From Streptomyces tirandamycinicus (lineage in GTDB: Bacteria > Actinomycetota > Actinomycetes > Streptomycetales > Streptomycetaceae): DNA of 64,000 nt. The DNA is taken from the NCBI RefSeq assembly GCF_003097515.1, contig NZ_CP029188.1:186001-250000 (forward strand). Reading direction: 5' to 3'. Numbering within the stretch: position 1 is the stretch's first letter; each line of letters starts with the position of its first letter. The notes beneath the pieces were generated by a model. That model did not search any database. It saw only the letters and a list, made by a program, of their open reading frames with translations, and was not told where the DNA came from. Positions 1 through 64,000 of this stretch are shown one piece after another. Position numbers and translations under genes: made by a program.

Positions 1-113
1 TGTTCACCCGGTTCCCCGGACTGGACCTGTCCGTTCCGGAGGCGGAACTGGCCCGGCACGCCAGTTTCGTGGGGAACAGCGTCCGGGAACTGCCGGTGAG
101 ACCCGTTCCCTAG
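1..113 (+). CDS. Cytochrome P450, C-terminal end (partial)
   Basis: Reading from base 3, 36 codons are open and end in TAG at 111-113. The peptide runs from a FTRFPGLDL segment to a FVGNSVRELPVRP tail. This matches the usual last 35 residues of bacterial cytochrome P450s, where the 'LF.RFP.L.L' strand is followed by the 'F..G...LPV' C-terminal beta hairpin. The haem-binding Cys region lies outside the window, so neither class nor substrate can be assigned. The call rests on this short tail only. Confidence 0.7.
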   Translation, partial: FTRFPGLDLSVPEAELARHASFVGNSVRELPVRPVP

Positions 114-116
114 ACT

Positions 117-168
117 GGGCCCGTGGTCGGGGGCGGTGATCCGGGCCCGTGGTCCGGGGCCGCGATCG
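117..168. repeat. Imperfect 26-bp tandem duplication after the P450 gene
   Basis: Two neighbouring 26-bp units (117-142 and 143-168) both begin GGGCCCGTGGTC and end in GATC or GATCC. They lie just after the P450 stop codon. The rest of the gap to base 323 shows no further feature except the ribosome-binding region of the next gene. Confidence 0.6.
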
Positions 169-323
169 GCCTGTACGGACCGCGCCGGGCGCCACCCGTG
201 CGGACCGGGTCCGTGCGTCGCCCGGACGGACCGCCCCGGGCGGCCCCGTAGCCGGGGAAGGTCGCAGGCTGGAGCAGTACCGAGCACCGGAACCGCTCCG
301 GTGCCGACGGAGAAGGAGTCGGT

Positions 324-770
324 ATGGCCGGACGGTTCGAGGGGACGGTCGTGATCGACCGCCCGGTCGAAGAGGTCTTCGCGTTCCTCGCGGACGGCGA
401 GAACGACCGCAGGTTCAGTCCCCGGGTGCAGGAGATGACCAAGACGACCGACGGCCCGACCGGCCTGGGCACGGTCTACCGCAGCAAGGTCAAGGACGCG
501 GGGATGACCACCTCGCGCGAGTTCCGGATCAGCGAGTTCGACCCGCCGCACCGGATCCGCTGGACGGAGCTGTCGAAGAACCTGGTCACCGTCCCGGAGG
601 GCGGGTACGACCTGGAGGCCGTCGACGCCGGGCGGACCAGGCTCACCGTGTTCAACACCCTGGAGGGCCACGGCCTGGGCAAACTGATCGCCGGATTCGC
701 GCTGAGCGCGGCGCGCAAGGACGCGGACGCCTTCGCCCGGCGCATCAAGGCGGCGGTCGAGGCGTCCTGA
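324..770 (+). CDS. SRPBCC family protein (polyketide cyclase/START-like)
   Basis: 148 residues; ATG start with a GGAGAAGGAG ribosome-binding stretch just upstream. It opens with the classic SRPBCC beginning, a beta strand (GTVVIDRPVEEVFAFLAD), then a small helix and antiparallel strands (FRISEFDPPHRIRWTEL), and ends in a long C-terminal helix. This helix-grip fold binds small hydrophobic ligands, and the family includes polyketide cyclases and AHSA1-like proteins. No catalytic residue is diagnostic and nothing in the context names a ligand. The neighbouring P450 could hint at a shared hydrophobic substrate, but the 210-bp gap argues against one operon. The length is normal for single-domain members. 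Confidence 0.85.
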   Translation: MAGRFEGTVVIDRPVEEVFAFLADGENDRRFSPRVQEMTKTTDGPTGLGTVYRSKVKDAGMTTSREFRISEFDPPHRIRWTELSKNLVTVPEGGYDLEAVDAGRTRLTVFNTLEGHGLGKLIAGFALSAARKDADAFARRIKAAVEAS

Positions 771-780
771 GCGCGGCGGT

Positions 781-852
781 GTGCCGCGCCCGCGTGATCC
801 CGCCGCGGGTGTGCCGCGCCCGCGTGATCCCGCCGCGGGTGTGCCGCGCCCG
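781..852. repeat. 30-bp tandem repeat, 2.4 copies
   Basis: Two identical 30-bp units occupy 781-810 and 811-840, and a third partial unit (first 12 bases) runs to 852. Each unit begins GTGCCGCGCCCG. The third start is the left arm of the terminator hairpin, so the array is a duplicated terminator arm. Confidence 0.9.
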
Positions 853-879
853 GCGGGATCGCGGCGGGCGCGGCACACC
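838..879. terminator. Bidirectional terminator hairpin
   Basis: A perfect 15-bp inverted repeat (838-852 against 865-879) with a 12-base loop lies between two convergent genes, the SRPBCC gene and the minus-strand 128-residue gene. Its left arm is repeated upstream in the 30-bp tandem array, so alternative pairings are possible. Confidence 0.75.
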
Positions 880-903
880 GGTGACGGGGGCGCGACGGTT
901 CCC

Positions 904-1290
904 TCAGCCGCCCGCGGCGGGTGGCGAGTCGAGCCGCAGCCGCAGCTGCTTCTCTCCGTCCCCGGACACCGCGTGCTCCACCTCGACCGCGAAGCCCGTG
1001 GTCATGGCGCGTGCGAGCCGGTCCACCGCCGGGTACGAGCCCGACAGCTCGGCTCCCACCGGTCCGTGGAGGGCGGTGGCGGCCACGGGGCCGGCCGTGT
1101 CGGCGCACGCCACGTCGTAGGTCGCCGACCAGATGGTCGGATGGTCGCCCCGGCCCTCCTGGTGGGGGTGCTCCTCGGCACCCCGGTCGCAGGGGTAGGC
1201 CGCGAGCAGCGCGGCGAAGACGGCGTCGGCGTCCTCGGGCGCGCCGGTGAGCTGTACCGATACTTCCTCGTGCCTGTCGACGACGGCCAC
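904..1290 (-). CDS. Hypothetical protein, 128 residues
   Basis: GTG start with a GGACGGGG stretch upstream on the minus strand. The protein is acidic and soluble with no signal peptide or membrane segment. It starts with a beta-like stretch (EEVSVQLTGAPEDADAVFAALLAAY) and ends in a strand-rich half (FAVEVEHAV, KQLRLRLD). I do not recognise the family. It is convergent with the SRPBCC gene and shares its terminator, and it lies 280 bp downstream of a pepN remnant on the same strand. The codon pattern and the terminator position support a real gene, but no homology was tested. Confidence 0.55.
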   Translation of the reverse strand: MAVVDRHEEVSVQLTGAPEDADAVFAALLAAYPCDRGAEEHPHQEGRGDHPTIWSATYDVACADTAGPVAATALHGPVGAELSGSYPAVDRLARAMTTGFAVEVEHAVSGDGEKQLRLRLDSPPAAGG

Positions 1291-1570
1291 GGTGATCCCC
1301 GTCCTCTCTCACGCAGGGACGTCCCACTCCAAGGTCCCACTTCCCGGCCGGGACGGCACGCGCCCGTGGCTGGTACGTCTGGCGCCCGGAACGGGGGAGT
1401 GCGGCGCCGGGCCGGGACGGGCGCACAGCGCGGCCGGACGTGGGGGATGCCGGGCCGGGCGGCACGGCACGCCCCGCCCGCAGCCGCGGCCCCGGCCGGA
1501 ACTGATCCGCGGCGCCGCCGGACGGTCGTGCACGGGAGGCTCCGGCGGCGCCGGGCGGCGCCCCCGGACG

Positions 1571-1846
1571 GTCGTGGGCCTTCAGGGCCCGCTCCACACC
1601 GGCGCGGGACTCCAGGACGAGCCGGCGCAGCGCCGCGTTCGGGGCGGCGGAATCCAGCCATGCGTCCGTCGCGTCCAGCGTCTTGGCCGACACCTGGAGC
1701 GCGGGGTAGAGGCCCACCGCGATCTGCTGGGCGATCTCGTGGGAGCGCGACTCCCACACGCCCTTGACCGCCGAGAAGTACTTCTCCGTGTACGGGGCAA
1801 GCAGCTCCGGCTCGACGCGGCCAGGACCATCGACCAGCTCCAGGAG
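1571..1846 (-). pseudogene. pepN: Remnant of aminopeptidase N (C-terminal fragment)
   Basis: On the minus strand one frame reads about 92 residues that look like the end of the M1-family aminopeptidase ERAP1-like C-terminal domain: LLAPYTEKYFSAVKGVWE, then SHEIAQQIAVGLYPALQVS, then TLDATDAWLD, then RRLVLESRAGVERALKAHD. The preceding part, with the catalytic HExxH zinc domain, is absent, and no start codon or ribosome-binding site precedes the fragment. The frame has no stop after the usual C-terminus and runs on into low-complexity sequence. It is a decayed 3' end of a pepN copy, left by deletion or recombination. The intact housekeeping copy should be elsewhere in the genome. Confidence 0.75.
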
Positions 1847-2047
1847 GGGCGGGCGGGGCCTTCGGCGGCGGGATGCGGGCGGGATGCGGGATGCGGATGC
1901 GGCCGCCGGGTCCCGCCGCGGGCCGATCGAAGGACTTCTCCACCGGCCGGGGCGCTCCGGCCCGCGACACCGCGCGGGTGCGCGCCCCGGCGAGGGCGGC
2001 ATGGCATACCGCCGCCGCACCGGGGCAACCGGAGAGCACCCGACCCA

Positions 2048-2302
2048 ATGGAGTGGATCATGATGGTTGCCGGAATCATCGCCGTGTGCGCGGTGCTGCT
2101 CGTCCTCGCGTTTCTCCTGCCGCGTCTGTCCAGGCATCCGCAGAACGGTGCCCAACGGGCACTGGGGACGGGCGCGCGGGCGGGCGGAAAGGCCCCGGGC
2201 CCGGTCGGACGGCTGTTCAGCAGGTCGTTCCACAGCAGTTCGCGGGCCGTCGGACGGTCCGGGTCGGCGGGGCGCAAGGCGAGGGGCCGCATGCCCTTCT
2301 GA
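2048..2302 (+). CDS. Small single-pass membrane protein, 84 residues
   Basis: ATG start preceded by CCGGAGAG. One N-terminal membrane segment (residues 5-24, VAGIIAVCAVLLVLAFLLP) is followed by a basic Gly/Ser/Arg-rich cytoplasmic tail that ends RSGSAGRKARGRMPF. The arrangement resembles small Streptomyces membrane proteins of unknown function (probably DUF6411, from memory). There is no clear operon partner: it stands alone between the pepN remnant and the convergent GH65 gene. The role is unknown; the tail could interact with membrane or nucleic acid through its positive charge. Confidence 0.7.
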   Translation: MEWIMMVAGIIAVCAVLLVLAFLLPRLSRHPQNGAQRALGTGARAGGKAPGPVGRLFSRSFHSSSRAVGRSGSAGRKARGRMPF

Positions 2303-2430
2303 CGGCGCACCGGATGCGGTATCGCTCAGCCGGTCCCGCTTCCGGCCGGTGCGCGGGCTCTCGGCGTCACGCACCCGGCGAGGGCCCTGGCACCCCGGGC
2401 GGCCGCCCTCGCTCTCGGGGGCTCCCCGGA

Positions 2431-4842
2431 TCAGCCCGCCGGCAGCACGAGCGTGCAGGTCTCTCCCGGTGCGACGGTGACGGCCTGATCGGTCAGCACC
2501 ACGCGGATCGGGGACTCCCGCGACTCGGGTACGGCGATCTCCAGTTGCCCGCTCCGCAGCCGCACCCCGACACCCCAGTGGCCGCGGTACCGCAGCGGGA
2601 ACCCATACTCGGACAGCGCGGGGAGCGGTACCGGATCCAGCCACAGCGCGTTCTCCCGGGTCTCCAGGCCGGTCAGGCCGCGCTGGACCAGGTCGAGGGT
2701 CCCCGCCATGGCGCCGAGGTGGACGCCTTCGCCGGTGGTGCCGCCCTGGATGTCGGCGATGTCCGCCTCGAGGGCCTCACGGCAGTACGACCATGCGTCG
2801 GCCCGTCTGACCCGCGCGAGGACCCAGCCGTGGACCAGGCCGCTGAGGGTGGAGCCGTGGCTGGTGCGGCGCAGGTAGTAGTCCACGGTCCGGTGCCAGA
2901 GCCGGTCGTCCAGGTCGTAGCCGAGGCGGCCGAAGAGCTGCCGCAGTTCGGCGGGTGAGAAGAGGTAGCCGAGCATCAGGACGTCGGCCTGCTTGGACGC
3001 CTGGTAGCGGTTGACGGTGTCGCCCTCGGCCTCGAGGATCCGGTCGAGGCGCCGGATGTCGCCGTACCGCTCCCGGTATCCGTCCCAGTCCAGCTCGGCG
3101 AGGTCGCCGTAGCCGTCGAACTGGCTGATGACGCCCCGGTGGTGGGGCACCCTCAGCCTTCTGGACACCTCTTCCCACCGGGCGGGTTCGTCGACGTCCA
3201 GTTCCACCCGCTCGAAGAGCTCCCGGCGGCGCCAGGCCGGGAGGCGCCCCACGAGGTCCACGGCACGGCCGAGTACCCAGGCGGCGGTGACGTTGGTGTA
3301 CGCGTTGTCGTCCAGACCGGGCCGTTCCGCACCCGGGTAGCCGTCGTGGTACTCGTCGGGGCCGACCACGCCGCGAATGCGGTAGCGGCCCGTCCCGGGG
3401 TCCAGGGCGGCGGTGTCCGCCCAGAAGCGGGCGATCTGCAGCACCATCTCCGCGCCCTTGGTGTGGAGGAACTCCGTGTCGCCGGTGGCCTCGCAGTAGC
3501 GCCACACGTTGTAGGCGATGGCCGAGCCGACGTGGTGCTGGAGCCGGGTGCGGTCCGGCAGCCACCGGCCCGAACGGGGGTTGAGATGCAGCTGCTGGGT
3601 CTCCTCACGGCCGTCGCTGCCGCTCTGCCAGGGATACATCGCCCCGGCCCGCCCCGTCTCCCGGGCGGCCCGGCACGCCCGGGGAAGACGCCGGTGCCGG
3701 TAGTCGAGAAGCGCGCGGGAGACCTCCGGGAAGTGCAGGTTCAGATAGGGCAGCACGAACAGCTCGTCCCAGAAGACGTGCCCTCGGTACGCCTCACCGT
3801 GCAGTCCGCGGGCCGGTACGCCCACGTCGAGGTCCGCGGTGTGCGGTGAGAGCGTCTGCAGGACGTGGAAGAGGTGCAGCCGCAGCACCCGACCGGCCTG
3901 ACCGGGCACCCGGATGTCGGCGTGCCGCCACAACTGGGCCCATGCGGTGGTGTGGCCGGCCATCAGGGCGTCGAAGTCCGCGGCCGTGGACGCCCGGTCG
4001 ACCGCGGCGCCGAGCGGGTCGCCGATCGCCCGGTCGCGCGAGGTGTGCAGGGCCGCGGTCTTGTCCACGACGACGGGCACCCCGGGGGCGAGGGGGATCA
4101 CCAGCCGGCGGACGGCCCGGTGCCGGGCGGGGTGGAGCAGCGACGAAGCCGGCCGGCCACCGGAGACGACGGTACGGGCCGCCATCGCGATACCGACGTC
4201 GGAGCTGTTGGTGCGGCACCCCAGCCACACGGTCTCGGACTCCTCCGTCCCGGTCTGCACATGGGCCAGGTGGTTGCGGCTGAGGGACCGGTAGCGGTGG
4301 ACGTTCCCGTTGAGCACGTCACCGTCGATCGCCGACTCGACTTCGATCTCTCCCGACCAGTCCTCGGCGGTGAAGACGGTCCGCAGCACGGCGAGGTGGG
4401 GATCCGCCATGTGCACCGCGCGGATCTGCTCGACACCGAGCACGCCGGCCCGGCCGTCCCGGTAGCGGAACGTGCGGGTGAGTGTGCCCCGCCGCAGGTC
4501 CAGGGTGTGCCGGTAGTGGAGGAAGCTGTGGGAGTCCGGGGTGAACCACTGGCCCGGAGGTCCTTCGGCGGAGTGGATCCGGAACCGCAGGGGCAGCCAG
4601 TTCGGGAGGTTGACCAGGTCCTCGTTCACCACCGTGCGCCCGGCCACGGTGGACTCCAGGCGGTTGTAGCATCCGGCCGCGTAGGTCCCCGGGTAGTGCA
4701 CCAGGCCCGCTGCGCTCTCCGGCACGGCCCCGCGGGTGGCGAAGTAGCCGTTGCCGAGCGTGCACAGTGACTCACGCAGCCGTTCGGCCGCGGGGTCATA
4801 GCCCTCGTACTCCCAGGTCCACTCCGGATTCGCCGTTCTCAC
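2431..4842 (-). CDS. Glycoside hydrolase family 65 protein (trehalose/maltose/kojibiose phosphorylase-like)
   Basis: 803 residues, the normal length of GH65. The N-terminal beta-sandwich (about 1-270) leads by a linker into the (alpha/alpha)6 barrel (about 300-690) and a C-terminal beta domain. Signatures visible are GHVFWDELF near 354-362, the general-acid Glu497 within VVGPDEYHDG, YQASKQADV near 610 and RTSHGST, which in phosphorylases helps to hold phosphate. GH65 enzymes split alpha-linked disaccharides, usually with phosphate, to give beta-glucose 1-phosphate; the exact disaccharide cannot be read from sequence. A GH15 enzyme 2.5 kb away points to storage-sugar turnover. The gene is monocistronic with a strong in-frame ATG. 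Confidence 0.9.
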   Translation of the reverse strand: MRTANPEWTWEYEGYDPAAERLRESLCTLGNGYFATRGAVPESAAGLVHYPGTYAAGCYNRLESTVAGRTVVNEDLVNLPNWLPLRFRIHSAEGPPGQWFTPDSHSFLHYRHTLDLRRGTLTRTFRYRDGRAGVLGVEQIRAVHMADPHLAVLRTVFTAEDWSGEIEVESAIDGDVLNGNVHRYRSLSRNHLAHVQTGTEESETVWLGCRTNSSDVGIAMAARTVVSGGRPASSLLHPARHRAVRRLVIPLAPGVPVVVDKTAALHTSRDRAIGDPLGAAVDRASTAADFDALMAGHTTAWAQLWRHADIRVPGQAGRVLRLHLFHVLQTLSPHTADLDVGVPARGLHGEAYRGHVFWDELFVLPYLNLHFPEVSRALLDYRHRRLPRACRAARETGRAGAMYPWQSGSDGREETQQLHLNPRSGRWLPDRTRLQHHVGSAIAYNVWRYCEATGDTEFLHTKGAEMVLQIARFWADTAALDPGTGRYRIRGVVGPDEYHDGYPGAERPGLDDNAYTNVTAAWVLGRAVDLVGRLPAWRRRELFERVELDVDEPARWEEVSRRLRVPHHRGVISQFDGYGDLAELDWDGYRERYGDIRRLDRILEAEGDTVNRYQASKQADVLMLGYLFSPAELRQLFGRLGYDLDDRLWHRTVDYYLRRTSHGSTLSGLVHGWVLARVRRADAWSYCREALEADIADIQGGTTGEGVHLGAMAGTLDLVQRGLTGLETRENALWLDPVPLPALSEYGFPLRYRGHWGVGVRLRSGQLEIAVPESRESPIRVVLTDQAVTVAPGETCTLVLPAG

Positions 4843-5234
4843 CAGCCCTTCGTAGCGGGCCGTACGGGCACGCTTCCCGGCCCGGCCGTACGGGCGCAGG
4901 CGACGGCAGGCGCCGCGGGGCGGCAGGCGCGCTGCTGCTCATCGGCGGCCGGCCCCTTCGGGCGCTCGTCAAGCGTCCCTGTGAACACCGTCGCACCACC
5001 CGGTCGCCGACGCGACACGCGTGGCCGGCGCCGGGACGGCGATCCACCGGCGGCCGCGGGCACCGAGCCGGGCGCGGGAGCGACGGCGGAGCCGTCCCGC
5101 CGTGCGAGCCCCGGGCCCGCCCCGACCGGTATCGCCTCCGCGGCCCCGCCGACCGGTGGGCCGCACCGGCCAGGTCGGCATCGGCCGGGGCACTCTCGGC
5201 CAGGTCGGCATCGGCCGGGCACGCCTCGGCCGGC
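4843..5234. other. Gene-free spacer with duplicated segments
   Basis: No coding sequence is supported in these 392 bp. The stretch holds a 30-bp-period repeat (22 bases starting GGCCAGGTCGGCATCGGCC at 5168 and again at 5198). It also holds one copy of a 27-bp sequence (5051-5077) that is repeated exactly inside the next gene (5465-5491). It is the promoter side of the GH65 gene and the end of the HTH-PNPOx gene. Confidence 0.6.
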
Positions 5235-6245
5235 TCACTCCTCGGCCGGATCGATGCGGCGGCCGGTCACGCGCCGGGGCTGGATGGCCACCCACATCTC
5301 CCGTTCACCGCCCGCCCAAGGCCGGGTGTGCGCGCCTTCGGCGAGCCGCCGCACCGCGCCGGGATCCGTGACGTGTCGCGCCGGGCCGACGACGAGGACA
5401 CTCCAGCCCCGGCTCTCGGTCTCGTCCAGATGATCGACCTCGAACGCCACCTCGGTGCCCGCGGCGGCCGCGGGCACCGAGCCGGGCGCGGTCCGGAAGG
5501 CGATCCGGTCGTCGACGACTTCGTAGTTCACCGGCACGACCGCCGGCCCGTCCGGGGTCGTGACGGCGACACGGCCCAGGCCGTGGGTGGAGAGGCGGGC
5601 GCGGCATTCGTCCGCGCCGAGGTCCCGCAGCCGGGGACGGAGGAGGGCCCGGCCCTGTCCCGGCGGCAGATCGGTGCCGCCCCCGCGCAGCGCTGCCACG
5701 CTCGTGCCCAGCGCGCCGGCCAGACGGGCGAGGGCCCCCAGACCGGGGTCGGCCGGGCGTTCCTCGAGGTAGGCAAGGTACTCGGGCGACATGGCGGCAC
5801 GGCCGGCCACGGTGGCCCGGGAGAGCCCCTGCCGCTCGCGTGCGGCGGCCAGGCGCCCGCCGATGCCGCCGGGACCGGGTGGCCCGTCCGGCCGGGGGCC
5901 GTCGGCCCCCGCGCCCGGTCCCTCGGTACCCGCCTCCTCGACGCCTGCCCCCTCACCGCCTGCCCCCTCCGCACCCGTGGTCCCCGCACCCGGCCCCTCC
6001 GTGCCCGGCCCGGGGGGCGGTGCCGTCGCCCCGGGCGGGCGCCCGAGAGGCTCGAGATGCTCGAGGTGGCGGACATGGGCGTCGGACCCGGGGAACACCA
6101 GCGTCACCTCGTCCGTGTCCGACCAGCGCACGTCGTAGGGAGGTGTTCCGTCCGTGTGGTGGAGTCCGACGATCTCGCCCTCGCGCCTGGTGGCGCCGGT
6201 CGCCGGACTCTGGATGACGAGTTGGTCGCCGAGGTGAGCTCGCAT
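5235..6245 (-). CDS. DUF1918 - HTH (XRE) - PNPOx-like fusion protein
   Basis: I start it at the ATG at 6245 (MRAHLGDQLVI), because GAGGAAAC lies about 10 bases upstream and DUF1918 proteins begin this way; an upstream in-frame start at 6299 is less likely. This gives 336 residues in three parts: DUF1918 (about 1-62), an acidic Gly/Pro/Glu linker, a Cro/CI-type HTH (RLAAARERQGLSRATVAGRA, about 125-190), and a pyridoxamine 5'-phosphate-oxidase-like split barrel (about 200-336) that normally binds FMN or F420. HTH-PNPOx fusions are common in Streptomyces; the added DUF1918 is unusual. It may be a redox- or flavin-sensing regulator, which is inference. Confidence 0.8.
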   Translation of the reverse strand: MRAHLGDQLVIQSPATGATRREGEIVGLHHTDGTPPYDVRWSDTDEVTLVFPGSDAHVRHLEHLEPLGRPPGATAPPPGPGTEGPGAGTTGAEGAGGEGAGVEEAGTEGPGAGADGPRPDGPPGPGGIGGRLAAARERQGLSRATVAGRAAMSPEYLAYLEERPADPGLGALARLAGALGTSVAALRGGGTDLPPGQGRALLRPRLRDLGADECRARLSTHGLGRVAVTTPDGPAVVPVNYEVVDDRIAFRTAPGSVPAAAAGTEVAFEVDHLDETESRGWSVLVVGPARHVTDPGAVRRLAEGAHTRPWAGGEREMWVAIQPRRVTGRRIDPAEE

Positions 6246-6457
6246 GATCGCCGCCGTTTCCTCAGAATGTTGCTGTATCCAACGTGCCACTCGCGGCATG
6301 CCGCCGCACGGGCCGGAAAGCCCTCACCACAGGGCCGGTCAGACCGCTCTCGAGACGGCCGGGCGCGGGTCCGGACCGCTCACCCGCAGGGCCCGGGTGC
6401 CGACCCGCTCGGTACCTGACCCTGATCGCCGTCACGAGGCTCGAAGGGACGGGCGAC

Positions 6458-7132
6458 ATGCAGCACCGAACGGTCGCAGAACTCATGACCCGGCAGGTCG
6501 TCCGGGCGCGGCGCGATCTGCCGTTCAAGGAGATCGTCAAGCTTCTGGCGGAGAACGACGTCACCGCCGTACCGGTGGTGGACGAGCAGGACCGCCCGAT
6601 GGGAGTGGTCTCCGAGGCAGACCTGCTGCGCAAGTCCGCGGACCAGGAGGACCCGTCCGGCCGTATGCCGATCCCGCGTCCGGAGGCCTGGGAACGCGCC
6701 AAGGCCGAGGGGGTCAGGGCCGAGGAGCTGATGTCGGCCCCCGCGGTGTGCGCGCGCCCGGAGTGGAACGTGGTCGAGGCGGCCCGTCTCATGGAGGTGC
6801 ACGGCGTCAAGCGGCTGCCCGTCGTGGACGAGACGGACACGCTGCTGGGCATCGTCAGCCGGAGCGACCTGCTGCGGGTCTTCCTGCGCCGTGACGACGC
6901 GATCCGGGACGAGATCACCCGCGACGTGCTGCAGCAGACGCTGGGCCTCGCCCCCTCGGCGGTGGCGGTCGACGTCCTGGAGGGGCAGGTCACCCTGGAC
7001 GGATCCGTCGAGTTCAGGAGCCTGGTCCCCATCATCGAGCGCCTGTGCAGAAGCGTGGACGGGGTGGTCTCGGTCTCCGCACACATCACGTACCGGAGCG
7101 ACGACACCGGGAGAACCGCCACGGGCGGGTGA
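6458..7132 (+). CDS. CBS-pair and BON domain protein
   Basis: 224 residues from an ATG preceded by GAAGGGACGGG. CBS1 spans about 1-65 (VAELMTRQVV, VTAVPVVDEQDRPMGVVSEADLL) and CBS2 about 90-145 (AEELMSAPAV, GVKRLPVVDETDTLLGIVSRSDLL). A BON domain follows (about 155-215), built as helix, VAVDVLEGQVTLDGSV and ending VVSVSAHITY. CBS pairs bind adenine nucleotides, and BON domains bind phospholipid or other hydrophobic ligands. In Streptomyces such proteins cluster with universal-stress and redox-stress genes, and this one lies among carbohydrate-storage enzymes. It probably reports energy state; its effector target is unknown. It is divergent from the DUF1918-HTH-PNPOx gene, with a 212-bp shared promoter zone. 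Confidence 0.9.
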   Translation: MQHRTVAELMTRQVVRARRDLPFKEIVKLLAENDVTAVPVVDEQDRPMGVVSEADLLRKSADQEDPSGRMPIPRPEAWERAKAEGVRAEELMSAPAVCARPEWNVVEAARLMEVHGVKRLPVVDETDTLLGIVSRSDLLRVFLRRDDAIRDEITRDVLQQTLGLAPSAVAVDVLEGQVTLDGSVEFRSLVPIIERLCRSVDGVVSVSAHITYRSDDTGRTATGG

Positions 7133-7361
7133 CCCCCCGGTCCGGCAGGTGGGCCGCGGCATCCGGTCGACGGGCCATGACGGCCGCCGGACTCGGCGCC
7201 GCCTGCCCGAGGCCGCTCGTCCCTCACGGCATCGGGCCCGCGCCGTCCCGCCCGCCAAGAGGCACCGGCCCGACTCGTGTGCCGCACGACTCCGAGCCTC
7301 ACCCCGATCCGGCCCCGCGGGTGCGGTGCGTCCGCGGGGCCGTCGGCGGGCGCGTACCCGG

Positions 7362-9212
7362 TCACCCGCGGAACCAGGCGTGTGTGGCGAGCTCGGGGCG
7401 CACGCCGCGCAGCGCCCGGGCGAGGACGACCGCGGTGGACATCAGGCCGACATGGCTGATCGCCTGCGGGAAGTTGCCGAGGAAGGAACCGTCGGACGGG
7501 TCTATCTGCTCGGGCAGCAGTCCGAGCGGGCTCGCGTAGGAGCACAGCCGCTCGAAGAGCTCCGCCGCCTCGTCGACGCGGCCCTGCCCGACCAGGTTGT
7601 CCGCCAGCCAGAAGCTGCACAGCAGGAAGGCCCCTTCGGGCTCGTCCACCCCGTCCGGGGAGACGCGCGGGAGGTAGCGGTAGAGCAGGCCGCCGCCGGC
7701 GCCGAGGGTGTCCGCGACGGCCCGCGCGGTGGCGGCCATCCGGGGATGGTCGGCCGGCACCACACGTCTGAGCGGGAGAGCGAGGAGGGAGGCGTCCAGG
7801 CCGCCCCCGCCCAGATGCTCCGTGAGGGCGCCCGCCCCGTCGTCCCACGCCTGCTCCAGGACCCGGCGGGCGAGGTCCCGGGCGTCCCGCCGCCAGCCCT
7901 CGATGTCGCCGGGAAGATCGAGCCGGCGGGCCAGCCGGGCCGCCCGGTCGAGGGCGACCTGGCACATCGCCGCGGAGTAGGTGAAGGGCCTCCCCTGGGT
8001 ACGGACCTCCCAGATTCCTTGGTCGGGCCGGCTCCACGCGGTACGGGCCCGTTCGGCGAGCAGGGCGAGGTGCTCCCACCGGGCCGGGTCGAGGCGGCCG
8101 CCGATCGCGGCCCACTGGAAGGCGCAGTCGAGCAGTTCGCCGTACACGTCGTGCTGCACCTGCCGGGCCGCGGCGTTGCCCCAGCGCACCGGGGCGGACC
8201 CGCGATAACCCTCCAGGTACGGATCCTCCACCTCGTCGGGCGGCGGCAGCCCGTCGACGTCGTAGAGGACGAGCGGCCTCGTGTCGCGTTCCGCCGCGGT
8301 CAGTGCCCAGTTCAAGAAGCCCTTGGCCTCCATGGGCAGCCCGATGCGCCGGAGCGCGAAGACCGCGTAGGCGGTGTCCCTGATCCAGGCGTACCGGTAG
8401 TCCCAGTTCCGGGATCCGTGGAGGTACTCGGGAAGGGAGGAGGTCGGAGCGGCGATGATCGCCCCGTTCTCCACATGGTCCAGGAGTTTCAAGGTGATCG
8501 CCGAGCGCCGCACCAGACCGGGGTGGGGTACGTCCGCCACCACGTGGGAGGCCCATCGGCGCCAGACGCGGGCCGTGGCCTCCAGGTGTTCGCGGGCTCG
8601 GGCGGGCAGCAGGTCAGCGGCCGGCCGCGCACGGTCCCATGTCAGGGAGACGACCAGTTCGTCCCCCGCCTCGAGTACGAGCGTGCCGGACGGGCCCGGC
8701 AGCGGACGGGACGCGCGGAGCCGTGCGGTGGGAACCCGGTCCGGCCCCCTCAGGACCCATCCGTCGCCGCCCGCCTCGACGTCGTGGCCGGGCCCGGGCC
8801 GCAGGTGGCAGCGCAACTCGGCGACGCCCTGGGTGACGCGCACCCGGCGCAGCAGCTCACCGCGGCCGGCACGCGCGTCGTCCTCGAGCCTGGCTTCCGG
8901 GTCGAGCAGGAAGGCGTCGGTCAGTTCGACGGTGCCCTCGGGCCCCCGCATCTCCGTGACGAGGACGGCCGTGTCGGGGAGGTACCGCTGCCTGCTCGCT
9001 CTCAGCCGCGCCGGAGCCAGCAGCAGCGTCCCGCCCCTGCGGTGGTCCAGGAGGGAGGCGAAGAGCGGTGCGGAGTCGAAGCGCGGTACGCACAGGAAGC
9101 TCACGGCACCGTCCCGGCCGATCAGCGCGGACGTACGGCCGTCGCCGACGAGACCGTGATCGGCGATGGGAAGGTAGCCCTGGGCGCGTTCCACCGGGCG
9201 CCAGTCCTCCAT
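7362..9212 (-). CDS. Glycoside hydrolase family 15 protein (glucoamylase/trehalase-like)
   Basis: 616 residues, full length. The start YLPIADHGLVGDGRTSALIGRDG and the N-terminal beta-sandwich are typical of the intracellular bacterial GH15 group, which includes actinobacterial trehalases. The (alpha/alpha)6 barrel begins near 245 with YLHGSRNWDYRYAWIRDT, and catalytic Glu residues are expected in QGIWEVR and in the C-terminal GAFLLCSFWL region. There is no signal peptide, so it acts in the cytoplasm on trehalose, glycogen or maltodextrin. It forms a functional set with the GH65 gene but is transcribed alone. Confidence 0.9.
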   Translation of the reverse strand: MEDWRPVERAQGYLPIADHGLVGDGRTSALIGRDGAVSFLCVPRFDSAPLFASLLDHRRGGTLLLAPARLRASRQRYLPDTAVLVTEMRGPEGTVELTDAFLLDPEARLEDDARAGRGELLRRVRVTQGVAELRCHLRPGPGHDVEAGGDGWVLRGPDRVPTARLRASRPLPGPSGTLVLEAGDELVVSLTWDRARPAADLLPARAREHLEATARVWRRWASHVVADVPHPGLVRRSAITLKLLDHVENGAIIAAPTSSLPEYLHGSRNWDYRYAWIRDTAYAVFALRRIGLPMEAKGFLNWALTAAERDTRPLVLYDVDGLPPPDEVEDPYLEGYRGSAPVRWGNAAARQVQHDVYGELLDCAFQWAAIGGRLDPARWEHLALLAERARTAWSRPDQGIWEVRTQGRPFTYSAAMCQVALDRAARLARRLDLPGDIEGWRRDARDLARRVLEQAWDDGAGALTEHLGGGGLDASLLALPLRRVVPADHPRMAATARAVADTLGAGGGLLYRYLPRVSPDGVDEPEGAFLLCSFWLADNLVGQGRVDEAAELFERLCSYASPLGLLPEQIDPSDGSFLGNFPQAISHVGLMSTAVVLARALRGVRPELATHAWFRG

Positions 9213-9545
9213 GCAAGGGATGTACCCACAATCGACCCGGGCGCCTCAGCGCCTCAGCGCCCCGTCTCCCCGTTCCGGACTGCGTCCCTCCTCCATGGCC
9301 TTTCGGACAGACGGGCGGCGGCACTGGTCGGGACCTCGTCGTGGATCCGCGGAGGAGCCGCAGGTCACGGCCGACCGTCCAACGTCCGATCTTCGACGCA
9401 GCGAAGGGGCGCTCGCTTGCCCGTGGCGGATCCGGCTGCGAGCATCCCAGCGCGCGCTACGGCGGCCGGAGCACGGGACAGACGCCGGTCGGCCCCCCAC
9501 CCGTTGGTTCTGCCCGTCGGACGACCAACACAGGAGTGCTCTCCC
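9213..9545. promoter_or_regulatory. Divergent promoter gap with leader hairpin
   Basis: 333 bp without a gene between the divergent GH15 gene and the triple-repeat secreted protein. Just before the AGGAG ribosome-binding site of the secreted protein, a small inverted repeat GTTGGT/ACCAAC (9503-9508 and 9524-9529) could form a leader hairpin. No other element is clear. Confidence 0.45.
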
Positions 9546-10052
9546 ATGCTGCGCTCGAAACTCCGGTCCCTGTTCGTCGGCGCCGGCTCGGCCCTCGCCA
9601 TCGCGGGTGTCGCCCTCGCCCCCACCACGGCATCAGCCGAACCGGCGCCCGCCAAGCACACCGCCGCAAGCGCGTCCGAGACCGCGGTGGCGCCGTCCGC
9701 CGCCGGGTTCTGGTCGTGCACGATCCCGCCCGGCTACACCTACAGCAACACGCAGAACACGCTGAACTGCTCCACCGGCGGCGGGTTCCGCACCATGTAC
9801 TACGTGCAGCCTCCCGCGGACGGCCTGTGGGCGTGCACCACCATGCCCGGCTACACCTACAGCAACACCCAGAACACGCTGAACTGCTCCACCAGCGGCG
9901 GATTCCGCACCATGTACTACCTGCGCACCCCCAAGACGGGCCTCTGGGCCTGCACGGTCCCACCCGGTTTCACCTACACCAACACCCAGAACACGCTCAA
10001 CTGCTCCACCAGCGGCGGATTCCGCACCATGTACTACCTCAGGGCGCTGTGA
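9546..10052 (+). CDS. Secreted triple-repeat protein of unknown function
   Basis: 168 residues. A signal peptide of about 33 residues (basic LRSKLRSLF, hydrophobic core, cut after TASA) precedes a short linker and three near-identical modules of about 38 residues (from about 54, 94 and 132). The module pattern is G-[FL]-W-[SA]-C-T-x2-P-G-[YF]-T-Y-[ST]-N-T-Q-N-T-L-N-C, then STSGGFRTMYYLR. Each module has two cysteines spaced 20 apart, so each may hold one disulphide after export. Asn/Thr/Tyr-rich, low-charge modules suggest a surface or carbohydrate-binding role, which is inference. I do not recognise a named family. The last residues, RAL-stop, lie inside the first copy of a 23-bp tandem repeat. 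Confidence 0.8.
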   Translation: MLRSKLRSLFVGAGSALAIAGVALAPTTASAEPAPAKHTAASASETAVAPSAAGFWSCTIPPGYTYSNTQNTLNCSTGGGFRTMYYVQPPADGLWACTTMPGYTYSNTQNTLNCSTSGGFRTMYYLRTPKTGLWACTVPPGFTYTNTQNTLNCSTSGGFRTMYYLRAL

Positions 10053-10109
10053 CGTCCCGCTCCAGGGCGCTGTGACGTCCCGCTCCAGGGCGCTGTGACG
10101 TCCCGCTCC
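10041..10109. repeat. 23-bp tandem repeat x3 including the stop codon
   Basis: Three perfect copies of AGGGCGCTGTGACGTCCCGC plus TCC occupy 10041-10063, 10064-10086 and 10087-10109. The first copy encodes the last residues (Arg-Ala-Leu) and the TGA of the secreted protein. The third runs straight into the left arm of the terminator. Unit changes would therefore leave the protein end intact. Confidence 0.95.
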
Positions 10110-10147
10110 GCGCGCCCGCTCCGGGCGGCGCGCGGAGCGGGCGCGCG
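10109..10147 (+). terminator. Terminator hairpin of the triple-repeat secreted protein
   Basis: 14-bp perfect stem (10109-10122 pairing with 10134-10147) with an 11-base loop, directly after the 23-bp tandem array. No T-tract follows, as is usual for Streptomyces terminators. Confidence 0.75.
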
Positions 10148-10369
10148 TGAGGGGCCGCCGACCGGACATCCTGCCGGGCGGCGGCAATGTGCACACGGGC
10201 GAGACGGCCTTCTCGGCGCACACGTGAGATCATCGACAAGACGGCAGGGGGGTAGACCCCTGGTGAGGGACTCCGGGGACTGCACGGGGCCCGCCCGGCA
10301 CAGTACTCCCGCAGGCCTCTCCTCGGGCGGCGACGCTGCCCACCGAGGCGCGAGGAAGGAGGCGCCGAA

Positions 10370-10609
10370 ATGGAGTGCTACGACTGCCACTCCCGGAAAC
10401 TCAGGACGAGCGCCGTCGCCGTGTGCCGTGAGTGCGGTGTGGGCCTGTGCAGTGAGCACATGCACCTCGACACACAGACCGTGCACGGCGACGCCGGACT
10501 CGGGAAGACGACGGGGGACATCCCGGCCCGCTGCGTTCTGTGCTCCGTGTGCCGACGCGCCGAGCACAGCGTCTGGCGCGCGCCGCAGGCGAGCCGTCAG
10601 CACGTGTAG
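10370..10609 (+). CDS. DUF2180 family zinc-binding protein
   Basis: 79 residues with a strong GAAGGAGG site before ATG. Cys/His spacing is typical of a small double zinc finger: CYDC at 3-6, CRECGVGLCSEH in the middle, and CVLCSVC-R near 55-61. This pattern and length fit DUF2180, a family of B-box-like small actinobacterial proteins often found among redox- or dormancy-regulated genes. The function is unknown; metal binding is inferred from the cysteine pairs. It is likely transcribed on its own. Confidence 0.85.
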   Translation: MECYDCHSRKLRTSAVAVCRECGVGLCSEHMHLDTQTVHGDAGLGKTTGDIPARCVLCSVCRRAEHSVWRAPQASRQHV

Positions 10610-10914
10610 CCGGGCGACGGCCCGTGCGGCCGGCGGGAAACCGGAGGCTGCGGTGCGGAACCGTCGCAACCGTCGGCAGCGGACGCCGTAACGGGCGGCC
10701 GCGACACCGGCATCCGGCTCCCGGACGGAAGGCGGTCCCGGACGGAAGGCGGCTCCCGCGAACGGCCCCGCTCCGGAGGCGGCCCCCGGCCCTCGGCCAT
10801 CGCTCGTGGTCATCGGCCATTCAGCCATCAGCCATCAAGTCGACGACGAAGACGCGGACCGCGGCACCACCGCAGCGCGGCGTGCCGTGATCCGCGACCC
10901 CGGAGGTGCTTTCC

Positions 10915-11064
10915 ATGGATTGGTGGGTCTGGTTGATCATCGCGCTCGCGGTGCTGGCGGCAGTGGCATCGGCGGTGGTCGCCGTACAGGCACGGCGCCG
11001 CAGCGGCAGTGTCATCGCCGGCGGCCGCAGGTCCCAGGCCGGCGGGAAGGGCGGACGGACATGA
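10915..11064 (+). CDS. Small membrane protein (49 residues), first gene of PRC-barrel operon
   Basis: ATG preceded by CGGAGGTG at the right distance. The product is one membrane helix (residues 3-27, WWVWLIIALAVLAAVASAVVAVQ), then a basic tail RRRSGSVIAGGRR. Its TGA overlaps the ATG of the PRC-barrel gene (ATGA at 11061-11064), so the two are translationally coupled. The gene can easily be missed because of its size. It may anchor or recruit the downstream PRC-barrel proteins to the membrane, which is inference from coupling only. Confidence 0.7.
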   Translation: MDWWVWLIIALAVLAAVASAVVAVQARRRSGSVIAGGRRSQAGGKGGRT

Positions 11065-11627
11065 GCACGTACCTGCGCGCACGGGAGATCAGCCAAGAGC
11101 CGGTGGTCACGCTGGCAGGCGAGGACGTCGCCCGGGTCAAGGACATCGTCTTCGACCCGATGCGCGGCTCCATCACCTGCTTCACCCTCAGCGGCCAAGG
11201 ACTGCTCGCCGGCCCGCTCAAGCGCGCGCTGCTGTGGAAGAAGGTCCATGCGCTCGGGCCGGACGCGGTGATGATCCGGGACGAGGCTTCGCTGGAGGAC
11301 GACGACGAGGCGGCGAGGGAACGCATCGACGCGCCTGGCGGGGGGAGCGTCATCGGCGCCCGCGTGATCACCGAGGACGGGACCGCGCTGGGCACGATCA
11401 CCGATGTGATCATCGAGGCCTCCGGGACTCCCCGGGTGATCGGGTACGAGGTCGGCCCCACCGCCCGGACGGGGCAGACGGTCTTCCTGCCGGTGATCAA
11501 GCCGAAGTCCGTCTCGGGGGAAATGATGGTGGTACCGGCGTGCACGGCCGATTTCACGGCCGGGGATCCCGCCGGCCTCCCCGCCGCTGCCGAGGGCCTG
11601 CGGCGACGACTCGAGCAGGAGGCATGA
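11061..11627 (+). CDS. PRC-barrel domain protein (two domains)
   Basis: 188 residues carrying two PRC-barrel beta-barrels, at about 5-80 (LRAREISQEPVVTLAGEDVARVKDIVFD) and about 98-165 (GSVIGARVITEDGTALGTITDVIIE). PRC barrels are small protein-interaction modules found in photosynthetic reaction-centre subunit H and in RimM; free-standing actinobacterial versions have no fixed function. There is no signal peptide. It is the middle gene of a coupled trio: ATGA overlaps with both the 49-residue membrane protein before it and the second PRC-barrel gene after it. Confidence 0.85.
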   Translation: MSTYLRAREISQEPVVTLAGEDVARVKDIVFDPMRGSITCFTLSGQGLLAGPLKRALLWKKVHALGPDAVMIRDEASLEDDDEAARERIDAPGGGSVIGARVITEDGTALGTITDVIIEASGTPRVIGYEVGPTARTGQTVFLPVIKPKSVSGEMMVVPACTADFTAGDPAGLPAAAEGLRRRLEQEA

Positions 11628-12067
11628 TGCTGTTCAGCACCACTCAAGGCCGCACCGTGGTCGCCCTGTCGACCGCGGAACGGCTCGGGACCATCGCCGC
11701 CTGCACGCTCGCGCCGTCGCCGGCGCACATCTCCGCTCTCCACCTCAAGACCCGCGGCCGCCACGGCCACATCATGCTGTGGAAGAACGTCCACTCCTTC
11801 GGCGAGGACGCCGTGACGGTCCGTTCCGCCGAGGGGCTGAAGCCCGAGAAGGAGCTCGACTCCGCCGAGGAGGCGCACAAGAGCCACGACCCTCTCGGCA
11901 AGCGCGTCCTCACGGAGGCCGGCGAGAGCATGGGAACGGTCGAGGACATCGACTTCGACGAGCAGGACGGCAGTCTCCGGGCACTTCTCACCACGGAGGG
12001 GAAGGTACCGGGCGACCGGCTCATGGGTGTCGGCAGCTACGCCGTGGTCGTGCACCGCCCCGGATGA
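11624..12067 (+). CDS. PRC-barrel domain protein
   Basis: 147 residues. The first half (LFSTTQGRTVVALSTAERLGTIAACTLAP) and second half (LGKRVLTEAGESMGTVEDIDFDEQDGSLRALL) are each PRC-barrel-like. The ATG overlaps the preceding stop (ATGATG, so a second ATG three bases on is also possible). With its partner it probably forms a hetero-oligomer held near the membrane by the 49-residue protein. Nothing in the sequence gives a ligand. Confidence 0.85.
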   Translation: MMLFSTTQGRTVVALSTAERLGTIAACTLAPSPAHISALHLKTRGRHGHIMLWKNVHSFGEDAVTVRSAEGLKPEKELDSAEEAHKSHDPLGKRVLTEAGESMGTVEDIDFDEQDGSLRALLTTEGKVPGDRLMGVGSYAVVVHRPG

Positions 12068-12197
12068 GCTCGGCGGTTCCGGGGCCGCACCCCTCGGCAG
12101 CGCCCACCCCCGGAGGAACGGGAGAGCCCTTCGAGGCGCGTGGCACCGGCCCTGGCGCCGGTGATCCGGTGATCCGGTGATCCGGCGTCCCGGGGCG

Positions 12198-12407
12198 TCA
12201 GTGAACCGGCACCGCCGAGTCGCCGGCGGGGCCCGGCTGCCCTCCCTCGTACCTCGGGCAGGACGGTTCGCGGCAGGGACCGGGCTTCCACAGGGGCACG
12301 TAGAGCCCCATCGTCTTGTGCCGTTCGACGTCCGCGGTCACGGGGCTGTGGCACACGGGGCACACCCGCGCCCCCTGCGGTGTCGTGGCGTGCTCGATGC
12401 TGCCCAT
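12198..12407 (-). CDS. Small zinc-ribbon-like protein
   Basis: 69 residues; two cysteine pairs (CPVCH near 16-20 and CREPSC near 44-50) suggest one structural zinc. The rest is polar with no membrane segment. It lies convergent to the PRC-barrel operon and just downstream of terC on the same strand, with a 43-bp gap, so it could be the last gene of that unit. No strong ribosome-binding site is visible. No family is recognised. Confidence 0.55.
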   Translation of the reverse strand: MGSIEHATTPQGARVCPVCHSPVTADVERHKTMGLYVPLWKPGPCREPSCPRYEGGQPGPAGDSAVPVH

Positions 12408-12450
12408 GAACCAACGATAGTGCGCTGAATGGGCTGAATGGGCGGATTCC

Positions 12451-13476
12451 TCACGAAGAGGCGCCTCCCCCGTCGGGTGGTGGCTCCCTCCCGTCCGGTG
12501 CGTCGCGCCGCGCCGAGGGCGTCTCCTCCCCCGCCCCGTCCCGGGCGGCGGGGCGCCGAAGGCTCAGCACGACCGACGCCGCCAGCACCACCGCGATCAC
12601 GGCCAGGCTCACCGGTGACGGGATCTCCGGGATGCTGGTGCTGATCAGTTCGTGGGACGCCTGCAGGATCAGCTTCACGGCGATGAAGGAGAGGATCAGC
12701 GCGAGGCCCGTGCCGAGGTAGTGGAACCGGTCCAGCAGCCCGGCGAGCAGGAAGTACAGGGCGCGCAGGCCGAGGATGGCGAACGCGTTGCTGGTGTAGA
12801 CGATGAAGGCCTCGTCGCTGATCGCGAGGACGGCGGGCACGCTGTCGACGGCGAAGATGAGGTCGGCCGCCTCGATCGCGACGACGACGGCGAGGAGCGG
12901 GGTGGCGACCCGTCGGCCCCCTTCCCTGACGAAGAACCTCATCCCGGCGTACTCGTCGCGCACCGGCACGACCCTGCGCAGCAGCCGCACGGCGATGCTC
13001 CTGCCCGGGTCGAAGCTGTCGTCCTCCTCCTTGAGGATCTTGTAGGTGCTGTAGAAGAGGACCGCGGCGAAGGCGTACAGCACGGCGGTGAACCGGCTGA
13101 CCACGGCCACGCCGGCGGTGAGGAAGACGCCCCGGAACACCAGCGCGCCGATGACGCCGAAGAACAGCACCCGGTGCTGGTAGGCGCGCGGAACCTGGAA
13201 GTAGGCGAAGATCAGGGCGAAGACGAACAGGTTGTCGACCGAGAGGCTCTTCTCCAGCAGCCAGGCGGTCGCGTACTCCACACCGGGCGTCGGACCCAGG
13301 ACCAGGAAGACCACCCCGCCGAAGACCAGGGCGAGACCCACCCACACACCGCTCCATACGGCGGCCTCCCTGAACCCGATGACATGCGCCTCGCGGTGCG
13401 CCAGCAGGTCGACGGCCAGCGACACCACCACCGTGACGGCGAACGCCGCCCACAGCCAGATCGGCACGTCGAGCAC
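12451..13476 (-). CDS. TerC/Alx family membrane protein
   Basis: 341 residues with a GTG start after GCGAGGGGGC. About eight membrane helices are seen, with the two acidic TerC signatures EKSLSVDNLFVF (near 75) and FAVDSVPAVLA (near 208), where Glu and Asp are thought to bind metal. TerC/Alx proteins export Mn2+ or metallate secreted proteins, and some confer tellurite resistance. The cytosolic C-terminus is Pro/Gly/Arg-rich and disordered. In other bacteria these genes often have a yybP-ykoY manganese riboswitch. The 200-bp leader here has paired segments, but I could not match that motif with confidence. Confidence 0.9.
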   Translation of the reverse strand: MLDVPIWLWAAFAVTVVVSLAVDLLAHREAHVIGFREAAVWSGVWVGLALVFGGVVFLVLGPTPGVEYATAWLLEKSLSVDNLFVFALIFAYFQVPRAYQHRVLFFGVIGALVFRGVFLTAGVAVVSRFTAVLYAFAAVLFYSTYKILKEEDDSFDPGRSIAVRLLRRVVPVRDEYAGMRFFVREGGRRVATPLLAVVVAIEAADLIFAVDSVPAVLAISDEAFIVYTSNAFAILGLRALYFLLAGLLDRFHYLGTGLALILSFIAVKLILQASHELISTSIPEIPSPVSLAVIAVVLAASVVLSLRRPAARDGAGEETPSARRDAPDGREPPPDGGGASS

Positions 13477-13680
13477 GTAGGCCCCCTCGCAAGGGCGGGG
13501 GTGGATGTCTGTCCTGGTGAAGAGTCTGACGCAGCGGCTCGGGCTTGTCGCCCGCGCGGCACCGCTCCGGCGGCCGCCGGGGGGTGTACCGCGGACGGGT
13601 GGTGCCGGGTTCGGGTACCCCGCCGGCTTCCCGGCGTCACCGTCCCGCGAGCGGGACGGGCCCCTCCGCGTGACGGGGGC

Positions 13681-14823
13681 TCATCCGGTCCCGTCCCCGC
13701 GCAGCATGCGGCGCTGGGCGAGGCGGTCGAGGTCGGCCGCGGTGACGATGCCGACGAGGTGCCGGCCGTCCATGACCAGGATCGGCAGGCCGACGCTCCG
13801 GGGCCGCGCGTTCTTGACGACCTCCTCCAGGAGCTCGTCCGGTGCGCACATGGTGCACCGGGCCAGGGGGACGGCCACGTCGCGCAGGCGCAGCGTCTCC
13901 CGCCGGGCCGCGGGGATCGCGGAGAGCCGGGGCAGCTGGAGCAGGCCGCTGGGGTATCCCTCGAAGTCGAGCAGCGGTACGGCCGAGTGGTGACCGTGCA
14001 CGGAGGGACCGGAGGGATCGTCGACGTAGCGCTGCACGGTGATCCAGTCGGGGGCCGTCACGACGGGGCCGGCCATGACGTCCGCGGCGCGCACGCCCCC
14101 CAGGGCCGTGGTCAGGGACGCCTGCCGCCGCTCGGCGTTGGCGACGACGATGACGAAGAACCCGAGGACGGCCAGCCACAGTCCGCTCCACGAACCGCGC
14201 AGGACGGCCAGCCACCCGAGGGCCACGAGCACGATGCCGAGGATCTGCCCGCCGCGCCCGGCCGCCCGCTCGGCGCGCTCCCGGTCTCCGGTGCGCCACC
14301 ACATCAGGGCCTGCACCACCCGGCCGCCGTCCAGCGGTGCCGCGGGCAGGAGGTTGAACACGGCGACGAGGAGGTTGGCCCAGCCGAGCCACAGCAGCAC
14401 GGCGGTGGGTACCGCCCAGCCCGGTCCCGCGGCCAGTCCCATCCCGGCGCCGAGGGCCGCCGCCCCGACGGCGAGGCTGGTGAGCGGCCCGCTCACGGCG
14501 ACGAGGAAGGCCGCACCGGGCGCGGGCGGCCGGTCCATCCGGGTCACGCCGCCGAGTGCCCAGAGGGTGACGTCGTGGACCGGAATGCCCTTGCGCCGGG
14601 CGGTGAGGGCGTGTGCGGTCTCGTGCGCCAGCAGACTGAGGAGGAGCAGCAGGGCGCCGGCGAGTCCGGCGACGGTGTAGGCGGCCGCCGAGCGTCCCGG
14701 GATCCAGGCGGGGAGCGTCTGGCTGCCCAGGCTGTAACCGAAGAGGAAGACCAGCAGGGGCACCGTCCAGTGGACGCTCAGCGGCACTCCGCAGACGCGG
14801 CCGATCCGGAGTGAGTTGTTCAT
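13681..14823 (-). CDS. Site-2 protease family (M50) metalloprotease with CBS domains
   Basis: 380 residues. The intramembrane zinc protease signature HETAH lies at 67-71, and the partner motif NLLPAAPLDGGR holds the third zinc ligand Asp165. Six or so membrane helices (to about 230) are followed by two degenerate CBS domains (about 245-375, RAADVMAGPVV and SVGLPILVMDGRHLVGIVTAADLDRL). This is the Streptomyces and mycobacterial Rip3-like type, in which CBS may gate proteolysis by nucleotide binding. The substrate, often an anti-sigma factor, is not encoded nearby. The ATG overlaps the stop of the upstream DUF3040 gene, so the two are coupled. Confidence 0.9.
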   Translation of the reverse strand: MNNSLRIGRVCGVPLSVHWTVPLLVFLFGYSLGSQTLPAWIPGRSAAAYTVAGLAGALLLLLSLLAHETAHALTARRKGIPVHDVTLWALGGVTRMDRPPAPGAAFLVAVSGPLTSLAVGAAALGAGMGLAAGPGWAVPTAVLLWLGWANLLVAVFNLLPAAPLDGGRVVQALMWWRTGDRERAERAAGRGGQILGIVLVALGWLAVLRGSWSGLWLAVLGFFVIVVANAERRQASLTTALGGVRAADVMAGPVVTAPDWITVQRYVDDPSGPSVHGHHSAVPLLDFEGYPSGLLQLPRLSAIPAARRETLRLRDVAVPLARCTMCAPDELLEEVVKNARPRSVGLPILVMDGRHLVGIVTAADLDRLAQRRMLRGDGTG

Positions 14824-15275
14824 GGCCGCCTCCCGCGCGCCCGGGCCGGGTCCGGTCGCAGCCGGACGGCCGGGCAGCCGGCCGCCGCGGTGCCCGGGCG
14901 GCGCCCGCGCGGCGGTGTCCTCGGCGCAAAGCGGGGCTCGCTCTGGGTCGGCACGCCCGTCCCGGGTCCCCGCGGGGTTCCCGGGTCCGGATCGGCCCGC
15001 TGAGGGCTGCCGTTCAGCAGCGCGGTGAGGAACAGACCGAGGATCGCGGTGATGGCGAGCACGGTGACGGCGGTCATCCTCCGGTTGCGCCGCTTCTCGG
15101 CGTCCCCGGAGCCGGTCTCCGGGTCCGTCTCCGGTCCGTCGGCGGCCTGCTGCCGGGGTTCGTCGGTGAACTGCCGGTTGAGGGCGTCCATGATCGCCGC
15201 CAGGTCGGGGTCGTCCCGGGCGAGGCGCCGTTCGAGGTGCGCGAGGATGCGCCCGTCGTCCCTGCCGGAGTTCAT
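14820..15275 (-). CDS. DUF3040 domain membrane protein
   Basis: 151 residues. The N-terminal helix with LERRLARDDPDLAAIMDAL is the DUF3040 signature; a single membrane segment follows near 70-87 (AVTVLAITAILGLFLTALL) and then a long Pro/Arg-rich tail. ATG start at 15275. Its TGA lies in the ATG of the site-2 protease gene, which suggests that it is a partner or possible substrate of that protease (inference from coupling and single-pass topology). Confidence 0.8.
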   Translation of the reverse strand: MNSGRDDGRILAHLERRLARDDPDLAAIMDALNRQFTDEPRQQAADGPETDPETGSGDAEKRRNRRMTAVTVLAITAILGLFLTALLNGSPQRADPDPGTPRGPGTGVPTQSEPRFAPRTPPRGRRPGTAAAGCPAVRLRPDPARARGRRP

Positions 15276-15746
15276 GTCACACACTCCGGGAGGGTGCGGA
15301 CGAGCGCAGAGGCGGACGTGGTCCGGGACAGGGCATGGCACCCCCTCGCTCGTCACATGGCTCTCCACTGGCTCTACTGACGGATTACCCGTGCGCTCCG
15401 GCCGGACCCACCGCCCATGGGGCGGGGAAGGCCGTCTCGGCCGCCGTTCCTTGCCGACCGGCGGCAAGGAACGGGCGGGAGGAGGAAGGGCGGCCGGGCG
15501 AGGTGGAGTCCGGGCACGTGCGGCACTCGGGCACGGGACCGCCGGGCGCCCGCGCCTGACGTGACGACCGACCGCGGGGCAGACCGTCCTCGCCGGGCTC
15601 GGCCCCGCGACCGGCCACGCGACCGGCCACGCGACCGGCCCCGGAGCCGGTGAGGGCCGATCAGCCAAAGCGACACCCTCGAAAGGGTAAAGACTTTACA
15701 AAGCGGGCATAAGCCTCAACAACCGCGTTCCGGGGAGGTGGCCGCC
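15276..15746. other. Long divergent intergenic region with palindromes
   Basis: 471 bp without a supported gene between divergent DUF3040 and slipin genes. It holds a perfect 13-bp hairpin CCGTTCCTTGCCG/CGGCAAGGAACGG (15444-15474), three copies of a 12-bp unit GCGACCGGCCAC (15607-15642, last copy with one change), and the AT-rich palindrome GTAAAG-A-CTTTAC (15687-15699) before the slipin gene. Confidence 0.7.
15687..15699. promoter_or_regulatory. Palindromic operator candidate upstream of slipin gene
   Basis: Perfect 6-1-6 inverted repeat GTAAAGACTTTAC, 48 bp before the slipin ATG, in an unusually AT-rich patch of this GC-rich genome. The size and symmetry suit a dimeric repressor or activator site. 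No regulator can be assigned. Confidence 0.5.
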
Positions 15747-16682
15747 ATGGCCCAGGAGCTCCTGACCCTGCTGACCCTCGCGGGCTCCGGTGCCGCGCTC
15801 TACCTGGCGGCTGCGGCCAGAGTCGTCAAACAGTACGAACGAGGGGTGGTCCTGCGCTTCGGCCGGCTGCGCGAGCGCATACGCACGCCGGGCTTCACCA
15901 TGATCGTCCCGTTGGTCGACCGGATGCACAAGGTGAACATGCAGATCGTGACGATGCCCGTGCCCGCCCAGGACGGCATCACCCGGGACAACGTCACCGT
16001 CCGCGTCGACGCGGTGATCTACTTCAGGGTCGTCGATCCGGCCGACGCGATCATCCGCGTCGAGGACTACCGCTTCGCCGTCTCCCAGATGGCGCAGACC
16101 TCGCTCCGTTCGATTCTCGGCAAGAGCGAACTCGACGATCTGCTCTCCAACCGGGAGAAGCTGAACCAGGGTTTGGAGCTGATGATGGACAGCCCGGCCG
16201 TCGAGTGGGGTGTCACCATCGACCGGGTGGAGATCAAGGACGTGTCCCTGCCGGAGACGATGAAGCGCTCGATGGCCCGGCAGGCGGAAGCGGACCGCGA
16301 ACGCCGAGCCCGTGTCATCAACGCCGACGCCGAGCTGCAGGCCTCCAAGAAGCTCGCGGAGGCCGCCCGCGCCATGGCGGACCAGCCCGCGGCGCTGCAA
16401 CTGCGCCTTCTGCAGACCGTCGTGGCCGTCGCAGCCGAGAAGAACTCCACTCTCGTCCTGCCGTTCCCGGTGGAGCTTCTGCGGTTCCTGGATCGGGCCA
16501 CGCCCGGCCGGCCGGCGGGGCACGCCACGGCCCGGCCCCCGGCACTCGACCGGCCCGGCGCTGAACCCTCGCAGGACGTACGCCCGCCGGAGAGGCCGGC
16601 GGCCGGGCAGGCGGAGATGACGAACGCACCGGCGGAGCACCGCTCGATGGCGGGCACGGAGCAGGGCCGGCGCCGCTCCTGA
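15747..16682 (+). CDS. Slipin (stomatin/prohibitin family) membrane protein
   Basis: I take ATG 15747 because GGGGAGG ends eight bases before it; the in-frame GTG at 15738 overlaps that site. 311 residues: an N-terminal hydrophobic hairpin (about 3-22), then the SPFH domain with VVKQYERGVVLRFGRLR and MQIVTMPVPAQDGITRDNVTV, then a coiled coil rich in Ala/Glu/Arg (about 180-220) and a Pro-rich disordered tail. Stomatin-like proteins scaffold membrane microdomains and often pair with an NfeD protease; no nfeD gene is next to it. Confidence 0.9.
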   Translation: MAQELLTLLTLAGSGAALYLAAAARVVKQYERGVVLRFGRLRERIRTPGFTMIVPLVDRMHKVNMQIVTMPVPAQDGITRDNVTVRVDAVIYFRVVDPADAIIRVEDYRFAVSQMAQTSLRSILGKSELDDLLSNREKLNQGLELMMDSPAVEWGVTIDRVEIKDVSLPETMKRSMARQAEADRERRARVINADAELQASKKLAEAARAMADQPAALQLRLLQTVVAVAAEKNSTLVLPFPVELLRFLDRATPGRPAGHATARPPALDRPGAEPSQDVRPPERPAAGQAEMTNAPAEHRSMAGTEQGRRRS

Positions 16683-16748
16683 AGGCCGCCGGCCGGTGGC
16701 ACCGGCAGAGCTGGGGGGTGGGCTGCCTCCCGGCGCCTTCCTGAGGCT

Positions 16749-16761
16749 TTGCATAATGCAA
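16749..16761. promoter_or_regulatory. TTGCAT-A-ATGCAA palindrome
   Basis: Perfect 6-1-6 palindrome immediately upstream of the next gene's ATG (16764). It matches in form (TTGCAY-N-RTGCAA) two exact copies of TTGCACTGTGCAA at 25059 and 25319. Confidence 0.45.
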
Positions 16762-16763
16762 GC

Positions 16764-17432
16764 ATGGAGAGCGGAAGACGGCTGACATCGCGACGGCGCC
16801 CCTCTTCGCTCGGCGCCACACTGTGGGGTGCGGCCGCGTACAGCGGACGGCCTCCCGGGTGGCTGGTGGCGGAGGGCGTGGTGGTCGGGGCCGCGGGCTG
16901 CGCCACCGTGGCGGCGCCCGGAGTCGCGGGCACCCTCCTCGGCTCGGACGTCCTCAGGTCGGGCGACGTCGGGATCATGGTCGCGCTCGGCCTGGTGGTG
17001 TTCCTTCTGTTCCTGCGGGCAGGCAGGGCACTCGTGGGGCCCATCGCCGTCCTCGGCGTGTGCTGGGCCGTCTCCGCGCCCAAGGCCGCGACCGAGGTGC
17101 TGCTCGTCTGGGGCGGCGAGATCGGCAGCGCCGTCGTCACCTCCGTGGCGGCCGGGGAGGGCAGGGCGGCGGAGCGGCACTACTGCTCCGTACGGCACCC
17201 TGACGGCACGCCGGTACCCGGGCGCATCTGGCGAGGATGCAGCGCGACGACCGCCCCCGGCGACCGCATCGGACTCGTCTACGACCCGCAGGGCCGGGTA
17301 CCACCGCGCGGGCTCGTCGCCTCCGGTCATGACCGTGGGCTGCTCGCCGAGTCGCTGGGCACCGGCCTCGCACTCGCGACGCTCAGCACGGTCGCGGTCG
17401 TCCGCTCGTACCACATGGACCCGCCCGGGTGA
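16764..17432 (+). CDS. Membrane protein of unknown function, 222 residues
   Basis: The start is taken at ATG 16764 (MESGRRLTSRR). Membrane helices lie near 30-50, 65-85, 88-105 and 195-210. Between them an extracytoplasmic or cytoplasmic domain (about 115-180) contains HYCSVRHPDGTPVPGRIWRGC and PGDRIGLVYDPQGRVPPRG. The cytosolic DPxG-rich stretch resembles the DUF3592 style of beta-sandwich found between membrane segments, but I cannot name it with confidence. It is monocistronic, 81 bp after the slipin gene. Confidence 0.65.
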   Translation: MESGRRLTSRRRPSSLGATLWGAAAYSGRPPGWLVAEGVVVGAAGCATVAAPGVAGTLLGSDVLRSGDVGIMVALGLVVFLLFLRAGRALVGPIAVLGVCWAVSAPKAATEVLLVWGGEIGSAVVTSVAAGEGRAAERHYCSVRHPDGTPVPGRIWRGCSATTAPGDRIGLVYDPQGRVPPRGLVASGHDRGLLAESLGTGLALATLSTVAVVRSYHMDPPG

Positions 17433-17709
17433 CTGCCCCGCGCGGACCCGACCGGCGTGCCGAAGAGCCCGGGCACGCCCCCGGCCCTGCCCGACGTGCC
17501 GCCTGCAGGTGGCGCGGTCCGGCCGGGCAGCGGCAGAGCCCACGGGTGCCCGCCGCCCGCCCTCAGGCACGTCCGTCCGCGGCACCGTGCATGATCGGCC
17601 GGAGCGCTCCGGGAGGTCACGGGTGCGTGCCGGTGGCCGAGATTGGCAGGCGTCGCTGATCGTGTGGTCGGTGTTCGGGCTGCCCGCTGTCGCGTATGGG
17701 GAGCGAGTG

Positions 17710-18471
17710 TCACGGGTTGTGGTCGCGGCCGTCCCGTGGGGCGAAGGCTGTGAGGGCGTCGGCGTCGGTGGCGCGAGCGTGCAGGAAGTAGTCGGCCCAT
17801 TCGGTGATGTCGGGGTAGGACGAGTCCTGGTTGAGCTGGGTGGCTGCGGCTTGGAGGTCGAAGTGCGTGGTGCGGAGCTCGACGCCCGGGCCCAGGAGGG
17901 CCCAGTGTGCTCCGGTTCGTCCGTAGGGCATGCCGATACTGCCGGGATTGATCACGAGTCGGCCGTGGGCGAGGCGGACGAACGGCATGTGGGTGTGGCC
18001 GCAGACCACGGTGCGGATGTCGGTATCGAGTCCGTCGAAGACGTCCTTCCAGCGGTCGAGGCGTGAGTCGACCAGGACGACCTCCTCGTCGTCGCGAGGG
18101 GTGGCATGGCAGAACAGCACCTTTCCCAGGCCGTTCACGGACAGGGAGAGTGATCGTGGTAGCGAGCTGAGAAGGTCGAGATGGTCTTCGCGGAGCTGTT
18201 CGGCTGCCCAGGGGGCGATCGGGTCGGGGATCGTGTCGCGTTGCCCCCAACGGTATTCGAGGAGTTCGCGGTCGGCGTTGCCGCTGATCCAGATGACGCG
18301 GTCGCCGAGGCTGGTCAGCAGGTCGAGAACCTGGGCCGGTTGCGGGCCGGCGGTGATGTCGCCCGTGAGCACGATGTGATCGGCGGCGCTGACGTCTGGT
18401 TCGGCGAGCACTGCCTCCAGGGCCGGCAGGACTCCGTGAATGTCGGACAGGACGGCTACTCGGTTCAGCAT
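17710..18471 (-). CDS. Metallophosphoesterase (YfcE/MJ0936-like)
   Basis: 253 residues. The calcineurin-like metal motifs are clear: VLSDIHG (residues 6-12), TGDI (about 40), GNADRELLE (about 65), FCHATP (about 120) and CGHTHMPF (about 160), followed by NPGSIGMP. This is the bacterial phosphodiesterase family with two metal ions; the natural substrate is usually unknown. The start could also be a GTG nine bases upstream. GC content is visibly lower than in flanking genes, as it is in the divergent MFS gene, so the pair may have been acquired together. Confidence 0.9.
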   Translation of the reverse strand: MLNRVAVLSDIHGVLPALEAVLAEPDVSAADHIVLTGDITAGPQPAQVLDLLTSLGDRVIWISGNADRELLEYRWGQRDTIPDPIAPWAAEQLREDHLDLLSSLPRSLSLSVNGLGKVLFCHATPRDDEEVVLVDSRLDRWKDVFDGLDTDIRTVVCGHTHMPFVRLAHGRLVINPGSIGMPYGRTGAHWALLGPGVELRTTHFDLQAAATQLNQDSSYPDITEWADYFLHARATDADALTAFAPRDGRDHNP

Positions 18472-18559
18472 GCTCACCACTGTGGGGTGGAGGCAGCCGA
18501 GTGGTGTGATCTTTCGCCCGGCGCATAGTTCCTTCGGTCCGATGCGGGACGGGGTGGGG

Positions 18560-18587
18560 ACTGGGGCACTTGCTATACTGCACCAGT
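18560..18587. promoter_or_regulatory. Promoter with operator-like inverted repeat over the -10 box
   Basis: The -10 hexamer TATACT (18574-18579) sits inside an inverted repeat with arms ACTGGGGCA (18560-18568) and TGCACCAGT (18579-18587), matching in 8 of 9 positions. A protein bound here would block the promoter of the MFS gene. The start of transcription is expected near 18586. Confidence 0.55.
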
Positions 18588-18590
18588 CGG

Positions 18591-18630
18591 CCTTCGGCGC
18601 CCCGGGTCGGGTGCGCGCGAAGGCTTTTTC
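18591..18630 (+). promoter_or_regulatory. Leader hairpin with U-run directly before the MFS start codon
   Basis: Arms GCCTTCG and CGAAGGC (about 18590-18596 and 18618-18624, with extra GCGCC/GCGCG pairing inside) are followed by TTTTT and then C-ATG. This looks like a complete intrinsic terminator placed so that the U-run ends one base before the start codon. There is no Shine-Dalgarno sequence. It may be an attenuator or a protective 5' hairpin. Confidence 0.55.
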
Positions 18631-19851
18631 ATGCCTTCTGACACATCTGCCTCCAACACACCTCCCACCACCTACCGTGACCTGCTTGGCAACCGTGAAT
18701 TCGTCGGCCTGTACGCCGGCTTCACACTGACGGTCGCCGCGAGCACCTTGTCGGGCTTCGCGCTCGGCACGCTGGTCAACCAGCAGACCAAGTCCCCGTT
18801 CCTGACGGCCGTGAGCATGTACGGGGCCACGTTCGCGACGGTTCTCGGTGCGCTGACGCTGATGTCGGTCGCGGACGGAGGCCGTCCTCGCCGGACTCTC
18901 GTCGCGCTCCAGTGCATCTCGCTCGTAGGTGTTGCCGCACAGGCGGTTCCAGGGCTGCCGCTCGCCGCCCGGTTCGGTCTGCTCCTTGTACTGGGGCTCT
19001 TCCAGTCCCTGGGAACGGGCGCACGGATGGGGCTGCTCGCCGAGGTGGTGCCGACCTCCACCTATGCACTGGCACGTTCGCTGATGAACATCACCTCGGG
19101 AGGCACGGCCATCCTCGGCTACGGCATCGGCGCCGTACTGCTGCGGTACCTGAGCCCGCAGGAGGTCTTCGCCGTCGCGACGGCCCTGACGGGCAGTGGA
19201 TTGATCATTGTGGCGGTGACGATCCGCGAACGCTCGATCCGTCTGACCCATCGCCCTGGACTGCGCCAGACCTGGACGACGAACATCGAGCTCTTCTCCC
19301 ACTCCGGCCCCCGCGCATTGCTGCTGAACCTGTGGGTCCCCAATGGCCTGATCGTTGGCTGCGAGGCCCTGTTCATCTCCTACGCCCCCCATCACGCCGG
19401 CGTCTTCCTGGCCGCCGGATCGGCAGGCATGCTCCTCGGTGACCTTGCGGTCGGGCGGCTGTTCACCGCCGAGCAGCGACGCCGCTACGCATTCGTCCTG
19501 CGACTGCTGCTCGCCGCCCCCTACATGCTGTTCGCCGTCCACCCGCCCGTGCTGGTGGCGACGGCCGCGGTGTTCATCTCCGGTGCCGGCTTCGCTGCCA
19601 CCCTGCCGCTCCAGGAGCAGCTTCTGGAGTTGACCCCTGATCCGGTCCGTGGCCAGGTCCAGGGAGTTGAGTCCGCCGGCCGGATGACGTGGCAAGGTAT
19701 CGGAGCCGCGATCGCCGGCGGCATTGCCCAGCACTTCACTTCTGGCACGGCCATCACCTTGGTGGCCGCCGTCTCCATCGCCATCACCGTCTTCTCCCGG
19801 CCCTTCGTGGTCCGCGCCCGAGCCGTCCGCGTCCAGGCGGCCAACGCCTGA
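18631..19851 (+). CDS. MFS transporter (probable drug or metabolite efflux)
   Basis: 406 residues with 12 predicted membrane helices; it starts with a short polar N-terminus then YRDLLGNREFVGLYAGFTLTV, a common start of actinobacterial MFS exporters. Central-loop basic residues (ERSIRLTHRPGL) and a helix-rich second half fit the fold. The substrate is not readable. Expression is probably controlled by the operator at the -10 box and by the leader hairpin. The GC content is lower than that of neighbours, and the gene is divergent from the metallophosphoesterase of similar composition. It ends in a triple hairpin terminator. Confidence 0.9.
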   Translation: MPSDTSASNTPPTTYRDLLGNREFVGLYAGFTLTVAASTLSGFALGTLVNQQTKSPFLTAVSMYGATFATVLGALTLMSVADGGRPRRTLVALQCISLVGVAAQAVPGLPLAARFGLLLVLGLFQSLGTGARMGLLAEVVPTSTYALARSLMNITSGGTAILGYGIGAVLLRYLSPQEVFAVATALTGSGLIIVAVTIRERSIRLTHRPGLRQTWTTNIELFSHSGPRALLLNLWVPNGLIVGCEALFISYAPHHAGVFLAAGSAGMLLGDLAVGRLFTAEQRRRYAFVLRLLLAAPYMLFAVHPPVLVATAAVFISGAGFAATLPLQEQLLELTPDPVRGQVQGVESAGRMTWQGIGAAIAGGIAQHFTSGTAITLVAAVSIAITVFSRPFVVRARAVRVQAANA

Positions 19852-19868
19852 GTTCCCAAAGCGGTGCG

Positions 19869-19899
19869 AGCGGCGGGCGCGGCAGACGCGCCCGCCGCT
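19869..19899 (+). terminator. Terminator hairpin 1 after the MFS gene
   Basis: Perfect 13-bp stem AGCGGCGGGCGCG/CGCGCCCGCCGCT with a 5-base loop, 17 bp after the stop, followed by TTCT. This is the strongest of three consecutive hairpins. Confidence 0.85.
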
Positions 19900-19915
19900 T
19901 CTGGTCAGCGGGGTT

Positions 19916-19983
19916 GAGGTTCCGGAGCCGCTGACCCCCGTCCGGCGGCTCCGGAACCTCCGACCGCCCCCCGGGGCGGTCGG
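19916..19983. terminator. Two further consecutive hairpins
   Basis: A perfect 16-bp stem (19916-19931 with 19945-19960, arms start GAGGTTCCGGAGCCGC) is followed at once by an 11-bp stem (19960-19970 with 19973-19983, CCGACCGCCCC/GGGGCGGTCGG). Together with hairpin 1 they isolate the MFS gene from the convergent yihY gene. Confidence 0.8.
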
Positions 19984-20509
19984 CTCGCGGCGGCACCTTC
20001 ACTCCGCCGGGCCGGGCGGGGTGCCGGCCCGGCCCGCTCCGCGGCCCTGCCGAGGGCTGCGCCCGGCACGGGTGCGGGGCCGCCCGTACCGGGGGGCGTC
20101 GGCCGCGGAGTCCGCCGGGTGCCGCACGGCCGCAGCCGGGACCGGGGCCCCGGCGCCTCGGCCTTCGCACCCGCCCGGACGGTCTTCCGGGAACCCGGCC
20201 ATGACTACCCCTCTCCGCGTCGCTCCATCGAGCGAAACCGACTGCCGGCCACCGGCTCACAGCGCTTGCCAGCCACCGGCAGCGAGCGCTTCCGTCGCCT
20301 CGTGCCGGGCACACTCTGACAGGCCGGGGAGTCCGTCGGCATTGCCGATCTCCGGCAATCTTTACGTATCGTTGATGCCGGAAGGCCACTCACCGCCCCG
20401 GGCCCCGGCAGGACGCGCCGCACCGCCGCCGCGGGGCCACCGGTCCCGGCGCCGACCGGGGCCACCGGTCCGCCACGGCCGACGAACGTCTCGCGGTACC
20501 GGCCCGGAG
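19984..20509. other. Gene-free stretch of about 0.5 kb
   Basis: No convincing gene. One AT-rich patch holds ATTGCCG-ATCTC-CGGCAAT (20341-20359), a perfect 7-bp palindrome followed by CTTTACGTATCG. It could be a promoter or operator of a lost or unannotated transcript. Confidence 0.5.
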
Positions 20510-21355
20510 TCAGCCCGGCGAACGGCGCCGCCGCGCCTCCTCGTACAGGATTCTGCCTGCGAGCGCGCCCCCGTAGACGACGAATCCCACGGCGACGAGC
20601 CAGGACTGGACGACCAGCACGGCTCCGACCGGGCCGTAGGCGACGGCGTTCGCCACGATCAGGGGCGAGAAGACGAGGCGCGAGAAGAGACGCAGCCCGA
20701 GCAGGGCGGCGGTGGTCGCGCACGCCCCCGGCAGCAGCGCCGTCCACCCCACCCTGCCACCGAGGGCGATCTTCTGGGAGGCCCACAGGAACAGCACGGT
20801 GATCACAAGGGCGGCCGCCGTCCCCTGCGGGGAGGAGATGACCTCCTGCCGCCACAGAGCGGTGTTGGTGAAGACGAGCAGATAGCCGATCAGCAGGCAC
20901 AGCCACAGCACCTGGCCGGCCAGGACACGCCCGTACGAGCTGTCACGGCGTGCCGGCCCCAGCTCCCACACCCGCTCGTAGCCGGTCTGCACCGTGGCCG
21001 CGAAGGTGACCCCGAAGACCGCGAGGGCAGCCAGGCTGAAGCTCGTCGTGGTCCGCAGGGCGCGTCGAGGTGGCGCGAACAGCTGCCGGATCTCGGGCTG
21101 GGCCTCCTCCGAAGCACTGAGGGCCCGGCTGAGCCAGCGCGCGAACCCGGCGGCCTGCGTCGGGTCGGCCGCCGCGAGCACGATCAGCAGCGGCACCAGG
21201 GTGAGGAAGCCCATCGCGGCGAACCCCATGGAACGGGCCATGAGTTCCTGCCCGCCACCCGCGTCGTCCCCCCGCTTGCCTCCCATGACCGTGCGGAACC
21301 GGCGGATGAGACGCCGGCCCAGGGACGCGTGGTTCCGATCTCCGGAGGACTCCAT
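20510..21355 (-). CDS. YihY/BrkB family membrane protein
   Basis: 281 residues from ATG 21355 (an in-frame TTG three codons upstream is possible). About six membrane helices are seen; the family segment GYERVWEL, the LAGQVLWLCLLIGYLLVF helix and LFLWASQKIALGG are typical of YihY/BrkB. The often-cited RNase BN assignment is known to be wrong, and the function is unknown; a role in membrane transport or envelope has been proposed. It is monocistronic. Confidence 0.85.
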   Translation of the reverse strand: MESSGDRNHASLGRRLIRRFRTVMGGKRGDDAGGGQELMARSMGFAAMGFLTLVPLLIVLAAADPTQAAGFARWLSRALSASEEAQPEIRQLFAPPRRALRTTTSFSLAALAVFGVTFAATVQTGYERVWELGPARRDSSYGRVLAGQVLWLCLLIGYLLVFTNTALWRQEVISSPQGTAAALVITVLFLWASQKIALGGRVGWTALLPGACATTAALLGLRLFSRLVFSPLIVANAVAYGPVGAVLVVQSWLVAVGFVVYGGALAGRILYEEARRRRSPG

Positions 21356-21653
21356 GCGAGTCAACTACCACGCAGGCGCCCCCGGATCGGTGAACGGCGC
21401 GGACGCCGGGTGCGGCCGCACGGACGGGTCGGCCGGGTCCACCACCCCTCCCCCGCACACAGGGCGGTACACCCAGGGCCTTTCGTCTGGATCTCGCCTG
21501 GCTCGCGATCTTGCCTGGCTCGCGTGCCCCGCCGCCGCGCCTCGCCGCGTCGTCGTCGGTCACCGACGCTCCGCGTCGATCTCCTCCTCCGCCGTGCGAC
21601 CCGCGGCACCGGACCCGCTCCCTCATCCGGCCTGATCCGAACGAGAGCCACTG

Positions 21654-21702
21654 ACTTGATCTTCAACCAGTGCGGCGGGGCCGTGGAGTTCAAAGATCAA
21701 GT
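21654..21702. terminator. AT-rich inverted repeat at the end of the marR gene
   Basis: ACTTGATCTT (21654-21663) and AAGATCAAGT (21693-21702) are perfect 10-bp arms separated by 29 bases; the right arm overlaps the TAA of the marR gene on the minus strand. It could be the operon terminator or the footprint of a small mobile element. Confidence 0.5.
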
Positions 21703-22208
21703 TAGCGGTCGGCCCAGCCCAAGGGGTACGTCGCGCTGTCCGCAGCCGGCGCGTTCGGCTCGCCCCCGGCCTCGTTGAAGGCGGTGAGCGCGCCGATCAG
21801 GGCGGCGCGCTGTTCGCCCGCCATCCTCTCCACGATCGTCGCGATCTCCCGACGGCGCCGGTCGGTGACGTCCCCGACGAGGGCGCGGCCTTCGGGCGTG
21901 AGTCGCAGCACCGTCTCCCGGCGGTTCTCCGGGTTCGTCTGCCGGTCCGCCAGACCGGCCGTGATCAGGCGGTCGATCATGCGCATCGCCGTGGAAGGGT
22001 TCACACCGAGGCGCTCGGCGAGTACGACGAGTTTGGCCGGTCCGTGCATGGAGAGCACCACCAGGAGCCGGAACTGCGGCAGCGTCACCCGGTCCTCGAC
22101 AGCCGCCAGGGAACGGGCGGAGACGGCGACCAGCAGCCTGGACGCCGTGAGCACCGCGCGCGTCACGGCGTCGACGTCGTCGACGTGCTGTTGCCCTTGT
22201 TCGGTCAT
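21702..22208 (-). CDS. MarR family transcriptional regulator
   Basis: 168 residues; winged HTH with LPQFRLLVVLSMHGP, the recognition helix region LAERLGVNPSTAMRMIDRL, and wing GLADRQTNPENRRETVLRLTPEGRALV. Dimerisation helices lie at both ends. The start codon overlaps the stop of the upstream PP2C phosphatase gene (ATGA, 22205-22208), so both are made together. The effector is likely a small phenolic or oxidant by family habit. No target is visible apart from its own operon. Confidence 0.9.
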   Translation of the reverse strand: MTEQGQQHVDDVDAVTRAVLTASRLLVAVSARSLAAVEDRVTLPQFRLLVVLSMHGPAKLVVLAERLGVNPSTAMRMIDRLITAGLADRQTNPENRRETVLRLTPEGRALVGDVTDRRRREIATIVERMAGEQRAALIGALTAFNEAGGEPNAPAADSATYPLGWADR

Positions 22209-23338
22209 AGCCCTTTTCTACCCTCTGCGGTCGGCCTGCCGGCCGCGCCCGGTGCCCGGGGGGCCGTGCCGCCGATCACATCCGCCGCGTGATAGCGGAG
22301 CAGCAGCATGGCCGCGTCGTCGTGGAGCGGCCCTTCGGCGTGCCGGACCAGGTCGCCGCGCAGCGCCAGCAGGGCGGACTCGGGATCGGGGTCCTTGAGC
22401 AGATCGCCGCGCTCGCCCAGGGGGTAGAAGCGGTCCGCCGGGTCGCGGGCCTCGGAGACGCCGTCCGTGTACAGGAGGATCTGGTCGCCGGGCGCGAAGT
22501 CCGCCCGGTACGGCTCGGGGCCCTTCGCCCCGTGGAGGCCGAGCCCGAGCGGCAGCGCGGCCAGGGGTGGTTCGGCGAAGCCGACCCGGCCGTCGGGCCG
22601 CAGGACCATGGGTGCGGGGTGACCGTAGTTGAGCAGCGTCACCATCCCGTCGTTCCCGACCTCCGCCAGAACGGCCGTCACGAACTTCTCGCCCTGCAGT
22701 TCCCGGTCGGCCACCCGCTCGAGTCTGGCGCCGACACCGGCCAGGTCCGGCTCGTCGTGCGCGGCCTCGCGGAACGCACCGAGCACGAGGGCGGCGGTCT
22801 CGACCGCGTCCAGCCCCTTGCCCTGGACGTCCCCCACGATCACCCGCACGCCGGTGGGCGAGGCCACCACCTCGTACAGATCGCCGCCGATGCGCGCCTC
22901 GGCCAGCGCGGAGGTGTAGGAGACCGCCACCCGCAGCGGCCCGGCGCTGCGCGGAACCGGCCTCAGCAGCACCCGCTGGGCGACCTCGGCGATCGACCTG
23001 ACACTGGCCAGTTCGGCTTCCCGCCGCTGCCTCATCACCGCGGCGACCAGCCCGGCCACGGTCACTCCCGCCACGGACGCCAGCGCAGTCCAGCCCCTCC
23101 GGCTGTCGAACAGACCGTCGTACAGGCCGAGCGTGAGGCACAGCAGCATCGCGAGTCCGCCGATGAGGGCCGTGCGGCGCCAGCCTCCGACGAGCCCGGC
23201 GAAGGCGGGCCCCAGGGAGACGAGCGGGAGGAACCCCACGGCCGGGCCCGCCGTCACGTCGACGACGGTGACGACGGCCATGACGGCGTACGGGAGGACG
23301 GACAGCACGGCGGAGCGCCGCGGAGTCGCTTCGGGCAT
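22205..23338 (-). CDS. Membrane PP2C-type (SpoIIE domain) serine phosphatase
   Basis: 377 residues from ATG 23338. The N-terminal half has four membrane helices (about 12-110). The SpoIIE/PP2C catalytic domain (about 140-355) shows the acidic metal residues in ARIGGDLYEVV, VIVGDVQGKGLDAV, LLYTDGVSEARD and HDDAAMLLLRY. Such enzymes dephosphorylate anti-anti-sigma factors (STAS proteins) and so tune alternative sigma factors. No STAS or kinase gene is adjacent. It is the first gene of a two-gene operon with marR. Confidence 0.9.
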   Translation of the reverse strand: MPEATPRRSAVLSVLPYAVMAVVTVVDVTAGPAVGFLPLVSLGPAFAGLVGGWRRTALIGGLAMLLCLTLGLYDGLFDSRRGWTALASVAGVTVAGLVAAVMRQRREAELASVRSIAEVAQRVLLRPVPRSAGPLRVAVSYTSALAEARIGGDLYEVVASPTGVRVIVGDVQGKGLDAVETAALVLGAFREAAHDEPDLAGVGARLERVADRELQGEKFVTAVLAEVGNDGMVTLLNYGHPAPMVLRPDGRVGFAEPPLAALPLGLGLHGAKGPEPYRADFAPGDQILLYTDGVSEARDPADRFYPLGERGDLLKDPDPESALLALRGDLVRHAEGPLHDDAAMLLLRYHAADVIGGTAPRAPGAAGRPTAEGRKGL

Positions 23339-23518
23339 GACGGATTCCACGGTGTGCGAGGGGTGGTGCGGGCGGCTGCGAGCGAGGGATCCGGCACCAC
23401 CACGGACCGCCGCTTGATTTAGCCTATGCAAAACTTACCTTCCCGAAGCATTTCGGGGAGGTCTCGTTACCGAACCGACAGCCGGCCACCAGGGCGCGGC
23501 CGCCTGAACCGGAGGTGC

Positions 23519-24055
23519 ATGGTGAACCAGTCCACCCCCCGACCGCGGCGCCCCGCACCACCGAGCGGCTGGCGGCGGTCGGCCGCACGCCTGCCGGTCA
23601 CACTGTTCCGGATCGGCCTCGGGCCGCTCTTCGGCGGGCGGCTGCTCCTCCTCATCCACACCGGACGGCTGAGCGGTGCCGCGCGCACGGTGGTCCTCGA
23701 GGTGGTCGAGCACACGGCGTCCCCGTGCTCGTGGACCGTGGCGTCCGGATACGGGCCCGCGGCCCAGTGGTATCGCAACCTCGAGCACACCCCGCAGGCC
23801 ACCGTGCAGTCGGGCAGGCGCTTCCACGCCGTGAACGCCCGGTTCCTCCCCGTGGAGGAAGGGGGCGCGATCATGGCGCGGTACGCCGAGAGGCGCCCCC
23901 GTACGGCCGCACGCCTGTGTGCCTACCTGGGGCTGGGCACCGACGGGACGCCGGAGGGGTACCACGAGGCGGGGGGACACATCCCCTTCGTCCGGCTGGA
24001 GTGCGACCCCGCGTGCCATCGCCCCCGCGGCGGCGGCCAGCCGGCCGGCCGGTGA
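23519..24055 (+). CDS. Deazaflavin (F420)-dependent nitroreductase family protein
   Basis: 178 residues from ATG 23519; GGAGG lies only three bases upstream, so the GTG at 23522 may be the true start. Split-barrel features are GGRLLLLIHTGRLSGAARTVVLEVV, SGYGPAAQWYRNLEHTP and ATVQSGRRFHAV, as in the DUF385/Ddn group of F420H2-binding enzymes. These reduce quinones or nitro compounds. Reaction specificity is not predictable. Confidence 0.85.
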   Translation: MVNQSTPRPRRPAPPSGWRRSAARLPVTLFRIGLGPLFGGRLLLLIHTGRLSGAARTVVLEVVEHTASPCSWTVASGYGPAAQWYRNLEHTPQATVQSGRRFHAVNARFLPVEEGGAIMARYAERRPRTAARLCAYLGLGTDGTPEGYHEAGGHIPFVRLECDPACHRPRGGGQPAGR

Positions 24056-24071
24056 CGCGGGGTGCGTACGG

Positions 24072-24091
24072 CCCGTGCCGTACGGCACGGG
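24072..24091. terminator. 20-bp perfect palindrome after the nitroreductase gene
   Basis: CCCGTGCCGTACGGCACGGG, 17 bp after the stop, followed by two more GCACGGGAAAG-like units up to 24120. It probably acts as terminator; the repeated units are another short tandem duplication of a terminator arm. Confidence 0.6.
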
Positions 24092-24248
24092 AAAGCGGCA
24101 CGGGAAAGCACAACGGGAAAGATCCCTGCCGCCGGTGAACGCGGCCGCCGCCTGATCCGTACTGCTGACTGCGTGCCGTGCCAGCCGCCGTACCACAGCT
24201 CCCGGACGACATGAACGAGCAAGTACTCCATGCCGACCGGGAGGCATC

Positions 24249-25010
24249 ATGCGTTCCAACCGAAGCGCAGCCGCATCCACCGCCCCGAGGACGATCGGGG
24301 TGGTCCTGGCCGTCGTCGCGGTCATCGCCACCGTCCTGATCGCCACAAGGGGAGGCGACGAAGAGGCCTCCGCCTCGCAGACACCCGCCGGGACCGCCGC
24401 GCAGAACGGCTACGGCCAGGGCACCCAGGGTTCCGGGTCCGAGGGCTACGGGCACTCCTCCGGCGTCGGGCACGGCACCGAGGCGGAGGGCGGCGCGGCC
24501 CAGGACCGCCAGGCGGAGCGGTCCGAGCCCCAGCCGGTGACCGAGGTGGACAAGACGTTCCTGGTCGCGGTCCGGCAGGCGGGCCTGTGGGAGATCCCCG
24601 CCGGCCGGCTCGCGCAGACGAACGCGTCCAGCGAGGCGGTCAAGCGCGCCGGGCTGCACCTCATGGACGGGCACAGCAAGCTCGACCAGCTGGTCCGCGA
24701 GGACGCCGAGATCCTCGGCGTCCCGATCCCCGACCAGGCCACGCCGGAGCAGCAGGGCTGGGTCAAGCAGATGGAGAACGCCCGGGGAGCCGAGTTCGAC
24801 CGCATCTTCGCGAATCTGCTGCGCGCGTCCCACGGGAAGATCTTCGCCACCATCGGCGAGGTCAGGGCCGCCACGCAGAACGACCTGATCCGCCGCCACG
24901 CCCGGCAGGCCAACCAGACGGTGCTGGACCACCTGGAGGTCCTGGAGGACACCGGCCTGGTCGACGGCGAGACCTTCGCCGACGTGGAGAAGGCCGTCAC
25001 CCCGAAGTAG
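24249..25010 (+). CDS. DUF4142 domain protein, membrane-anchored
   Basis: 253 residues; GGGAGG before ATG. A single N-terminal membrane segment (about 15-33, TIGVVLAVVAVIATVLIAT) is followed by a Gly/Ser/Glu linker and a ferritin-like helical DUF4142 domain (about 100-253: DKTFLVAVRQAGLWEIPAGRLAQ, LHLMDGHSKLDQLVREDAEILG, LLRASHGKIFATIGEVRAAT). The domain lies outside the cytoplasm. The His residues could bind metal as in other ferritin-like folds, but the ligands are not certain. Function unknown. Confidence 0.85.
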   Translation: MRSNRSAAASTAPRTIGVVLAVVAVIATVLIATRGGDEEASASQTPAGTAAQNGYGQGTQGSGSEGYGHSSGVGHGTEAEGGAAQDRQAERSEPQPVTEVDKTFLVAVRQAGLWEIPAGRLAQTNASSEAVKRAGLHLMDGHSKLDQLVREDAEILGVPIPDQATPEQQGWVKQMENARGAEFDRIFANLLRASHGKIFATIGEVRAATQNDLIRRHARQANQTVLDHLEVLEDTGLVDGETFADVEKAVTPK

Positions 25011-25058
25011 GCACGGCCAGGCGGCGACCCCCGGGTGCAGCGGTGCTGGATCATTCCT

Positions 25059-25071
25059 TTGCACTGTGCAA
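25059..25071. promoter_or_regulatory. TTGCACTGTGCAA palindrome, copy 1
   Basis: 13-bp perfect palindrome after the DUF4142 gene; 15 bases around it are identical to copy 2, 260 bp away. The spacing and identity point to a regulator binding site. Confidence 0.5.
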
Positions 25072-25318
25072 TCCTGCGGTGGGCGGCGCCGCCCCGCCGG
25101 AGGAGCGGACCCGCTCGCCCGTGAGGCGCGCGAGAGGGTCCAGCCGTGACGCTCGGCGGCGCGGCGCCGCCCACCGGCTCCGGACACGCACTCCGGCCCC
25201 CTCCGGGCCGGCCGCAAGGCGGGCGGTCCGGAGCCGGGCCGCACCGCCGCCCGTACGGCGCCGCCCGCCGTCCGCGCGGCGCCGGGATGCGGCACCGTCC
25301 CGCCCCTGGTGTTCGATT

Positions 25319-25331
25319 TTGCACTGTGCAA
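25319..25331. promoter_or_regulatory. TTGCACTGTGCAA palindrome, copy 2
   Basis: Second exact copy, in an AT-rich patch (GATTTTGCACTGTGCAATACTTTCG) that looks like a promoter. An AGGAGG follows 14 bases later but without a good start codon. The region 25011-25544 has no supported gene otherwise. Confidence 0.5.
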
Positions 25332-25544
25332 TACTTTCGACCGAGGAGGGCCCGTCAACAGGCAGGCCCATGCCTGGGAGCTGAGGCACTGGCACGGTGA
25401 CGCAGTTTTCACGCGCCCGTCTGCTGCCGGCAGCCCTCCTCACCAAGCACGGGACCGGCCCCCCGCCGCCGACCGCACGGGCCGGGCGCGGACAGGCCGC
25501 CGTCACGCGCTGTGCGGTGTGCCGTCCTTCGGCAGAATGACGGT

Positions 25545-26711
25545 ATGTCGATGGGCGAAGAGCCCCGAGGCTCACGCTCCGCGGGGCGTCCCGACACCGC
25601 CCCGCCGGGGCCGGGCCGGGACGGGGACGCGCTGGAGCGGCATCACCGGCTCCTCGCCGAGACGGCCCTGAGCGGGGGGCGGCTGTCCGACGCGTCCCTG
25701 CAGGGCCTGCGGGAGCTGGGAGCCGCCGCGGCCGACCGGGGCACCACCCTCCATGCCGTGCTCGACGAGTACTTCACCGGTGCCCGCCGGGTCTGGGCCG
25801 GTCTGCAGCGTCCCCGGGACGACGACCGCCCCGCCGTGCTCCGTGACATGGCACAGGCGTTCCTGCGGGCGAGCGGCGAGTCGGCCGTGGCACTGAGCGA
25901 GGGCTACGAAACCGCCCACCGGGCGGCGATCCGGCGGGAGGAGGCGAGCCGGCGCGAGTTCGTCGACGACCTTCTCGAGGGGCGCACACCGCTCGGCCGG
26001 CTGGCGGAGCGGGCCGAGCGCTTCGGCCTTCGGCTCGTGGGGCCCCACACCGTCAGCGTCGGGCGTGCGCGGGAGCGCTTCGAAGCGGGCGACGCCACGA
26101 CCCGGTACGTGGAGGACGCGCTCACCACCCGGTTCGGGGTGGAGCAGGTACTGATCACCACCAAGGACGGTCTGCTCGTCTGCGTCGCCTCGGGGACGGG
26201 GACCGAGGTTCCCGAGTTCTTCGCCGGGCAGGCCGCGAGTGCGGTTACCGGGCCCTGCCGGGTCGCCGTGAGCAGGCCCAGAACGGGTCCCAGCGGGATC
26301 GTCCGCTCGTACCAGGAGGCCGGCAGGGCACTCGACGTGGCCCATCGGCTGGGCTTCACCGCCTCCGTGGTGCGGGCCTCGGACGTCCTGGTCTTCCAGG
26401 TGCTGGAGCGGGATCGCGCAGCGATCACGGATCTGGTGACCACGGTTCTCGGTGGCCTCGAACAGGCCCGCGGAGGCCCGCACACACTGCTGGAGACGCT
26501 CGCCGCGTACTTCGCCACCGGCTGCAGCAACACCACCACGGCCCGGCGCCTGGGGCTGGGGGTCCGTACCGTCGGCTACCGGATCGCCCGCATACACCAG
26601 CTCACCGGCTACGACCCGACCGATCCCGACCAGCGGTACGTCCTGCAGACGGCGGTACTGGGAGCCCGCCTGCTGGGCTGGCCGGCGACCCCGCTGCAGT
26701 CCGCCGACTGA
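25545..26711 (+). CDS. PucR/CdaR-type transcriptional regulator
   Basis: 388 residues from ATG 25545 (ATG 25551 is also possible). The N-terminal helical region resembles RsbRD-like domains (RLLAETALSGGRLSDASLQGL, ALSEGYETAHRAAIRREEASRREFVDDLLEG). A GGDEF-like degenerate domain (about 150-300) follows, and the C-terminal PucR HTH contains TGCSNTTTARRLGLGVRTVGYRIARI. Such proteins activate or repress adjacent metabolic genes. The target is not evident; the two TTGCACTGTGCAA sites upstream are candidates for its own site. Its convergent neighbour is hypE, with a shared terminator. Confidence 0.85.
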   Translation: MSMGEEPRGSRSAGRPDTAPPGPGRDGDALERHHRLLAETALSGGRLSDASLQGLRELGAAAADRGTTLHAVLDEYFTGARRVWAGLQRPRDDDRPAVLRDMAQAFLRASGESAVALSEGYETAHRAAIRREEASRREFVDDLLEGRTPLGRLAERAERFGLRLVGPHTVSVGRARERFEAGDATTRYVEDALTTRFGVEQVLITTKDGLLVCVASGTGTEVPEFFAGQAASAVTGPCRVAVSRPRTGPSGIVRSYQEAGRALDVAHRLGFTASVVRASDVLVFQVLERDRAAITDLVTTVLGGLEQARGGPHTLLETLAAYFATGCSNTTTARRLGLGVRTVGYRIARIHQLTGYDPTDPDQRYVLQTAVLGARLLGWPATPLQSAD

Positions 26712-26725
26712 CGGGTCCCGGCGGG

Positions 26726-26804
26726 CCCCCGTACGTCCCCTGCCCGGGGGACCCCGCCGGGGGACGTACGGGGTGACGGCCGGGGGACGTACGGGGTGAC
26801 GGCC
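26726..26804. terminator. Bidirectional terminator with duplicated right arm
   Basis: Left arm CCCCGTACGTCCCC (about 26727-26740) pairs with GGGGACGTACGGGG at 26760-26773. The same arm is repeated at 26783-26796 as part of a perfect 23-bp tandem duplication (26759-26781, 26782-26804). Either right arm can pair with the single left arm. It separates the PucR gene from hypE. Confidence 0.8.
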
Positions 26805-26836
26805 CGCCGGGGCGGCGCCGCCACCGTACGCCGTGG

Positions 26837-27904
26837 TCAGCAGATGCGGGGCAGTTGCTCGCCGAGCGGCAGGTCCACGACGCGGGTGCCTCCGAGCCCG
26901 GTGCGGGCGACCACCATCCCGGGGTGGTCCGCCACCGCCTCGCCGATCACCGCCGCCTCCCTGCCGAGCGGGTGGGCGCGCATCGCCGCCAGTACGGCGT
27001 CGGCGTGCTCCCGGGGGACGAAGGCGACGAGTTTGCCCTCGTTGGCGACGTACATCGGGTCCAGCCCCAGCACGGCGCAGGCGTTCGCCACCGGGGCCGG
27101 GACCGGAACGGCCCGCTCCTGGACCACGACTCCCGTGCCCGCGGCCGCGGCGATCTCGTTGAGCGCGGCCGCCAGTCCGCCGCGCGTCGGGTCGCGCAGG
27201 ACGTGCAGGTCCTCCGTGACCGCGAGCATCGCCTCGACCAGGCCGGCGAGGGCGGCGCAGTCACTCTCGATCTCGACCCCGAACTCCAGTCCCTCACGCA
27301 CGCTCATGACGGCCACGCCGTGGACGCCGATCGGACCGCTGACGATCACCACGTCACCGGGCACGACGCGCTGCGGCCGCAGGTCGACCCCGGGCGGGAC
27401 CAGCCCGATGCCGGAGGTGTTGATGAAGACACCGTCGCCGTGGCCCGCCTCGACGACCTTGGTGTCGCCGGTCGCCACCTCCACGCCCGCCGCGCGGGCC
27501 GCCTCGCCGAGTGCTTCGGCCACCCGCCGGACCACCTCGGTCTCGACGCCCTCCTCGAGGATGAACCCGCAGGAGAGGTACGCGGGGCGGGCTCCGCTCA
27601 TGGCGAGGTCGTTGACGGTGCCGTTGACGGCGAGGTGCCCGATGCTCCCGCCGGGGAAGAACAGCGGGCGCACCACGAAGGAGTCGGTCGAGAACGCCAG
27701 CCGGGCGCCGCCGAGTTCGATCGTCGCGGAGTCGTTCATGGCGGACAGCGCGGGTCCGCCGTAGGCGGGCGCGAAGACGTCGCGGACCAGTTCCGCGGAG
27801 AGGGCACCGCCCCCGCCGTGGCCCATCACCACCCGGGGCTGGTCGCGCAGCGGGAGCGGGCACGTCCAGGCGAGGACGTCCGGGGCTTCGGTGGTCTCAG
27901 ACAA
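26837..27904 (-). CDS. hypE: Hydrogenase maturation protein HypE
   Basis: 355 residues from a TTG start ([10 protein letters not shown]) that overlaps the hypD end by eight bases. PurM-like ATP-dependent dehydratase: [20 protein letters not shown] and [14 protein letters not shown] form the ATP site, and the protein ends in PRIC, whose last Cys carries the thiocyanate made from carbamoyl by HypF and ATP. It delivers CN to the Fe held by HypC-HypD. It is the last gene of hypABFCDE, followed by a shared terminator. Confidence 0.95.
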
Positions 27905-29030
27905 CGGGGCTGCCCTCCAGGGGACGCGACGCGGCGGACGGCAGGTCCAGCCGCCGGTAGAGGTAGTAGGCCGCGCAGGCGCCCTCGCTGGAGACCATCG
28001 TGGCCCCGAGCGGCGAGCGCGGGGTGCAGACGGTGCCGAACGCCTCGCACTCATGGGGCTTCAGCAGGCCCTGCAGCACCTCTCCGCTGCGGCAGGCCGC
28101 CGGTTCGCGGGTGTCGATGCCGGTGACCTGGAAGCGGTGCTCGGCGTCGTACTCCCGGTACCGGGGCGAGAGCCGCCAGCCGCTGTCGGGGATGACACCG
28201 ATACCGCGCCAGGCGCGGTCGGTGACCTCGAACACGTCGTCCAGCATCGCCCGGGCCGCCGGGTTCCCCTCCGGCCGGACGGCTCGGGGGTAGGCGTTCT
28301 CCACGCTGTGCTCGCCGCGCTCCAGTTGCAGCACGGTGCGGCGCACGCCCTCGAGGATGTCAAGCGGCTCGAAACCGGTGACCACGATGGGGACCCGGTG
28401 CCGCTCGGAGAGTTCGGGGTACTCGCCGGTGCCCATCACACTGCACACGTGCCCGGCGGCGAGGAAGCCCTGCACCCGGCACTTCGGGGACCGCATGATC
28501 GCCTCGATGGCGGGAGGCACCCGCACATGGGACACCAGCAGGCTGAAGTTCGGGATGCCGAGCCTGCGGGCCTGATAGACCGTCATGGCGTTGGGCGGCG
28601 CGGTGGTCTCGAAGCCGATGCCGAAGAACACCACCTGGCGGCCGGGGTTCTGCCGGGCGATGCGCAACGCGTCGAGCGGCGAGTACACCACCCGTACGTC
28701 ACCGCCCTCGCCGCGCACCTGGAACAGGTCGCGGCCGGTCCCCGGCACCCGGAGCATGTCGCCGAAGGAGCAGAAGATCACTCCGGGGCGGGAGGCGATC
28801 TCCAGGGCCTTGTCGATGACCTCCAGCGGGGTGACGCAGACGGGGCAGCCGGGGCCGTGGATCAGTTCGACCTCGTCCGGCAGGAGCTGGTCGATGCCGT
28901 GCCGGATGATGGTGTGGGTCTGCCCCCCGCACACCTCCATCAGCGCCCACGGCCGGGTCACGGCGGCCCGGATCTCGCCGAGCAGCCGCTCGGCCAGCGC
29001 GGGGTCCTGGAACTCCTCGATGTACTTCAC
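27897..29030 (-). CDS. hypD: Hydrogenase maturation protein HypD
   Basis: 377 residues; GTG start overlapping the hypC stop (GTGA). The conserved family motifs are present: CGGQTH (about 34-39), [10 protein letters not shown] (about 61-70) and a [4Fe-4S] cysteine set near the C-terminus ([25 protein letters not shown]). HypD with HypC forms the scaffold on which Fe(CN)2CO is built. Confidence 0.97.
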
Positions 29031-29329
29031 CGCCGGGCCTCCTCGCGCGAGCGGCCGAACCCTTCGGGTCCGTCCGGCTCGTCCGGGTCGCCGAACTCCT
29101 CCTGGAGCAGCCCGAGGTTCTCGAACAGCTCCAGGGTCCGCCGGGCCGATTCCTCGTCCAGCCGCTGCAGTGCGAATCCCACGTGGACGACGGCGTACTC
29201 GCCGACCCGCAGATCGGGCAGGTACTCCAGGCACACCTCCTTGACCACCCCGCCGAAGTCGACGGTGGCCATCCGGGTGCCGTCCCGGTCCTCGATGTCC
29301 AGCACCCTGCCGGGTACCGCCAGGCACAT
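29027..29329 (-). CDS. hypC: Hydrogenase maturation chaperone HypC
   Basis: 100 residues. Begins [13 protein letters not shown], with the essential Cys2 that binds Fe, followed by the OB-like fold ([32 protein letters not shown]) and a longer than usual acidic tail. It shuttles the Fe(CN)2CO group from HypD to the large subunit. Coupled to hypD by a GTGA overlap; 36 bp after hypF. Confidence 0.96.
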
Positions 29330-29365
29330 GCCTCTCTCCTCGCTGTCGTGCCGTGTACCGCTCGG

Positions 29366-31825
29366 TCATCCGGCGTCTTGCGCCGCCCGGGCGGCCACGA
29401 CGAGCTGGCCGAGCGCCAGTCCCCCGTCGTTGGGCGGGATCCGGTGGTGGCGCAGTACGGTGAAGCCGTCCTCCCGCAGGCCCGCGGCGCACGCCGAGGA
29501 GAGCACCGCGTTGGCGAACACTCCCCCGGTCAGCGCGACGGTCCGCAGCCCGTGCCGCTCCCGTGCCAGGGCGCAGACCCTGCGGACGAGCACGGCCACC
29601 GCGGCGTGGAAGCGCCCCGCGATCACGGGCGCCGGGGTGCCCGCCCGCACGTCGCCGGCGACCGCGGCCAGGACGGGGGCGGGGTCGGCGGTCATCGCGG
29701 CGGCGGGACCGCCGCCCGCCGGACGCAGTGCGAAGGCGTACGGCTCCCCGTACGCGCCGTCCGCCAGGACGGCGGCCGCTTCGAGTTCGATCGCGGCCTG
29801 CGCCTCGTACCCCGCGATGTGGCACACGCCCGCGAGGGAGGAGACCGCGTCGAAGAGCCGGCCCATGCTGGAGGTGGGGACGCAGTTGAGACCGCGCTCC
29901 AACTGCCTTCGCAGCAGCGGCAGTTCCTGCTCGGGGCAGGCCGCGGTGCAGGGCAGGTCGCCGCTCCAGCCGATCCCGGCCGCGCGCAGATGGGCGAGCG
30001 CCATGCGGTAGGGGCGCCGCACGGCCGCGTCACCGCCGGGCAGGGGGACGTATCCGAGGTGCGCGAAGCGGTGGAAGCCGTCGTAGCCGGCGAGCAGGAA
30101 CTCGCCGCCCCACACGGCGCCGTCGTCCCCGTAGCCGGTGCCGTCGAAGGCGACGCCGATCACCGGGCGGCTGCCGTCGAGGCCGTGTTCGGCCATGGCG
30201 GAGGCGATGTGCGCGTGGTGGTGCTGGACGTGCACGACGGGCCGGCCGCCGGCCACGTGGCCGGCCCAGCGGGCGGAGCGGTAGCCGGGGTGCCGGTCGG
30301 CGGCGAGCAGCTCGGGCCGCACTCCCGTGATCGCCTCCAGCTGCTCCTCCGCGCAGGCGAAGGCGTGCTGGGTGGCGAGGTCGTCCATGTCGCCGATGTG
30401 CGCCGACAGCCACGCCTTGCGGTCGCGGCCCAGGCAGAAGGTGTTCTTGAGGTCCCCGCCGACCGCGAGGGCGGGCCGGACCGGCACCGGCAGGGTGACC
30501 GGCAGCGGCGCGTGTCCCCGGGAGCGGCGGAGGGTCAGGAGCTCCCCGTCGCAGACCCGCACCACCGAGTCGTCGCAGGGGACGTGGATGGGGCGGTCGT
30601 GCAGCAGCCACGCGTCGGCCAGGTCCGCCAGCCGGTCCAGTGCGTCCCCGTCGTCGGTGACGATCGGCTCTCCGGCCACATTGCCGCTGGTCATGACGAG
30701 GAGCCGGGGGCCGGTGTGCTCCTCGCCGGGAAGCCCCAGCAGCAGCTGGTGCAGCGGGGTGTAGGGAAGCATCACTCCGAGGTCGGGGCTGCCGGGCGCC
30801 ACCCCCTCCACCGGCCGCGGGACTCCGGGCGGGGCGTCCGCGGGCGGTAGGCGGCGGCGCATCAGGACGATCGGCCGCACGGGTCCGGTGAGCAGTTCCC
30901 GCTCCTCGGCGCCGAGGTGGACCAGGTGCTCGATGTCCCCGATGTCCCTGGCCATCAGCGCGAACGGCTTGTCGCCGCGGGACTTGCGGCGGCGCAGCAG
31001 CGCCACGGCGCCCCTGTTGCCGGCGTCGCAGGCGAGGTGGTAGCCGCCGAGGCCCTTCACGGCGAGGATCGCCCCGTCGGACAGCAGTTCGCGGGCCTCC
31101 CGGACCGGGTCGGCGACGACCGGCCCGCCGAGACTGCGGTCGTTGGGGTCCGGCGCGACCACGTGCCGGGGGCGCAGCCCGGGGGCGGCGGGCGCCACGA
31201 TCATCCGCAGCCGCGGTCCGCAGGAGGGGCAGGCCACGGGCTGGGCGTGGAAGCGCCGGTCGCCCGGATCGGTGTACTCCCGGGCGCAGTCGGGGCACAT
31301 GGCGAAGTCGGCCATCGTCGTGTGTTCGCGGTCGTAGGGCAGGCCGGTGACGATGGTGAAGCGCGGACCGCAGTGCGTACAGGTGATGAAGGGGTGCCGG
31401 TGGCGGCGGTCGGCCGGGTCGGCGAGCTCCCGCAGGCAGTCGTCGCAGGTCGCGGTGTCCGGGGACACCAGGGTGCGGACGGGCCCGTCCTGGTCCGAGG
31501 CGACGATGAGGAATCCGCTGCCGCCGGTGACGGCGACCTCCTGGTCGTGGACGGACTCGACGATCGCGAGCGGCGGGGCGTCCTCGGCGATCCGGGCGCA
31601 GAAGCGGGCCACCGCGAGCGGGGCGCCCTCGACCTCGGCGACCACGCCGTCGCCGGTGTTGGTCACATGGCCGGTCAGCTCCAGCCCGGTGGCGAGGTGA
31701 TGGAGGAAGGGGCGGAATCCGACCCCCTGTACGACTCCCCGCACGGTGACCCGGCGCCGCTGGACCGGCGCGGGGGCGACGAGCCCGGGCCGGGACGCGG
31801 CCGGGCCCGGCGCGGAGGTGGTCAC
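29366..31825 (-). CDS. hypF: Carbamoyltransferase HypF
   Basis: 819 residues, normal length. Order of domains: acylphosphatase (about 25-110, [11 protein letters not shown]), two zinc fingers (CDDC, CTHC, CPDC, CPSC; about 126-200), YrdC-like (about 225-410, [18 protein letters not shown]) and a Kae1-like carbamoyltransferase (about 450-815, [31 protein letters not shown]). It moves the carbamoyl of carbamoyl phosphate via AMP to the C-terminal Cys of HypE, the source of the CN ligands. It overlaps hypB by four bases. Confidence 0.97.
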
Positions 31826-32517
31826 GCCCGGGCCTGGGCCATCACCGGCATGTGGACCGCGGTGCCGTCCGCCGCGGCGAGGGCCCGGTCGAGCAGCAGG
31901 CCCGCGCCGGCGCCGGTGCGGGCGGAGGTGAGGACCACGTCCACGCCCGGATTGACCTGCTCGACGTTGGCGCGGAAGGCGGCCTCGTCGAAGCCGACGG
32001 CGTCCGCGATGTCCGTCTTGGTGACGATCACCAGGTGGGCGAGTCCGAAGGCCGTGGGGTACTTCAGCGGCTTGTCCTCGCCCTCGGTGACGGAGGCCAG
32101 CACCACCCTCAGCGCCTCGCCGAGGTCGTAGGAGGCGGGGCAGACGAGGTTGCCGACGTTCTCCACGAAGACCAGCCGGGTGTCCTCGGCCGGCCAGTCG
32201 CGGAGGTGGCCGGCGAGCATGTCGGCCTCGAGGTGGCAGAGCCCGTCGGTGAGCACCTGCTTGACGGGGAGTCCGGAACGGGCGAGACGCATGGCGTCGT
32301 TCTCGGTGGCGAGGTCGGCCGTGAGGGCCGCGGCGGTGACGCCCCGCTCCCGCGCCAGCAGGAGTTCGGCCTCGAGCAGGGCGGTCTTACCGCTGCCGGG
32401 GCTGGAGAGCACGTTGACGACGGTCGTCCCGCGCGCGGCGAGTCCCCTGCGCAGGGTGCCGGCCGTCGCGTCGTTCTTGGCCAGCACCGCCTGTTGCAGA
32501 TCGACGACACGGCACAT
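31822..32517 (-). CDS. hypB: Hydrogenase nickel-insertion GTPase HypB
   Basis: 231 residues. SIMIBI GTPase with Walker A SSPGSGKT (38-45), switch and metal region ENDAMRLARSGLPVKQVLTDGLCHLEADML, and VTKTDIAD for guanine. It lacks the N-terminal CxxCGC motif and the His-rich stretch of some HypB proteins, so nickel binding is at the GTPase-domain site only. It works with HypA to load Ni. Three bp after hypA. Confidence 0.96.
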   Translation of the reverse strand: MCRVVDLQQAVLAKNDATAGTLRRGLAARGTTVVNVLSSPGSGKTALLEAELLLARERGVTAAALTADLATENDAMRLARSGLPVKQVLTDGLCHLEADMLAGHLRDWPAEDTRLVFVENVGNLVCPASYDLGEALRVVLASVTEGEDKPLKYPTAFGLAHLVIVTKTDIADAVGFDEAAFRANVEQVNPGVDVVLTSARTGAGAGLLLDRALAAADGTAVHMPVMAQARA

Positions 32518-32520
32518 GCG

Positions 32521-32913
32521 TCAGCCCTCCTGGGAGATCGGTTCGCGAACCCCGGGGTCCGCGGGGTCTTCGTGCCACTCCACGGCGGCGATCCGCAGCT
32601 CGCGGCCGCAGACCAGCTCCGCGGTGGCCCGGTCGCACACCGGGCAGACCAGCCGCGGCGGCATGCCCACCGCCCACTCGCCGCCGCACGGGGCGCAGCG
32701 GGCGCGCGCCGGGACGCTCTCGACGGCGAGTTCGGCGCCTTCCACGACGGTTCCGGCGCAGGCCAGCCCGAAGGAGAAGGTGAGCGCGTCGGGGACCACT
32801 CCGGCCAGCTCGCCGATCAGCAGGCGTACGGTGCGCACCGCGGTGGCGCCGTGCGCCCGTGCCGCCTCCTCGACCTGGTCGACGACGGCGAGCGCGATGG
32901 ACATCTCGTGCAT
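32521..32913 (-). CDS. hypA: Hydrogenase nickel chaperone HypA
   Basis: 130 residues, start MHEMSIALAVVDQVE. The N-terminal Met-His-Glu binds nickel, and the zinc site is formed by CAPC and CPVC (about 72-95). First gene of the hypABFCDE unit, preceded by the 425-bp spacer with the 18-bp repeat array, where its promoter should be. Confidence 0.96.
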   Translation of the reverse strand: MHEMSIALAVVDQVEEAARAHGATAVRTVRLLIGELAGVVPDALTFSFGLACAGTVVEGAELAVESVPARARCAPCGGEWAVGMPPRLVCPVCDRATAELVCGRELRIAAVEWHEDPADPGVREPISQEG

Positions 32914-33338
32914 CGGTCTCCGTCCTGGGCGGCGGCGGTCCGCCGCGCCCGGGGCGGGCGCGACCGTGCCCATTACAGGGGCCGCCGCCGGGCCGGTCCG
33001 ACCGGCGCGCCGACGGTGCCCGGTCGCGTCCGCCGTTCGGTGCAGCGGCCGCGCGGCGGGGCGGCCGGCGGGTCCCGCGCGTCACCACGGTCGGTGCGGC
33101 ACCTCACCCCGGCCCGTACCGCTCGTCCGCACGCTCACGCGGCGCGGGCCGGATACCGCGGGTCCCACGGGTCATGGCACACGGGCACCCGGAGCGGGCC
33201 ACGCGGGCCCCTCGCTCACGGCACGCGGATCGGGCACCGCGGTGCGGCCGGGTCCCGCGGTGCGGTCGGGCACCGCGGTCCGGTCGGGCACCGCGGTGTG
33301 GCCGGGTCCCGCGGTGCGGTCGGGTCCCGCGGTGCGGG
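32914..33338. other. Spacer between the two hydrogenase transcripts
   Basis: No supported gene in 425 bp. Half is the 18-bp repeat array described separately; the rest is GC-rich. It should hold the hypA promoter on the minus strand, but I see no clear -35/-10 pair. Confidence 0.6.
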
Positions 33339-33339
33339 T
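33232..33339. repeat. 18-bp tandem repeat, 6 copies
   Basis: Six contiguous units of GGG(C/T)(A/C)CCGCGGTGCGG(C/T)C lie at 33232, 33250, 33268, 33286, 33304 and 33322; copies differ at 1-4 positions. Each contains CCGCGG, and GCACCGCGGTGC in the first unit is a 12-bp palindrome. The array abuts the stop codon of the 35-residue peptide gene. Confidence 0.95.
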
Positions 33340-33446
33340 CACATCCGGCGGATGCGCAGATAGCGTCTGAGGTCCGGGAGGAACCCCCTGACGAGCGCGA
33401 CGACCGCGGTGGCGGCTGCGGCTCCGCCGATGACCTTCTTGATCAT
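33339..33446 (-). CDS. 35-residue basic peptide at the end of the hydrogenase structural operon
   Basis: MIKKVIGGAAAATAVVALVRGFLPDLRRYLRIRRM. Strong AGGAGGAG ribosome-binding site eight bases upstream, and its ATG overlaps the stop of the maturation protease gene (ATGA). The amphipathic Ala/Val helix with a strongly basic C-terminal half (pLRRYLRIRRM) suits membrane-surface attachment. It fits a short Streptomyces family known from hydrogenase loci (I recall DUF6893). It could anchor the soluble hydrogenase to the membrane or act as an assembly peptide; this is inference. Confidence 0.8.
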   Translation of the reverse strand: MIKKVIGGAAAATAVVALVRGFLPDLRRYLRIRRM

Positions 33447-34027
33447 GGGTGTGCTCCTCCTGTGTGGCCGGTTGGTGCCGGGGCTGACTGGTGCACCAGG
33501 TCGGTGATCATGCGTGCGGCTGCCGGTACGGCGGCGGCGACCCGCGGGCTGAGTCCGATCCCCTCCTCGACACAGGCGGGTTCGCAGCCGACGACCAGGA
33601 CGCGGCGCGGCGGCTCCGTGCCGGTGCCGGCGCAGAGCGTGTGCAGCAGGGCGAGTACGGCGTCGGGGGACATCCCGTGGCCGTCGAGGGCGCCGAGGCC
33701 GCCGGCGTCCACGGGCCTTCCGGTACCGCCGCCGGAATCCACGGGCGTACCGGTACCGCCGCCGGGGTCCGGCTCGATGAGGTAGAGCGTGCCGGGTTCC
33801 CCGCCGCGGGCCGTCGCGTCGACCAGGACGAGGGTGTCGTACCCGTCCAGCAGCCGGTAGGCGAGGTGGACGCCCCGGATGCCGATGTCCGCGACCTCGA
33901 CCCCGTCCGGCAGTGGCCGCCCGGCCAGTGCGCGTACGGTCTCGACGCCGAAGCCGTCGTCGCCGAGGAAGATGTTGCCGACGCCGGCGACGAGGGTGCG
34001 GGGGCGGTCCTGCGCGGGGGCGTTCAC
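33443..34027 (-). CDS. Hydrogenase maturation protease (HyaD/HoxW family)
   Basis: 194 residues, GTG start overlapping the preceding stop. Family motifs: VAGVGNIFLGDDGFGVETV (about 12-30; the acidic residue binds nickel), LVLVDATA with the second acidic ligand, and the His of DGHGMSPDAVLALL. A Gly/Asp-rich insertion (about 88-110, two GGGTG units) is longer than usual. It cuts the C-terminal 23 residues after His569 of the large subunit once Ni is inserted. Confidence 0.92.
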   Translation of the reverse strand: MNAPAQDRPRTLVAGVGNIFLGDDGFGVETVRALAGRPLPDGVEVADIGIRGVHLAYRLLDGYDTLVLVDATARGGEPGTLYLIEPDPGGGTGTPVDSGGGTGRPVDAGGLGALDGHGMSPDAVLALLHTLCAGTGTEPPRRVLVVGCEPACVEEGIGLSPRVAAAVPAAARMITDLVHQSAPAPTGHTGGAHP

Positions 34028-35544
34028 ACGGTCTCCAGGGGTTCGACCTCGTCGGGCTGGAAGTAGAGGAACCGGCCCTGTTCGCGGCGGATGTCGGCGC
34101 CGGGGTCGCCCTCGACGGTGACCGCGAGGTGCACTCCGCCGTCCACGTCGTGCAGCACGGCCTCGACCAGGGCGGCGCGGCCGTGCAGGAACAGGTCCTG
34201 CGCGTCGCTGCGCCGCAGCCCCGGCCGCAGCACGACCCGGCTTCCCGCGCCGACGGCGACGCCGTCCACCAGCACCCGGTCGTGCTCCGGGTCGACGCCG
34301 GTGTCGCCGCCCGGGTCCCACCAGGGGGTGTCGGGGCGGGCGGTGCCGTGATCGAACGGGGCGAACGAACCAGAGGAACCGAAGGAACCAGAGGAACCAG
34401 AGGAACCGGAGGAGCCGAAGGAACCGGAGGAACCGAAGGAACCGGAGGAGCCCTGGGGGGCGAGAGAGTCCTCCTGCGGCGCGGGGCCGGTGACCTCCCG
34501 CAGGCTGCGCACGGCGCCGTGCAGCCGCTCCAGGACCTCCGCCGGCATGGTGTCGGCGAGTTCGATGACCGCGGCCGCACGCTCGTCGGTGCCCCTGGCC
34601 TCGCGCTTCTCCTCGTCCGTGAGGGCCGCGGTGCGCAGGGCGAGGATCTCGTCGATCTCGGTGGCGTCGTACAGGGCGCCCGGGCTCTCCGGTGCGATGG
34701 CCGGGTGGTCCTCGAGGATGATCGGCGAGGACAGCACGAGGTCGGTGCGGCCGGGTTCGCCCGCGAGTACGGGCCAGGTGTGGAGGTTGCGGCAGGCCGC
34801 GACGGCCCCCTTGGCCCACTGGGGCGGGTCGGTCATGGACAGGAACGCGCCGCGGTCGAGGCAGAGCAGCAGATGGCTGGCGACCAGTGAGTGCGGCAGG
34901 GCCGCGTCGCGGTCCGCGCCGGGTTCCGGCGTCCAGTCACCGGCGTTCTCCACGGTGGCCGTGAGCCGCATCGTCCGGTAGGGGCCGTCGAGTTCGGCCG
35001 CGGAGAGCCGTACCACCCCGCTGATCTCCGCGCGGCGGCGCAGCAGGCGGCCGACGGTGCGTCCCTCGCCGTCCAGGACCGGTTCGGTCTCCTGGCGGGC
35101 GGGCCGGGTGAAGGGGATGGCGACGCCGTCGCCCGCCAAACCGGCGACGGGCACGGTCAGTTCGACGCGCTCCTCCACGCCCTCGTCCCAGGGGACCAGG
35201 ACCCGGTCGTCCAGGTGGAGTTCGGGGACCGTTGCGAACCCTCCGTCCGCCGCCGCCCGCTGGACGGTGCGCCGCTGCGCGTGCAGGAAGCGGACCTCCA
35301 CCGCGAGGTCGGCGCCGGGCCGGGGTTCCATCAGGCACTCGGTGCGCTGGATCGAGTGCTCCCCGCAGCGTGCGCTCCACGCGGGCGGCACGAGCACCCC
35401 GAACTGCCAGCGCAGCCGGTTCTTGGCCGCCGAGGCCCGGTACGGGTACAGCACATAGCCCTCGAACAGGACCGCGTCGGCGACCTGGCGCGCGGTGGCG
35501 AGCCGGGCCTCGGTCCCGGGGGCGAAGGCGGCGGTGGCGGTCAC
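34024..35544 (-). CDS. Hydrogenase-cluster protein of unknown function (506 residues)
   Basis: GTG start (GTGA overlap with the upstream gene). The N-terminal 330 residues form a soluble alpha/beta domain (FEGYVLYPYRASAAKNRLRWQF, FATVPELHLDDRVLVPWDEG). A helical part with LADTMPAEVLERLHGAVRSL is followed by a Ser/Gly/Phe linker (about 375-410, GSSGSFGSSGSF units), then an 85-residue beta-rich C-terminal domain (DRVLVDGVAVGAGSRVVLRPGLRRSDAQDLFL, FLYFQPDEVEPLETV). I do not recognise a catalytic motif. The C-terminal domain resembles those attached to hydrogenase-locus proteins in related actinobacteria. It is coupled at both ends in the operon. Confidence 0.8.
   Translation of the reverse strand: MTATAAFAPGTEARLATARQVADAVLFEGYVLYPYRASAAKNRLRWQFGVLVPPAWSARCGEHSIQRTECLMEPRPGADLAVEVRFLHAQRRTVQRAAADGGFATVPELHLDDRVLVPWDEGVEERVELTVPVAGLAGDGVAIPFTRPARQETEPVLDGEGRTVGRLLRRRAEISGVVRLSAAELDGPYRTMRLTATVENAGDWTPEPGADRDAALPHSLVASHLLLCLDRGAFLSMTDPPQWAKGAVAACRNLHTWPVLAGEPGRTDLVLSSPIILEDHPAIAPESPGALYDATEIDEILALRTAALTDEEKREARGTDERAAAVIELADTMPAEVLERLHGAVRSLREVTGPAPQEDSLAPQGSSGSFGSSGSFGSSGSSGSSGSFGSSGSFAPFDHGTARPDTPWWDPGGDTGVDPEHDRVLVDGVAVGAGSRVVLRPGLRRSDAQDLFLHGRAALVEAVLHDVDGGVHLAVTVEGDPGADIRREQGRFLYFQPDEVEPLETV
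34351..34452 (-). repeat. 9-bp tandem repeat coding for a Ser/Gly/Phe linker
   Basis: About 11 units of GAACC(A/G)(A/G)AG-type sequence (plus strand, units such as GGAACCAGA and GGAACCGAA) encode the SSG-SFG linker of the 506-residue protein. The region is markedly less GC-rich than its surroundings. Units are multiples of three, so length changes keep the frame. Confidence 0.85.
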
Positions 35545-36182
35545 GGGGCCGTCCTCCCGCCGGACGCGTCGAGCAGGGCGCGGACCGTGGACTCCCAGGA
35601 GGGCAGGGCCCGTTGCGAGCGGAAGGCGAGGAGGGCGTCCATGGTCTCGCGGGGCAGCCTGATCCACCCGCAGCCCGGGAAGTGCTGGTCGACCATCTCC
35701 TGCCAGACCTTCACGGGCATCCGGAAGGTGGCCTCCCGGTCCCAGGGAACCGGTTCGACGTGGAATCCGCCGGCGCCGGTGAAGGCGGTGCCGGAGAAGA
35801 GCATCAGCAGCGGCACCTCGCCCTCGGACAGGGCGTGGGCGTAGCGGGTCGCGGCCACGTCCATGTCGTAGGTGCAGGGGACGGGCAGTTCGGTCTCGGT
35901 CTCGCCGGTGAAGCCGGGCACCATGTGGGAGACCTGCGCGAACTGCACCGGGTGCATGGAGCTGCCCCAGCGGGAGCGGGTGCCGAAGAGGTCCTTCAGC
36001 CCCTCGGCCTCGGAGTCGGCGTAGCCGCGCCGGGCCGGTTCGATGCGCAACTGGCAGCGCAGGGCGAGGGCGTGGACACGGGTCCCGGGTGTGGCGGTGA
36101 TGCGCAGCCGGAAGACGAGGGTCGGGCCGGCGGCGTAGGGGTCGGCCCGCACGTCGGTGCACTGGAAGGTGAATTCGGTCAT
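35541..36182 (-). CDS. Hydrogenase-cluster protein (DUF6084-like), 213 residues
   Basis: ATG start at 36182 overlapping the upstream stop. Beta-rich protein: FTFQCTDVRADPYAAGPTLVFRLRIT, LRCQLRIEPARRGYADSEAEGLKDLFG and PCTYDMDVAATRYAHAL look like an immunoglobulin-like or DUF-type sandwich; ends with a helix (RETMDALLAFRSQRALPSWESTVRALL). I recall it as DUF6084, found with actinobacterial group 1h hydrogenases. No metal motif is clear. A structural or assembly partner for HhyL is likely from context. Confidence 0.75.
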   Translation of the reverse strand: MTEFTFQCTDVRADPYAAGPTLVFRLRITATPGTRVHALALRCQLRIEPARRGYADSEAEGLKDLFGTRSRWGSSMHPVQFAQVSHMVPGFTGETETELPVPCTYDMDVAATRYAHALSEGEVPLLMLFSGTAFTGAGGFHVEPVPWDREATFRMPVKVWQEMVDQHFPGCGWIRLPRETMDALLAFRSQRALPSWESTVRALLDASGGRTAP

Positions 36183-36844
36183 GCCCGGCTCCCCCGGAGC
36201 GGTGTGGCCCGCTGTCGTACGCGGTCGAAGAAGGCGTCGAGTTCGGCGCGGGCCCGGGGGCCGCCGTCGAAGCCCTGCCAGGTGAGCCGCATCCGGCCCA
36301 CGAGTTCGTAGGTGGTGTCCACCGGCACCAGGTGGCACTCGGTGCGGCCGCCGGAGCGGCGCAGCAGCAGCGCCTCCACGTCGGGTTCGAGCATCCCGGC
36401 CAGCCCGGTGGCGGACAGCACCGTCTCCCAGGCGGACGGGTCCGGCTCGCTCTCGGTGGCGCCGGCCGGGCTCGGGTAGAGCGCCACGGGCCGTCCGAGG
36501 GCGGAGTTGTGGAAGAAGAAGGCGACGCCGACGGGGATCCGCAGCAGTTCCCAGGTGGTGTCGTCGATGCGGTGCGCCGGATCGGTGAGGTGGCGCGAGG
36601 GCACGGCCCGGAATCGGCCCCGGGACGCGCCGGGCCGGTCGAGGAGCTGGGTGCACGGACCGCAGGCGCAGGCCAGTGCCCGGTTCTCGGTGTCCACGAG
36701 GTGCCGGTGCGGTGCGTCGGGGAGCGCCATGCCGCAGAGTTCGCAGCGCTCCTCGCGGGGCGGCCGGGGTGCCGTGAACCGGCGCAGTCCGCGTCGGTCC
36801 GGGGCGGTCCGCGGCCGCCCCGGACCCGTCGGGAGCGCGCTCAC
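36179..36844 (-). CDS. Hydrogenase-cluster protein (DUF5947-like), 221 residues
   Basis: GTG start overlapping the stop of the NifU-like gene. It carries a zinc-finger-like set of four cysteines (CELCGMAL, and ACACGPC) in the first 70 residues, followed by an alpha/beta domain with WELLRIPVGVAFFFHNSALG, ALYPSPAGATESE, and FDGGPRARAELDAFF. I recall it as DUF5947, specific to hydrogenase loci. The cysteines could hold zinc or an Fe-S cluster, making it a candidate for electron transfer or metal delivery. Confidence 0.75.
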   Translation of the reverse strand: MSALPTGPGRPRTAPDRRGLRRFTAPRPPREERCELCGMALPDAPHRHLVDTENRALACACGPCTQLLDRPGASRGRFRAVPSRHLTDPAHRIDDTTWELLRIPVGVAFFFHNSALGRPVALYPSPAGATESEPDPSAWETVLSATGLAGMLEPDVEALLLRRSGGRTECHLVPVDTTYELVGRMRLTWQGFDGGPRARAELDAFFDRVRQRATPLRGSRA

Positions 36845-37428
36845 CGCGCCGTGGCCGGTGCCCGGCCCGCGGCGGAACCGCCGCCGGGCGGCCCGGCGCC
36901 GATCTGCAGGAGGGCCGGTTCGCTGGTGACCGGCTCCAGTTCGACGGCCGTCACCTCGGGTGCGAAGCACGCGAGTGCCTCGACGGCAGCCTGCCGGGCG
37001 ACCTCCTGGGTGCTGGGGCAGCCGCATCCGGTCGAGCCGGTGAGGCGGAGCCGCAGCACTCCGGTGGCCTCGTCGTAGCCGGCCGATTCGAGGGCGTGCC
37101 GGACTCCGCGCAGCGCGCGGGCGATCCGGGTGGGCACGTCCTCGGGGTGCAGATCGTGCAGGACCAGCAGGCTGCTGACGAGTTCGTCGCCGAGCAGCCC
37201 GGTGAGCGGCGCGGGGGTGTGCCCCTGGGCGGACGCGTCGTCGGCGGGCCGGCCGAGCAGTTCCACGGTCCTGGCCAGCGCGGCGCCGTAGAAGTCCATG
37301 AGGACCCGGACCAGTTCCTCGGCGGCCGTGCACGCCTGCCGGTCGCCGCCGGCGGCCAGCCGGTCGAGGATCTCCTCGACCCGCCGGCCCGCCCGCTCCG
37401 CGCTGACCGTGCCGGTGACCGGGCTCAT
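36841..37428 (-). CDS. NifU-like (NifU C-terminal type) Fe-S carrier protein
   Basis: 195 residues; start ATG overlapping hhyL's stop. An N-terminal helical region with EELVRVLMDFYGAALARTVELLG is followed by the NifU-C/NFU fold, GYDEATGVLRLRLTGSTGCGCPS, whose two Cys (GCGC) bind a labile [4Fe-4S], then VARQAAVEALACFAPEVTAVELE. It may supply clusters to the small subunit or carry electrons from it. Its place right after hhyL is conserved in related hydrogenase loci as far as I recall. Confidence 0.85.
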   Translation of the reverse strand: MSPVTGTVSAERAGRRVEEILDRLAAGGDRQACTAAEELVRVLMDFYGAALARTVELLGRPADDASAQGHTPAPLTGLLGDELVSSLLVLHDLHPEDVPTRIARALRGVRHALESAGYDEATGVLRLRLTGSTGCGCPSTQEVARQAAVEALACFAPEVTAVELEPVTSEPALLQIGAGPPGGGSAAGRAPATAR

Positions 37429-39203
37429 CCGGCGAGGCCGCTCAGGCCGGTGGGCACGTGCATCGACTTCACGGTCCTGCCGTCGCCGACGTACATGTGG
37501 ACGCCGCAGGGCAGGCACGGGTCGAAGCTGCGGACGGCCCGCATGATGTCGATGCCCTTGAAGTTCTCCGGGGAGTTCTCCTCGAAGATGGGCGTGTTCT
37601 GCACCGCGTCCTCGTAGGGGCCGGGGGTGCCGTAGGTGTCGCGGGTGCTCGCGTTCCACGGGGTCGGCGGGTACGGGTGGTAGTTGGCGATCTTGCCGTC
37701 CCTGATGACCATGTGGTGGGAGAGGACGCCCCGGACGGCCTCGGTGAATCCGGCGCCGATGGACTCGTCGGGCACGTCGAACTTCTCCCAGGTCTGGCTG
37801 CGTCCGGCGCGTACCTCCTCGAGGCCCTTCTCCGCGAAGTGCAGCGCGACGGCGGCCGCGTACGCCTGGAAGTAGGTGCGGGCGCGGTTGCGTTCCAGCG
37901 CGTTGCTCCACTGCGGGATCTTCCACTCGAAGGTGGCCTCCGGCTTGGTGAGCGAACGGGGCAGGTTGATGACGACGCTGTGCCCGGTGGCCTTGACGTA
38001 GCCGATGTCGACGAGGCCGGAGAGCGCGGTGGACCAGAGCCGGGCGATGGGGCCGCCTCCGGTGTCGAGCGGCAGGTAGTCCTTGCCGTCGAACCAGCGC
38101 GGGGACATCACCCAGCTGTACTTGTCGCCGAAGTCGCGCTTCTGGGGGGCGGGGATGGTGTGCTGGTTCCACGGGTGGCGCGGGTCGACCGGGTTGCCGA
38201 GCGGGTCGTGGGTGACGAACTGCTCCTGGCCCTCCCAGTCCTCGTAGTACGAGCTGCCGAGCAGGATCCGGATGCCGAGGTTGATCTGGGTGAGGTCGTT
38301 GGTGACCAGCTTGCCGTCCACGACGACACCCGGGGTGACGAACATCCGCCGGCCCCAGTCGGTCATGTTGGCGTAGGTGAAGTCGCAGTACTCGGGGTCG
38401 TTCAGGGCTCCCCAGCAGCCGAGCAGCACCCGGCGGCGGCCGACCTCCTCGTAGCCGGGCAGGGCCTCGTAGAAGAAGTCGAACAGGTCGTCGTGGAGCG
38501 GGACGACGCGCTTCATGAACTCCACGTACCGCATCAGGCGGGTCATGTAGTCCGTGAAGAGCTGGACGGAGGCCACCGTGCCGACGCCGCCCGGGTAGAG
38601 CGTGGAGGGGTGCACATGGCGACCCTCCATCAGGCAGAACATCTCCCGGGTGTAGCGGCTGACCTGGAGGGCCTCACGGTAGAACTCGCCCTCCAGCGGG
38701 TTCAGCGAGCGCATGATGTCGGCGATGGTGCGGTAGCCGTGCTCGGCGGCGTGCGGCGCCTCGGTGCGCTCGGCGAGTTCGAGGACGCCGGGGTTGGTCT
38801 CACGGACCATCTTCTCGCAGTAGTCGACCCCGACCAGGTTCTCCTGGAAGATGTTGTGGTCGAACATGTACTCGGCGGACTCACCGAGGTTGATGATCCA
38901 CTCTCCGAGGTGCGGCGGCTTCACCCCGTAGGCCATGTTCTGGGTGTAGACGGAGCACGTGGCGTGGTTGTCACCGCAGATGCCGCAGATGCGGCTGGTG
39001 ATGAAGTGCGCGTCGCGCGGGTCCTTGCCCCGCATGAAGACGCTGTAGCCGCGGAAGACCGACGAGGTGCTGTAGCACTCGGCGACCCGCTTCTGCTTGA
39101 AGTCGATCTTGGTGTGGATGCCGAGACTGCCCACGATCCGGGTGATCGGATCCCAGGACATCTCCACCAGGCCGTCGCCGGCCGCTTGTGTCTTCGGTGC
39201 CAT
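37425..39203 (-). CDS. hhyL: [NiFe]-hydrogenase large subunit, group 1h (high-affinity, oxygen-tolerant)
   Basis: 592 residues from ATG 39203 (MAPKTQ), which has GAAGGG upstream; a GTG 24 bases earlier lacks one. N-terminal Ni ligands are in RICGICGDNH (Cys73, Cys76). The C-terminal pair is in DPCLPCGVH (Cys563, Cys566), after which the protease removes 23 residues. The L2 form and the lack of a membrane anchor or Tat signal on its partner suit group 1h, the enzymes that oxidise trace atmospheric H2. Electrons probably go to the respiratory chain via an unknown carrier. It is coupled to the NifU-like gene. Confidence 0.96.
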   Translation of the reverse strand: MAPKTQAAGDGLVEMSWDPITRIVGSLGIHTKIDFKQKRVAECYSTSSVFRGYSVFMRGKDPRDAHFITSRICGICGDNHATCSVYTQNMAYGVKPPHLGEWIINLGESAEYMFDHNIFQENLVGVDYCEKMVRETNPGVLELAERTEAPHAAEHGYRTIADIMRSLNPLEGEFYREALQVSRYTREMFCLMEGRHVHPSTLYPGGVGTVASVQLFTDYMTRLMRYVEFMKRVVPLHDDLFDFFYEALPGYEEVGRRRVLLGCWGALNDPEYCDFTYANMTDWGRRMFVTPGVVVDGKLVTNDLTQINLGIRILLGSSYYEDWEGQEQFVTHDPLGNPVDPRHPWNQHTIPAPQKRDFGDKYSWVMSPRWFDGKDYLPLDTGGGPIARLWSTALSGLVDIGYVKATGHSVVINLPRSLTKPEATFEWKIPQWSNALERNRARTYFQAYAAAVALHFAEKGLEEVRAGRSQTWEKFDVPDESIGAGFTEAVRGVLSHHMVIRDGKIANYHPYPPTPWNASTRDTYGTPGPYEDAVQNTPIFEENSPENFKGIDIMRAVRSFDPCLPCGVHMYVGDGRTVKSMHVPTGLSGLAG

Positions 39204-39275
39204 CGTGTGTGCGGTGCCCTTCTTCACGTCTTCACGTCGTCGAGCAGGAGGGGATGCCGTGGGCTTGGAGCGGGG

Positions 39276-40370
39276 TCACATCTGCCACGGGGGCCGGTAG
39301 CCGGTGGTGATCTTGTCGCCCGTGTGGCGCCACTTGGGCTCCTTGTCCACGGTCCTGGCGGTGATGTTGCGGAGCCTGCGGATCACGGCGCCGTAGGCGC
39401 CGCTGGCCGTGCTGGAGAGCTTTCCGCCGGGCGGCTCGTCCATGAACGGCATGAACTTGTCGGGGAAGCCGGGCATGGTGCAGGCGATGCAGATGCCTCC
39501 CACGTTCGGGCAGCCGCCGATCCCGTTCATCCAGCCGCGCTTGGGCACGTTGCACTTGACGACGGGCCCCCAGCAGCCGATCTTCACCAGGCACTCGGGC
39601 GAGTCGTACGTCTCGGCGAACTGGCCCTGCTCGTAGTAGCCGGCCCGGTCGCAGCCCTCGTGGACGGTCTGGCCGAACAGCCAGGTGGGGCGGAGCTTGT
39701 CGTCGAGCGGGATCATCGGTGCGGAGCCGGCCGCCTGGTAGAGCAGGTACGTGAGGGTCTCCGCGAAGTTGTCCGGCTGGATCGGGCAGCCCGGGACGCA
39801 CACGATCGGGATGCCCGCCTTGGACTTCCAGTCCCAGCCGAGGTAGTCGGGCACGCCCATGGCACCGGTGGGGTTGCCCGCCATGGCGTGGATGCCGCCG
39901 TACGTGGCGCAGGTGCCGATCGCCACCACGGCCAGGGCGTTGGGCGCCAGCCGGTCGATCCACTCGCTGGTCGTGATGGGCTGGCCGGTCTCGGGGTCGT
40001 CGCCGAAGCCGCACCAGTACCCCTCCTGCTTGATCGACTCATTGGGCACGGAGCCCTCGACGACCAGCACATAGGGGTCGATCTCCCCGCGCTCCCCCTT
40101 GAAGAACCACTCGATGAAGGTGTCGGCGCCGCCCACCGGGCCGCACTCGAAGTCGATCAGCGGCCAGTGGACCTGGATCTTCGGCAGTCCCGGCAGGGCG
40201 CCGAGGACGATCTCCTCGATGCTCGGCTGCATGGCGGCGGTCAGCGCGACCGAGTCCCCGTCGCAGCTCAGTCCGGCGTTGATCCAGAGGATATGGATCG
40301 GCTTGTCTTCGGCGGTGGCCGCGCCGGACGAGGCCGCGGCGTCGACCGTGGTCGGCGTTCCTGCATCCAT
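39276..40370 (-). CDS. hhyS: [NiFe]-hydrogenase small subunit, group 1h
   Basis: 364 residues, AGGAG before ATG. No Tat signal or C-terminal membrane anchor, so it is cytoplasmic. The proximal cluster motif that in standard enzymes reads C-x2-C is here GLSCDGDS (Cys36, Asp39), so Asp replaces the second Cys. This agrees with the three-Cys, one-Asp proximal [4Fe-4S] cluster known from the actinobacterial-type hydrogenase of Ralstonia. Further cluster ligands are in IGTCATYGG, VCVPGCPIQP, HEGCDRAGYYE, ECLVKIGCWGP, and CNVPKRGW with GGCPNVGGICIACTMPGFP. Confidence 0.96.
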   Translation of the reverse strand: MDAGTPTTVDAAASSGAATAEDKPIHILWINAGLSCDGDSVALTAAMQPSIEEIVLGALPGLPKIQVHWPLIDFECGPVGGADTFIEWFFKGERGEIDPYVLVVEGSVPNESIKQEGYWCGFGDDPETGQPITTSEWIDRLAPNALAVVAIGTCATYGGIHAMAGNPTGAMGVPDYLGWDWKSKAGIPIVCVPGCPIQPDNFAETLTYLLYQAAGSAPMIPLDDKLRPTWLFGQTVHEGCDRAGYYEQGQFAETYDSPECLVKIGCWGPVVKCNVPKRGWMNGIGGCPNVGGICIACTMPGFPDKFMPFMDEPPGGKLSSTASGAYGAVIRRLRNITARTVDKEPKWRHTGDKITTGYRPPWQM

Positions 40371-40427
40371 GAGGGCGTCTCCTGGGGATATGCGAGAGAA
40401 GATCCGTTGTGGGCTATTCGTCCCTTG

Positions 40428-42134
40428 CTAACAGGCGGCCGTTGCGGCTGCCACCGAGGCTTCCTCCGGGCGGGTGTCCCGCGGGGACTCCTTCCGTACG
40501 AAGGCCCGCCGCAGCCGGTGGTAGGGCGCGGCCGGGTCCGAGAACGTCCGCCGCATCCGGGCCAGCTCGTCCGCCCGGTACGCGGCCAGGGGCCGTACGG
40601 CCTCGTCGCGCTCCCGCGCGGCCTTCTTGGCCGCGATCCGGGACTGGGTCGAGGGATTGGGAGCAAGGCGTGCCGCCATCCGGGTGGCCTCGCCCGCGAA
40701 CTCCTCCGGACCGCATTCGACGACCCGATCGACCAGGCCGTGGCGCAGCGCCGCGGTCGCGGTCACCGGCAGCGCCTGGGAGGTGAGGCGTTCGGCCATG
40801 GGGCCGCCCACCCGGCGGGGCAGGGAGTACGTCCAGTACTCCGAGCCGTACAGGCCCATGAGCCGGTAGTGGGGGTTGAGGACCGCGCCCGCGCGGCACC
40901 AGACCTCGTCGGCGGCCAGCGCGAGCATCACCCCGCCCGCGGCCGCGTTGCCGCCGACCGCGGCCACGACGAGCCGGTCCGTGGTGGTCAGCACGGCCTC
41001 CACGAGGTCGTCCATCGCGTTGATGTTGGCCCAGGACTCGGCGGCGGGGTCGGCGGCGGCCTCGATGACGTTGAGGTGGATGCCGTTGGAGAAGAAGTCC
41101 CGGGCCGCCCCGAGCACCAGCACGGAGGTGGGCCGGGAGCAGGCCACCCGGTAGGCGTCGAGCAGCCGGCGGCAGTGCTCGGTGCTCATCGCGCCGCCGG
41201 GGAAGGAGAACGACAGCACACCGACGGGCCCCTCCTCCCGGTAGCGGATGTCGCTCCAGGTCCGGCGGTGGTCGCCGAGGGCGAGGGGCGCGGGGAGATC
41301 GGGCAGCGGCGGCAGCCGCTCCCCCAGCGCCAGGGTGGCGGGCAGCTTGACGGGCCTTCCCCCGGCGTCGCGGCGCGGACGCAGCTCGGGGATCCACACG
41401 GCGCCGTCCACGGTCGCCCGGCACAGGGCGCCCGCCCTGGTGGCGAGCAGCTCGCCGGGGCGGCCGCGCAGCCGGTCCTCCGGGTGGCCGCCGTGGAGGT
41501 ACCACTCGCCGTCCAGCAGTTCGTCGAGCACTCCCGGCTGGGAGTCCGCGGCGCGCAGCTTGCGCAGCACGGTCTCGGTGGAGTCGTCCGCCCAGGAGAT
41601 CCGCCGGAACTCCTGGCGGACGTACGGCCTGACGCACGCCCGGCCGCCCCCGGCGCTCTGCGGCCGGGGCACATGGGTGCCGGAGGCGAAGCGGTCGACG
41701 GCGAGCAGGACGGCGGTGACGGCGGCGTCGGAGACCTCGCCCCGGTAGAGGTCGCTCTTGGCGAGCGGGGGGAGGGCGACGTTCGCCGCGGCCCAGACGT
41801 CTCCGGCGTCCATCTCCGCGTCGGCCTGCAGGACGGTGACGCCCCAGACCCCGGCGTCCTCCTGGACCGCGTAGTCCAGCGACGACGGGCCCCGGTCGCC
41901 CACCGGGCCGGGGTGGACGACGAGGCAGGTGTGCCGGGTCCAGACGTCGGCCGGGATGACCGCCTTCAGCAGGGGGGCGAGCACGAGGCCGGGCTCGTGC
42001 CGGCGGACCGCCTCGCGCACGGCGTCCCCGTCCGGGGTGAGCTCGACGGAGACGGTGTGGCCCCGGTCCCTCAGCTCCGCGTGGACGCGCTGGGTGAGGC
42101 TGTTGTAGGCACTGGCGACGAGGAGGATGTGCAT
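40428..42134 (-). CDS. hypX: Hydrogenase maturation factor HypX (HoxX), CO-ligand synthesis
   Basis: 568 residues, start MHILLVAS with GGAAGG upstream. The N-terminal half is a formyl-THF-using formyltransferase-like module (HPGPVGDRGPSSLDYAV at 74-90, GVTVLQADAEMDAGDVWA) and the C-terminal half a crotonase fold (about 290-500, GVLSFSFPGGAMS, GNAAAGGVMLALAADEVW). HypX takes the formyl group to CoA and releases CO, giving the iron's CO ligand under air. This explains how the hydrogenase matures in an aerobe. It is probably the first gene of the structural transcript, 57 bp before hhyS. Confidence 0.93.
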   Translation of the reverse strand: MHILLVASAYNSLTQRVHAELRDRGHTVSVELTPDGDAVREAVRRHEPGLVLAPLLKAVIPADVWTRHTCLVVHPGPVGDRGPSSLDYAVQEDAGVWGVTVLQADAEMDAGDVWAAANVALPPLAKSDLYRGEVSDAAVTAVLLAVDRFASGTHVPRPQSAGGGRACVRPYVRQEFRRISWADDSTETVLRKLRAADSQPGVLDELLDGEWYLHGGHPEDRLRGRPGELLATRAGALCRATVDGAVWIPELRPRRDAGGRPVKLPATLALGERLPPLPDLPAPLALGDHRRTWSDIRYREEGPVGVLSFSFPGGAMSTEHCRRLLDAYRVACSRPTSVLVLGAARDFFSNGIHLNVIEAAADPAAESWANINAMDDLVEAVLTTTDRLVVAAVGGNAAAGGVMLALAADEVWCRAGAVLNPHYRLMGLYGSEYWTYSLPRRVGGPMAERLTSQALPVTATAALRHGLVDRVVECGPEEFAGEATRMAARLAPNPSTQSRIAAKKAARERDEAVRPLAAYRADELARMRRTFSDPAAPYHRLRRAFVRKESPRDTRPEEASVAAATAAC

Positions 42135-42296
42135 GACGGCCTTCCACCGGATCCGGCGGCTGGGCCGCACCGCACGGCGGCGCCGCCTGCCCGGAGGGCC
42201 AGGCGGGACTTCGCGGAAACGCCCCAGGGCCGGCGGGGAGTCCGGCCGACTGCGATGCTCCGGCACGGCGGGGACCCGGAGCCGTTACGGAGCCGC

Positions 42297-42320
42297 GGGG
42301 GTCACTCGAAAGCGACCCCC
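42297..42320 (-). terminator. Terminator between the 96-residue gene and hypX
   Basis: GGGGGTC (42297-42303) pairs with GACCCCC (42314-42320), and three further pairs close the loop. Read on the minus strand it lies 21 bases after the stop of the 96-residue gene and about 160 bp before hypX, so hypX likely has its own promoter in the remaining gap. Confidence 0.65.
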
Positions 42321-42341
42321 GGCGGGACCGATCGGCGGCGC

Positions 42342-42632
42342 TCAGAACGCGGTGTACCGCTCCGGCATCGGCAGCTCGACACCGTCCAGCTCCACGGTGC
42401 AGCCGGGCTTCACCCGGACCAGGTGCGGCTGGTGGACCCGGACGACGAACTCGCGGGCCGGATCGTCGGGGAGCAGCCCGTTCAGCACCGTCGTGCCCGT
42501 CCCGTGCTCCCGCCGGTAGGCGATCACCTTGCCGTCGACCAGGAGCTCGATGCCCCCGGTCCGGCCGGGGCCGACGTTGACGGTGATCGAGTGGTTGCCC
42601 CGGTCGATGTGGAAGTGGTGGTTACGCGACAT
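42342..42632 (-). CDS. Small beta-rich protein, 96 residues, hydrogenase-adjacent
   Basis: ATG after GGAGGTG. HHFHIDRGNHSITVNVGPG, IELLVDGKVIAYRR and FVVRVHQPHLVRVKPGCTVELDGVELP suggest an all-beta fold. The His-rich N-terminus (HHFHID, residues 5-10) might bind metal. No family is recognised. It is divergent from the Tm-1-like gene (127-bp gap). Because a terminator follows, it may not belong to the hydrogenase transcript. Confidence 0.65.
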   Translation of the reverse strand: MSRNHHFHIDRGNHSITVNVGPGRTGGIELLVDGKVIAYRREHGTGTTVLNGLLPDDPAREFVVRVHQPHLVRVKPGCTVELDGVELPMPERYTAF

Positions 42633-42759
42633 GGCACACCTCCACGGTGAACAGCCGGTCCGGCCCGTCCGGCGGACGGGCGGGGTGCCGCCCCCGGTCT
42701 CGGGGCCGGGGGTGCGAGGCACCCTTGCCGCTCCGCCGGGACTCGCGGACAGTACCAGG

Positions 42760-44028
42760 ATGGCGATCGTCGTCCTTCTCGGCACCCTGGACACCAAAGG
42801 CCTCGAGTACGCGTGGCTGCGCGAGCGGTTGCTGCGGCACGGTCTGGAGGTGGTGGTGGTCGACGCCGGGATCACCGGCGAACCGCGGCTGCGCGCGGAC
42901 GTGCCGCGGTCCGAGGTGGCCCGGTCGGCGGGCGCGGACCTGGAACGGCTGCGCGCCGAGGGGGACCGCGGCGCCGCCGTGACCACGATGGCCCGGGGCG
43001 CGGCCGCCACCCTGCGGGATCTGTACGAGACCGGGCGGCTGCACGGGGTGCTGGCCCTCGGCGGCAGCGGCGGAACGTCCATCGCGACCCGTGCGATGCG
43101 CGCCCTGCCCCTCGGCGTGCCGAAGCTGATGGTGTCCTCGATGGCGTCGGGCGATGTGGCGCCGTACGTCGGCTCCGCAGACATCACGATGATGCACAGC
43201 GTCGTCGACATCGCCGGGGTGAACTCGGTGTCGGCCCCGGTCCTGGCCAACGCCGCCGACGCCGCGGCCGGAATGGCGAAAGGTTTCGCCGCGAGCCCCC
43301 GGGCGCTCCGGCAGGACCGGCTGGGGACGGACGGCAGGCCGCTGGTGGCCGCGAGCATGGCGGGCGTCACGACACCCGGGGTCGACGCGGCGCGCGAACG
43401 GCTGACCGACCTCGGCTACGAGGTGCTGGTGTTCCACGTCAGCGGCACGGGCGGCCGCACCCTGGAAGCCCTGGCCGGACAGGGGCTGTTCGCGGGCGTA
43501 CTGGATCTCACGCTCAGTGAGCTGGCGGACGAACTGGTCGGCGGCACCATGACAGCGGGCCCCGGCCGCCTGACCGCCGCGGGTCGCCGGGGTACTCCCC
43601 AGGTGGTGGGCCTCGGCGCCCTGGACATGGTGAAGTTCGGCCCTCCGCACACGGTCCCGGAGCGGCTGCGGGACCGCGACGTGCGGGTGCACAACCCGTC
43701 GGTGACCGTGGTCCGCACGACCCGGGCTGAGTGCGCCGAACTCGGGCGGGGCATCGCGGAGAAGCTGCGCGCCGCCAGGGGCCCGGCCGAGGTGTGCGTA
43801 CCCCTGCGCGGGCTGTCGACACTCGGCGCGCCGGACGGGCCGTACCACGACCCGGACGCCGACGCGGCCCTGTTCGGGGCACTGCGGGAGGGGCTGCGCG
43901 GCAGCGCGGTGCGGACGGTGGACTTCCCCACGCACATCAACGACCCGTCGTTCGGCCGGGCCGCCGCCGAGCGGCTGCACGCGCTGATCGGCCGCGCCGC
44001 AGGGACGCCTGCCGCGGGCGGCGCATGA
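42760..44028 (+). CDS. Tm-1-like ATP-binding domain protein (UPF0261)
   Basis: 422 residues with ATG 42760. Starts with VVLLGTLDTKGLEYAWLRERL, and contains LGGSGGTSIATRAMRALPLGVPKLMVSSMASGDVAPY, SMAGVTTPGVDAARERL, GALDMVKFGP and FPTHINDPSFG, the hallmarks of the family named for the tomato Tm-1 ATP-binding domain. In most bacteria the gene is followed by a TIM-barrel partner; here that partner is absent and a kinase gene follows. Enzymatic role unknown; ATP or phosphorylated small-molecule binding likely. Confidence 0.88.
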   Translation: MAIVVLLGTLDTKGLEYAWLRERLLRHGLEVVVVDAGITGEPRLRADVPRSEVARSAGADLERLRAEGDRGAAVTTMARGAAATLRDLYETGRLHGVLALGGSGGTSIATRAMRALPLGVPKLMVSSMASGDVAPYVGSADITMMHSVVDIAGVNSVSAPVLANAADAAAGMAKGFAASPRALRQDRLGTDGRPLVAASMAGVTTPGVDAARERLTDLGYEVLVFHVSGTGGRTLEALAGQGLFAGVLDLTLSELADELVGGTMTAGPGRLTAAGRRGTPQVVGLGALDMVKFGPPHTVPERLRDRDVRVHNPSVTVVRTTRAECAELGRGIAEKLRAARGPAEVCVPLRGLSTLGAPDGPYHDPDADAALFGALREGLRGSAVRTVDFPTHINDPSFGRAAAERLHALIGRAAGTPAAGGA

Positions 44029-44147
44029 CCGGCCGGTTCCGGCCGCGCGCCGGCGGGAACCGGACGGTGCCGTTCATGTGTCTGTCGTGGGGAGGACGGC
44101 GCGCGCGGCCGGCCGTGTACTCCGGCCGCGTCCGCCGAGGGGGTGGG

Positions 44148-45803
44148 ATGAACGCATGGACGGTCCCGGGATACACCGAGTCCAGAGAACTCGGTGCGGG
44201 CGGCAGCGGACGGGTCGTACTCGCCGTCCACGACGCCACCGGCACGCCGGTCGCGGTGAAGTACCTCGCCGAGCGGCTGCGCCGGGACGACGCATTCGTC
44301 CGCGCCTTCCGCGCGGAGGCGCGGCTGCTGAGCGGGCTGGACTCCCCGCACGTGGTCCGGCTGTACGAGTACGTCGAGTGCCCCGACGGCGCGGCCATCG
44401 TCATGGAGCTCGTCGACGGCATACCGCTGCGCGCCCTGCTGGCCAGGGAGGGCGCGACCGGTGCCGCGCCCGCCCTGGTGGTACTCAAGGGCTCCCTGCT
44501 GGGGCTGGCGGCGGCGCACCGGGCGGGGGTCGTGCACCGCGACTACAAGCCCGAGAACGTGCTGGTGGCTCCGGACGGTTCGTCGAAGCTGGTCGACTTC
44601 GGCATCGCCGCGGGCCGGGGCACCACACCCGGGGTCGCGGGCACGCCCTCCTACATGGCACCGGAGCAGTGGAGCGGCGGGCCGGCCTCGCCGGCCGCCG
44701 ATGTGTACGCGGCGACGGCGACGTTCTTCGAGTGCGTCACGGGTCGCAAGCCGTACTCCGGAGAGAACTTCGCGGAGCTCGCCCTCCGGCACACGAGCGC
44801 GCCCGTACCGGTCGAGGGCGTGCCCGCGGAGCTGCGCCCACTGGTCGCGCGCGGAATGGCGAAGGCGCCCCAGGAGCGGCCGGAGAGCGCGGAGGCCTTC
44901 GTCGCGGAGCTGGAGGCGGTCGCCTGCGCGGCCGCCGGGCCCGACTGGGAGGAGCGCGGCAGAAGTGAACTCGCGGCGCTGGCGGCGCTGCTGCCGCTGC
45001 TGTTCCCGTCGGCCGCCGCCCCGCCCGTCTCGGTCGCGGAGCGGGCGACGACCTCGCTGGGACGCGGCCACCGGCTCGGGGGGCTGTGGCCGGACCGGCA
45101 GGGGCTCCTCGCCGCGTCGCTCGCGCTCGTCCTGGGACTGCTGCTGGTGATCGCGGCGCGGCCGGCCGGGGGGAGCCCGGGCGGCCCGGCGGCACAGGCG
45201 GTCGCCACGACCAGCGCCGAGCCCGCCGCACCGGACGCGACCGCCGGGCCCGCCTCCGCCACGCCGTCGCCGACCGGGGGCTCCCCGTCGCCCGGGCCGT
45301 CGCCCTCGGCCTCGGCCTCGCCCTCCGGCCCGTCCGTCCCGCCGTCCGTCTCGCCCTCCGTCTCGCCGTCGCCCGCGGGGACCGGCGGTTCGTCCGGCCC
45401 CGCCGTCCCGCCCACCGGCCCCGGGCCTTCGACGGCCCCGCCGGGCACCTCGAGCCCGCCGCGGCCCCCGGCGAGCTCGGTGACATCCGTGTCGATCGAG
45501 TCACTGCGGCAGACGGGTACGGAGACCGCCTCGGCGACCGTCGAGGTCGTCACGGACGGCACCGGGCCCGTGCACATCGCCCTGGAGTGGGCGACCGCCG
45601 CGGCCAAGGGCGGCCCGGGCACCCCGGACGGCCCCCGCGGCACCGTCGAGCGGAGGGGCGCGACACGGTACACGCTCGTCGTCGAGCACGTCTTCCAGAA
45701 CCCCGGGGCCTGCTACTGGCGGCTCACGGCAACCGGCTCGCCCGCCGCGGCGAACGGCGGTTCGCAGCAGGAGATCCTGACCAGGAGGTGCACCATCGGA
45801 TGA
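44148..45803 (+). CDS. Transmembrane Ser/Thr protein kinase
   Basis: 551 residues, GGGGGTGGGATG start context. Kinase domain about 8-265: Gly loop ELGAGGSGRV, catalytic Lys38 in VAVKYL, catalytic loop HRDYKPEN (130-137), DFG (150-152), APEQWSGG. One membrane helix (about 325-343) separates it from a Ser/Pro/Thr-rich stalk (about 350-430) and a small extracellular domain (VEVVTDGTGPVHIALEWA, VVEHVFQNPGACYWRLTATG, RRCTIG) with two Cys. No PASTA repeats. It is coupled by ATGA to the next gene, whose ectodomain has a similar pattern. Confidence 0.93.
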   Translation: MNAWTVPGYTESRELGAGGSGRVVLAVHDATGTPVAVKYLAERLRRDDAFVRAFRAEARLLSGLDSPHVVRLYEYVECPDGAAIVMELVDGIPLRALLAREGATGAAPALVVLKGSLLGLAAAHRAGVVHRDYKPENVLVAPDGSSKLVDFGIAAGRGTTPGVAGTPSYMAPEQWSGGPASPAADVYAATATFFECVTGRKPYSGENFAELALRHTSAPVPVEGVPAELRPLVARGMAKAPQERPESAEAFVAELEAVACAAAGPDWEERGRSELAALAALLPLLFPSAAAPPVSVAERATTSLGRGHRLGGLWPDRQGLLAASLALVLGLLLVIAARPAGGSPGGPAAQAVATTSAEPAAPDATAGPASATPSPTGGSPSPGPSPSASASPSGPSVPPSVSPSVSPSPAGTGGSSGPAVPPTGPGPSTAPPGTSSPPRPPASSVTSVSIESLRQTGTETASATVEVVTDGTGPVHIALEWATAAAKGGPGTPDGPRGTVERRGATRYTLVVEHVFQNPGACYWRLTATGSPAAANGGSQQEILTRRCTIG

Positions 45804-46510
45804 ACGACCCGCACCTCCCCTTCCGTACCCCGCCCGCGCCCCCGCCCGCGCCCCCGCCCGGGGCCGCGCCTCCCGGCGGTGCGGGGCACCGCCCACCGCC
45901 GGACGACGGGGACTACAGCGCCACCGCGCTCGCCAGCCACTGGTCCGAGCTGCCCGACACACCCCCGGACGCGGTCGAGGGCACGGTACTGCGCTTCGGC
46001 CCCGGCGTCACGGCGGCCGCACGGGAGAGGTTCGAGCAGGACCGGACGACCGCCGTGTGGCACTCGGGCACGCTGCCCGGCGCCGCGGCGCAGCCGGACG
46101 GCGCCGGAGCGTCACGGCCGGCCGGACTCCGCCGCTACGCCCCGGCGGCCGTCATCCTGCTCGCCGTCCTCCTTCTCCTCGGCTGGCAGCGCTACGGACC
46201 CGGCCCCACGGTCACGGGAGTCACGGTGGACACCGACCCCGCAGGCCCGGGCTGCGACGGCACCGCCGTCGTCACGGCCGTGGTGCGCACCGACGGCAGG
46301 CCGGGCACGCTGACGTACCGCTGGGTGCGCAACGACGGCACCGCGTCCGAGGAGCTGACGGAGCGGCTGGCGCGCGGGCAGGACCGGGCGCGGCTGCGTC
46401 TGCTGTGGACGTTCCACGGCGAAGGGGCGTACCGGGCCCGCGCCTCGCTGCGTCTCAGCTCGCCCTCCGAGCACGACGCGTCGGCGGAGTTCACCTACAC
46501 CTGCGGATGA
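45800..46510 (+). CDS. Single-pass membrane partner of the kinase
   Basis: 236 residues, ATGA overlap with the kinase gene. Pro-rich N-terminal 45 residues, acidic cytoplasmic part (ATALASHWSELPDTPPDAVE) with possible phosphorylation sites, one membrane helix (about 115-132, AAVILLAVLLLLGWQ), and an outside domain (CDGTAVVTAVVRTDGRPGTLTYRWV, LLWTFHGEGAYRARASLRLS, YTCG) that looks like an immunoglobulin-type fold with one likely disulphide. It probably senses or signals with the kinase. Confidence 0.8.
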   Translation: MNDPHLPFRTPPAPPPAPPPGAAPPGGAGHRPPPDDGDYSATALASHWSELPDTPPDAVEGTVLRFGPGVTAAARERFEQDRTTAVWHSGTLPGAAAQPDGAGASRPAGLRRYAPAAVILLAVLLLLGWQRYGPGPTVTGVTVDTDPAGPGCDGTAVVTAVVRTDGRPGTLTYRWVRNDGTASEELTERLARGQDRARLRLLWTFHGEGAYRARASLRLSSPSEHDASAEFTYTCG

Positions 46511-46597
46511 ATCCCGCTTCCCCGGCCGGAACCTGCCAGGCCGCACCTGTGGGACGTGTATGGCCCGATGGGGCCATGCGGTGCTAGAAAGGACAGC

Positions 46598-49342
46598 GTG
46601 ATCAGGCCCGTCGACCGATTGCGGGGCGTGTCGGTTCGGCCACTGATCGGCAAACGCCCCAAGAGCGTCGCCGGGCAGGTATTCGTCCTCCAGGTGGCGG
46701 TCGTGGTCCTGCTCGTCCTCGGGACGATCCTCGCCCTGGTCCTGCAGACCCGGCACGACGCGGACCGCGAGGCCCGCAACCGGTCCGTCGCCGTCGCCGA
46801 AACGTTCGCCCACTCCCCCGGCCTGCTCACCGCCCTGGAGTCCCCCGACCCCGCCCGCGTCCTCCAGCCGATCACCGAGGAGGCACGCAAGCGCGCCGGC
46901 GTCGACTTCATCGTCGTCATGGACACCAACGGAATCCGGTACACCCACCCCCTGCCGGAGCGGATCGGGCACCGCTTCGTCGGCACCATCGAACCGTCCC
47001 TGCGGGGCGAGGTGCTGCTGGAGAGCGTGGACGGCCCGCTGGGCAAGGAGGTCCAGGCGGTCGTCCCGGTCAACGGCCCGGACGGCAAGGTCGAGGCGCT
47101 GGTCTCGGCCGGTCTGACCGTCCGCAACGTGACGGGCGCGGTGAACCGGCAGCTTCCGGTCATCCTCGGCACGGGAGCCGCGGGTCTCGCCCTGGCGACG
47201 GCGGGCACGGCCCTGGCCACCAGGCGTCTGAAGCGCCAGACCCGCGGGCTCGGCCCGGTCGAGATGACGCGTATGTACGAGCACCATGACGCCGTCCTCC
47301 ACGCGGTACGGGAAGGCGTGGTGATCGTCGGCGGGGACGGCACGCTGCTGCTCGCCAACGACGAGGCCCGGCGCCTGCTCGGCCTGGGCCCCGACTCCGA
47401 GGGCCGGCCCGTGCGCGACCTGGCCGGTCTCGAGCCCTCCACGGCCGGGCTGCTGGCCTCCGGTAGGACGGCCACGGACGAGGTGCTGACGGCCGGCGAC
47501 CGGCTGCTGGTGGTCAACCAGCGCTCCACCGACGGCCCCGGTGGTCCGCTGGGCACCGTGGCGACGATCCGCGACTCCACCGAGCTGCAGGCGCTGACGG
47601 GCCGGGCCGAGGTGGCGCGCAAGCGGCTCCAGCTGCTGTACGACGCCGGCGTGGGGATCGGCACCACGCTGGACGTGGCCAGGACGGCCGAGGAACTGGC
47701 CGAGGTCGCCGTCCCCTCCTTCGCGGACTACGTCACCGTCGACCTCGCGCGCCCCGTGCTCGACGGGGAGGAGCCCAACGGAGCCGCGGGCGACATGCGC
47801 CGCGTCGCCGTCAACGGCATCCGCGACGACCATCCGCTCTACGAGCGCGGCAGGCAGTTCGCGTTCCTGCCCTCCACGCCCCAGGCGCGCGGGATGGGCA
47901 CCGGCCGGGCCGAGGTGGTGCCGGACCTGTCCAGGGCGCTGGGCTGGCGCGCGCAGGACCCCGAGCGCACGAAGGCGATCGTCGAGTACGGCATCCACTC
48001 GCTCATCACCGTGCCGCTGCAGGCCCGCGGTGTCGTCCTGGGGGTCGCCAACTTCTGGCGCTCGGAGAAGCCCGGTCCCTTCGAGGAGGACGACCTGTCC
48101 CTCGCCGAGGAGCTGGTCGCCCGGGCCGCGGTGTCCGTGGACAACGCCCGCCGGTACACGCGTGAGCACGCGCTGGCCGTGACGCTCCAGCGCAGCCTTC
48201 TGCCGAGGGCGCTGCCGGAGCACAGCGCCGTCGAGGTGGCCCACCGCTATCTGCCGGCCCAGTCCGGGGTGGGCGGCGACTGGTTCGACGTGATCCCGCT
48301 GCCGGGCAGCCGGGTGGCCCTGGTCGTCGGCGACGTGGTGGGCCACGGGCTGCACGCGGCGGCGACGATGGGGCGGCTGCGGACCGCGGTGCACAACTTC
48401 TCCACGCTCGATCTGCCCCCCGACGAGCTTCTGGGCCATCTCGACGATCTCGTCGGCCGTATCGACCAGGACGAGATGGGCCCCGGCGGCAGTCCCGACG
48501 GGCCGGCGATGACCGGCGCGACCTGCCTGTACGCGATCTACGACCCGGTGTCGCGGCAGTGCACCATGGCCCGGGCCGGGCATCCGCTGCCGGCGCTGGT
48601 CCGCCCGGACGGCAGTGTCGAGTTCCCCGAGCTCCCGGCGGGTCCGCCGCTCGGTCTCGGCGGCATGCCGTTCGAGAGCGAGGTGCTCGAGATCCCCGAG
48701 GGCACCCGGCTGGTGTTCTACACGGACGGGCTCATCGAGGACCGCAGCCGCGACATCGACGTCGGGATCGAGCTGCTGCGCAGCGCTCTCGCGCACACGG
48801 ACGGGACACCGGAGCAGATGTGCCGGGGGGTTCTGGAGGCGATGCTGCCGGCCCGCCCGAAGGACGACGTGGCGCTGCTCATCGCGCGTACCCGCGCCCT
48901 CGGCCCGGACCGGGTCGCCGAGTGGGACGTGCCGTCGGCTCCGAGCGCGGTCGCCGGGATGCGCGCCGCCGCCGGCGCGAAGCTGGTGGAGTGGGGGCTG
49001 GAGGCGATGGCGTTCGGTACGGAGCTGATCCTCAGCGAGCTGCTCACGAACGCGATCCGCTACGGCACCCAGCCCATCCGGGTGCGGCTGCTGTACGACC
49101 AGGGCCTCACCTGCGAGGTCGCCGACGGCAGCAGTACCTCGCCGCACCTTCGGTACGCCGCGACGACGGACGAGGGCGGGCGCGGGCTCTTCCTGGTGGC
49201 CCAGCTGTCCGAGCGCTGGGGCACGCGGTACACGTCCGACGGCAAGATCATCTGGGCCGAGCAGCCGCTGCCGGGGGACGCTCCGGGCACCGAGGCCGAC
49301 GGGGAGGCCCTGCTGCGGGTCTTCGACACCGAGCTGCTCTGA
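46598..49342 (+). CDS. Multidomain SpoIIE/PP2C phosphatase with sensor and ATPase domains
   Basis: 914 residues from GTG 46598 (AAAGGA five bases upstream). Order: membrane helix (28-48), extracytoplasmic cache-like sensor (50-180, FIVVMDTNGIRYTHPLPERIG), second helix (about 190-207), PAS (about 225-330), GAF (about 345-530), PP2C (about 545-765, VGGDWFDVIPL, VVGDVVGHGLHAA, FYTDGLIEDRS) and HATPase_c (about 790-905, LSELLTNAIRYG, GGRGLFLVAQLSERWG). Both a STAS phosphatase and an anti-sigma kinase activity are encoded. It probably links a periplasmic signal to alternative sigma factor control. Confidence 0.93.
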   Translation: MIRPVDRLRGVSVRPLIGKRPKSVAGQVFVLQVAVVVLLVLGTILALVLQTRHDADREARNRSVAVAETFAHSPGLLTALESPDPARVLQPITEEARKRAGVDFIVVMDTNGIRYTHPLPERIGHRFVGTIEPSLRGEVLLESVDGPLGKEVQAVVPVNGPDGKVEALVSAGLTVRNVTGAVNRQLPVILGTGAAGLALATAGTALATRRLKRQTRGLGPVEMTRMYEHHDAVLHAVREGVVIVGGDGTLLLANDEARRLLGLGPDSEGRPVRDLAGLEPSTAGLLASGRTATDEVLTAGDRLLVVNQRSTDGPGGPLGTVATIRDSTELQALTGRAEVARKRLQLLYDAGVGIGTTLDVARTAEELAEVAVPSFADYVTVDLARPVLDGEEPNGAAGDMRRVAVNGIRDDHPLYERGRQFAFLPSTPQARGMGTGRAEVVPDLSRALGWRAQDPERTKAIVEYGIHSLITVPLQARGVVLGVANFWRSEKPGPFEEDDLSLAEELVARAAVSVDNARRYTREHALAVTLQRSLLPRALPEHSAVEVAHRYLPAQSGVGGDWFDVIPLPGSRVALVVGDVVGHGLHAAATMGRLRTAVHNFSTLDLPPDELLGHLDDLVGRIDQDEMGPGGSPDGPAMTGATCLYAIYDPVSRQCTMARAGHPLPALVRPDGSVEFPELPAGPPLGLGGMPFESEVLEIPEGTRLVFYTDGLIEDRSRDIDVGIELLRSALAHTDGTPEQMCRGVLEAMLPARPKDDVALLIARTRALGPDRVAEWDVPSAPSAVAGMRAAAGAKLVEWGLEAMAFGTELILSELLTNAIRYGTQPIRVRLLYDQGLTCEVADGSSTSPHLRYAATTDEGGRGLFLVAQLSERWGTRYTSDGKIIWAEQPLPGDAPGTEADGEALLRVFDTELL

Positions 49343-49695
49343 GGTGCCGCGCGGCCTGCGCCCCGCCGGGCCGGGGACCGGCGGGGGTGGCGTGTCAGGA
49401 CTCCTCTTTTCGATGGCCGTATGCGGCAACCGCGAGAAGGCGCGCCGCCACTACGCGCGCACCCGGTGACCCGAGGGCCCCGCTGCACCACGGCGCCCCG
49501 GCAACTCGGCTCCCCGACGCCCCGGCACCCCGGCTCAGGCCCGGTCGCCCGCGGTGATCGGCGGTGATCGGCGGTGATCTCACGGCCTATCCGGGCGGAC
49601 GGCCCGGTGCCGCGTGCCGGGCCGGGGCGCGGCGGCGCCGGTGCGACGGAAAATCGATCGCCGAGCGGCGGCCGGCTCCGGGAGGCGCGGGGCGC
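49343..49695. other. Convergent intergenic region with terminator and small repeats
   Basis: No gene in 353 bp. A 9-bp stem CCCCGCCGG/CCGGCGGGG (49361-49369, 49378-49386) lies just after the phosphatase stop, a likely terminator. Near 49548-49580 a 10-bp unit (CGGTGATCGG) occurs three times. Confidence 0.6.
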
Positions 49696-51990
49696 TCAGG
49701 CCGCCGCGCTGAGGGTGTCCATCAGCCGGCGGCGCGCCGCGCGGGAGGCGGGCAGCGCCGCCAGCGCGATCGCGCCGAGGACCGCGGCGGTCGCGAGCAG
49801 CACCAGGTGGAGCGGTGACGGGGCCTGCGCGACACCGGCGCCGATGCCGCTGGAGCGGCCCTCGGTGTCGATCAGCCACCGGGCCAGGGGAACCCCGAGG
49901 CCCGCACCCGCCACCGCGGCGGCCAGCGCGGTGCAGCCGACCGCGGTCACGGTGACCGCGGTGATCTGGCGGGGCGACAGCCCGATCGCCTTCAGGGCGA
50001 GCAGGTCGCGCTCGCCGTCCCGCACACTCCCGCCGATCGCGGTGGACAGCTCCGTGAGACCGATCAGGGCGAGCACGGCGATGAGCCCGGCGACGACGCC
50101 CCGCATCGTGGAGAGCCGGTCGGCCGGGCTGGTGACCTCGTGGATGTCGAGCCGCCCCTGCGACGCCTCGGTCAGCTCGGCGCGCACCCCGGCCGGATCG
50201 GCTCCCGGCCGCAGCTGGAGCTGGTAGAGGGTCGCCCGCAGGGCGGGGTCGTTCTCGCGGAGGGTGTCGAGCGAGGTGGAGATGGTCCGGCCGCCGTTCT
50301 CCGGTTCGATGCTGCGGCCCACGATGTGCAGGACCTGGGGGTGGCCCCCGACGGTCATCCGCACCCAGTCCCCGACCTGCACTCCGAGCAGGTCGAGCAG
50401 GCCCTGTCCGGCCACCGCCTCGTCGGGGCCGTCGGCGGCCCGGCCCTCGACGACCGTGAACGGGTACGGCCGCTCGCGGGTGCCGAGGCCGCGGAGCGCG
50501 ATCGTGCCGGTCTGGCCGGGGACGAGCGCGGCCGCCTCCACGCCCGGGTGGGCGGCCACGACCTGCGGGTGGCCGTCGAGCAGCGCCGCCGCCTCGCGGT
50601 CGGCGAGGCCGCGGTCCGCGCGGGCGGTCAGGGCCGAGGGCAGTCCGAGGTGCTCCGGTTCGCTGTCGAAGCGCGCGATGGTGGTCCATGCGCTCAGCGC
50701 CACGGTGATCAGCAGCAGCGGCAGGGCCAGCCGGACGATGGTGGCGGGGGTCTGCGGTCCGCGGGCGAAGGCCCGGTGCCAGCCGAGGACGAGGGCCGGG
50801 GGCAGCCCGAGCCCGAGGGCCCTGCGGGCGGGGCCGGACAGCCGGCCGCCCGGGGCCTTCCCGGCGGGGAGTACGGGCACCGGGGGCACCCGGCCGGCCC
50901 GCCAGGCGGCGAGGCCGGTGGTGGCTCCGATGAACAGCACCGCGGCGACGGGTACGGCCGGCAGTGCGGCGGTGTGCCCCGGCAGCCCCTGCCAGACGCC
51001 GACCGCTTCGCCGAGCCGGCCGGGCAGGGCGCCGCCCAGGGTCTCGATCAGCACCGTGGCGGCCAGGGCGCCGAGGACGGCGAAGGCCAGGTGCTGCACC
51101 AGGAAGGCGCGCACCACCTGCCCGGGGGTGAAGCCGATGGCCTTGAGTACGGAGATGTCCCTGAGGTGGCCGCGGACCCGGGTGCTGATGGCGCCGTAGA
51201 CGGCGAGTGCGGCCGCGAGCAGCGCGCCCAGCCCGAAGAGGCCGAGGACCTGGCCGAGCAGCCGGGTGTCCCCCTGGGCCTCCGCGCGGGCCTGCTTCCA
51301 GTTGGAGACGTCGGTGACGGCCCCGGCGCCGAGCAGGGTGACGGCGCGCTGGACGGCGTAGTCGGTGTCGCCGGGGTCGGTGAGCAGCAGACCCACGAGC
51401 TGGCCGGGTCTCTCGCCGGTGCCGCGCACCTGGGCGGGCAGGGCCCAGACGGTGCCGGGGCGCTCGCCGGGCCGGTAGCGCGGTTCGGCGCTGTCGGCGA
51501 TGCCGACGACGGTGACGGTGCGGCCGGTGCCGGGGACGGTGAGGCTGTCGCCGGGGCCGGCGACGAGCGCGCGGGCCAGGCTGCTCTCCAGGACGACGCC
51601 GTCGGGGGTCGCGGGGGTGAGCCAGCGGCCGGAGGTGATCAGGGGGCGTCCGGTGGCGGGCGGCTCGGCTCCGGCGCCGCGGAGTTCGACGGAGGCCCGG
51701 GCGCCGGGCGAGGCCAGGGTCGCCGCGGAGGTGCGGAACGGGCCGGACACGGCCGCCACGCCGTCGAGGGCGGCGAGCCGGGCGGGGTCGGCGGAGGGCC
51801 CGGTGCGGATCCAGACATGGGCTCCGTGGGACTGCGCGAAGACCCGCTGCCAGGGGTTGGTGGCGTAGCCGAACAGCGCGACCGCGAGCAGCAGGGCCGC
51901 GACGATGCCCGCGGTGGCGGAGACGAGGAACAGCGCCTCGCCCCGGTGGGTGCGCAGATCGGCGTGCGCCCAGCGCAGGGTGGCCCGCAC
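49696..51990 (-). CDS. FtsX-type ABC transporter permease
   Basis: 764 residues, GTG start. N-terminal membrane helix, a large extracytoplasmic domain (about 45-235), three helices with the first FtsX core (GHLRDISVLKAIGFTPGQVVRAF), a central pair of helices, a second outside domain and the C-terminal FtsX core (ERDLLALKAIGLSPRQITAV). This is the MacB/LolCDE-like type VII ABC class, which moves peptides, lipoproteins or drugs rather than a soluble import substrate. It forms an operon with the ATPase (2 bp away) and the PadR regulator. Confidence 0.93.
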   Translation of the reverse strand: MRATLRWAHADLRTHRGEALFLVSATAGIVAALLLAVALFGYATNPWQRVFAQSHGAHVWIRTGPSADPARLAALDGVAAVSGPFRTSAATLASPGARASVELRGAGAEPPATGRPLITSGRWLTPATPDGVVLESSLARALVAGPGDSLTVPGTGRTVTVVGIADSAEPRYRPGERPGTVWALPAQVRGTGERPGQLVGLLLTDPGDTDYAVQRAVTLLGAGAVTDVSNWKQARAEAQGDTRLLGQVLGLFGLGALLAAALAVYGAISTRVRGHLRDISVLKAIGFTPGQVVRAFLVQHLAFAVLGALAATVLIETLGGALPGRLGEAVGVWQGLPGHTAALPAVPVAAVLFIGATTGLAAWRAGRVPPVPVLPAGKAPGGRLSGPARRALGLGLPPALVLGWHRAFARGPQTPATIVRLALPLLLITVALSAWTTIARFDSEPEHLGLPSALTARADRGLADREAAALLDGHPQVVAAHPGVEAAALVPGQTGTIALRGLGTRERPYPFTVVEGRAADGPDEAVAGQGLLDLLGVQVGDWVRMTVGGHPQVLHIVGRSIEPENGGRTISTSLDTLRENDPALRATLYQLQLRPGADPAGVRAELTEASQGRLDIHEVTSPADRLSTMRGVVAGLIAVLALIGLTELSTAIGGSVRDGERDLLALKAIGLSPRQITAVTVTAVGCTALAAAVAGAGLGVPLARWLIDTEGRSSGIGAGVAQAPSPLHLVLLATAAVLGAIALAALPASRAARRRLMDTLSAAA

Positions 51991-51992
51991 GG

Positions 51993-52763
51993 TCAGTCCT
52001 TCAGTTCGAGGACGCCGGACAGTCCGGTGCCCCGGGCGGGGGCGCCGCCCAGCTCGGCGTCGTCGGCTATGCGGCCGTCGAAGAAGCTGATGACCCGGTC
52101 GGCGGCGCTGGCGAGCCGCGCGTCATGGGTGACGAGCAGGATCGTCTGGCCGCGCTGGTGGAAGCGGGACAGCAGACGCATCACCTCGCGGGTGCCCTTG
52201 CTGTCGAGGCTGCCGGCCGGCTCGTCGGCCAGCAGCAGCCGGGGGTGGTTGACCAGGGCGCGGGCCAGCGCCACCCGCTGCTGCTCACCGCCGGACAGCT
52301 CGCCCGGCATGCTGCGGGCCTTGCCCTCCAGCCCCAGCTCGGCCAGCAGCTTCTCGCGCTCGGCCCGCGCCTGGCGGGGGCCGGTGCCGGCCAGCAGAGC
52401 GGGCAGCTCGACGTTGTCGGCGACCGTGAGGTTGGACACCAGGTTGAAGAACTGGAAGACGATGCCGATGCGGCGGCGCCGCTCGGTCGCCCACCGGGCC
52501 TCGCTGTAGGAGTCGGTGCACTCGCCGTCGAGCCGGATGCTTCCGCTGTCGGGCCGCTGCAGCCCGCCGAGCAGGTGCAGCAGGGTGGACTTGCCGGCCC
52601 CGGAGGGGCCCGTGACGGCGACGAACTCCCCGTGGCGTACGGACAGGTCCACCCCGCGCACGGCGTGGGCCGGGGCGCCCTCGCCGTAGTGGGTCTTGAC
52701 GAGCCCCTCGGCGCGCAGCAGCGGGACCCGGGAGGCGTCGTCCGGGTCGGCGGTGCGGCTCAT
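51993..52763 (-). CDS. ABC transporter ATP-binding protein
   Basis: 256 residues. Walker A GPSGAGKST (about 53-61), ABC signature LSGGEQQRVALARAL, Walker B LLLADEPAGSLDS and the H-loop VTHDARLA are all present, as in the LolD/MacB group. Its start overlaps the stop of the PadR gene (ATGA), and it lies 2 bp before the permease gene, with which it forms one exporter. Confidence 0.95.
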   Translation of the reverse strand: MSRTADPDDASRVPLLRAEGLVKTHYGEGAPAHAVRGVDLSVRHGEFVAVTGPSGAGKSTLLHLLGGLQRPDSGSIRLDGECTDSYSEARWATERRRRIGIVFQFFNLVSNLTVADNVELPALLAGTGPRQARAEREKLLAELGLEGKARSMPGELSGGEQQRVALARALVNHPRLLLADEPAGSLDSKGTREVMRLLSRFHQRGQTILLVTHDARLASAADRVISFFDGRIADDAELGGAPARGTGLSGVLELKD

Positions 52764-53275
52764 TCCAGCCCCTCCAGCTCCTCCTGGCAGCGCTCCAGCC
52801 AGTCGAGATCGGCCTGCAGGTGCAGCATGGCTCCCTCGATCAGGAGTTGGGCGATGCGGTTGTCCCGGTCCTCGGTCGCGGACAGCTTCGACAGGTTGCG
52901 CATGGTGTTGAGGTACTCGCGTCGCTGCTTGTTGATGAGGGCGATCTGGTCGGCGAGCCCGGTCCTCGGGGCGAGGGCGAGCTTCATGAAGAACTCGTCC
53001 CGCACCCGCGGCTCGTCCGCCGTCTCCTCGAACCAGGCGCGCAGCGCCTCCGTCCCGGCGTCGGTGAGGCGGTAGATCTTCTTGTTGGGCCGGCTGGACT
53101 GGGCGACTTCCTCGCCCTCGATAAGCCCCGACTTCTCCAGGCGCCCGAGCGTCACGTAGATCTGGCCGACGTTGGGCTGAGGGTACGCGGCACCCAGCAG
53201 TTGCTCAAGGTCCTGCTTCAGCTCGTAGCCGTGCGCGGGCCCCCGGGACAGCAGAGCCAGCAGGGGCAGACGCAC
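52760..53275 (-). CDS. PadR family transcriptional regulator
   Basis: 171 residues. Winged HTH at the N-terminus (LALLSRGPAHGYELKQDLEQLLGAAYP, VGQIYVTLGRLEKSGLIEGEEV) and a C-terminal helical dimerisation domain (about 95-170) typical of the long PadR class. The first gene of the exporter operon. It likely represses this operon, and perhaps the divergent sugar-binding protein, through the CGATAC palindrome upstream. Confidence 0.92.
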   Translation of the reverse strand: MRLPLLALLSRGPAHGYELKQDLEQLLGAAYPQPNVGQIYVTLGRLEKSGLIEGEEVAQSSRPNKKIYRLTDAGTEALRAWFEETADEPRVRDEFFMKLALAPRTGLADQIALINKQRREYLNTMRNLSKLSATEDRDNRIAQLLIEGAMLHLQADLDWLERCQEELEGLE

Positions 53276-53386
53276 GCGCGCTCCCCTCCTCCCTGTTGTC
53301 CGCCGGCCGGCCGGGAGCGGTACTCCGGCCGGCCGAGGGCGGTCCGCCGCCCGTCGTGCGGTGTGGCCCGGATCGCTCTCGTCATC

Positions 53387-53406
53387 CGATACGGGCCCTA
53401 GTATCG
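53387..53406. promoter_or_regulatory. Candidate PadR operator
   Basis: CGATAC (53387-53392) and GTATCG (53401-53406) flank an 8-bp spacer with GGGCCC at its heart. It lies 112 bp before the padR start, with AT-rich promoter-like sequence (TAACGGGTATACAT) beside it, and 71 bp before the divergent gene. Confidence 0.55.
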
Positions 53407-53476
53407 CCCATGCCTAACGGGTATACATGCCCTGGACGCGGTCGACGAGGACCGCGCCGGTGCACGGGAGGAACCT

Positions 53477-54760
53477 ATGCGGTGGATACGTGCCGCCGGT
53501 AGGGGGCTCCTGGTCGCGGCGGTGGTGCTCGCGGGGCACGTCTCGGCGGGTGCCGGGGCGGGCACGGGCTCCGCCGGGGCCGCCCCGGGCGACGGGCGCG
53601 GCCCGATGACCCTGGCCACCGCGGGCGATCTCACCGGCTATCTCGGCCCGCTGCTCGAGGGCTGGAACCGCGGTCACCCCGACGAGCGGGTCACGCTGGT
53701 CGAGCTGCCGGACTCCGCGGACGAGACGCGGGCGCAGCTGACGACGGGGCTGCGCTCCGGCGACGGCCGGTACGACATCCTCAACATGGACGTGGCGTGG
53801 ACCTCTGAGTTCGCCGCCGCGGGCTGGATCGCCCCGCTGGACGCGGACCGGTTCCCGCTCGGCAGCTTCCTGCCGCCGGTGCTCGGCACGGCGAAGTACG
53901 AGGACAGGCTGTACGCCGTCCCGTATGTGACCAACGCGGGGATGCTCTACTACCGCAAGGACGTGCTCGACGGTGCGGGCGAGCCGCCGCCGCGCACCTG
54001 GGCGGAGCTGGAGCGCCAGGCGCGGACGCTCGCGCCCCGGCACGGGCTCGGCGGCTACGCCGGGCAGTTCCTGCCGTACGAGGGCCTCACCGTCAACGCG
54101 ACGGAGGCGGTGTACTCGGCCGGGGGCTCCATCCTCGGCGACGACGGCGAGGTCACCGTCGACTCCCCGGCGGCCCGCACCGGTCTCGGCTTCCTCGCCC
54201 GCGGGGTGCGCGACGGCTGGATCCCCAGGGAGGCGCTGACCTACAAGGAGGAGGAGTCCCGGCAGGCCTTCCAGGACGGCCGGCTGCTCTTCCTGCGCAA
54301 CTGGCCCTACGCGTACGCCGGGGCCTCCGGGGCGGACTCGCGGGTGGCGGGGAAGTTCGGCGCGGTGCCGCTGCCCGGGCCCGACGGCCCGGGGACCAGC
54401 GTCCTCGGCGGGTCGAACCTCGCGGTCAGCGCCCGCGCCCGGCACCCGGAGTCGGCGAGCGATCTCATCGCCTACCTCACCAGCGCGCCCGTGCAGCGCA
54501 AGGTGCTCACCGAGGGCGCGCTGCCGCCGGTGCGGGCGGAGCTGTACCGGGATCCCGAGCTGATCCGGCGGTTCCCCTATCTGCCCACCCTGCGCGCCAG
54601 TGTGCTGTCCGCGGCGCCGCGGCCCAAGAGCGCCCGGTACGAGCAGGTGAGCCTGGCCGTGCAGGCCGTGGTGCACGACGCGATGGCGCAGCACCAGGAC
54701 CCGGCCGAGTCGGTGCGCCGGCTCTCCCGGGAGCTGTCGGCGGTCACCCGCCGGGGCTGA
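53477..54760 (+). CDS. Extracellular sugar-binding protein, orphan
   Basis: 427 residues, GAGGAAC before ATG. A signal peptide (about 1-30) without a lipobox Cys, so it would be secreted free rather than lipid-anchored, unusual for ABC binding proteins of a Gram-positive. The periplasmic-binding fold is clear: LTGYLGPLLEGWNRGHPDERVTLVEL, YDILNMDVAWTSEFAAAGWI, AVPYVTNAGMLYYRKD, FQDGRLLFLRNWPYAY. It is most like trehalose/maltose-binding proteins. No permease or ATPase follows, but the agl operon is just downstream. Confidence 0.85.
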   Translation: MRWIRAAGRGLLVAAVVLAGHVSAGAGAGTGSAGAAPGDGRGPMTLATAGDLTGYLGPLLEGWNRGHPDERVTLVELPDSADETRAQLTTGLRSGDGRYDILNMDVAWTSEFAAAGWIAPLDADRFPLGSFLPPVLGTAKYEDRLYAVPYVTNAGMLYYRKDVLDGAGEPPPRTWAELERQARTLAPRHGLGGYAGQFLPYEGLTVNATEAVYSAGGSILGDDGEVTVDSPAARTGLGFLARGVRDGWIPREALTYKEEESRQAFQDGRLLFLRNWPYAYAGASGADSRVAGKFGAVPLPGPDGPGTSVLGGSNLAVSARARHPESASDLIAYLTSAPVQRKVLTEGALPPVRAELYRDPELIRRFPYLPTLRASVLSAAPRPKSARYEQVSLAVQAVVHDAMAQHQDPAESVRRLSRELSAVTRRG

Positions 54761-54784
54761 CCCCCGGCCCACCCCACCCGCCAC

Positions 54785-54803
54785 TTACCTACCTGTTAGG
54801 TAA
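54785..54803. promoter_or_regulatory. TTACCTA-N5-TAGGTAA palindrome
   Basis: Perfect 7-bp arms around CCTGT, AT-rich, 24 bp after the sugar-binding protein gene and 190 bp before the alpha-glucosidase start. Not a typical GC-rich terminator; a regulator site is more likely. Confidence 0.45.
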
Positions 54804-54908
54804 CGGGACCACATCGTCCCGGTCGCGAACGGCGCGGACATTTCCGACATTCACCCCAACTTCCTCGGCATTCCTGCACAACCGTTGACACCCTCTCGAC
54901 ACCGTTAC

Positions 54909-54925
54909 TTAACATGCATGCATAA
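54909..54925. promoter_or_regulatory. LacI-like operator candidate before the alpha-glucosidase gene
   Basis: TTAACATGCATGCATAA: the core ATGCATGCAT is a perfect palindrome, and the outer bases match in most positions. It sits in an AT-rich patch about 50-65 bp before the GTG start, where sugar operons of this type are usually controlled by a LacI-family repressor. No repressor gene lies in the window. Confidence 0.5.
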
Positions 54926-54975
54926 CCGCTGACCTTCTGGTCGCGGGCACCCTTCACGGAGAAACAGGTCAACGG

Positions 54976-56646
54976 GTGACGCTCACAGCCACGGCCGGCC
55001 ACGGCCTCTCGCACCGCCCCCGGCACCGCTGGTGGCGCGACGCGGTGATCTACCAGGTGTACGTCCGCAGCTTCCTGGACAGCACGGGCGACGGGATCGG
55101 CGACCTCGCCGGGGTGCGCGCCGGACTGCCCTACCTGAAGAAGCTCGGCGTCGACGGCATATGGCTGAGCCCCTTCTACCCCTCGCCGCAGCACGACCAC
55201 GGCTACGACGTCGCCGACTACTGCGACGTGGACCCGGTCTACGGCGACCTGGCCGAGTTCGAGCTGCTGATCACCGCCGCGCACCGGCTCGGCATCAAGG
55301 TGCTGCTGGACATCGTCCCGAACCACTGCTCCAGCGAGCACGCGTGGTTCCGCGAGGCCCTCGCCACCGGACCGGGAAGCGCGGCCCGCGCCCGCTTCCA
55401 CTTCGCCGAGGGCCGCGGCCCCGGCGGTGACGTACCGCCCAACAACTGGCACGCGATGTTCGGCGGCCCGGCGTGGAGCCGCGTGACCGAGGCGGACGGC
55501 AGCCCCGGCCAGTGGTACCTGCACATGTTCACGCCCGAGCAGCCCGATCTGAACTGGCGCAACCCCGAGACCGGTGCCCACTTCGAGCAGGTGCTGCGCT
55601 TCTGGCTCGACCGGGGCGTCGACGGGTTCCGGATCGACGTCGCCGCCGGCCTGTTCAAGCACCCGGAGCTGCCCGACTCCCCCGACCCGGAGGCCGACGC
55701 GCGCACCCGCGACTCCGTCAACCCCCTCGCCTGGAACCAGCCCGAGGTGCACGACGTGTGGCGCCACTGGCGGTCGGTGTGCGAGGAGTACACCGTCCGG
55801 GACGGCCGGGAGCGCCTGCTGGTCGGCGAGGTGTCCGTGCCGACCGCGCGGGAGCACGCCCGCTACGTCCGGCCGGACGAGCTCCACCAGGCCTTCTTCT
55901 TCGACCTGCTGAGCGCGCCCTGGGACGCCGCCGCGTTCCGCAAGGTCGTCGCCGAGGCGATGTCGGACATCGCGGGCACCGGTTCCACCGTCACCTGGGT
56001 GCTGAACAACCACGACCAGGTCCGCACCGTGACCCGGTACGGGGAGTGCGGCACCGAGTCCAGCGGGCTCGGCTCGGCCCGCGCCCGCGCCGCGGCACTG
56101 CTGATGCTGGCGCTCCCCGGCGCCGCCTACATCTACCAGGGCGAGGAGCTGGGTCTGCCGGAGGTCGTGGACCTGCCCGACGAGGTGCTCACCGACCCGA
56201 TCTTCCGCCGCACCGGCAGCCGGGCGCGGATCCGCGACGGCTGCCGGGTACCGCTGCCGTGGTCCGGCCACGCGTCGCCGTTCGGGTTCACCTCCGGCGC
56301 CGAGGGAGCCAAGCCGTGGCTGCCGCAGCCCGGCTGGTTCGCCCGGCACGCCACCGACCGCGCGCTCGCCGACACCCGCTCGTTCTGGCACCTCTACCGC
56401 GACGGGCTCCAGCTGCGCCGCGGTCTGCCGCAGCTCGGCGAGGGCAGCCTGCGCTGGCTCGACTCCCCGCCCGACGTGCTCGCCTTCGTCCGGGGGGACG
56501 GGCTGGTCTGTGCCGTCAACTTCGGCACCGCCCCCGTACCCGCTCCCGTCTCCGGTGCGCCGCTGCTGGCCAGCGGCCCCTGCCCGCCCGGTGCGCTGCC
56601 GGGATCCACCGCCGCCTGGTGGATCGGCGACGGGACCACCGAGTGA
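54976..56646 (+). CDS. aglA: Alpha-glucosidase (GH13)
   Basis: 556 residues, GTG start. TIM-barrel GH13: YQVYVRSFLDSTGDGIGDL, GVDGIWLSPFYPSPQHDHGYDV, catalytic nucleophile Asp in GFRIDVAAG, acid Glu in LLVGEVS and the third Asp in NNHDQVR. No signal peptide, so it cleaves imported alpha-glucosides (maltose, isomaltose, trehalose-like) in the cytoplasm. It leads the operon of one binding protein and two permeases, the agl arrangement. The gene symbol is by analogy. Confidence 0.92.
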   Translation: MTLTATAGHGLSHRPRHRWWRDAVIYQVYVRSFLDSTGDGIGDLAGVRAGLPYLKKLGVDGIWLSPFYPSPQHDHGYDVADYCDVDPVYGDLAEFELLITAAHRLGIKVLLDIVPNHCSSEHAWFREALATGPGSAARARFHFAEGRGPGGDVPPNNWHAMFGGPAWSRVTEADGSPGQWYLHMFTPEQPDLNWRNPETGAHFEQVLRFWLDRGVDGFRIDVAAGLFKHPELPDSPDPEADARTRDSVNPLAWNQPEVHDVWRHWRSVCEEYTVRDGRERLLVGEVSVPTAREHARYVRPDELHQAFFFDLLSAPWDAAAFRKVVAEAMSDIAGTGSTVTWVLNNHDQVRTVTRYGECGTESSGLGSARARAAALLMLALPGAAYIYQGEELGLPEVVDLPDEVLTDPIFRRTGSRARIRDGCRVPLPWSGHASPFGFTSGAEGAKPWLPQPGWFARHATDRALADTRSFWHLYRDGLQLRRGLPQLGEGSLRWLDSPPDVLAFVRGDGLVCAVNFGTAPVPAPVSGAPLLASGPCPPGALPGSTAAWWIGDGTTE

Positions 56647-56783
56647 CCCGCCGAGTGACCCGCGGAACGACCCCGCCCGTCCGCACCCGTGCCGTCCAGC
56701 CGCACCCGTCCCACCCAGCGGCACCCGTCCCGTACCTCCTTCGACGCTCCGTCCGTTTCCCCGACCGGTAAGGAATTCCCGCC

Positions 56784-58109
56784 ATGAACCCACGACGCAC
56801 GATGCTCGCCGGATGCACCGCCCTGGCCCTCGCCCTCGGCGCGACCGCCTGCGGCGGCGACCCCGTGGCCCCGGCCGGCGGTGGCGACAAGTCGCTCGGC
56901 GGCCAGACGATCACGGTCGCCGCGGTCTGGTCCGGCGCCGAGCAGAAGAACTTCCAGAAGGTGCTGGACGCCTTCGCCGAGAAGACCGGCGCCAAGACGC
57001 AGTTCGTCTCCACCGGCGACAACGTCTCCACCGTGGTCGGCAGCAAGATCGAGGGCGGCAACGCCCCCGACGTGGTGATGGTCCCCCAGGTCGGTGTGCT
57101 CCAGCAGTTCGCCAAGAGCGGCTGGCTCACCCCGCTGTCCAAGACCGCCGAGAAGTCCGTCGACGCCGACTTCGCTCCGGTGTGGAAGAACTACGGCAGC
57201 GTCGACGGCTCGCTGTACGGCCTGTACTTCAAGGCCGCCCACAAGTCGACCGTCTGGTACAGCCCGGACGCGCTGGACCAGGCGGGCGTCAAGCCGCCGG
57301 CCACGTACGCGGACATGCTCAAGGCCGGCCGGGCCGTCTCCGACTCGGGCCTGCCCGCCTTCGCCGTCGCCGGCGAGGACGGCTGGACCCTCACCGACTG
57401 GTTCGAGAACATCTACCTCTCCCAGGCCGGTCCGGAGAAGTACGACCAGCTCGCCGCCCACACGCTGAAGTGGACCGACCCCAGCGTGGTGAACGCGCTC
57501 ACCACCCTCGGCGAGCTGTTCTCCGACAAGGAGCTGATCGCCGGCGGCCAGAAGGGCGCGCTCGCCACCGACTTCCCCGGCTCGGTCGAGAAGGTCTTCG
57601 GCCCCGACCCCGAGGCGGGCATGGTCTACGAGGGCGACTTCGTCGCGGGTGTCGCCAAGGACCAGTTCGGCAAGAAGATCGGCGAGGACGCCGACTTCTT
57701 CCCCTTCCCCGCGGTCGACGGCGGCAAGGCCCCGGTCGTCTCCGGCGGCGACGCGGCGGTCGTGCTCAAGGACGGCAAGAACCAGAAGGCCGCGATGGCG
57801 TTCCTGGAGTACCTGGCGACCCCGGAGGCGGCGGCGGTCTGGGCCGAGGCGGGCGGCTTCCTCTCCCCCAACAAGAAGCTCGACCTCGCCGCCTACGGCG
57901 ACGACACCACCCGTGAGACGGCCAAGTCGCTGATCGACGCCGGTGACTCCGTCCGCTTCGACATGTCCGACCAGGCCCCCGCGGCCTTCGGCGGCACCAA
58001 GGGCGCGGGCGAGTGGAAGCTGCTGCAGGACTTCCTGCGCGACCCGTCCGACCCGAAGGCCACCGCGGCCCGTCTCGAGGACGCCGCGGCCAAGGCGTAC
58101 AAGGGCTGA
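56784..58109 (+). CDS. aglE: Alpha-glucoside-binding lipoprotein
   Basis: 441 residues; AAGGAATT before ATG. Lipobox LGATAC with Cys23, then a Gly-rich stretch. Binding-protein fold: ITVAAVWSGAEQKNFQKVLDAF, APDVVMVPQVGVLQQFAKSGWL, YGLYFKAAHKSTVWYS, FPAVDGG, FLEYLATPEAAAVW. Related to AglE-type binding proteins. 138 bp after the glucosidase gene. Confidence 0.92.
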   Translation: MNPRRTMLAGCTALALALGATACGGDPVAPAGGGDKSLGGQTITVAAVWSGAEQKNFQKVLDAFAEKTGAKTQFVSTGDNVSTVVGSKIEGGNAPDVVMVPQVGVLQQFAKSGWLTPLSKTAEKSVDADFAPVWKNYGSVDGSLYGLYFKAAHKSTVWYSPDALDQAGVKPPATYADMLKAGRAVSDSGLPAFAVAGEDGWTLTDWFENIYLSQAGPEKYDQLAAHTLKWTDPSVVNALTTLGELFSDKELIAGGQKGALATDFPGSVEKVFGPDPEAGMVYEGDFVAGVAKDQFGKKIGEDADFFPFPAVDGGKAPVVSGGDAAVVLKDGKNQKAAMAFLEYLATPEAAAVWAEAGGFLSPNKKLDLAAYGDDTTRETAKSLIDAGDSVRFDMSDQAPAAFGGTKGAGEWKLLQDFLRDPSDPKATAARLEDAAAKAYKG

Positions 58110-58115
58110 CGGCTC

Positions 58116-59480
58116 ATGACCGCAGTCACCGCACCCGGCGCCGCCCCGTCCGCGGGGCGGCCCCGGGCCGCCGATCCGCGGCACCGCGCCCGGCGGCGCC
58201 GGCGCCTCGTCGCCCTGGCCTTCGCGCTGCCGGCGCTGCTGCTGCTCGGCGCCCTCGTGGTCTATCCGGTGCTGTTCTCGGTGGGGCGCAGCCTCTTCGA
58301 CGCCTCCGGCACCCGGTTCGTCGGCGCCGGCAACTACACCGAGATGTTCCGCGACCCCGCCACCCTCACGGCCGTGCGCAACAGCGCCATCTGGGTCGTC
58401 GTCGCGCCGACGCTGCTCACCGGGCTGGGGCTGGTCCTGGCCGTCCTGGTGGAGAAGGTCCGCTGGGCCACGGCGTTCAAGCTGCTGCTGTTCATGCCGA
58501 TGGCCGTGTCCTTCCTCGCCGCAGGCATCATCTTCCGCCTCGCCTACGAGGAGGACCCGGACAAGGGAGTGCTCAACGCGGCCGTGGTCGGGGTGCACGA
58601 CGCGTTCGCCGACTCCTCGTCGTACCCGACCGCACGCGCCCGGGACGGCCAGGGCCTGGCCAAGGCGCCCGACGGGTCCTACACCACGACCGGATCCGCC
58701 TCGCCGGGCGACACCCTCGCCCTCGGGCTCGTGGGAGTGAAGCCCGCAGACCTCCCCGAGGACGCCCGCCCGGCGCACGGGGCGGCGGCGGGGAAGGCCG
58801 GCGCCGACGCCCTGTCCGGCGTGGTCTACCTGGACTTCACCCCCGGCGGAGGCGGCGAGCGGGGCAAGGTCGACCGGGAGGAGAGCGGGCTGCCCGGGAT
58901 GACCGTCGAGGCGGTCCAAGGCGGCAGGACCGCCGCCACCGCCACCACCGCGGCCGACGGCTCCTTCGCCTTCCGGGGCCTGGAGGCCGGCTCCTACACG
59001 GTGCGGCTGCCCGCGGAGAACTTCGCGCCGCCCTACGAGGGGATCTCCTGGCTCGGGCCCGCCCTGGTCACCCCGGCCATCATCGGCGCGTACCTGTGGA
59101 TCTGGACCGGGTTCGCGATGGTGCTGATCGGCGCGGGGCTGTCCTCGCTGCCGCGCGACGCGCTCGAGGCGGCCCGGATGGACGGGGCCAACGAGTGGCA
59201 GGTCTTCCGCAGGATCACCGTCCCGCTGCTGGCGCCGATCCTCACCGTGGTCTTCGTGACGCTGGTGATCAACGTGATGAAGGTCTTCGACCTCGTCTAC
59301 ATCATCGCGCCCGGGCCGGTGCAGCAGGACGCCACGGTGCTGGCGACCCAGATGTGGCTGGTGTCCTTCGGCGGCGGCAACGACCAGGGGCTCGGCAGCG
59401 CACTGGGCGTCCTGCTCCTGCTGCTGGTGATCCCCGCCATGGTCTTCAACGTCCGCCGCTTCCGAAGGAGCCAGCGATGA
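58116..59480 (+). CDS. aglF: ABC sugar permease with an inserted extracellular domain
   Basis: 454 residues, about 150 longer than the usual 300. Membrane helices near 30-50, 90-110, 125-145, then an outside insertion (about 155-305) and the last helices from about 310. The insertion has [32 protein letters not shown] and [24 protein letters not shown], a prealbumin-like (SdrD-B or carboxypeptidase-regulatory) beta sandwich. The EAA loop [21 protein letters not shown] is intact, so transport function is retained. Six bp after aglE. Confidence 0.9.
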
Positions 59481-60415
59481 GCGCCGCCGCCACCGATCCG
59501 GCGACCGGTCCCGCCCCCGGTCCCGCGCCCTTGAAGGAGCCGGCCGCCCCGAGCGGGACGGCACGGGCGAAGTCCGGCGGCCGGCTGGGCCGCTGGCTCG
59601 GCAACGGCGCGGTCCAGGCGCTCCTGGTGGTGGTCGGCCTGGTCTGGATCACCCCGCTCGCGGGGCTGCTGCTGTCCTCGCTGCGCTCGGCCCAGGACAA
59701 CGCGAGCAGCGGCTGGTGGACCGCGCTGGCCGGTCCCGCTCAGCTGTCGTTCGACAACTACACGCAGCTGCTGGGCAACGCCGGGATCACCCAGGCGTTC
59801 TGGAACACCGTACTGATCTCGGTCCCGGCGACCGCCCTGGTCATCGTCCTCGCGGCGCTCGCCGGATACGCCTTCGCCTGGCTGGACTTCCCGGGCCGCG
59901 ACTGGATCTTCCTGCTGGTGGTGGCGCTGCTGGTGGTGCCGGTCCAGGTGGGGCTGCTGCCGGTCGCCAAGCTCTTCGGCCAGCTCGGGCTGTTCGGCAC
60001 GATTCCGGGTGTGGTGCTCTTCCATGTGGCCTACGGGCTGCCCTTCGCCATCTTCCTGCTGCGCAACTACTTCGCGGACATCCCCCGCGAGATGCTGGAG
60101 GCGGCGCGGATGGACGGCGGCAGCGAGTGGCGCATCTTCACCCGGCTGGTGCTGCCGGTGGGCCGTCCGGCGATCGCCAGTCTGGCGATCTTCCAGTTCC
60201 TGTGGGTGTGGAACGACATGCTCGTGGCGCTGCTGTTCGCGGACAGCTCGTCGCAGCCGCTCACGGTGGCCCTGCAGTCCCAGGTGCGGCAGTTCGGCAG
60301 CAACATCGACGTGCTGGCACCGGGCGCCTTCCTGTCGCTCGTCGTGCCGGTGGTGGTGTTCTTCGCCTTCCAGCGGCACTTCGTCCAGGGGGTGATGGCC
60401 GGCTCGGTCAAGTGA
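59477..60415 (+). CDS. aglG: ABC sugar permease
   Basis: 312 residues, ATGA overlap with aglF. Six membrane helices and the EAA motif [22 protein letters not shown]. It ends in [20 protein letters not shown], as is typical of MalG-like permeases. The shared ATPase (MsiK-like in Streptomyces) is not in the window, as expected for this genus. Confidence 0.93.
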
Positions 60416-60679
60416 GCGGCCGTTCGGGCGCGGCCGGTCTCCGTACGCGGTGCGTGCGGGGGCCGGCCGCGCCCGCGGATCGCCCCAGGACCGCGAGCGC
60501 GGGCGGCGGCATGCGGGCAAGGACTCTTCAGGGGACCGGCGCGGGCGCGCCGAAGGCCTGCGCACCGGGAGCGGGACACCCGCGGCCGCGCCCGTGGACG
60601 CCGGGGCCCGTCCGTCCCGACACACTCGTGCGGAGTAGGTACCGCGGTCTGCCGCCCCTGTCCGCGTTCCACTGGGGGA

Positions 60680-61669
60680 ATGCCACACCCCCAGCTGACG
60701 GTCGTCGTCCCCTGCTTCGACGAGAGCGAGGTGATCGACGCGTTCCACTCGGCGCTGGTCGCCGCACTGGAGCCGACCGGAGCGCGCTTCGAGATCTGCT
60801 ACGTCGACGACGGCAGCGGCGACGGGACCGCGGACCGGCTGAGAGCGCTCGCTGCGGGTTCCCCGTGCGTCCGCTACACCTCCTTCAGCCGGAACTTCGG
60901 CAAGGAGGCCGCCCTGCTCGCCGGGATGCGGATGGCCCGGGGCGACGCGGTGGTGCTGATGGACGCCGATCTGCAGCATCCCCCCGAACTCGTGCCCCGC
61001 ATGCTGGAGCTGCACCGAAACGGCTACGACCAGGTCGTCGCCCGGCGCGACCGCGCGGGCGAGGGCGCGCTGCGTTCGGCGCTGAGCCGCGCGTACTACC
61101 GGCTGGTGCGGCACTTCATGGACGTGGAGGTCGCCGACGGGGAGGGCGACTTCCGCCTGCTGTCGCGCCGGGCCGTCGACGCCGTGCTGTCGCTTCCGGA
61201 GAGCAACCGGTTCTCCAAGGGGCTGTTCTCCTGGATCGGCTTCCCGACGGCCGGCTTCGCCTACCGCAACGCCGAACGGGCCGCGGGCCGCTCCAAGTGG
61301 GGCGGCCGACGGCTGGTGGACTACGGGATCGACGGGCTGCTGTCGTTCAACACCCGTCCGCTGCGCCTGGCGATCCACACCGGCCTCTGGCTGTTCCTCT
61401 CCGCCCTGGGCTACGCGGGGTGGATCGTCGTGAACGCCGTGGTCGACGGCGTCGACACACCGGGGTACGCGACGCTCATCACCGCCATCGTCGGCCTGAG
61501 CGGAGTCCAGCTCGCGACGCTCGGCGTGATCGGCGAGTACGTCGGCCGGATCTACCACGAGGCGAAACGGCGGCCGCACTACGTCGTGGCCGAGACCGAC
61601 ACGCGCACGCCCGGTCACCCGGACGGCGTGCCCGCGGCGACCGCGGCGCGGTCCCGGTCCCGCCGGTGA
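60680..61669 (+). CDS. GtrB-type glycosyltransferase family 2
   Basis: 329 residues. GT-A fold with DDGSGDGT (metal-proximal), [12 protein letters not shown] and DADLQHPPE, acceptor region [23 protein letters not shown], and two C-terminal membrane helices (about 230-300). This is the undecaprenyl-phosphate glucosyltransferase (GtrB/DPMS) class that makes a lipid-linked sugar. It is coupled (GTGA) to the gtrA gene. Confidence 0.9.
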
Positions 61670-62076
61670 ACGCGGCCGGCCTGCGGCAGTTCGCCGTGTT
61701 CGCACTGGTCGGAGTGGTCAACACCGGGGTGTACTACGGCGTGTACGCGTTGCTGCTCGGGTGGCTGCCGTACCTGGCCGCGCACGCCCTGGCCTACGGG
61801 GTGGGAGTGACGGGCTCGTTCCTGCTCAACTCCTGCGTCACCCTCCGCACCCGGCCGACATGGCGCGCCTTCGTGCGCTACCCCCTGTCGGGTGCGGCCG
61901 GTCTCGTCGGCAGTGGGGTGCTGCTCCATCTGGCCGTGAGCCGGCTGGGCATGGACGAGCATCTCGCGGCGATCGCCGCGGGGGTGCTCGCCACCCCCCT
62001 GACGTTCCTGGTCGCACGCTGGGCCATCCTGTCCGGGGCCCGCCGGACCGTCACGGAACCCGCGTCGAGCGAGTGA
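61666..62076 (+). CDS. GtrA family flippase-like membrane protein
   Basis: 136 residues, GTG start overlapping the stop of the gtrB-like gene. Four membrane helices with [19 protein letters not shown] and [19 protein letters not shown], the GtrA signature. It likely moves the polyprenyl-phosphate sugar made by its partner across the membrane. Its last 26 bp overlap the end of the convergent gene. Confidence 0.9.
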
Positions 62077-63568
62077 CCGCGTCTAGCCGGTAGTACTCGG
62101 CGACGCACCGGGCGGGCCAGGGGCGGCGGCCCTCGTCGCGGAACGGTTCGAGCATCCCGGCCACCGGGGTCGGGGTGTACGGAGCCACCTCGGCTCCGCG
62201 GGCGGCCGCCGCGCGGAGCGACGCGTCCTGGCGGTCCCACTGCCCGGCGCGCACCCGCATGTCCTGGCCCAGTCGGTGCAGCGGAGGGGCCAGCGCCACG
62301 GCGGACGCGGCGCAGAGGGCCGCCGCGGTGGCGCCCGCCACCACCGTCCACGGCCGGGCGGCGCGGCGGCGCAGCGCACGGCCCGTCAGGGCTCCGAGGC
62401 CGGCGAGGACCAGGACGTACAGCAGCAGGTAGTCGTTCCAGGTCCGGGCCGCGGTGACGACGCGCGGGCCGAAGACCGGATAGGTGATGACGGTGCACAG
62501 ATAGCCGGAGACGAGGACGGCGAGCAGGCCCGCGCAGGCGAGCGGCAGCGGGCGGCAGGGGCGCAGCATGGCCGTACCGGTGCGGGCGGGGCGGACGAGC
62601 AGGCCGAGCAGAAGCCCGGCGGCGACGACTCCCCCGTACTGCCAGGTCGTCAGGACGGTCTCGGCGATCCGGGCGAAGCCCCGGGCCGAGGCGAGCAGCG
62701 AGTCCGGGGACAGGACCGACGCGGTCCCGGCGCCGAAGCGTTCGCGCCGGTGCCGGGATCCGGGCGAGGTGACCAGCACGGCCGTGCCGACGGCGACCCC
62801 GGCGGCGCCGGTCAGCGCCCAGGTCCGCAGGAAGGGCCAGGCCCGGTCGGTGACGAGCCGGCGGCCGAGCAGCAGCAGTCCCCCGAGGAGCACGAGTGCC
62901 ACGACCGAGGTCTCCTCGGAGAGGGTGCCGGTGAAGACCCCGGCGACGGCCACCACGGCCAGGGCGGCGGCGCGGGCCCGGCGCGTCCGGGCCGCCAGCG
63001 CCGGGAGGGCGGCGGAGCAGGCCAGGACCGGGGCCACGGTGTGCGAGACGGATCCCGCCGGCCAGTAGAGGGTCTTGTACGTGTTGGGGGTGGCGAGCAG
63101 GAACACCGCGGTGGCCGTGGCGGCGACGAGCAGCGGGAGCCCGCGCGGGGGCGACTGGCGGGCCCGGCGGAGGAGCAGGACCACCAGGGCCCAGAGCACG
63201 GCCAGGACGAGCAGCGCGCTCAGGGCCGCGTACCACTGGTGGCCGGCCACGGGGAACCGGGCGTACAGACCCACGAGCAGGCCGTTGCCGACCCGGCCGT
63301 TGTCGGTGACGTAGAACTTCCCGACGAGTCCGCCGATACCCTGGTCGCGTACCACGGGCAGGAAGCACCACTCGTCGGCGCTGGGCCGCACCTGGCGGCC
63401 GAGCCAGGCGGCGGCCGCCAGCAGCGCCAGCGGCAGCAGGGCGAGGAGCAGGGCGCAGGCGGTGACGGGCGAGGGGGGACGCCACCGGCCGCCGCCGCCC
63501 CGGTCCGGCTGCCCGGAGGGGTCGCCCGGTTCCCGCGGAACGGTCGTATGAGATGCGCCGACGGCCAT
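62051..63568 (-). CDS. Multi-pass membrane protein (DUF6056/GT-C-like)
   Basis: 505 residues from ATG 63568, at least ten membrane helices. The first outside loop contains [26 protein letters not shown], with the acidic pair typical of GT-C glycosyltransferases, and [19 protein letters not shown]. It may be the third member of the Gtr glucosylation set, using the lipid-linked sugar on the outside. It is convergent with the gtrA gene and the two coding regions overlap by 26 bp. Confidence 0.75.
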
Positions 63569-63686
63569 GTCCCTGACTAGTTGCACGGGCGCGGGCCCGC
63601 TCAACCGCGCCGCGGTCATCCGGAGCAGCAAGAAGCCCCGATGGGATGCGGGCGGGCGTCGCGGTCGCGCGTCGGCTTGCCCCGGC

Positions 63687-63832
63687 GGGCCCCGGCGGTT
63701 CCGGCGTACGGGCGGTGGACGCGGGCCCCGGCGGTTCCGGCACAGGCGGCGACAGTGGCGCACGGCGGTTCCGGCACACGGGCGGCGGAGGCGGGCCCCG
63801 GCGGCTCCGGCACACCGGACGGCGGAGGCGCC
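63687..63832. repeat. Degenerate repeat of about 36 bp, four copies
   Basis: Units built on GGGCCCCGGCGGTTCCGGCAC followed by a GGCGG-rich tail start near 63687, 63723, 63763 and 63793. It lies upstream of the DUF6056-like gene. The period is uneven and copies differ. Confidence 0.6.
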
Positions 63833-63852
63833 GTGGATCGGCGGACGGCGTG

Positions 63853-64000
63853 TCAGGGCCGGTCGGGCGGCTCCGGCCGCTGCCCGACGTGCTCGCCCGG
63901 CGTCGCCAGTTCCTCGACCGCGTCCGCGGCCACCACCGCGCCGGTGGACCTCCTGCCGCGCCGCAGCCGGCTCTCCAGCCGGGCGGCGAACGAGGTGAGC
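63853..64000 (-). CDS. C-terminal end of an unidentified protein (partial)
   Basis: Minus strand, last 48 codons and a TGA at 63853. The tail reads LTSFAARLESRLRRGRRSTG then AVEELATPGEHVGQRPEPPD, basic then acidic, likely a cytoplasmic tail. Too short for a family call. Confidence 0.5.
   Translation of the reverse strand, partial: LTSFAARLESRLRRGRRSTGAVVAADAVEELATPGEHVGQRPEPPDRP

Follow-up and report, generated by a model that had tools for sequence, protein, structure and literature searches.

An accessory cassette travelling with group 1h [NiFe]-hydrogenases: candidate assembly proteins and a predicted membrane micropeptide

The genes that follow hhyL in this Streptomyces locus form an accessory cassette that accompanies group 1h [NiFe]-hydrogenases across six phyla and that, in the genomes sampled, occurs almost exclusively with them. 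The uptake of atmospheric H2 by soils is attributed in part to hydrogenases of this group. The group 1h enzyme has been reported to be membrane-associated without an anchor, and both the route of this soluble enzyme to the membrane and the onward transfer of its electrons are left open in the available excerpts of PMC7174314 and PMC6883350. Our main reading, to which we give a probability of about 0.5, is that the soluble proteins of the cassette assemble or mature HhySL and that the DUF6893 micropeptide anchors the completed hydrogenase at the membrane.

Organization of the locus

In the window, i.e., the whole 64-kb stretch of DNA that was analysed, all genes given here with coordinates lie on the minus strand. 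The small subunit gene hhyS (39276..40370; PF14720 and PF01058) matches HofK of PDB entry 5aa5 with an E-value of 1e-164, while the large subunit gene hhyL (37425..39227) encodes a protein with 78.5% identity to C. necator HofG, present in the same entry. HhyL was assigned to group 1h on this identity and on both motifs of the group as given in PMC5364354, L1 (TSRICGICGDNH) and L2 (SFDPCLPCGVH). The 5′ neighbour of hhyS is a hypX-like gene (40428..42266; PF00378, E 1e-20; PF02911, E 3e-8), named from its formyl transferase and enoyl-CoA hydratase domains.

Downstream of hhyL, the genes encode, in order, a NifU-like protein (36841..37428; 195 aa), a DUF5947 protein (36179..36844; 221 aa; PF19372, E 9e-69, 231 bits), a DUF6084 protein (35541..36182; 213 aa; PF19562, E 4e-97, 324 bits), a 506 aa protein with no family above cut-off, hereafter p506 (34024..35544), a hydrogenase maturation protease by family (33443..34027; 194 aa; TIGR00072, E 4e-33, 114 bits) and the 35 aa DUF6893 micropeptide (33339..33446; PF21833, E 1.6e-12, 47.7 bits). 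The curated cut-offs (25 bits for PF19372 and for PF19562, 24.6 for PF21833 and 47 for TIGR00072) were all exceeded. This order had been correctly given in the original prediction, which also described overlaps of 4-5 bases at every joint; an overlap is indeed found at all six joints from hhyL to the micropeptide, but it is always of exactly 4 bases. Further 3′, the family scan identified hypA, hypB, hypF, hypD and hypE. The PF01155 match of hypA (32521..32973; E 4e-32) starts at residue 21, and the true start of this gene is probably near 32913, the point where the match begins. No cytochrome was matched among the scanned proteins of the window, in agreement with the earlier statement that the classical membrane cytochromes are missing.

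Recurrence of the cassette

We surveyed group 1h loci in which the sequence extends 6.5 kb or more beyond hhyL. Among these 85 loci, which represent six phyla, p506 was found in every one, DUF5947 in 84, the NifU-like protein in 83, and DUF6084 and the protease in 81 each. The five soluble genes were complete and on the hhyL strand in 78 of the 85 loci, which bears out the proposed tie between the coupled block and group 1h and is the reverse of a block missing from most such loci. Because the same gene order is found again in other phyla, a chance arrangement is unlikely.

Among 198 Actinomycetota genomes, p506 and DUF5947 were each found in 23 and DUF6084 in 22, and all carriers have a group 1h-like hhyL with the exception of one (G189), a fragmented genome in which the block is present and hhyL was not detected. 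None of the three families was found in the seven Actinomycetota genomes whose only hhyL relatives are 38-46% identical. DUF6084 occurs in 17 of 151 Chloroflexota genomes, all of them within the 18 that have an hhyL of at least 72% identity.

The soluble proteins

The NifU-like protein of the window resembles HhyE, described for group 1h loci as is HucE for group 2a loci (PMC6883350, in the excerpted text), in having a NifU-like domain encoded directly 3′ of hhyL. It differs from HhyE by a CGC at residues 135-137 in place of CxxC and by the lack of a C-terminal domain with two CxxC. Since it is only 195 aa long and has no CxxC tail, it is best viewed as a truncated HhyE relative, a form that the same excerpt mentions in a subset of species. 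The Pfam call is weak in the window (PF01106, E 0.046, under the gathering score) and well supported in relatives, with E-values of 7e-12 for C. necator and 5e-25 for a planctomycete; in addition, the window protein used as a phmmer query matches long HhyE forms at 44-107 bits. The CxxC is retained in 37 of 102 NifU-like relatives and absent in 65, while eight out of nine Pseudomonadota proteins, including that of C. necator, have no Cys at this position. A tail with two CxxC occurs in 27 of the 102, Rieske-like in the four tested. In M. smegmatis, deletion of hhyE was reported to reduce H2 oxidation and deletion of both hhyE and hucE to eliminate it (PMC6883350, available portion), so that HhyE is a published requirement for this activity whereas the window relative is tail-less.

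DUF5947 carries the predicted ligand set CxxC-x8-HxH-x10-CxCxxC, in which the seven Cys/His are invariant in 95 out of 95 sequences (C34, C37, H46, H48, C59, C61 and C64 in the window), and its AF2 model has a pLDDT of 90.8. The protein is missing from three genomes that have hhySL and hence appears dispensable in some hosts. In C. necator, as in the window, the DUF5947 gene stands second downstream of the large subunit gene; by this gene order it would correspond to PHG067, which together with MSMEG_2717 had earlier been proposed as an electron acceptor, as cited in the part of PMC6883350 available.

DUF6084 and p506 have no ligand motif and show one or two well-kept single Cys only, such as the near-invariant C103 of DUF6084 (88 of 91). 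p506 is predicted to consist of an N domain, a low-complexity linker (about aa 344-413) and a C-terminal SH3-like barrel, and is split into two genes in some lineages; its family matches (Collagen, HxsA4 and SclB) are sub-cut-off and limited to low complexity. Profiles of DUF5947, DUF6084 and p506 found nothing below E 0.5 in the PDB. The original prediction had pointed to the Cys-rich members of an undescribed electron-transfer or assembly module. The Cys argument holds for DUF5947 and fails for the NifU-like protein, whose Cys are degenerate, and for DUF6084 and p506. "Undescribed" is true in part only, given HhyE and the earlier proposal for PHG067 (PMC6883350, as excerpted).

The DUF6893 micropeptide

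A search of 40,621 small ORFs at a threshold of at least 18 bits yielded 77 DUF6893 relatives in 73 of 105 loci, while a reversed-ORF control reached at most 12.6 bits. The protease gene adjoins the peptide gene on the same strand in 73 of the 77, before or after it depending on the lineage. The window peptide has one hydrophobic segment and the C-terminal sequence LPDLRRYLRIRRM; in the relatives, the basic RYLRIRxM end has an invariant terminal Met (77/77), an invariant Arg (77/77) and a nearly invariant Tyr (76/77). The best 15-residue hydropathy has a median of 2.4 over the 77 relatives. No 19-residue hydropathy of at least 1.9 was seen in any HhyS, HhyL, NifU, DUF5947, DUF6084 or p506 row, and one protease reaches 1.94. 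By hydropathy, the peptide, with its predicted span, thus appears to be the sole clear membrane candidate of the cluster. The original prediction had merely listed this 35-residue peptide, which recurs across phyla.

No copy of the peptide was detected in 11 of the 85 group 1h loci, which counts against an anchor. Eight of these loci are of the Solirubrobacterales/Gaiellales type, two of them assigned by resemblance; the other three are a Streptomyces locus in decay, a planctomycete locus and that of an acidobacterium whose genome carries a copy on another contig. In two further loci, the peptide is placed away from the block, and extra copies distant from hydrogenase genes exist in some genomes (L038, L138 and L139). 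Two Actinomycetota genomes carry DUF6893 without hhyL, one as a deletion relic and one unexplained. Reorganised Streptomyces loci have diverged forms. The peptide is absent from the gene tables of all four annotated plasmid loci examined, and its profile found nothing below E 1.8 in the PDB.

Proposed role and alternative explanations

In the reading that we prefer, p506, DUF6084, DUF5947 and the NifU-like protein would act jointly, either ahead of or in the course of the insertion of a cluster or cofactor and the processing of the large subunit by the cassette protease. The peptide would insert in the membrane via its hydrophobic N-terminal part and dock on the cytosolic enzyme via its basic end. 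The loss of the CxxC in most NifU-like relatives, and of any Cys there in eight of nine Pseudomonadota, weakens the case for an iron-sulfur carrier and argues for assembly over electron relay. The same is suggested by the C. necator enzyme, which was crystallised as HofK and HofG (5aa5), by the lack of PDB matches below E 0.5 for the DUF5947, DUF6084 and p506 profiles, and by the report that the loss of HhyE is not rescued by the dye NBT (PMC6883350). On the other side, HhyE co-localises with HhyL and HhyS in native gels, according to the same paper, which counts against assembly. Alternatively, the hydrogenase could pass its electrons directly to DUF5947, with the block serving as an electron-transfer module. 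This would agree with the prior proposal cited in PMC6883350, with the presence of the gene in 84/85 loci and with the 23 Actinomycetota carriers out of 23 in which either hhyL or the remaining block genes are also present; moreover, seven invariant ligands are equally expected of an electron carrier and count against assembly. However, because three hhySL genomes do without DUF5947, we read it as more likely an assembly factor and consider the acceptor role unlikely.

An anchor is suggested by the number of peptide relatives, their position beside the protease, their fixed C-terminus and the lack of a comparable span in the other proteins of the cassette, one protease excepted. More specifically, and tentatively, DUF6893 might be an overlooked membrane subunit of about 34 residues with one predicted span, whose RY...Met carboxy end would dock on HhyS and bring the enzyme from the cytosol to the menaquinone pool; an iron-sulfur carrier or cytochrome b would therefore be unnecessary. 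The adjacency of the protease gene, on a side that varies by lineage, would also be expected if the peptide acted on the protease or p506 as a small regulator or chaperone, for example by keeping maturation at the membrane. This is doubtful, as in an AT-rich verrucomicrobial locus the peptide lies directly before hhyS with the protease and p506 on the opposite strand, and in one acidobacterium (L133) it precedes a second hhyS-like gene. With 35 codons in a GC-rich window rich in spurious ORFs, the peptide could in principle be a chance or generic small ORF retained through proximity, but the matches found above the reversed control make this highly improbable, as do the invariant Met before three different stops (45 TGA, 19 TAG and 13 TAA), the conservation in an AT-rich genome and the 15 Pfam-detected carriers among the 151 Chloroflexota genomes, all of which have hhyL.

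Comparison with known systems

The hupGHIJK genes of group 1d loci are similarly located, being several accessory genes between the structural and hyp genes, and are linked to small-subunit maturation in oxygen-dependent organisms (PMC3126725, available text); a rubredoxin-related factor of R. eutropha linked to the same process is mentioned in the excerpt of PMC6883350. In a Pfam scan with an E-value limit of 0.1, the cassette proteins matched none of the hupGHIJK or hoxOQRTV families; at this level of comparison, any relation would be by function only. In the extended hyp operon asr0689-alr0693 of Nostoc, genes of unknown function likewise separate the hydrogenase from the hyp genes; one of them is NifU-like, two are small ORFs for which transmembrane regions are predicted, and TPR and NHL proteins are reported as well (PMC3126725, as excerpted). 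It belongs to another hydrogenase, and DUF5947, DUF6084 and p506 are not reported in that description, on which the comparison is based.

CydX-type small membrane subunits are tiny single-span proteins encoded beside a respiratory oxidoreductase. DUF6893 may be analogous in size, in its single predicted span and in its location beside oxidoreductase genes, while sequence and enzyme differ. HucM of the Huc hydrogenase is a non-catalytic protein of 188 residues, which oligomerises the enzyme, provides a membrane link and is positive at its membrane end (PMC10017518, in the part available). At about 34 residues, DUF6893 would share with HucM the idea of a membrane link for a high-affinity hydrogenase, a role that is predicted for the peptide.

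Implications

The block is resolved into a predicted assembly core, made up of p506 and the protease and in most cases also of NifU, DUF5947 and DUF6084, and a single very small membrane candidate. This provides a guide to which genes to transfer when a group 1h enzyme is to be made in another host. The favoured acceptor HhyE calls for caution, its CxxC ligands being missing in 65 of the 102 loci examined. The candidate peptide can be deleted, tagged and tested directly. For the soluble proteins we favour an assembly role, in the making of a hydrogenase that allows soil bacteria to subsist on H2 from the air.

Conservation of the gene block downstream of hhyL

The coupled genes predicted after hhyL were confirmed at 33339-37428 on the minus strand, where they encode a NifU-like protein (195 aa), DUF5947 (221 aa), DUF6084 (213 aa), a 506-residue protein (p506), a protease (194 aa) and a DUF6893 peptide (35 aa), flanked by hhyL before and hypA after. 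Stop-start overlaps exist at all six joints as predicted, although each measures 4 bases rather than 4-5. The hydrogenase belongs to group 1h, as judged by motif and by identity to HofG, the C. necator large subunit, and HypX is encoded upstream of hhyS. Between the peptide gene and hypA (33225-33337) lie about six GC-rich tandem copies of an 18-base unit.

The neighbourhood of hhyL was surveyed in 105 loci from six phyla, with the phylum taken from the record title or the sample (69 Actinomycetota, 17 Acidobacteriota, 9 Pseudomonadota, 5 Chloroflexota, 3 Planctomycetota and 2 Verrucomicrobiota). These came from 20 of the 25 genomes with a group 1h-like hhyL in a sample of 198 Actinomycetota, from 5 of 12 plasmid records found, and from the 80 top-ranked of at least 581 matches in a scan of genome contigs; as that scan orders its matches by similarity to a query from actinobacteria, very divergent HhyL may be under-sampled. 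Counts refer to the 85 loci in which 6.5 kb or more follows hhyL, the 20 shorter ones being left out. On the hhyL strand, p506 was found in 85/85 loci, DUF5947 in 84, NifU in 83, and DUF6084 and the protease in 81 each; all five soluble genes occur together in 78 of the 85, in line with the original prediction.

The two verrucomicrobial loci have most of the block upstream of hhySL. A second type is represented by three loci of Streptomycetaceae type (L045, L047 and L054), with p506 upstream of hhyS, without DUF6084 and with the protease elsewhere or not seen. A Streptomyces locus (L032, genome G182) retains hhySL, NifU, DUF5947 and DUF6084 with a shortened p506, without protease or peptide, and is a decaying cassette. 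In two loci, DUF5947 and DUF6084 are separated by an additional small ORF (L044, 11743-12102, plus strand; L046, 8426-8635, minus strand) with the common end STAERSTGINPASRNPIDP..SPNLSPA, and no Pfam family was found for that of L046. On a Mycobacterium intracellulare plasmid (L053, 18862-25731), a nuoA to nuoG run lies downstream of the group 1h locus.

Upstream of hhySL, several acidobacterial loci encode an additional HhyS-like protein. In Edaphobacter aggregans (L133, 4993-8650) its gene precedes those of a PAS histidine kinase and a LuxR-type response regulator; kinase and regulator are also present in L084 (6250-8606), and second hhyS matches were obtained in L069, L076, L078, L079, L080, L082 and L135. 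This gene set is possibly an H2-sensing cassette derived from a lone small subunit.

Specificity to group 1h

The block is a real accessory cassette specific to group 1h. A group 1h-like hhyL (at least 65% identity, fragments counted, a cut of our own for the Actinomycetota sample) was present in 25 of 198 Actinomycetota genomes, p506 and DUF5947 in 23 each and DUF6084 in 22. Each carrier set is nested within the 25, with the sole exception of G189, in which DUF5947, DUF6084, p506, protease and peptide lie together on one short contig and no hhyL was detected. p506 is missing from three of the hhyL genomes, G042 (contig end), G107 and G184 (both fragments). All three families are absent from the seven Actinomycetota genomes with only 38-46% hhyL relatives.

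In Chloroflexota, where the genome-wide search was limited to hhyL, DUF6084 and DUF6893, hhyL at 72% or more occurs in 18 of 151 genomes, DUF6084 in 17 and DUF6893 in 15, all among the 18; the peptide profile also matches in G248 and G266, which belong to the three genomes left. Fisher tests, uncorrected for kinship, gave 2e-23 and 1e-21 for DUF6084, and 1e-14 and 5e-18 for DUF6893. Two of 145 Verrucomicrobiota genomes contain hhyL.

p506 in reduced loci

Among the loci examined, p506 is the least dispensable partner, since G404, G357 and G206 all keep it with the protease. In G404 (L157; 2.48 Mb, one contig, AT-rich), hhyS-hhyL lie on one strand and the protease, p506 and DUF6084 on the opposite one, and hypB lies about 4.6 kb away from the protease; the NifU-like gene is absent at the locus and DUF5947 genome-wide. 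This layout matches the map of Methylacidiphilum fumariolicum SolV published in PMC5364354. Only p506 and the protease are kept in G357 (Chloroflexota, L158) and G206 (L081), the latter with hhyS in three pieces.

In a complete Actinomycetota genome (G150; L136, 6922-12057), hypA-hypB is followed by fragments of hhyS and of p506, by complete genes for the peptide and the protease, and then by hypF. The hhyS fragment adjoins the p506 fragment, and the locus looks like one internal deletion of hydrogenase genes. In G195 (L137, 2-9040), the protease and DUF6893 accompany hypF-hypD-hypE-hypA-hypB, and no hhyL was found in the genome at E 1e-50.

p506 consists of two domains separated by a low-complexity linker containing a tandem repeat (34362-34449), and its C-terminal domain is a separate gene in 4/5 Chloroflexota loci and in some loci of other phyla. 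The AlphaFold model has a mean pLDDT of 82.5, falling below 50 in the linker (residues 344-413). In fold, the N domain comes closest to a DrmA region and the C domain to SH3-like barrels, resemblances that do not show function. A profile search scored 7,360 relatives with E values no higher than 1e-5; among the best 120 of these, every protein with a name is called 'hypothetical' or 'uncharacterized', and no Pfam domain was found.

Assembly or electron transfer

Cys-rich members of the block had been proposed as the best candidates for an undescribed electron-transfer or assembly module. The block is partly described: the NifU-like HhyE and HucE are reported in PMC6883350, which also cites PHG067 (inferred from gene order to be DUF5947 in C. 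necator) as a proposed electron acceptor; four unknown genes alongside alphaproteobacterial Hyd-1h are noted in PMC12319191, and hhaABC in PMC6776052. The conservation figures, the decay of the NifU ligands and the peptide are added here.

Between the two roles, assembly is the likelier one predicted for the soluble proteins. The NifU-like CxxC is found in 37/102 relatives and CxC, the type of the window protein, in 33/102, all Actinomycetota; 21/102 have a single Cys and 11/102 none, including 8/9 from Pseudomonadota, although related rows mean that these counts are not independent events. Furthermore, the structure of the active C. necator enzyme (5aa5) shows chains of HofK, the small subunit, and HofG, profiles of DUF5947, DUF6084 and p506 matched no PDB entry below E 0.5, and NBT was reported not to make up for the loss of HhyE (PMC6883350). 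A relay of electrons through these proteins is less likely, despite the perfectly kept DUF5947 ligand residues (CxxC-x8-HxH-x10-CxCxxC in 95/95 sequences) and the native-gel co-localisation of HhyE with the two hydrogenase subunits reported in the same source. Two tail CxxC motifs occur in 27 NifU-like relatives, and the four tested gave weak to fair Rieske-domain matches (E 7.5e-8 to 0.04). Huc itself was reported to reduce menaquinone, with HucM as scaffold, in the available text of PMC10017518, which does not name HucE.

The DUF6893 micropeptide

An iterated profile search of 40,621 small ORFs from the 105 loci, with a threshold of 18 bits, gave 77 matches in 73 loci, the best reversed-ORF control reaching 12.6 bits. 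Of these, 73 are same-strand neighbours of the protease gene, one adjoins p506 (no protease seen) and three lie elsewhere. The C-terminal Met and an Arg are present in 77/77, Tyr in 76/77 and Asp in 72/77; because three kinds of stop codon follow, the end is fixed at the protein level. In G404, the peptide gene lies upstream of hhyS with GGAG preceding its ATG.

By strict score, the peptide is in the block in 67/85 loci. Weaker matches stand at the expected place in L052 and L115, a diverged form was judged by eye in L045, L047 and L054, and L084 and L133 have the peptide elsewhere in the locus. It is absent from 11/85 loci, eight of Solirubrobacterales/Gaiellales type; the genome of one (L088) carries a copy on a different contig, that of L063 a sub-threshold match. 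The incomplete gene tables of four annotated plasmid-borne loci (C. necator, M. parvus, M. intracellulare and S. fungicidicus) do not list it. DUF6893 occurs in 19 of 198 Actinomycetota genomes, 16 with a group 1h-like hhyL plus G189 (with the block, and extra copies remote from hydrogenase genes on two contigs), G150 (the deletion relic) and G195 (with protease and hyp genes, without hhyL). Copies apart from hydrogenase genes lie in L038 (4042-4143, minus), L138 (2352-2561, plus) and L139 (2134-2250, plus), the last beside an AbiEi-like protein.

Among the products of the cluster from hhyS to the protease, hydropathy predicts a clear membrane segment for the peptide alone; a single protease has a value of 1.94 over 19 residues. 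According to PMC7174314, the anchorless enzymes of SolV, M. smegmatis and Pyrinomonas are membrane-associated, and that of R. eutropha (C. necator) was purified from the cytoplasm. The link between enzyme and membrane has a direct candidate in the peptide; C. necator speaks against this, since it has the peptide and yet an enzyme purified from the cytoplasm, unless overproduction outran the peptide. It is this short peptide that merits the first experiment.
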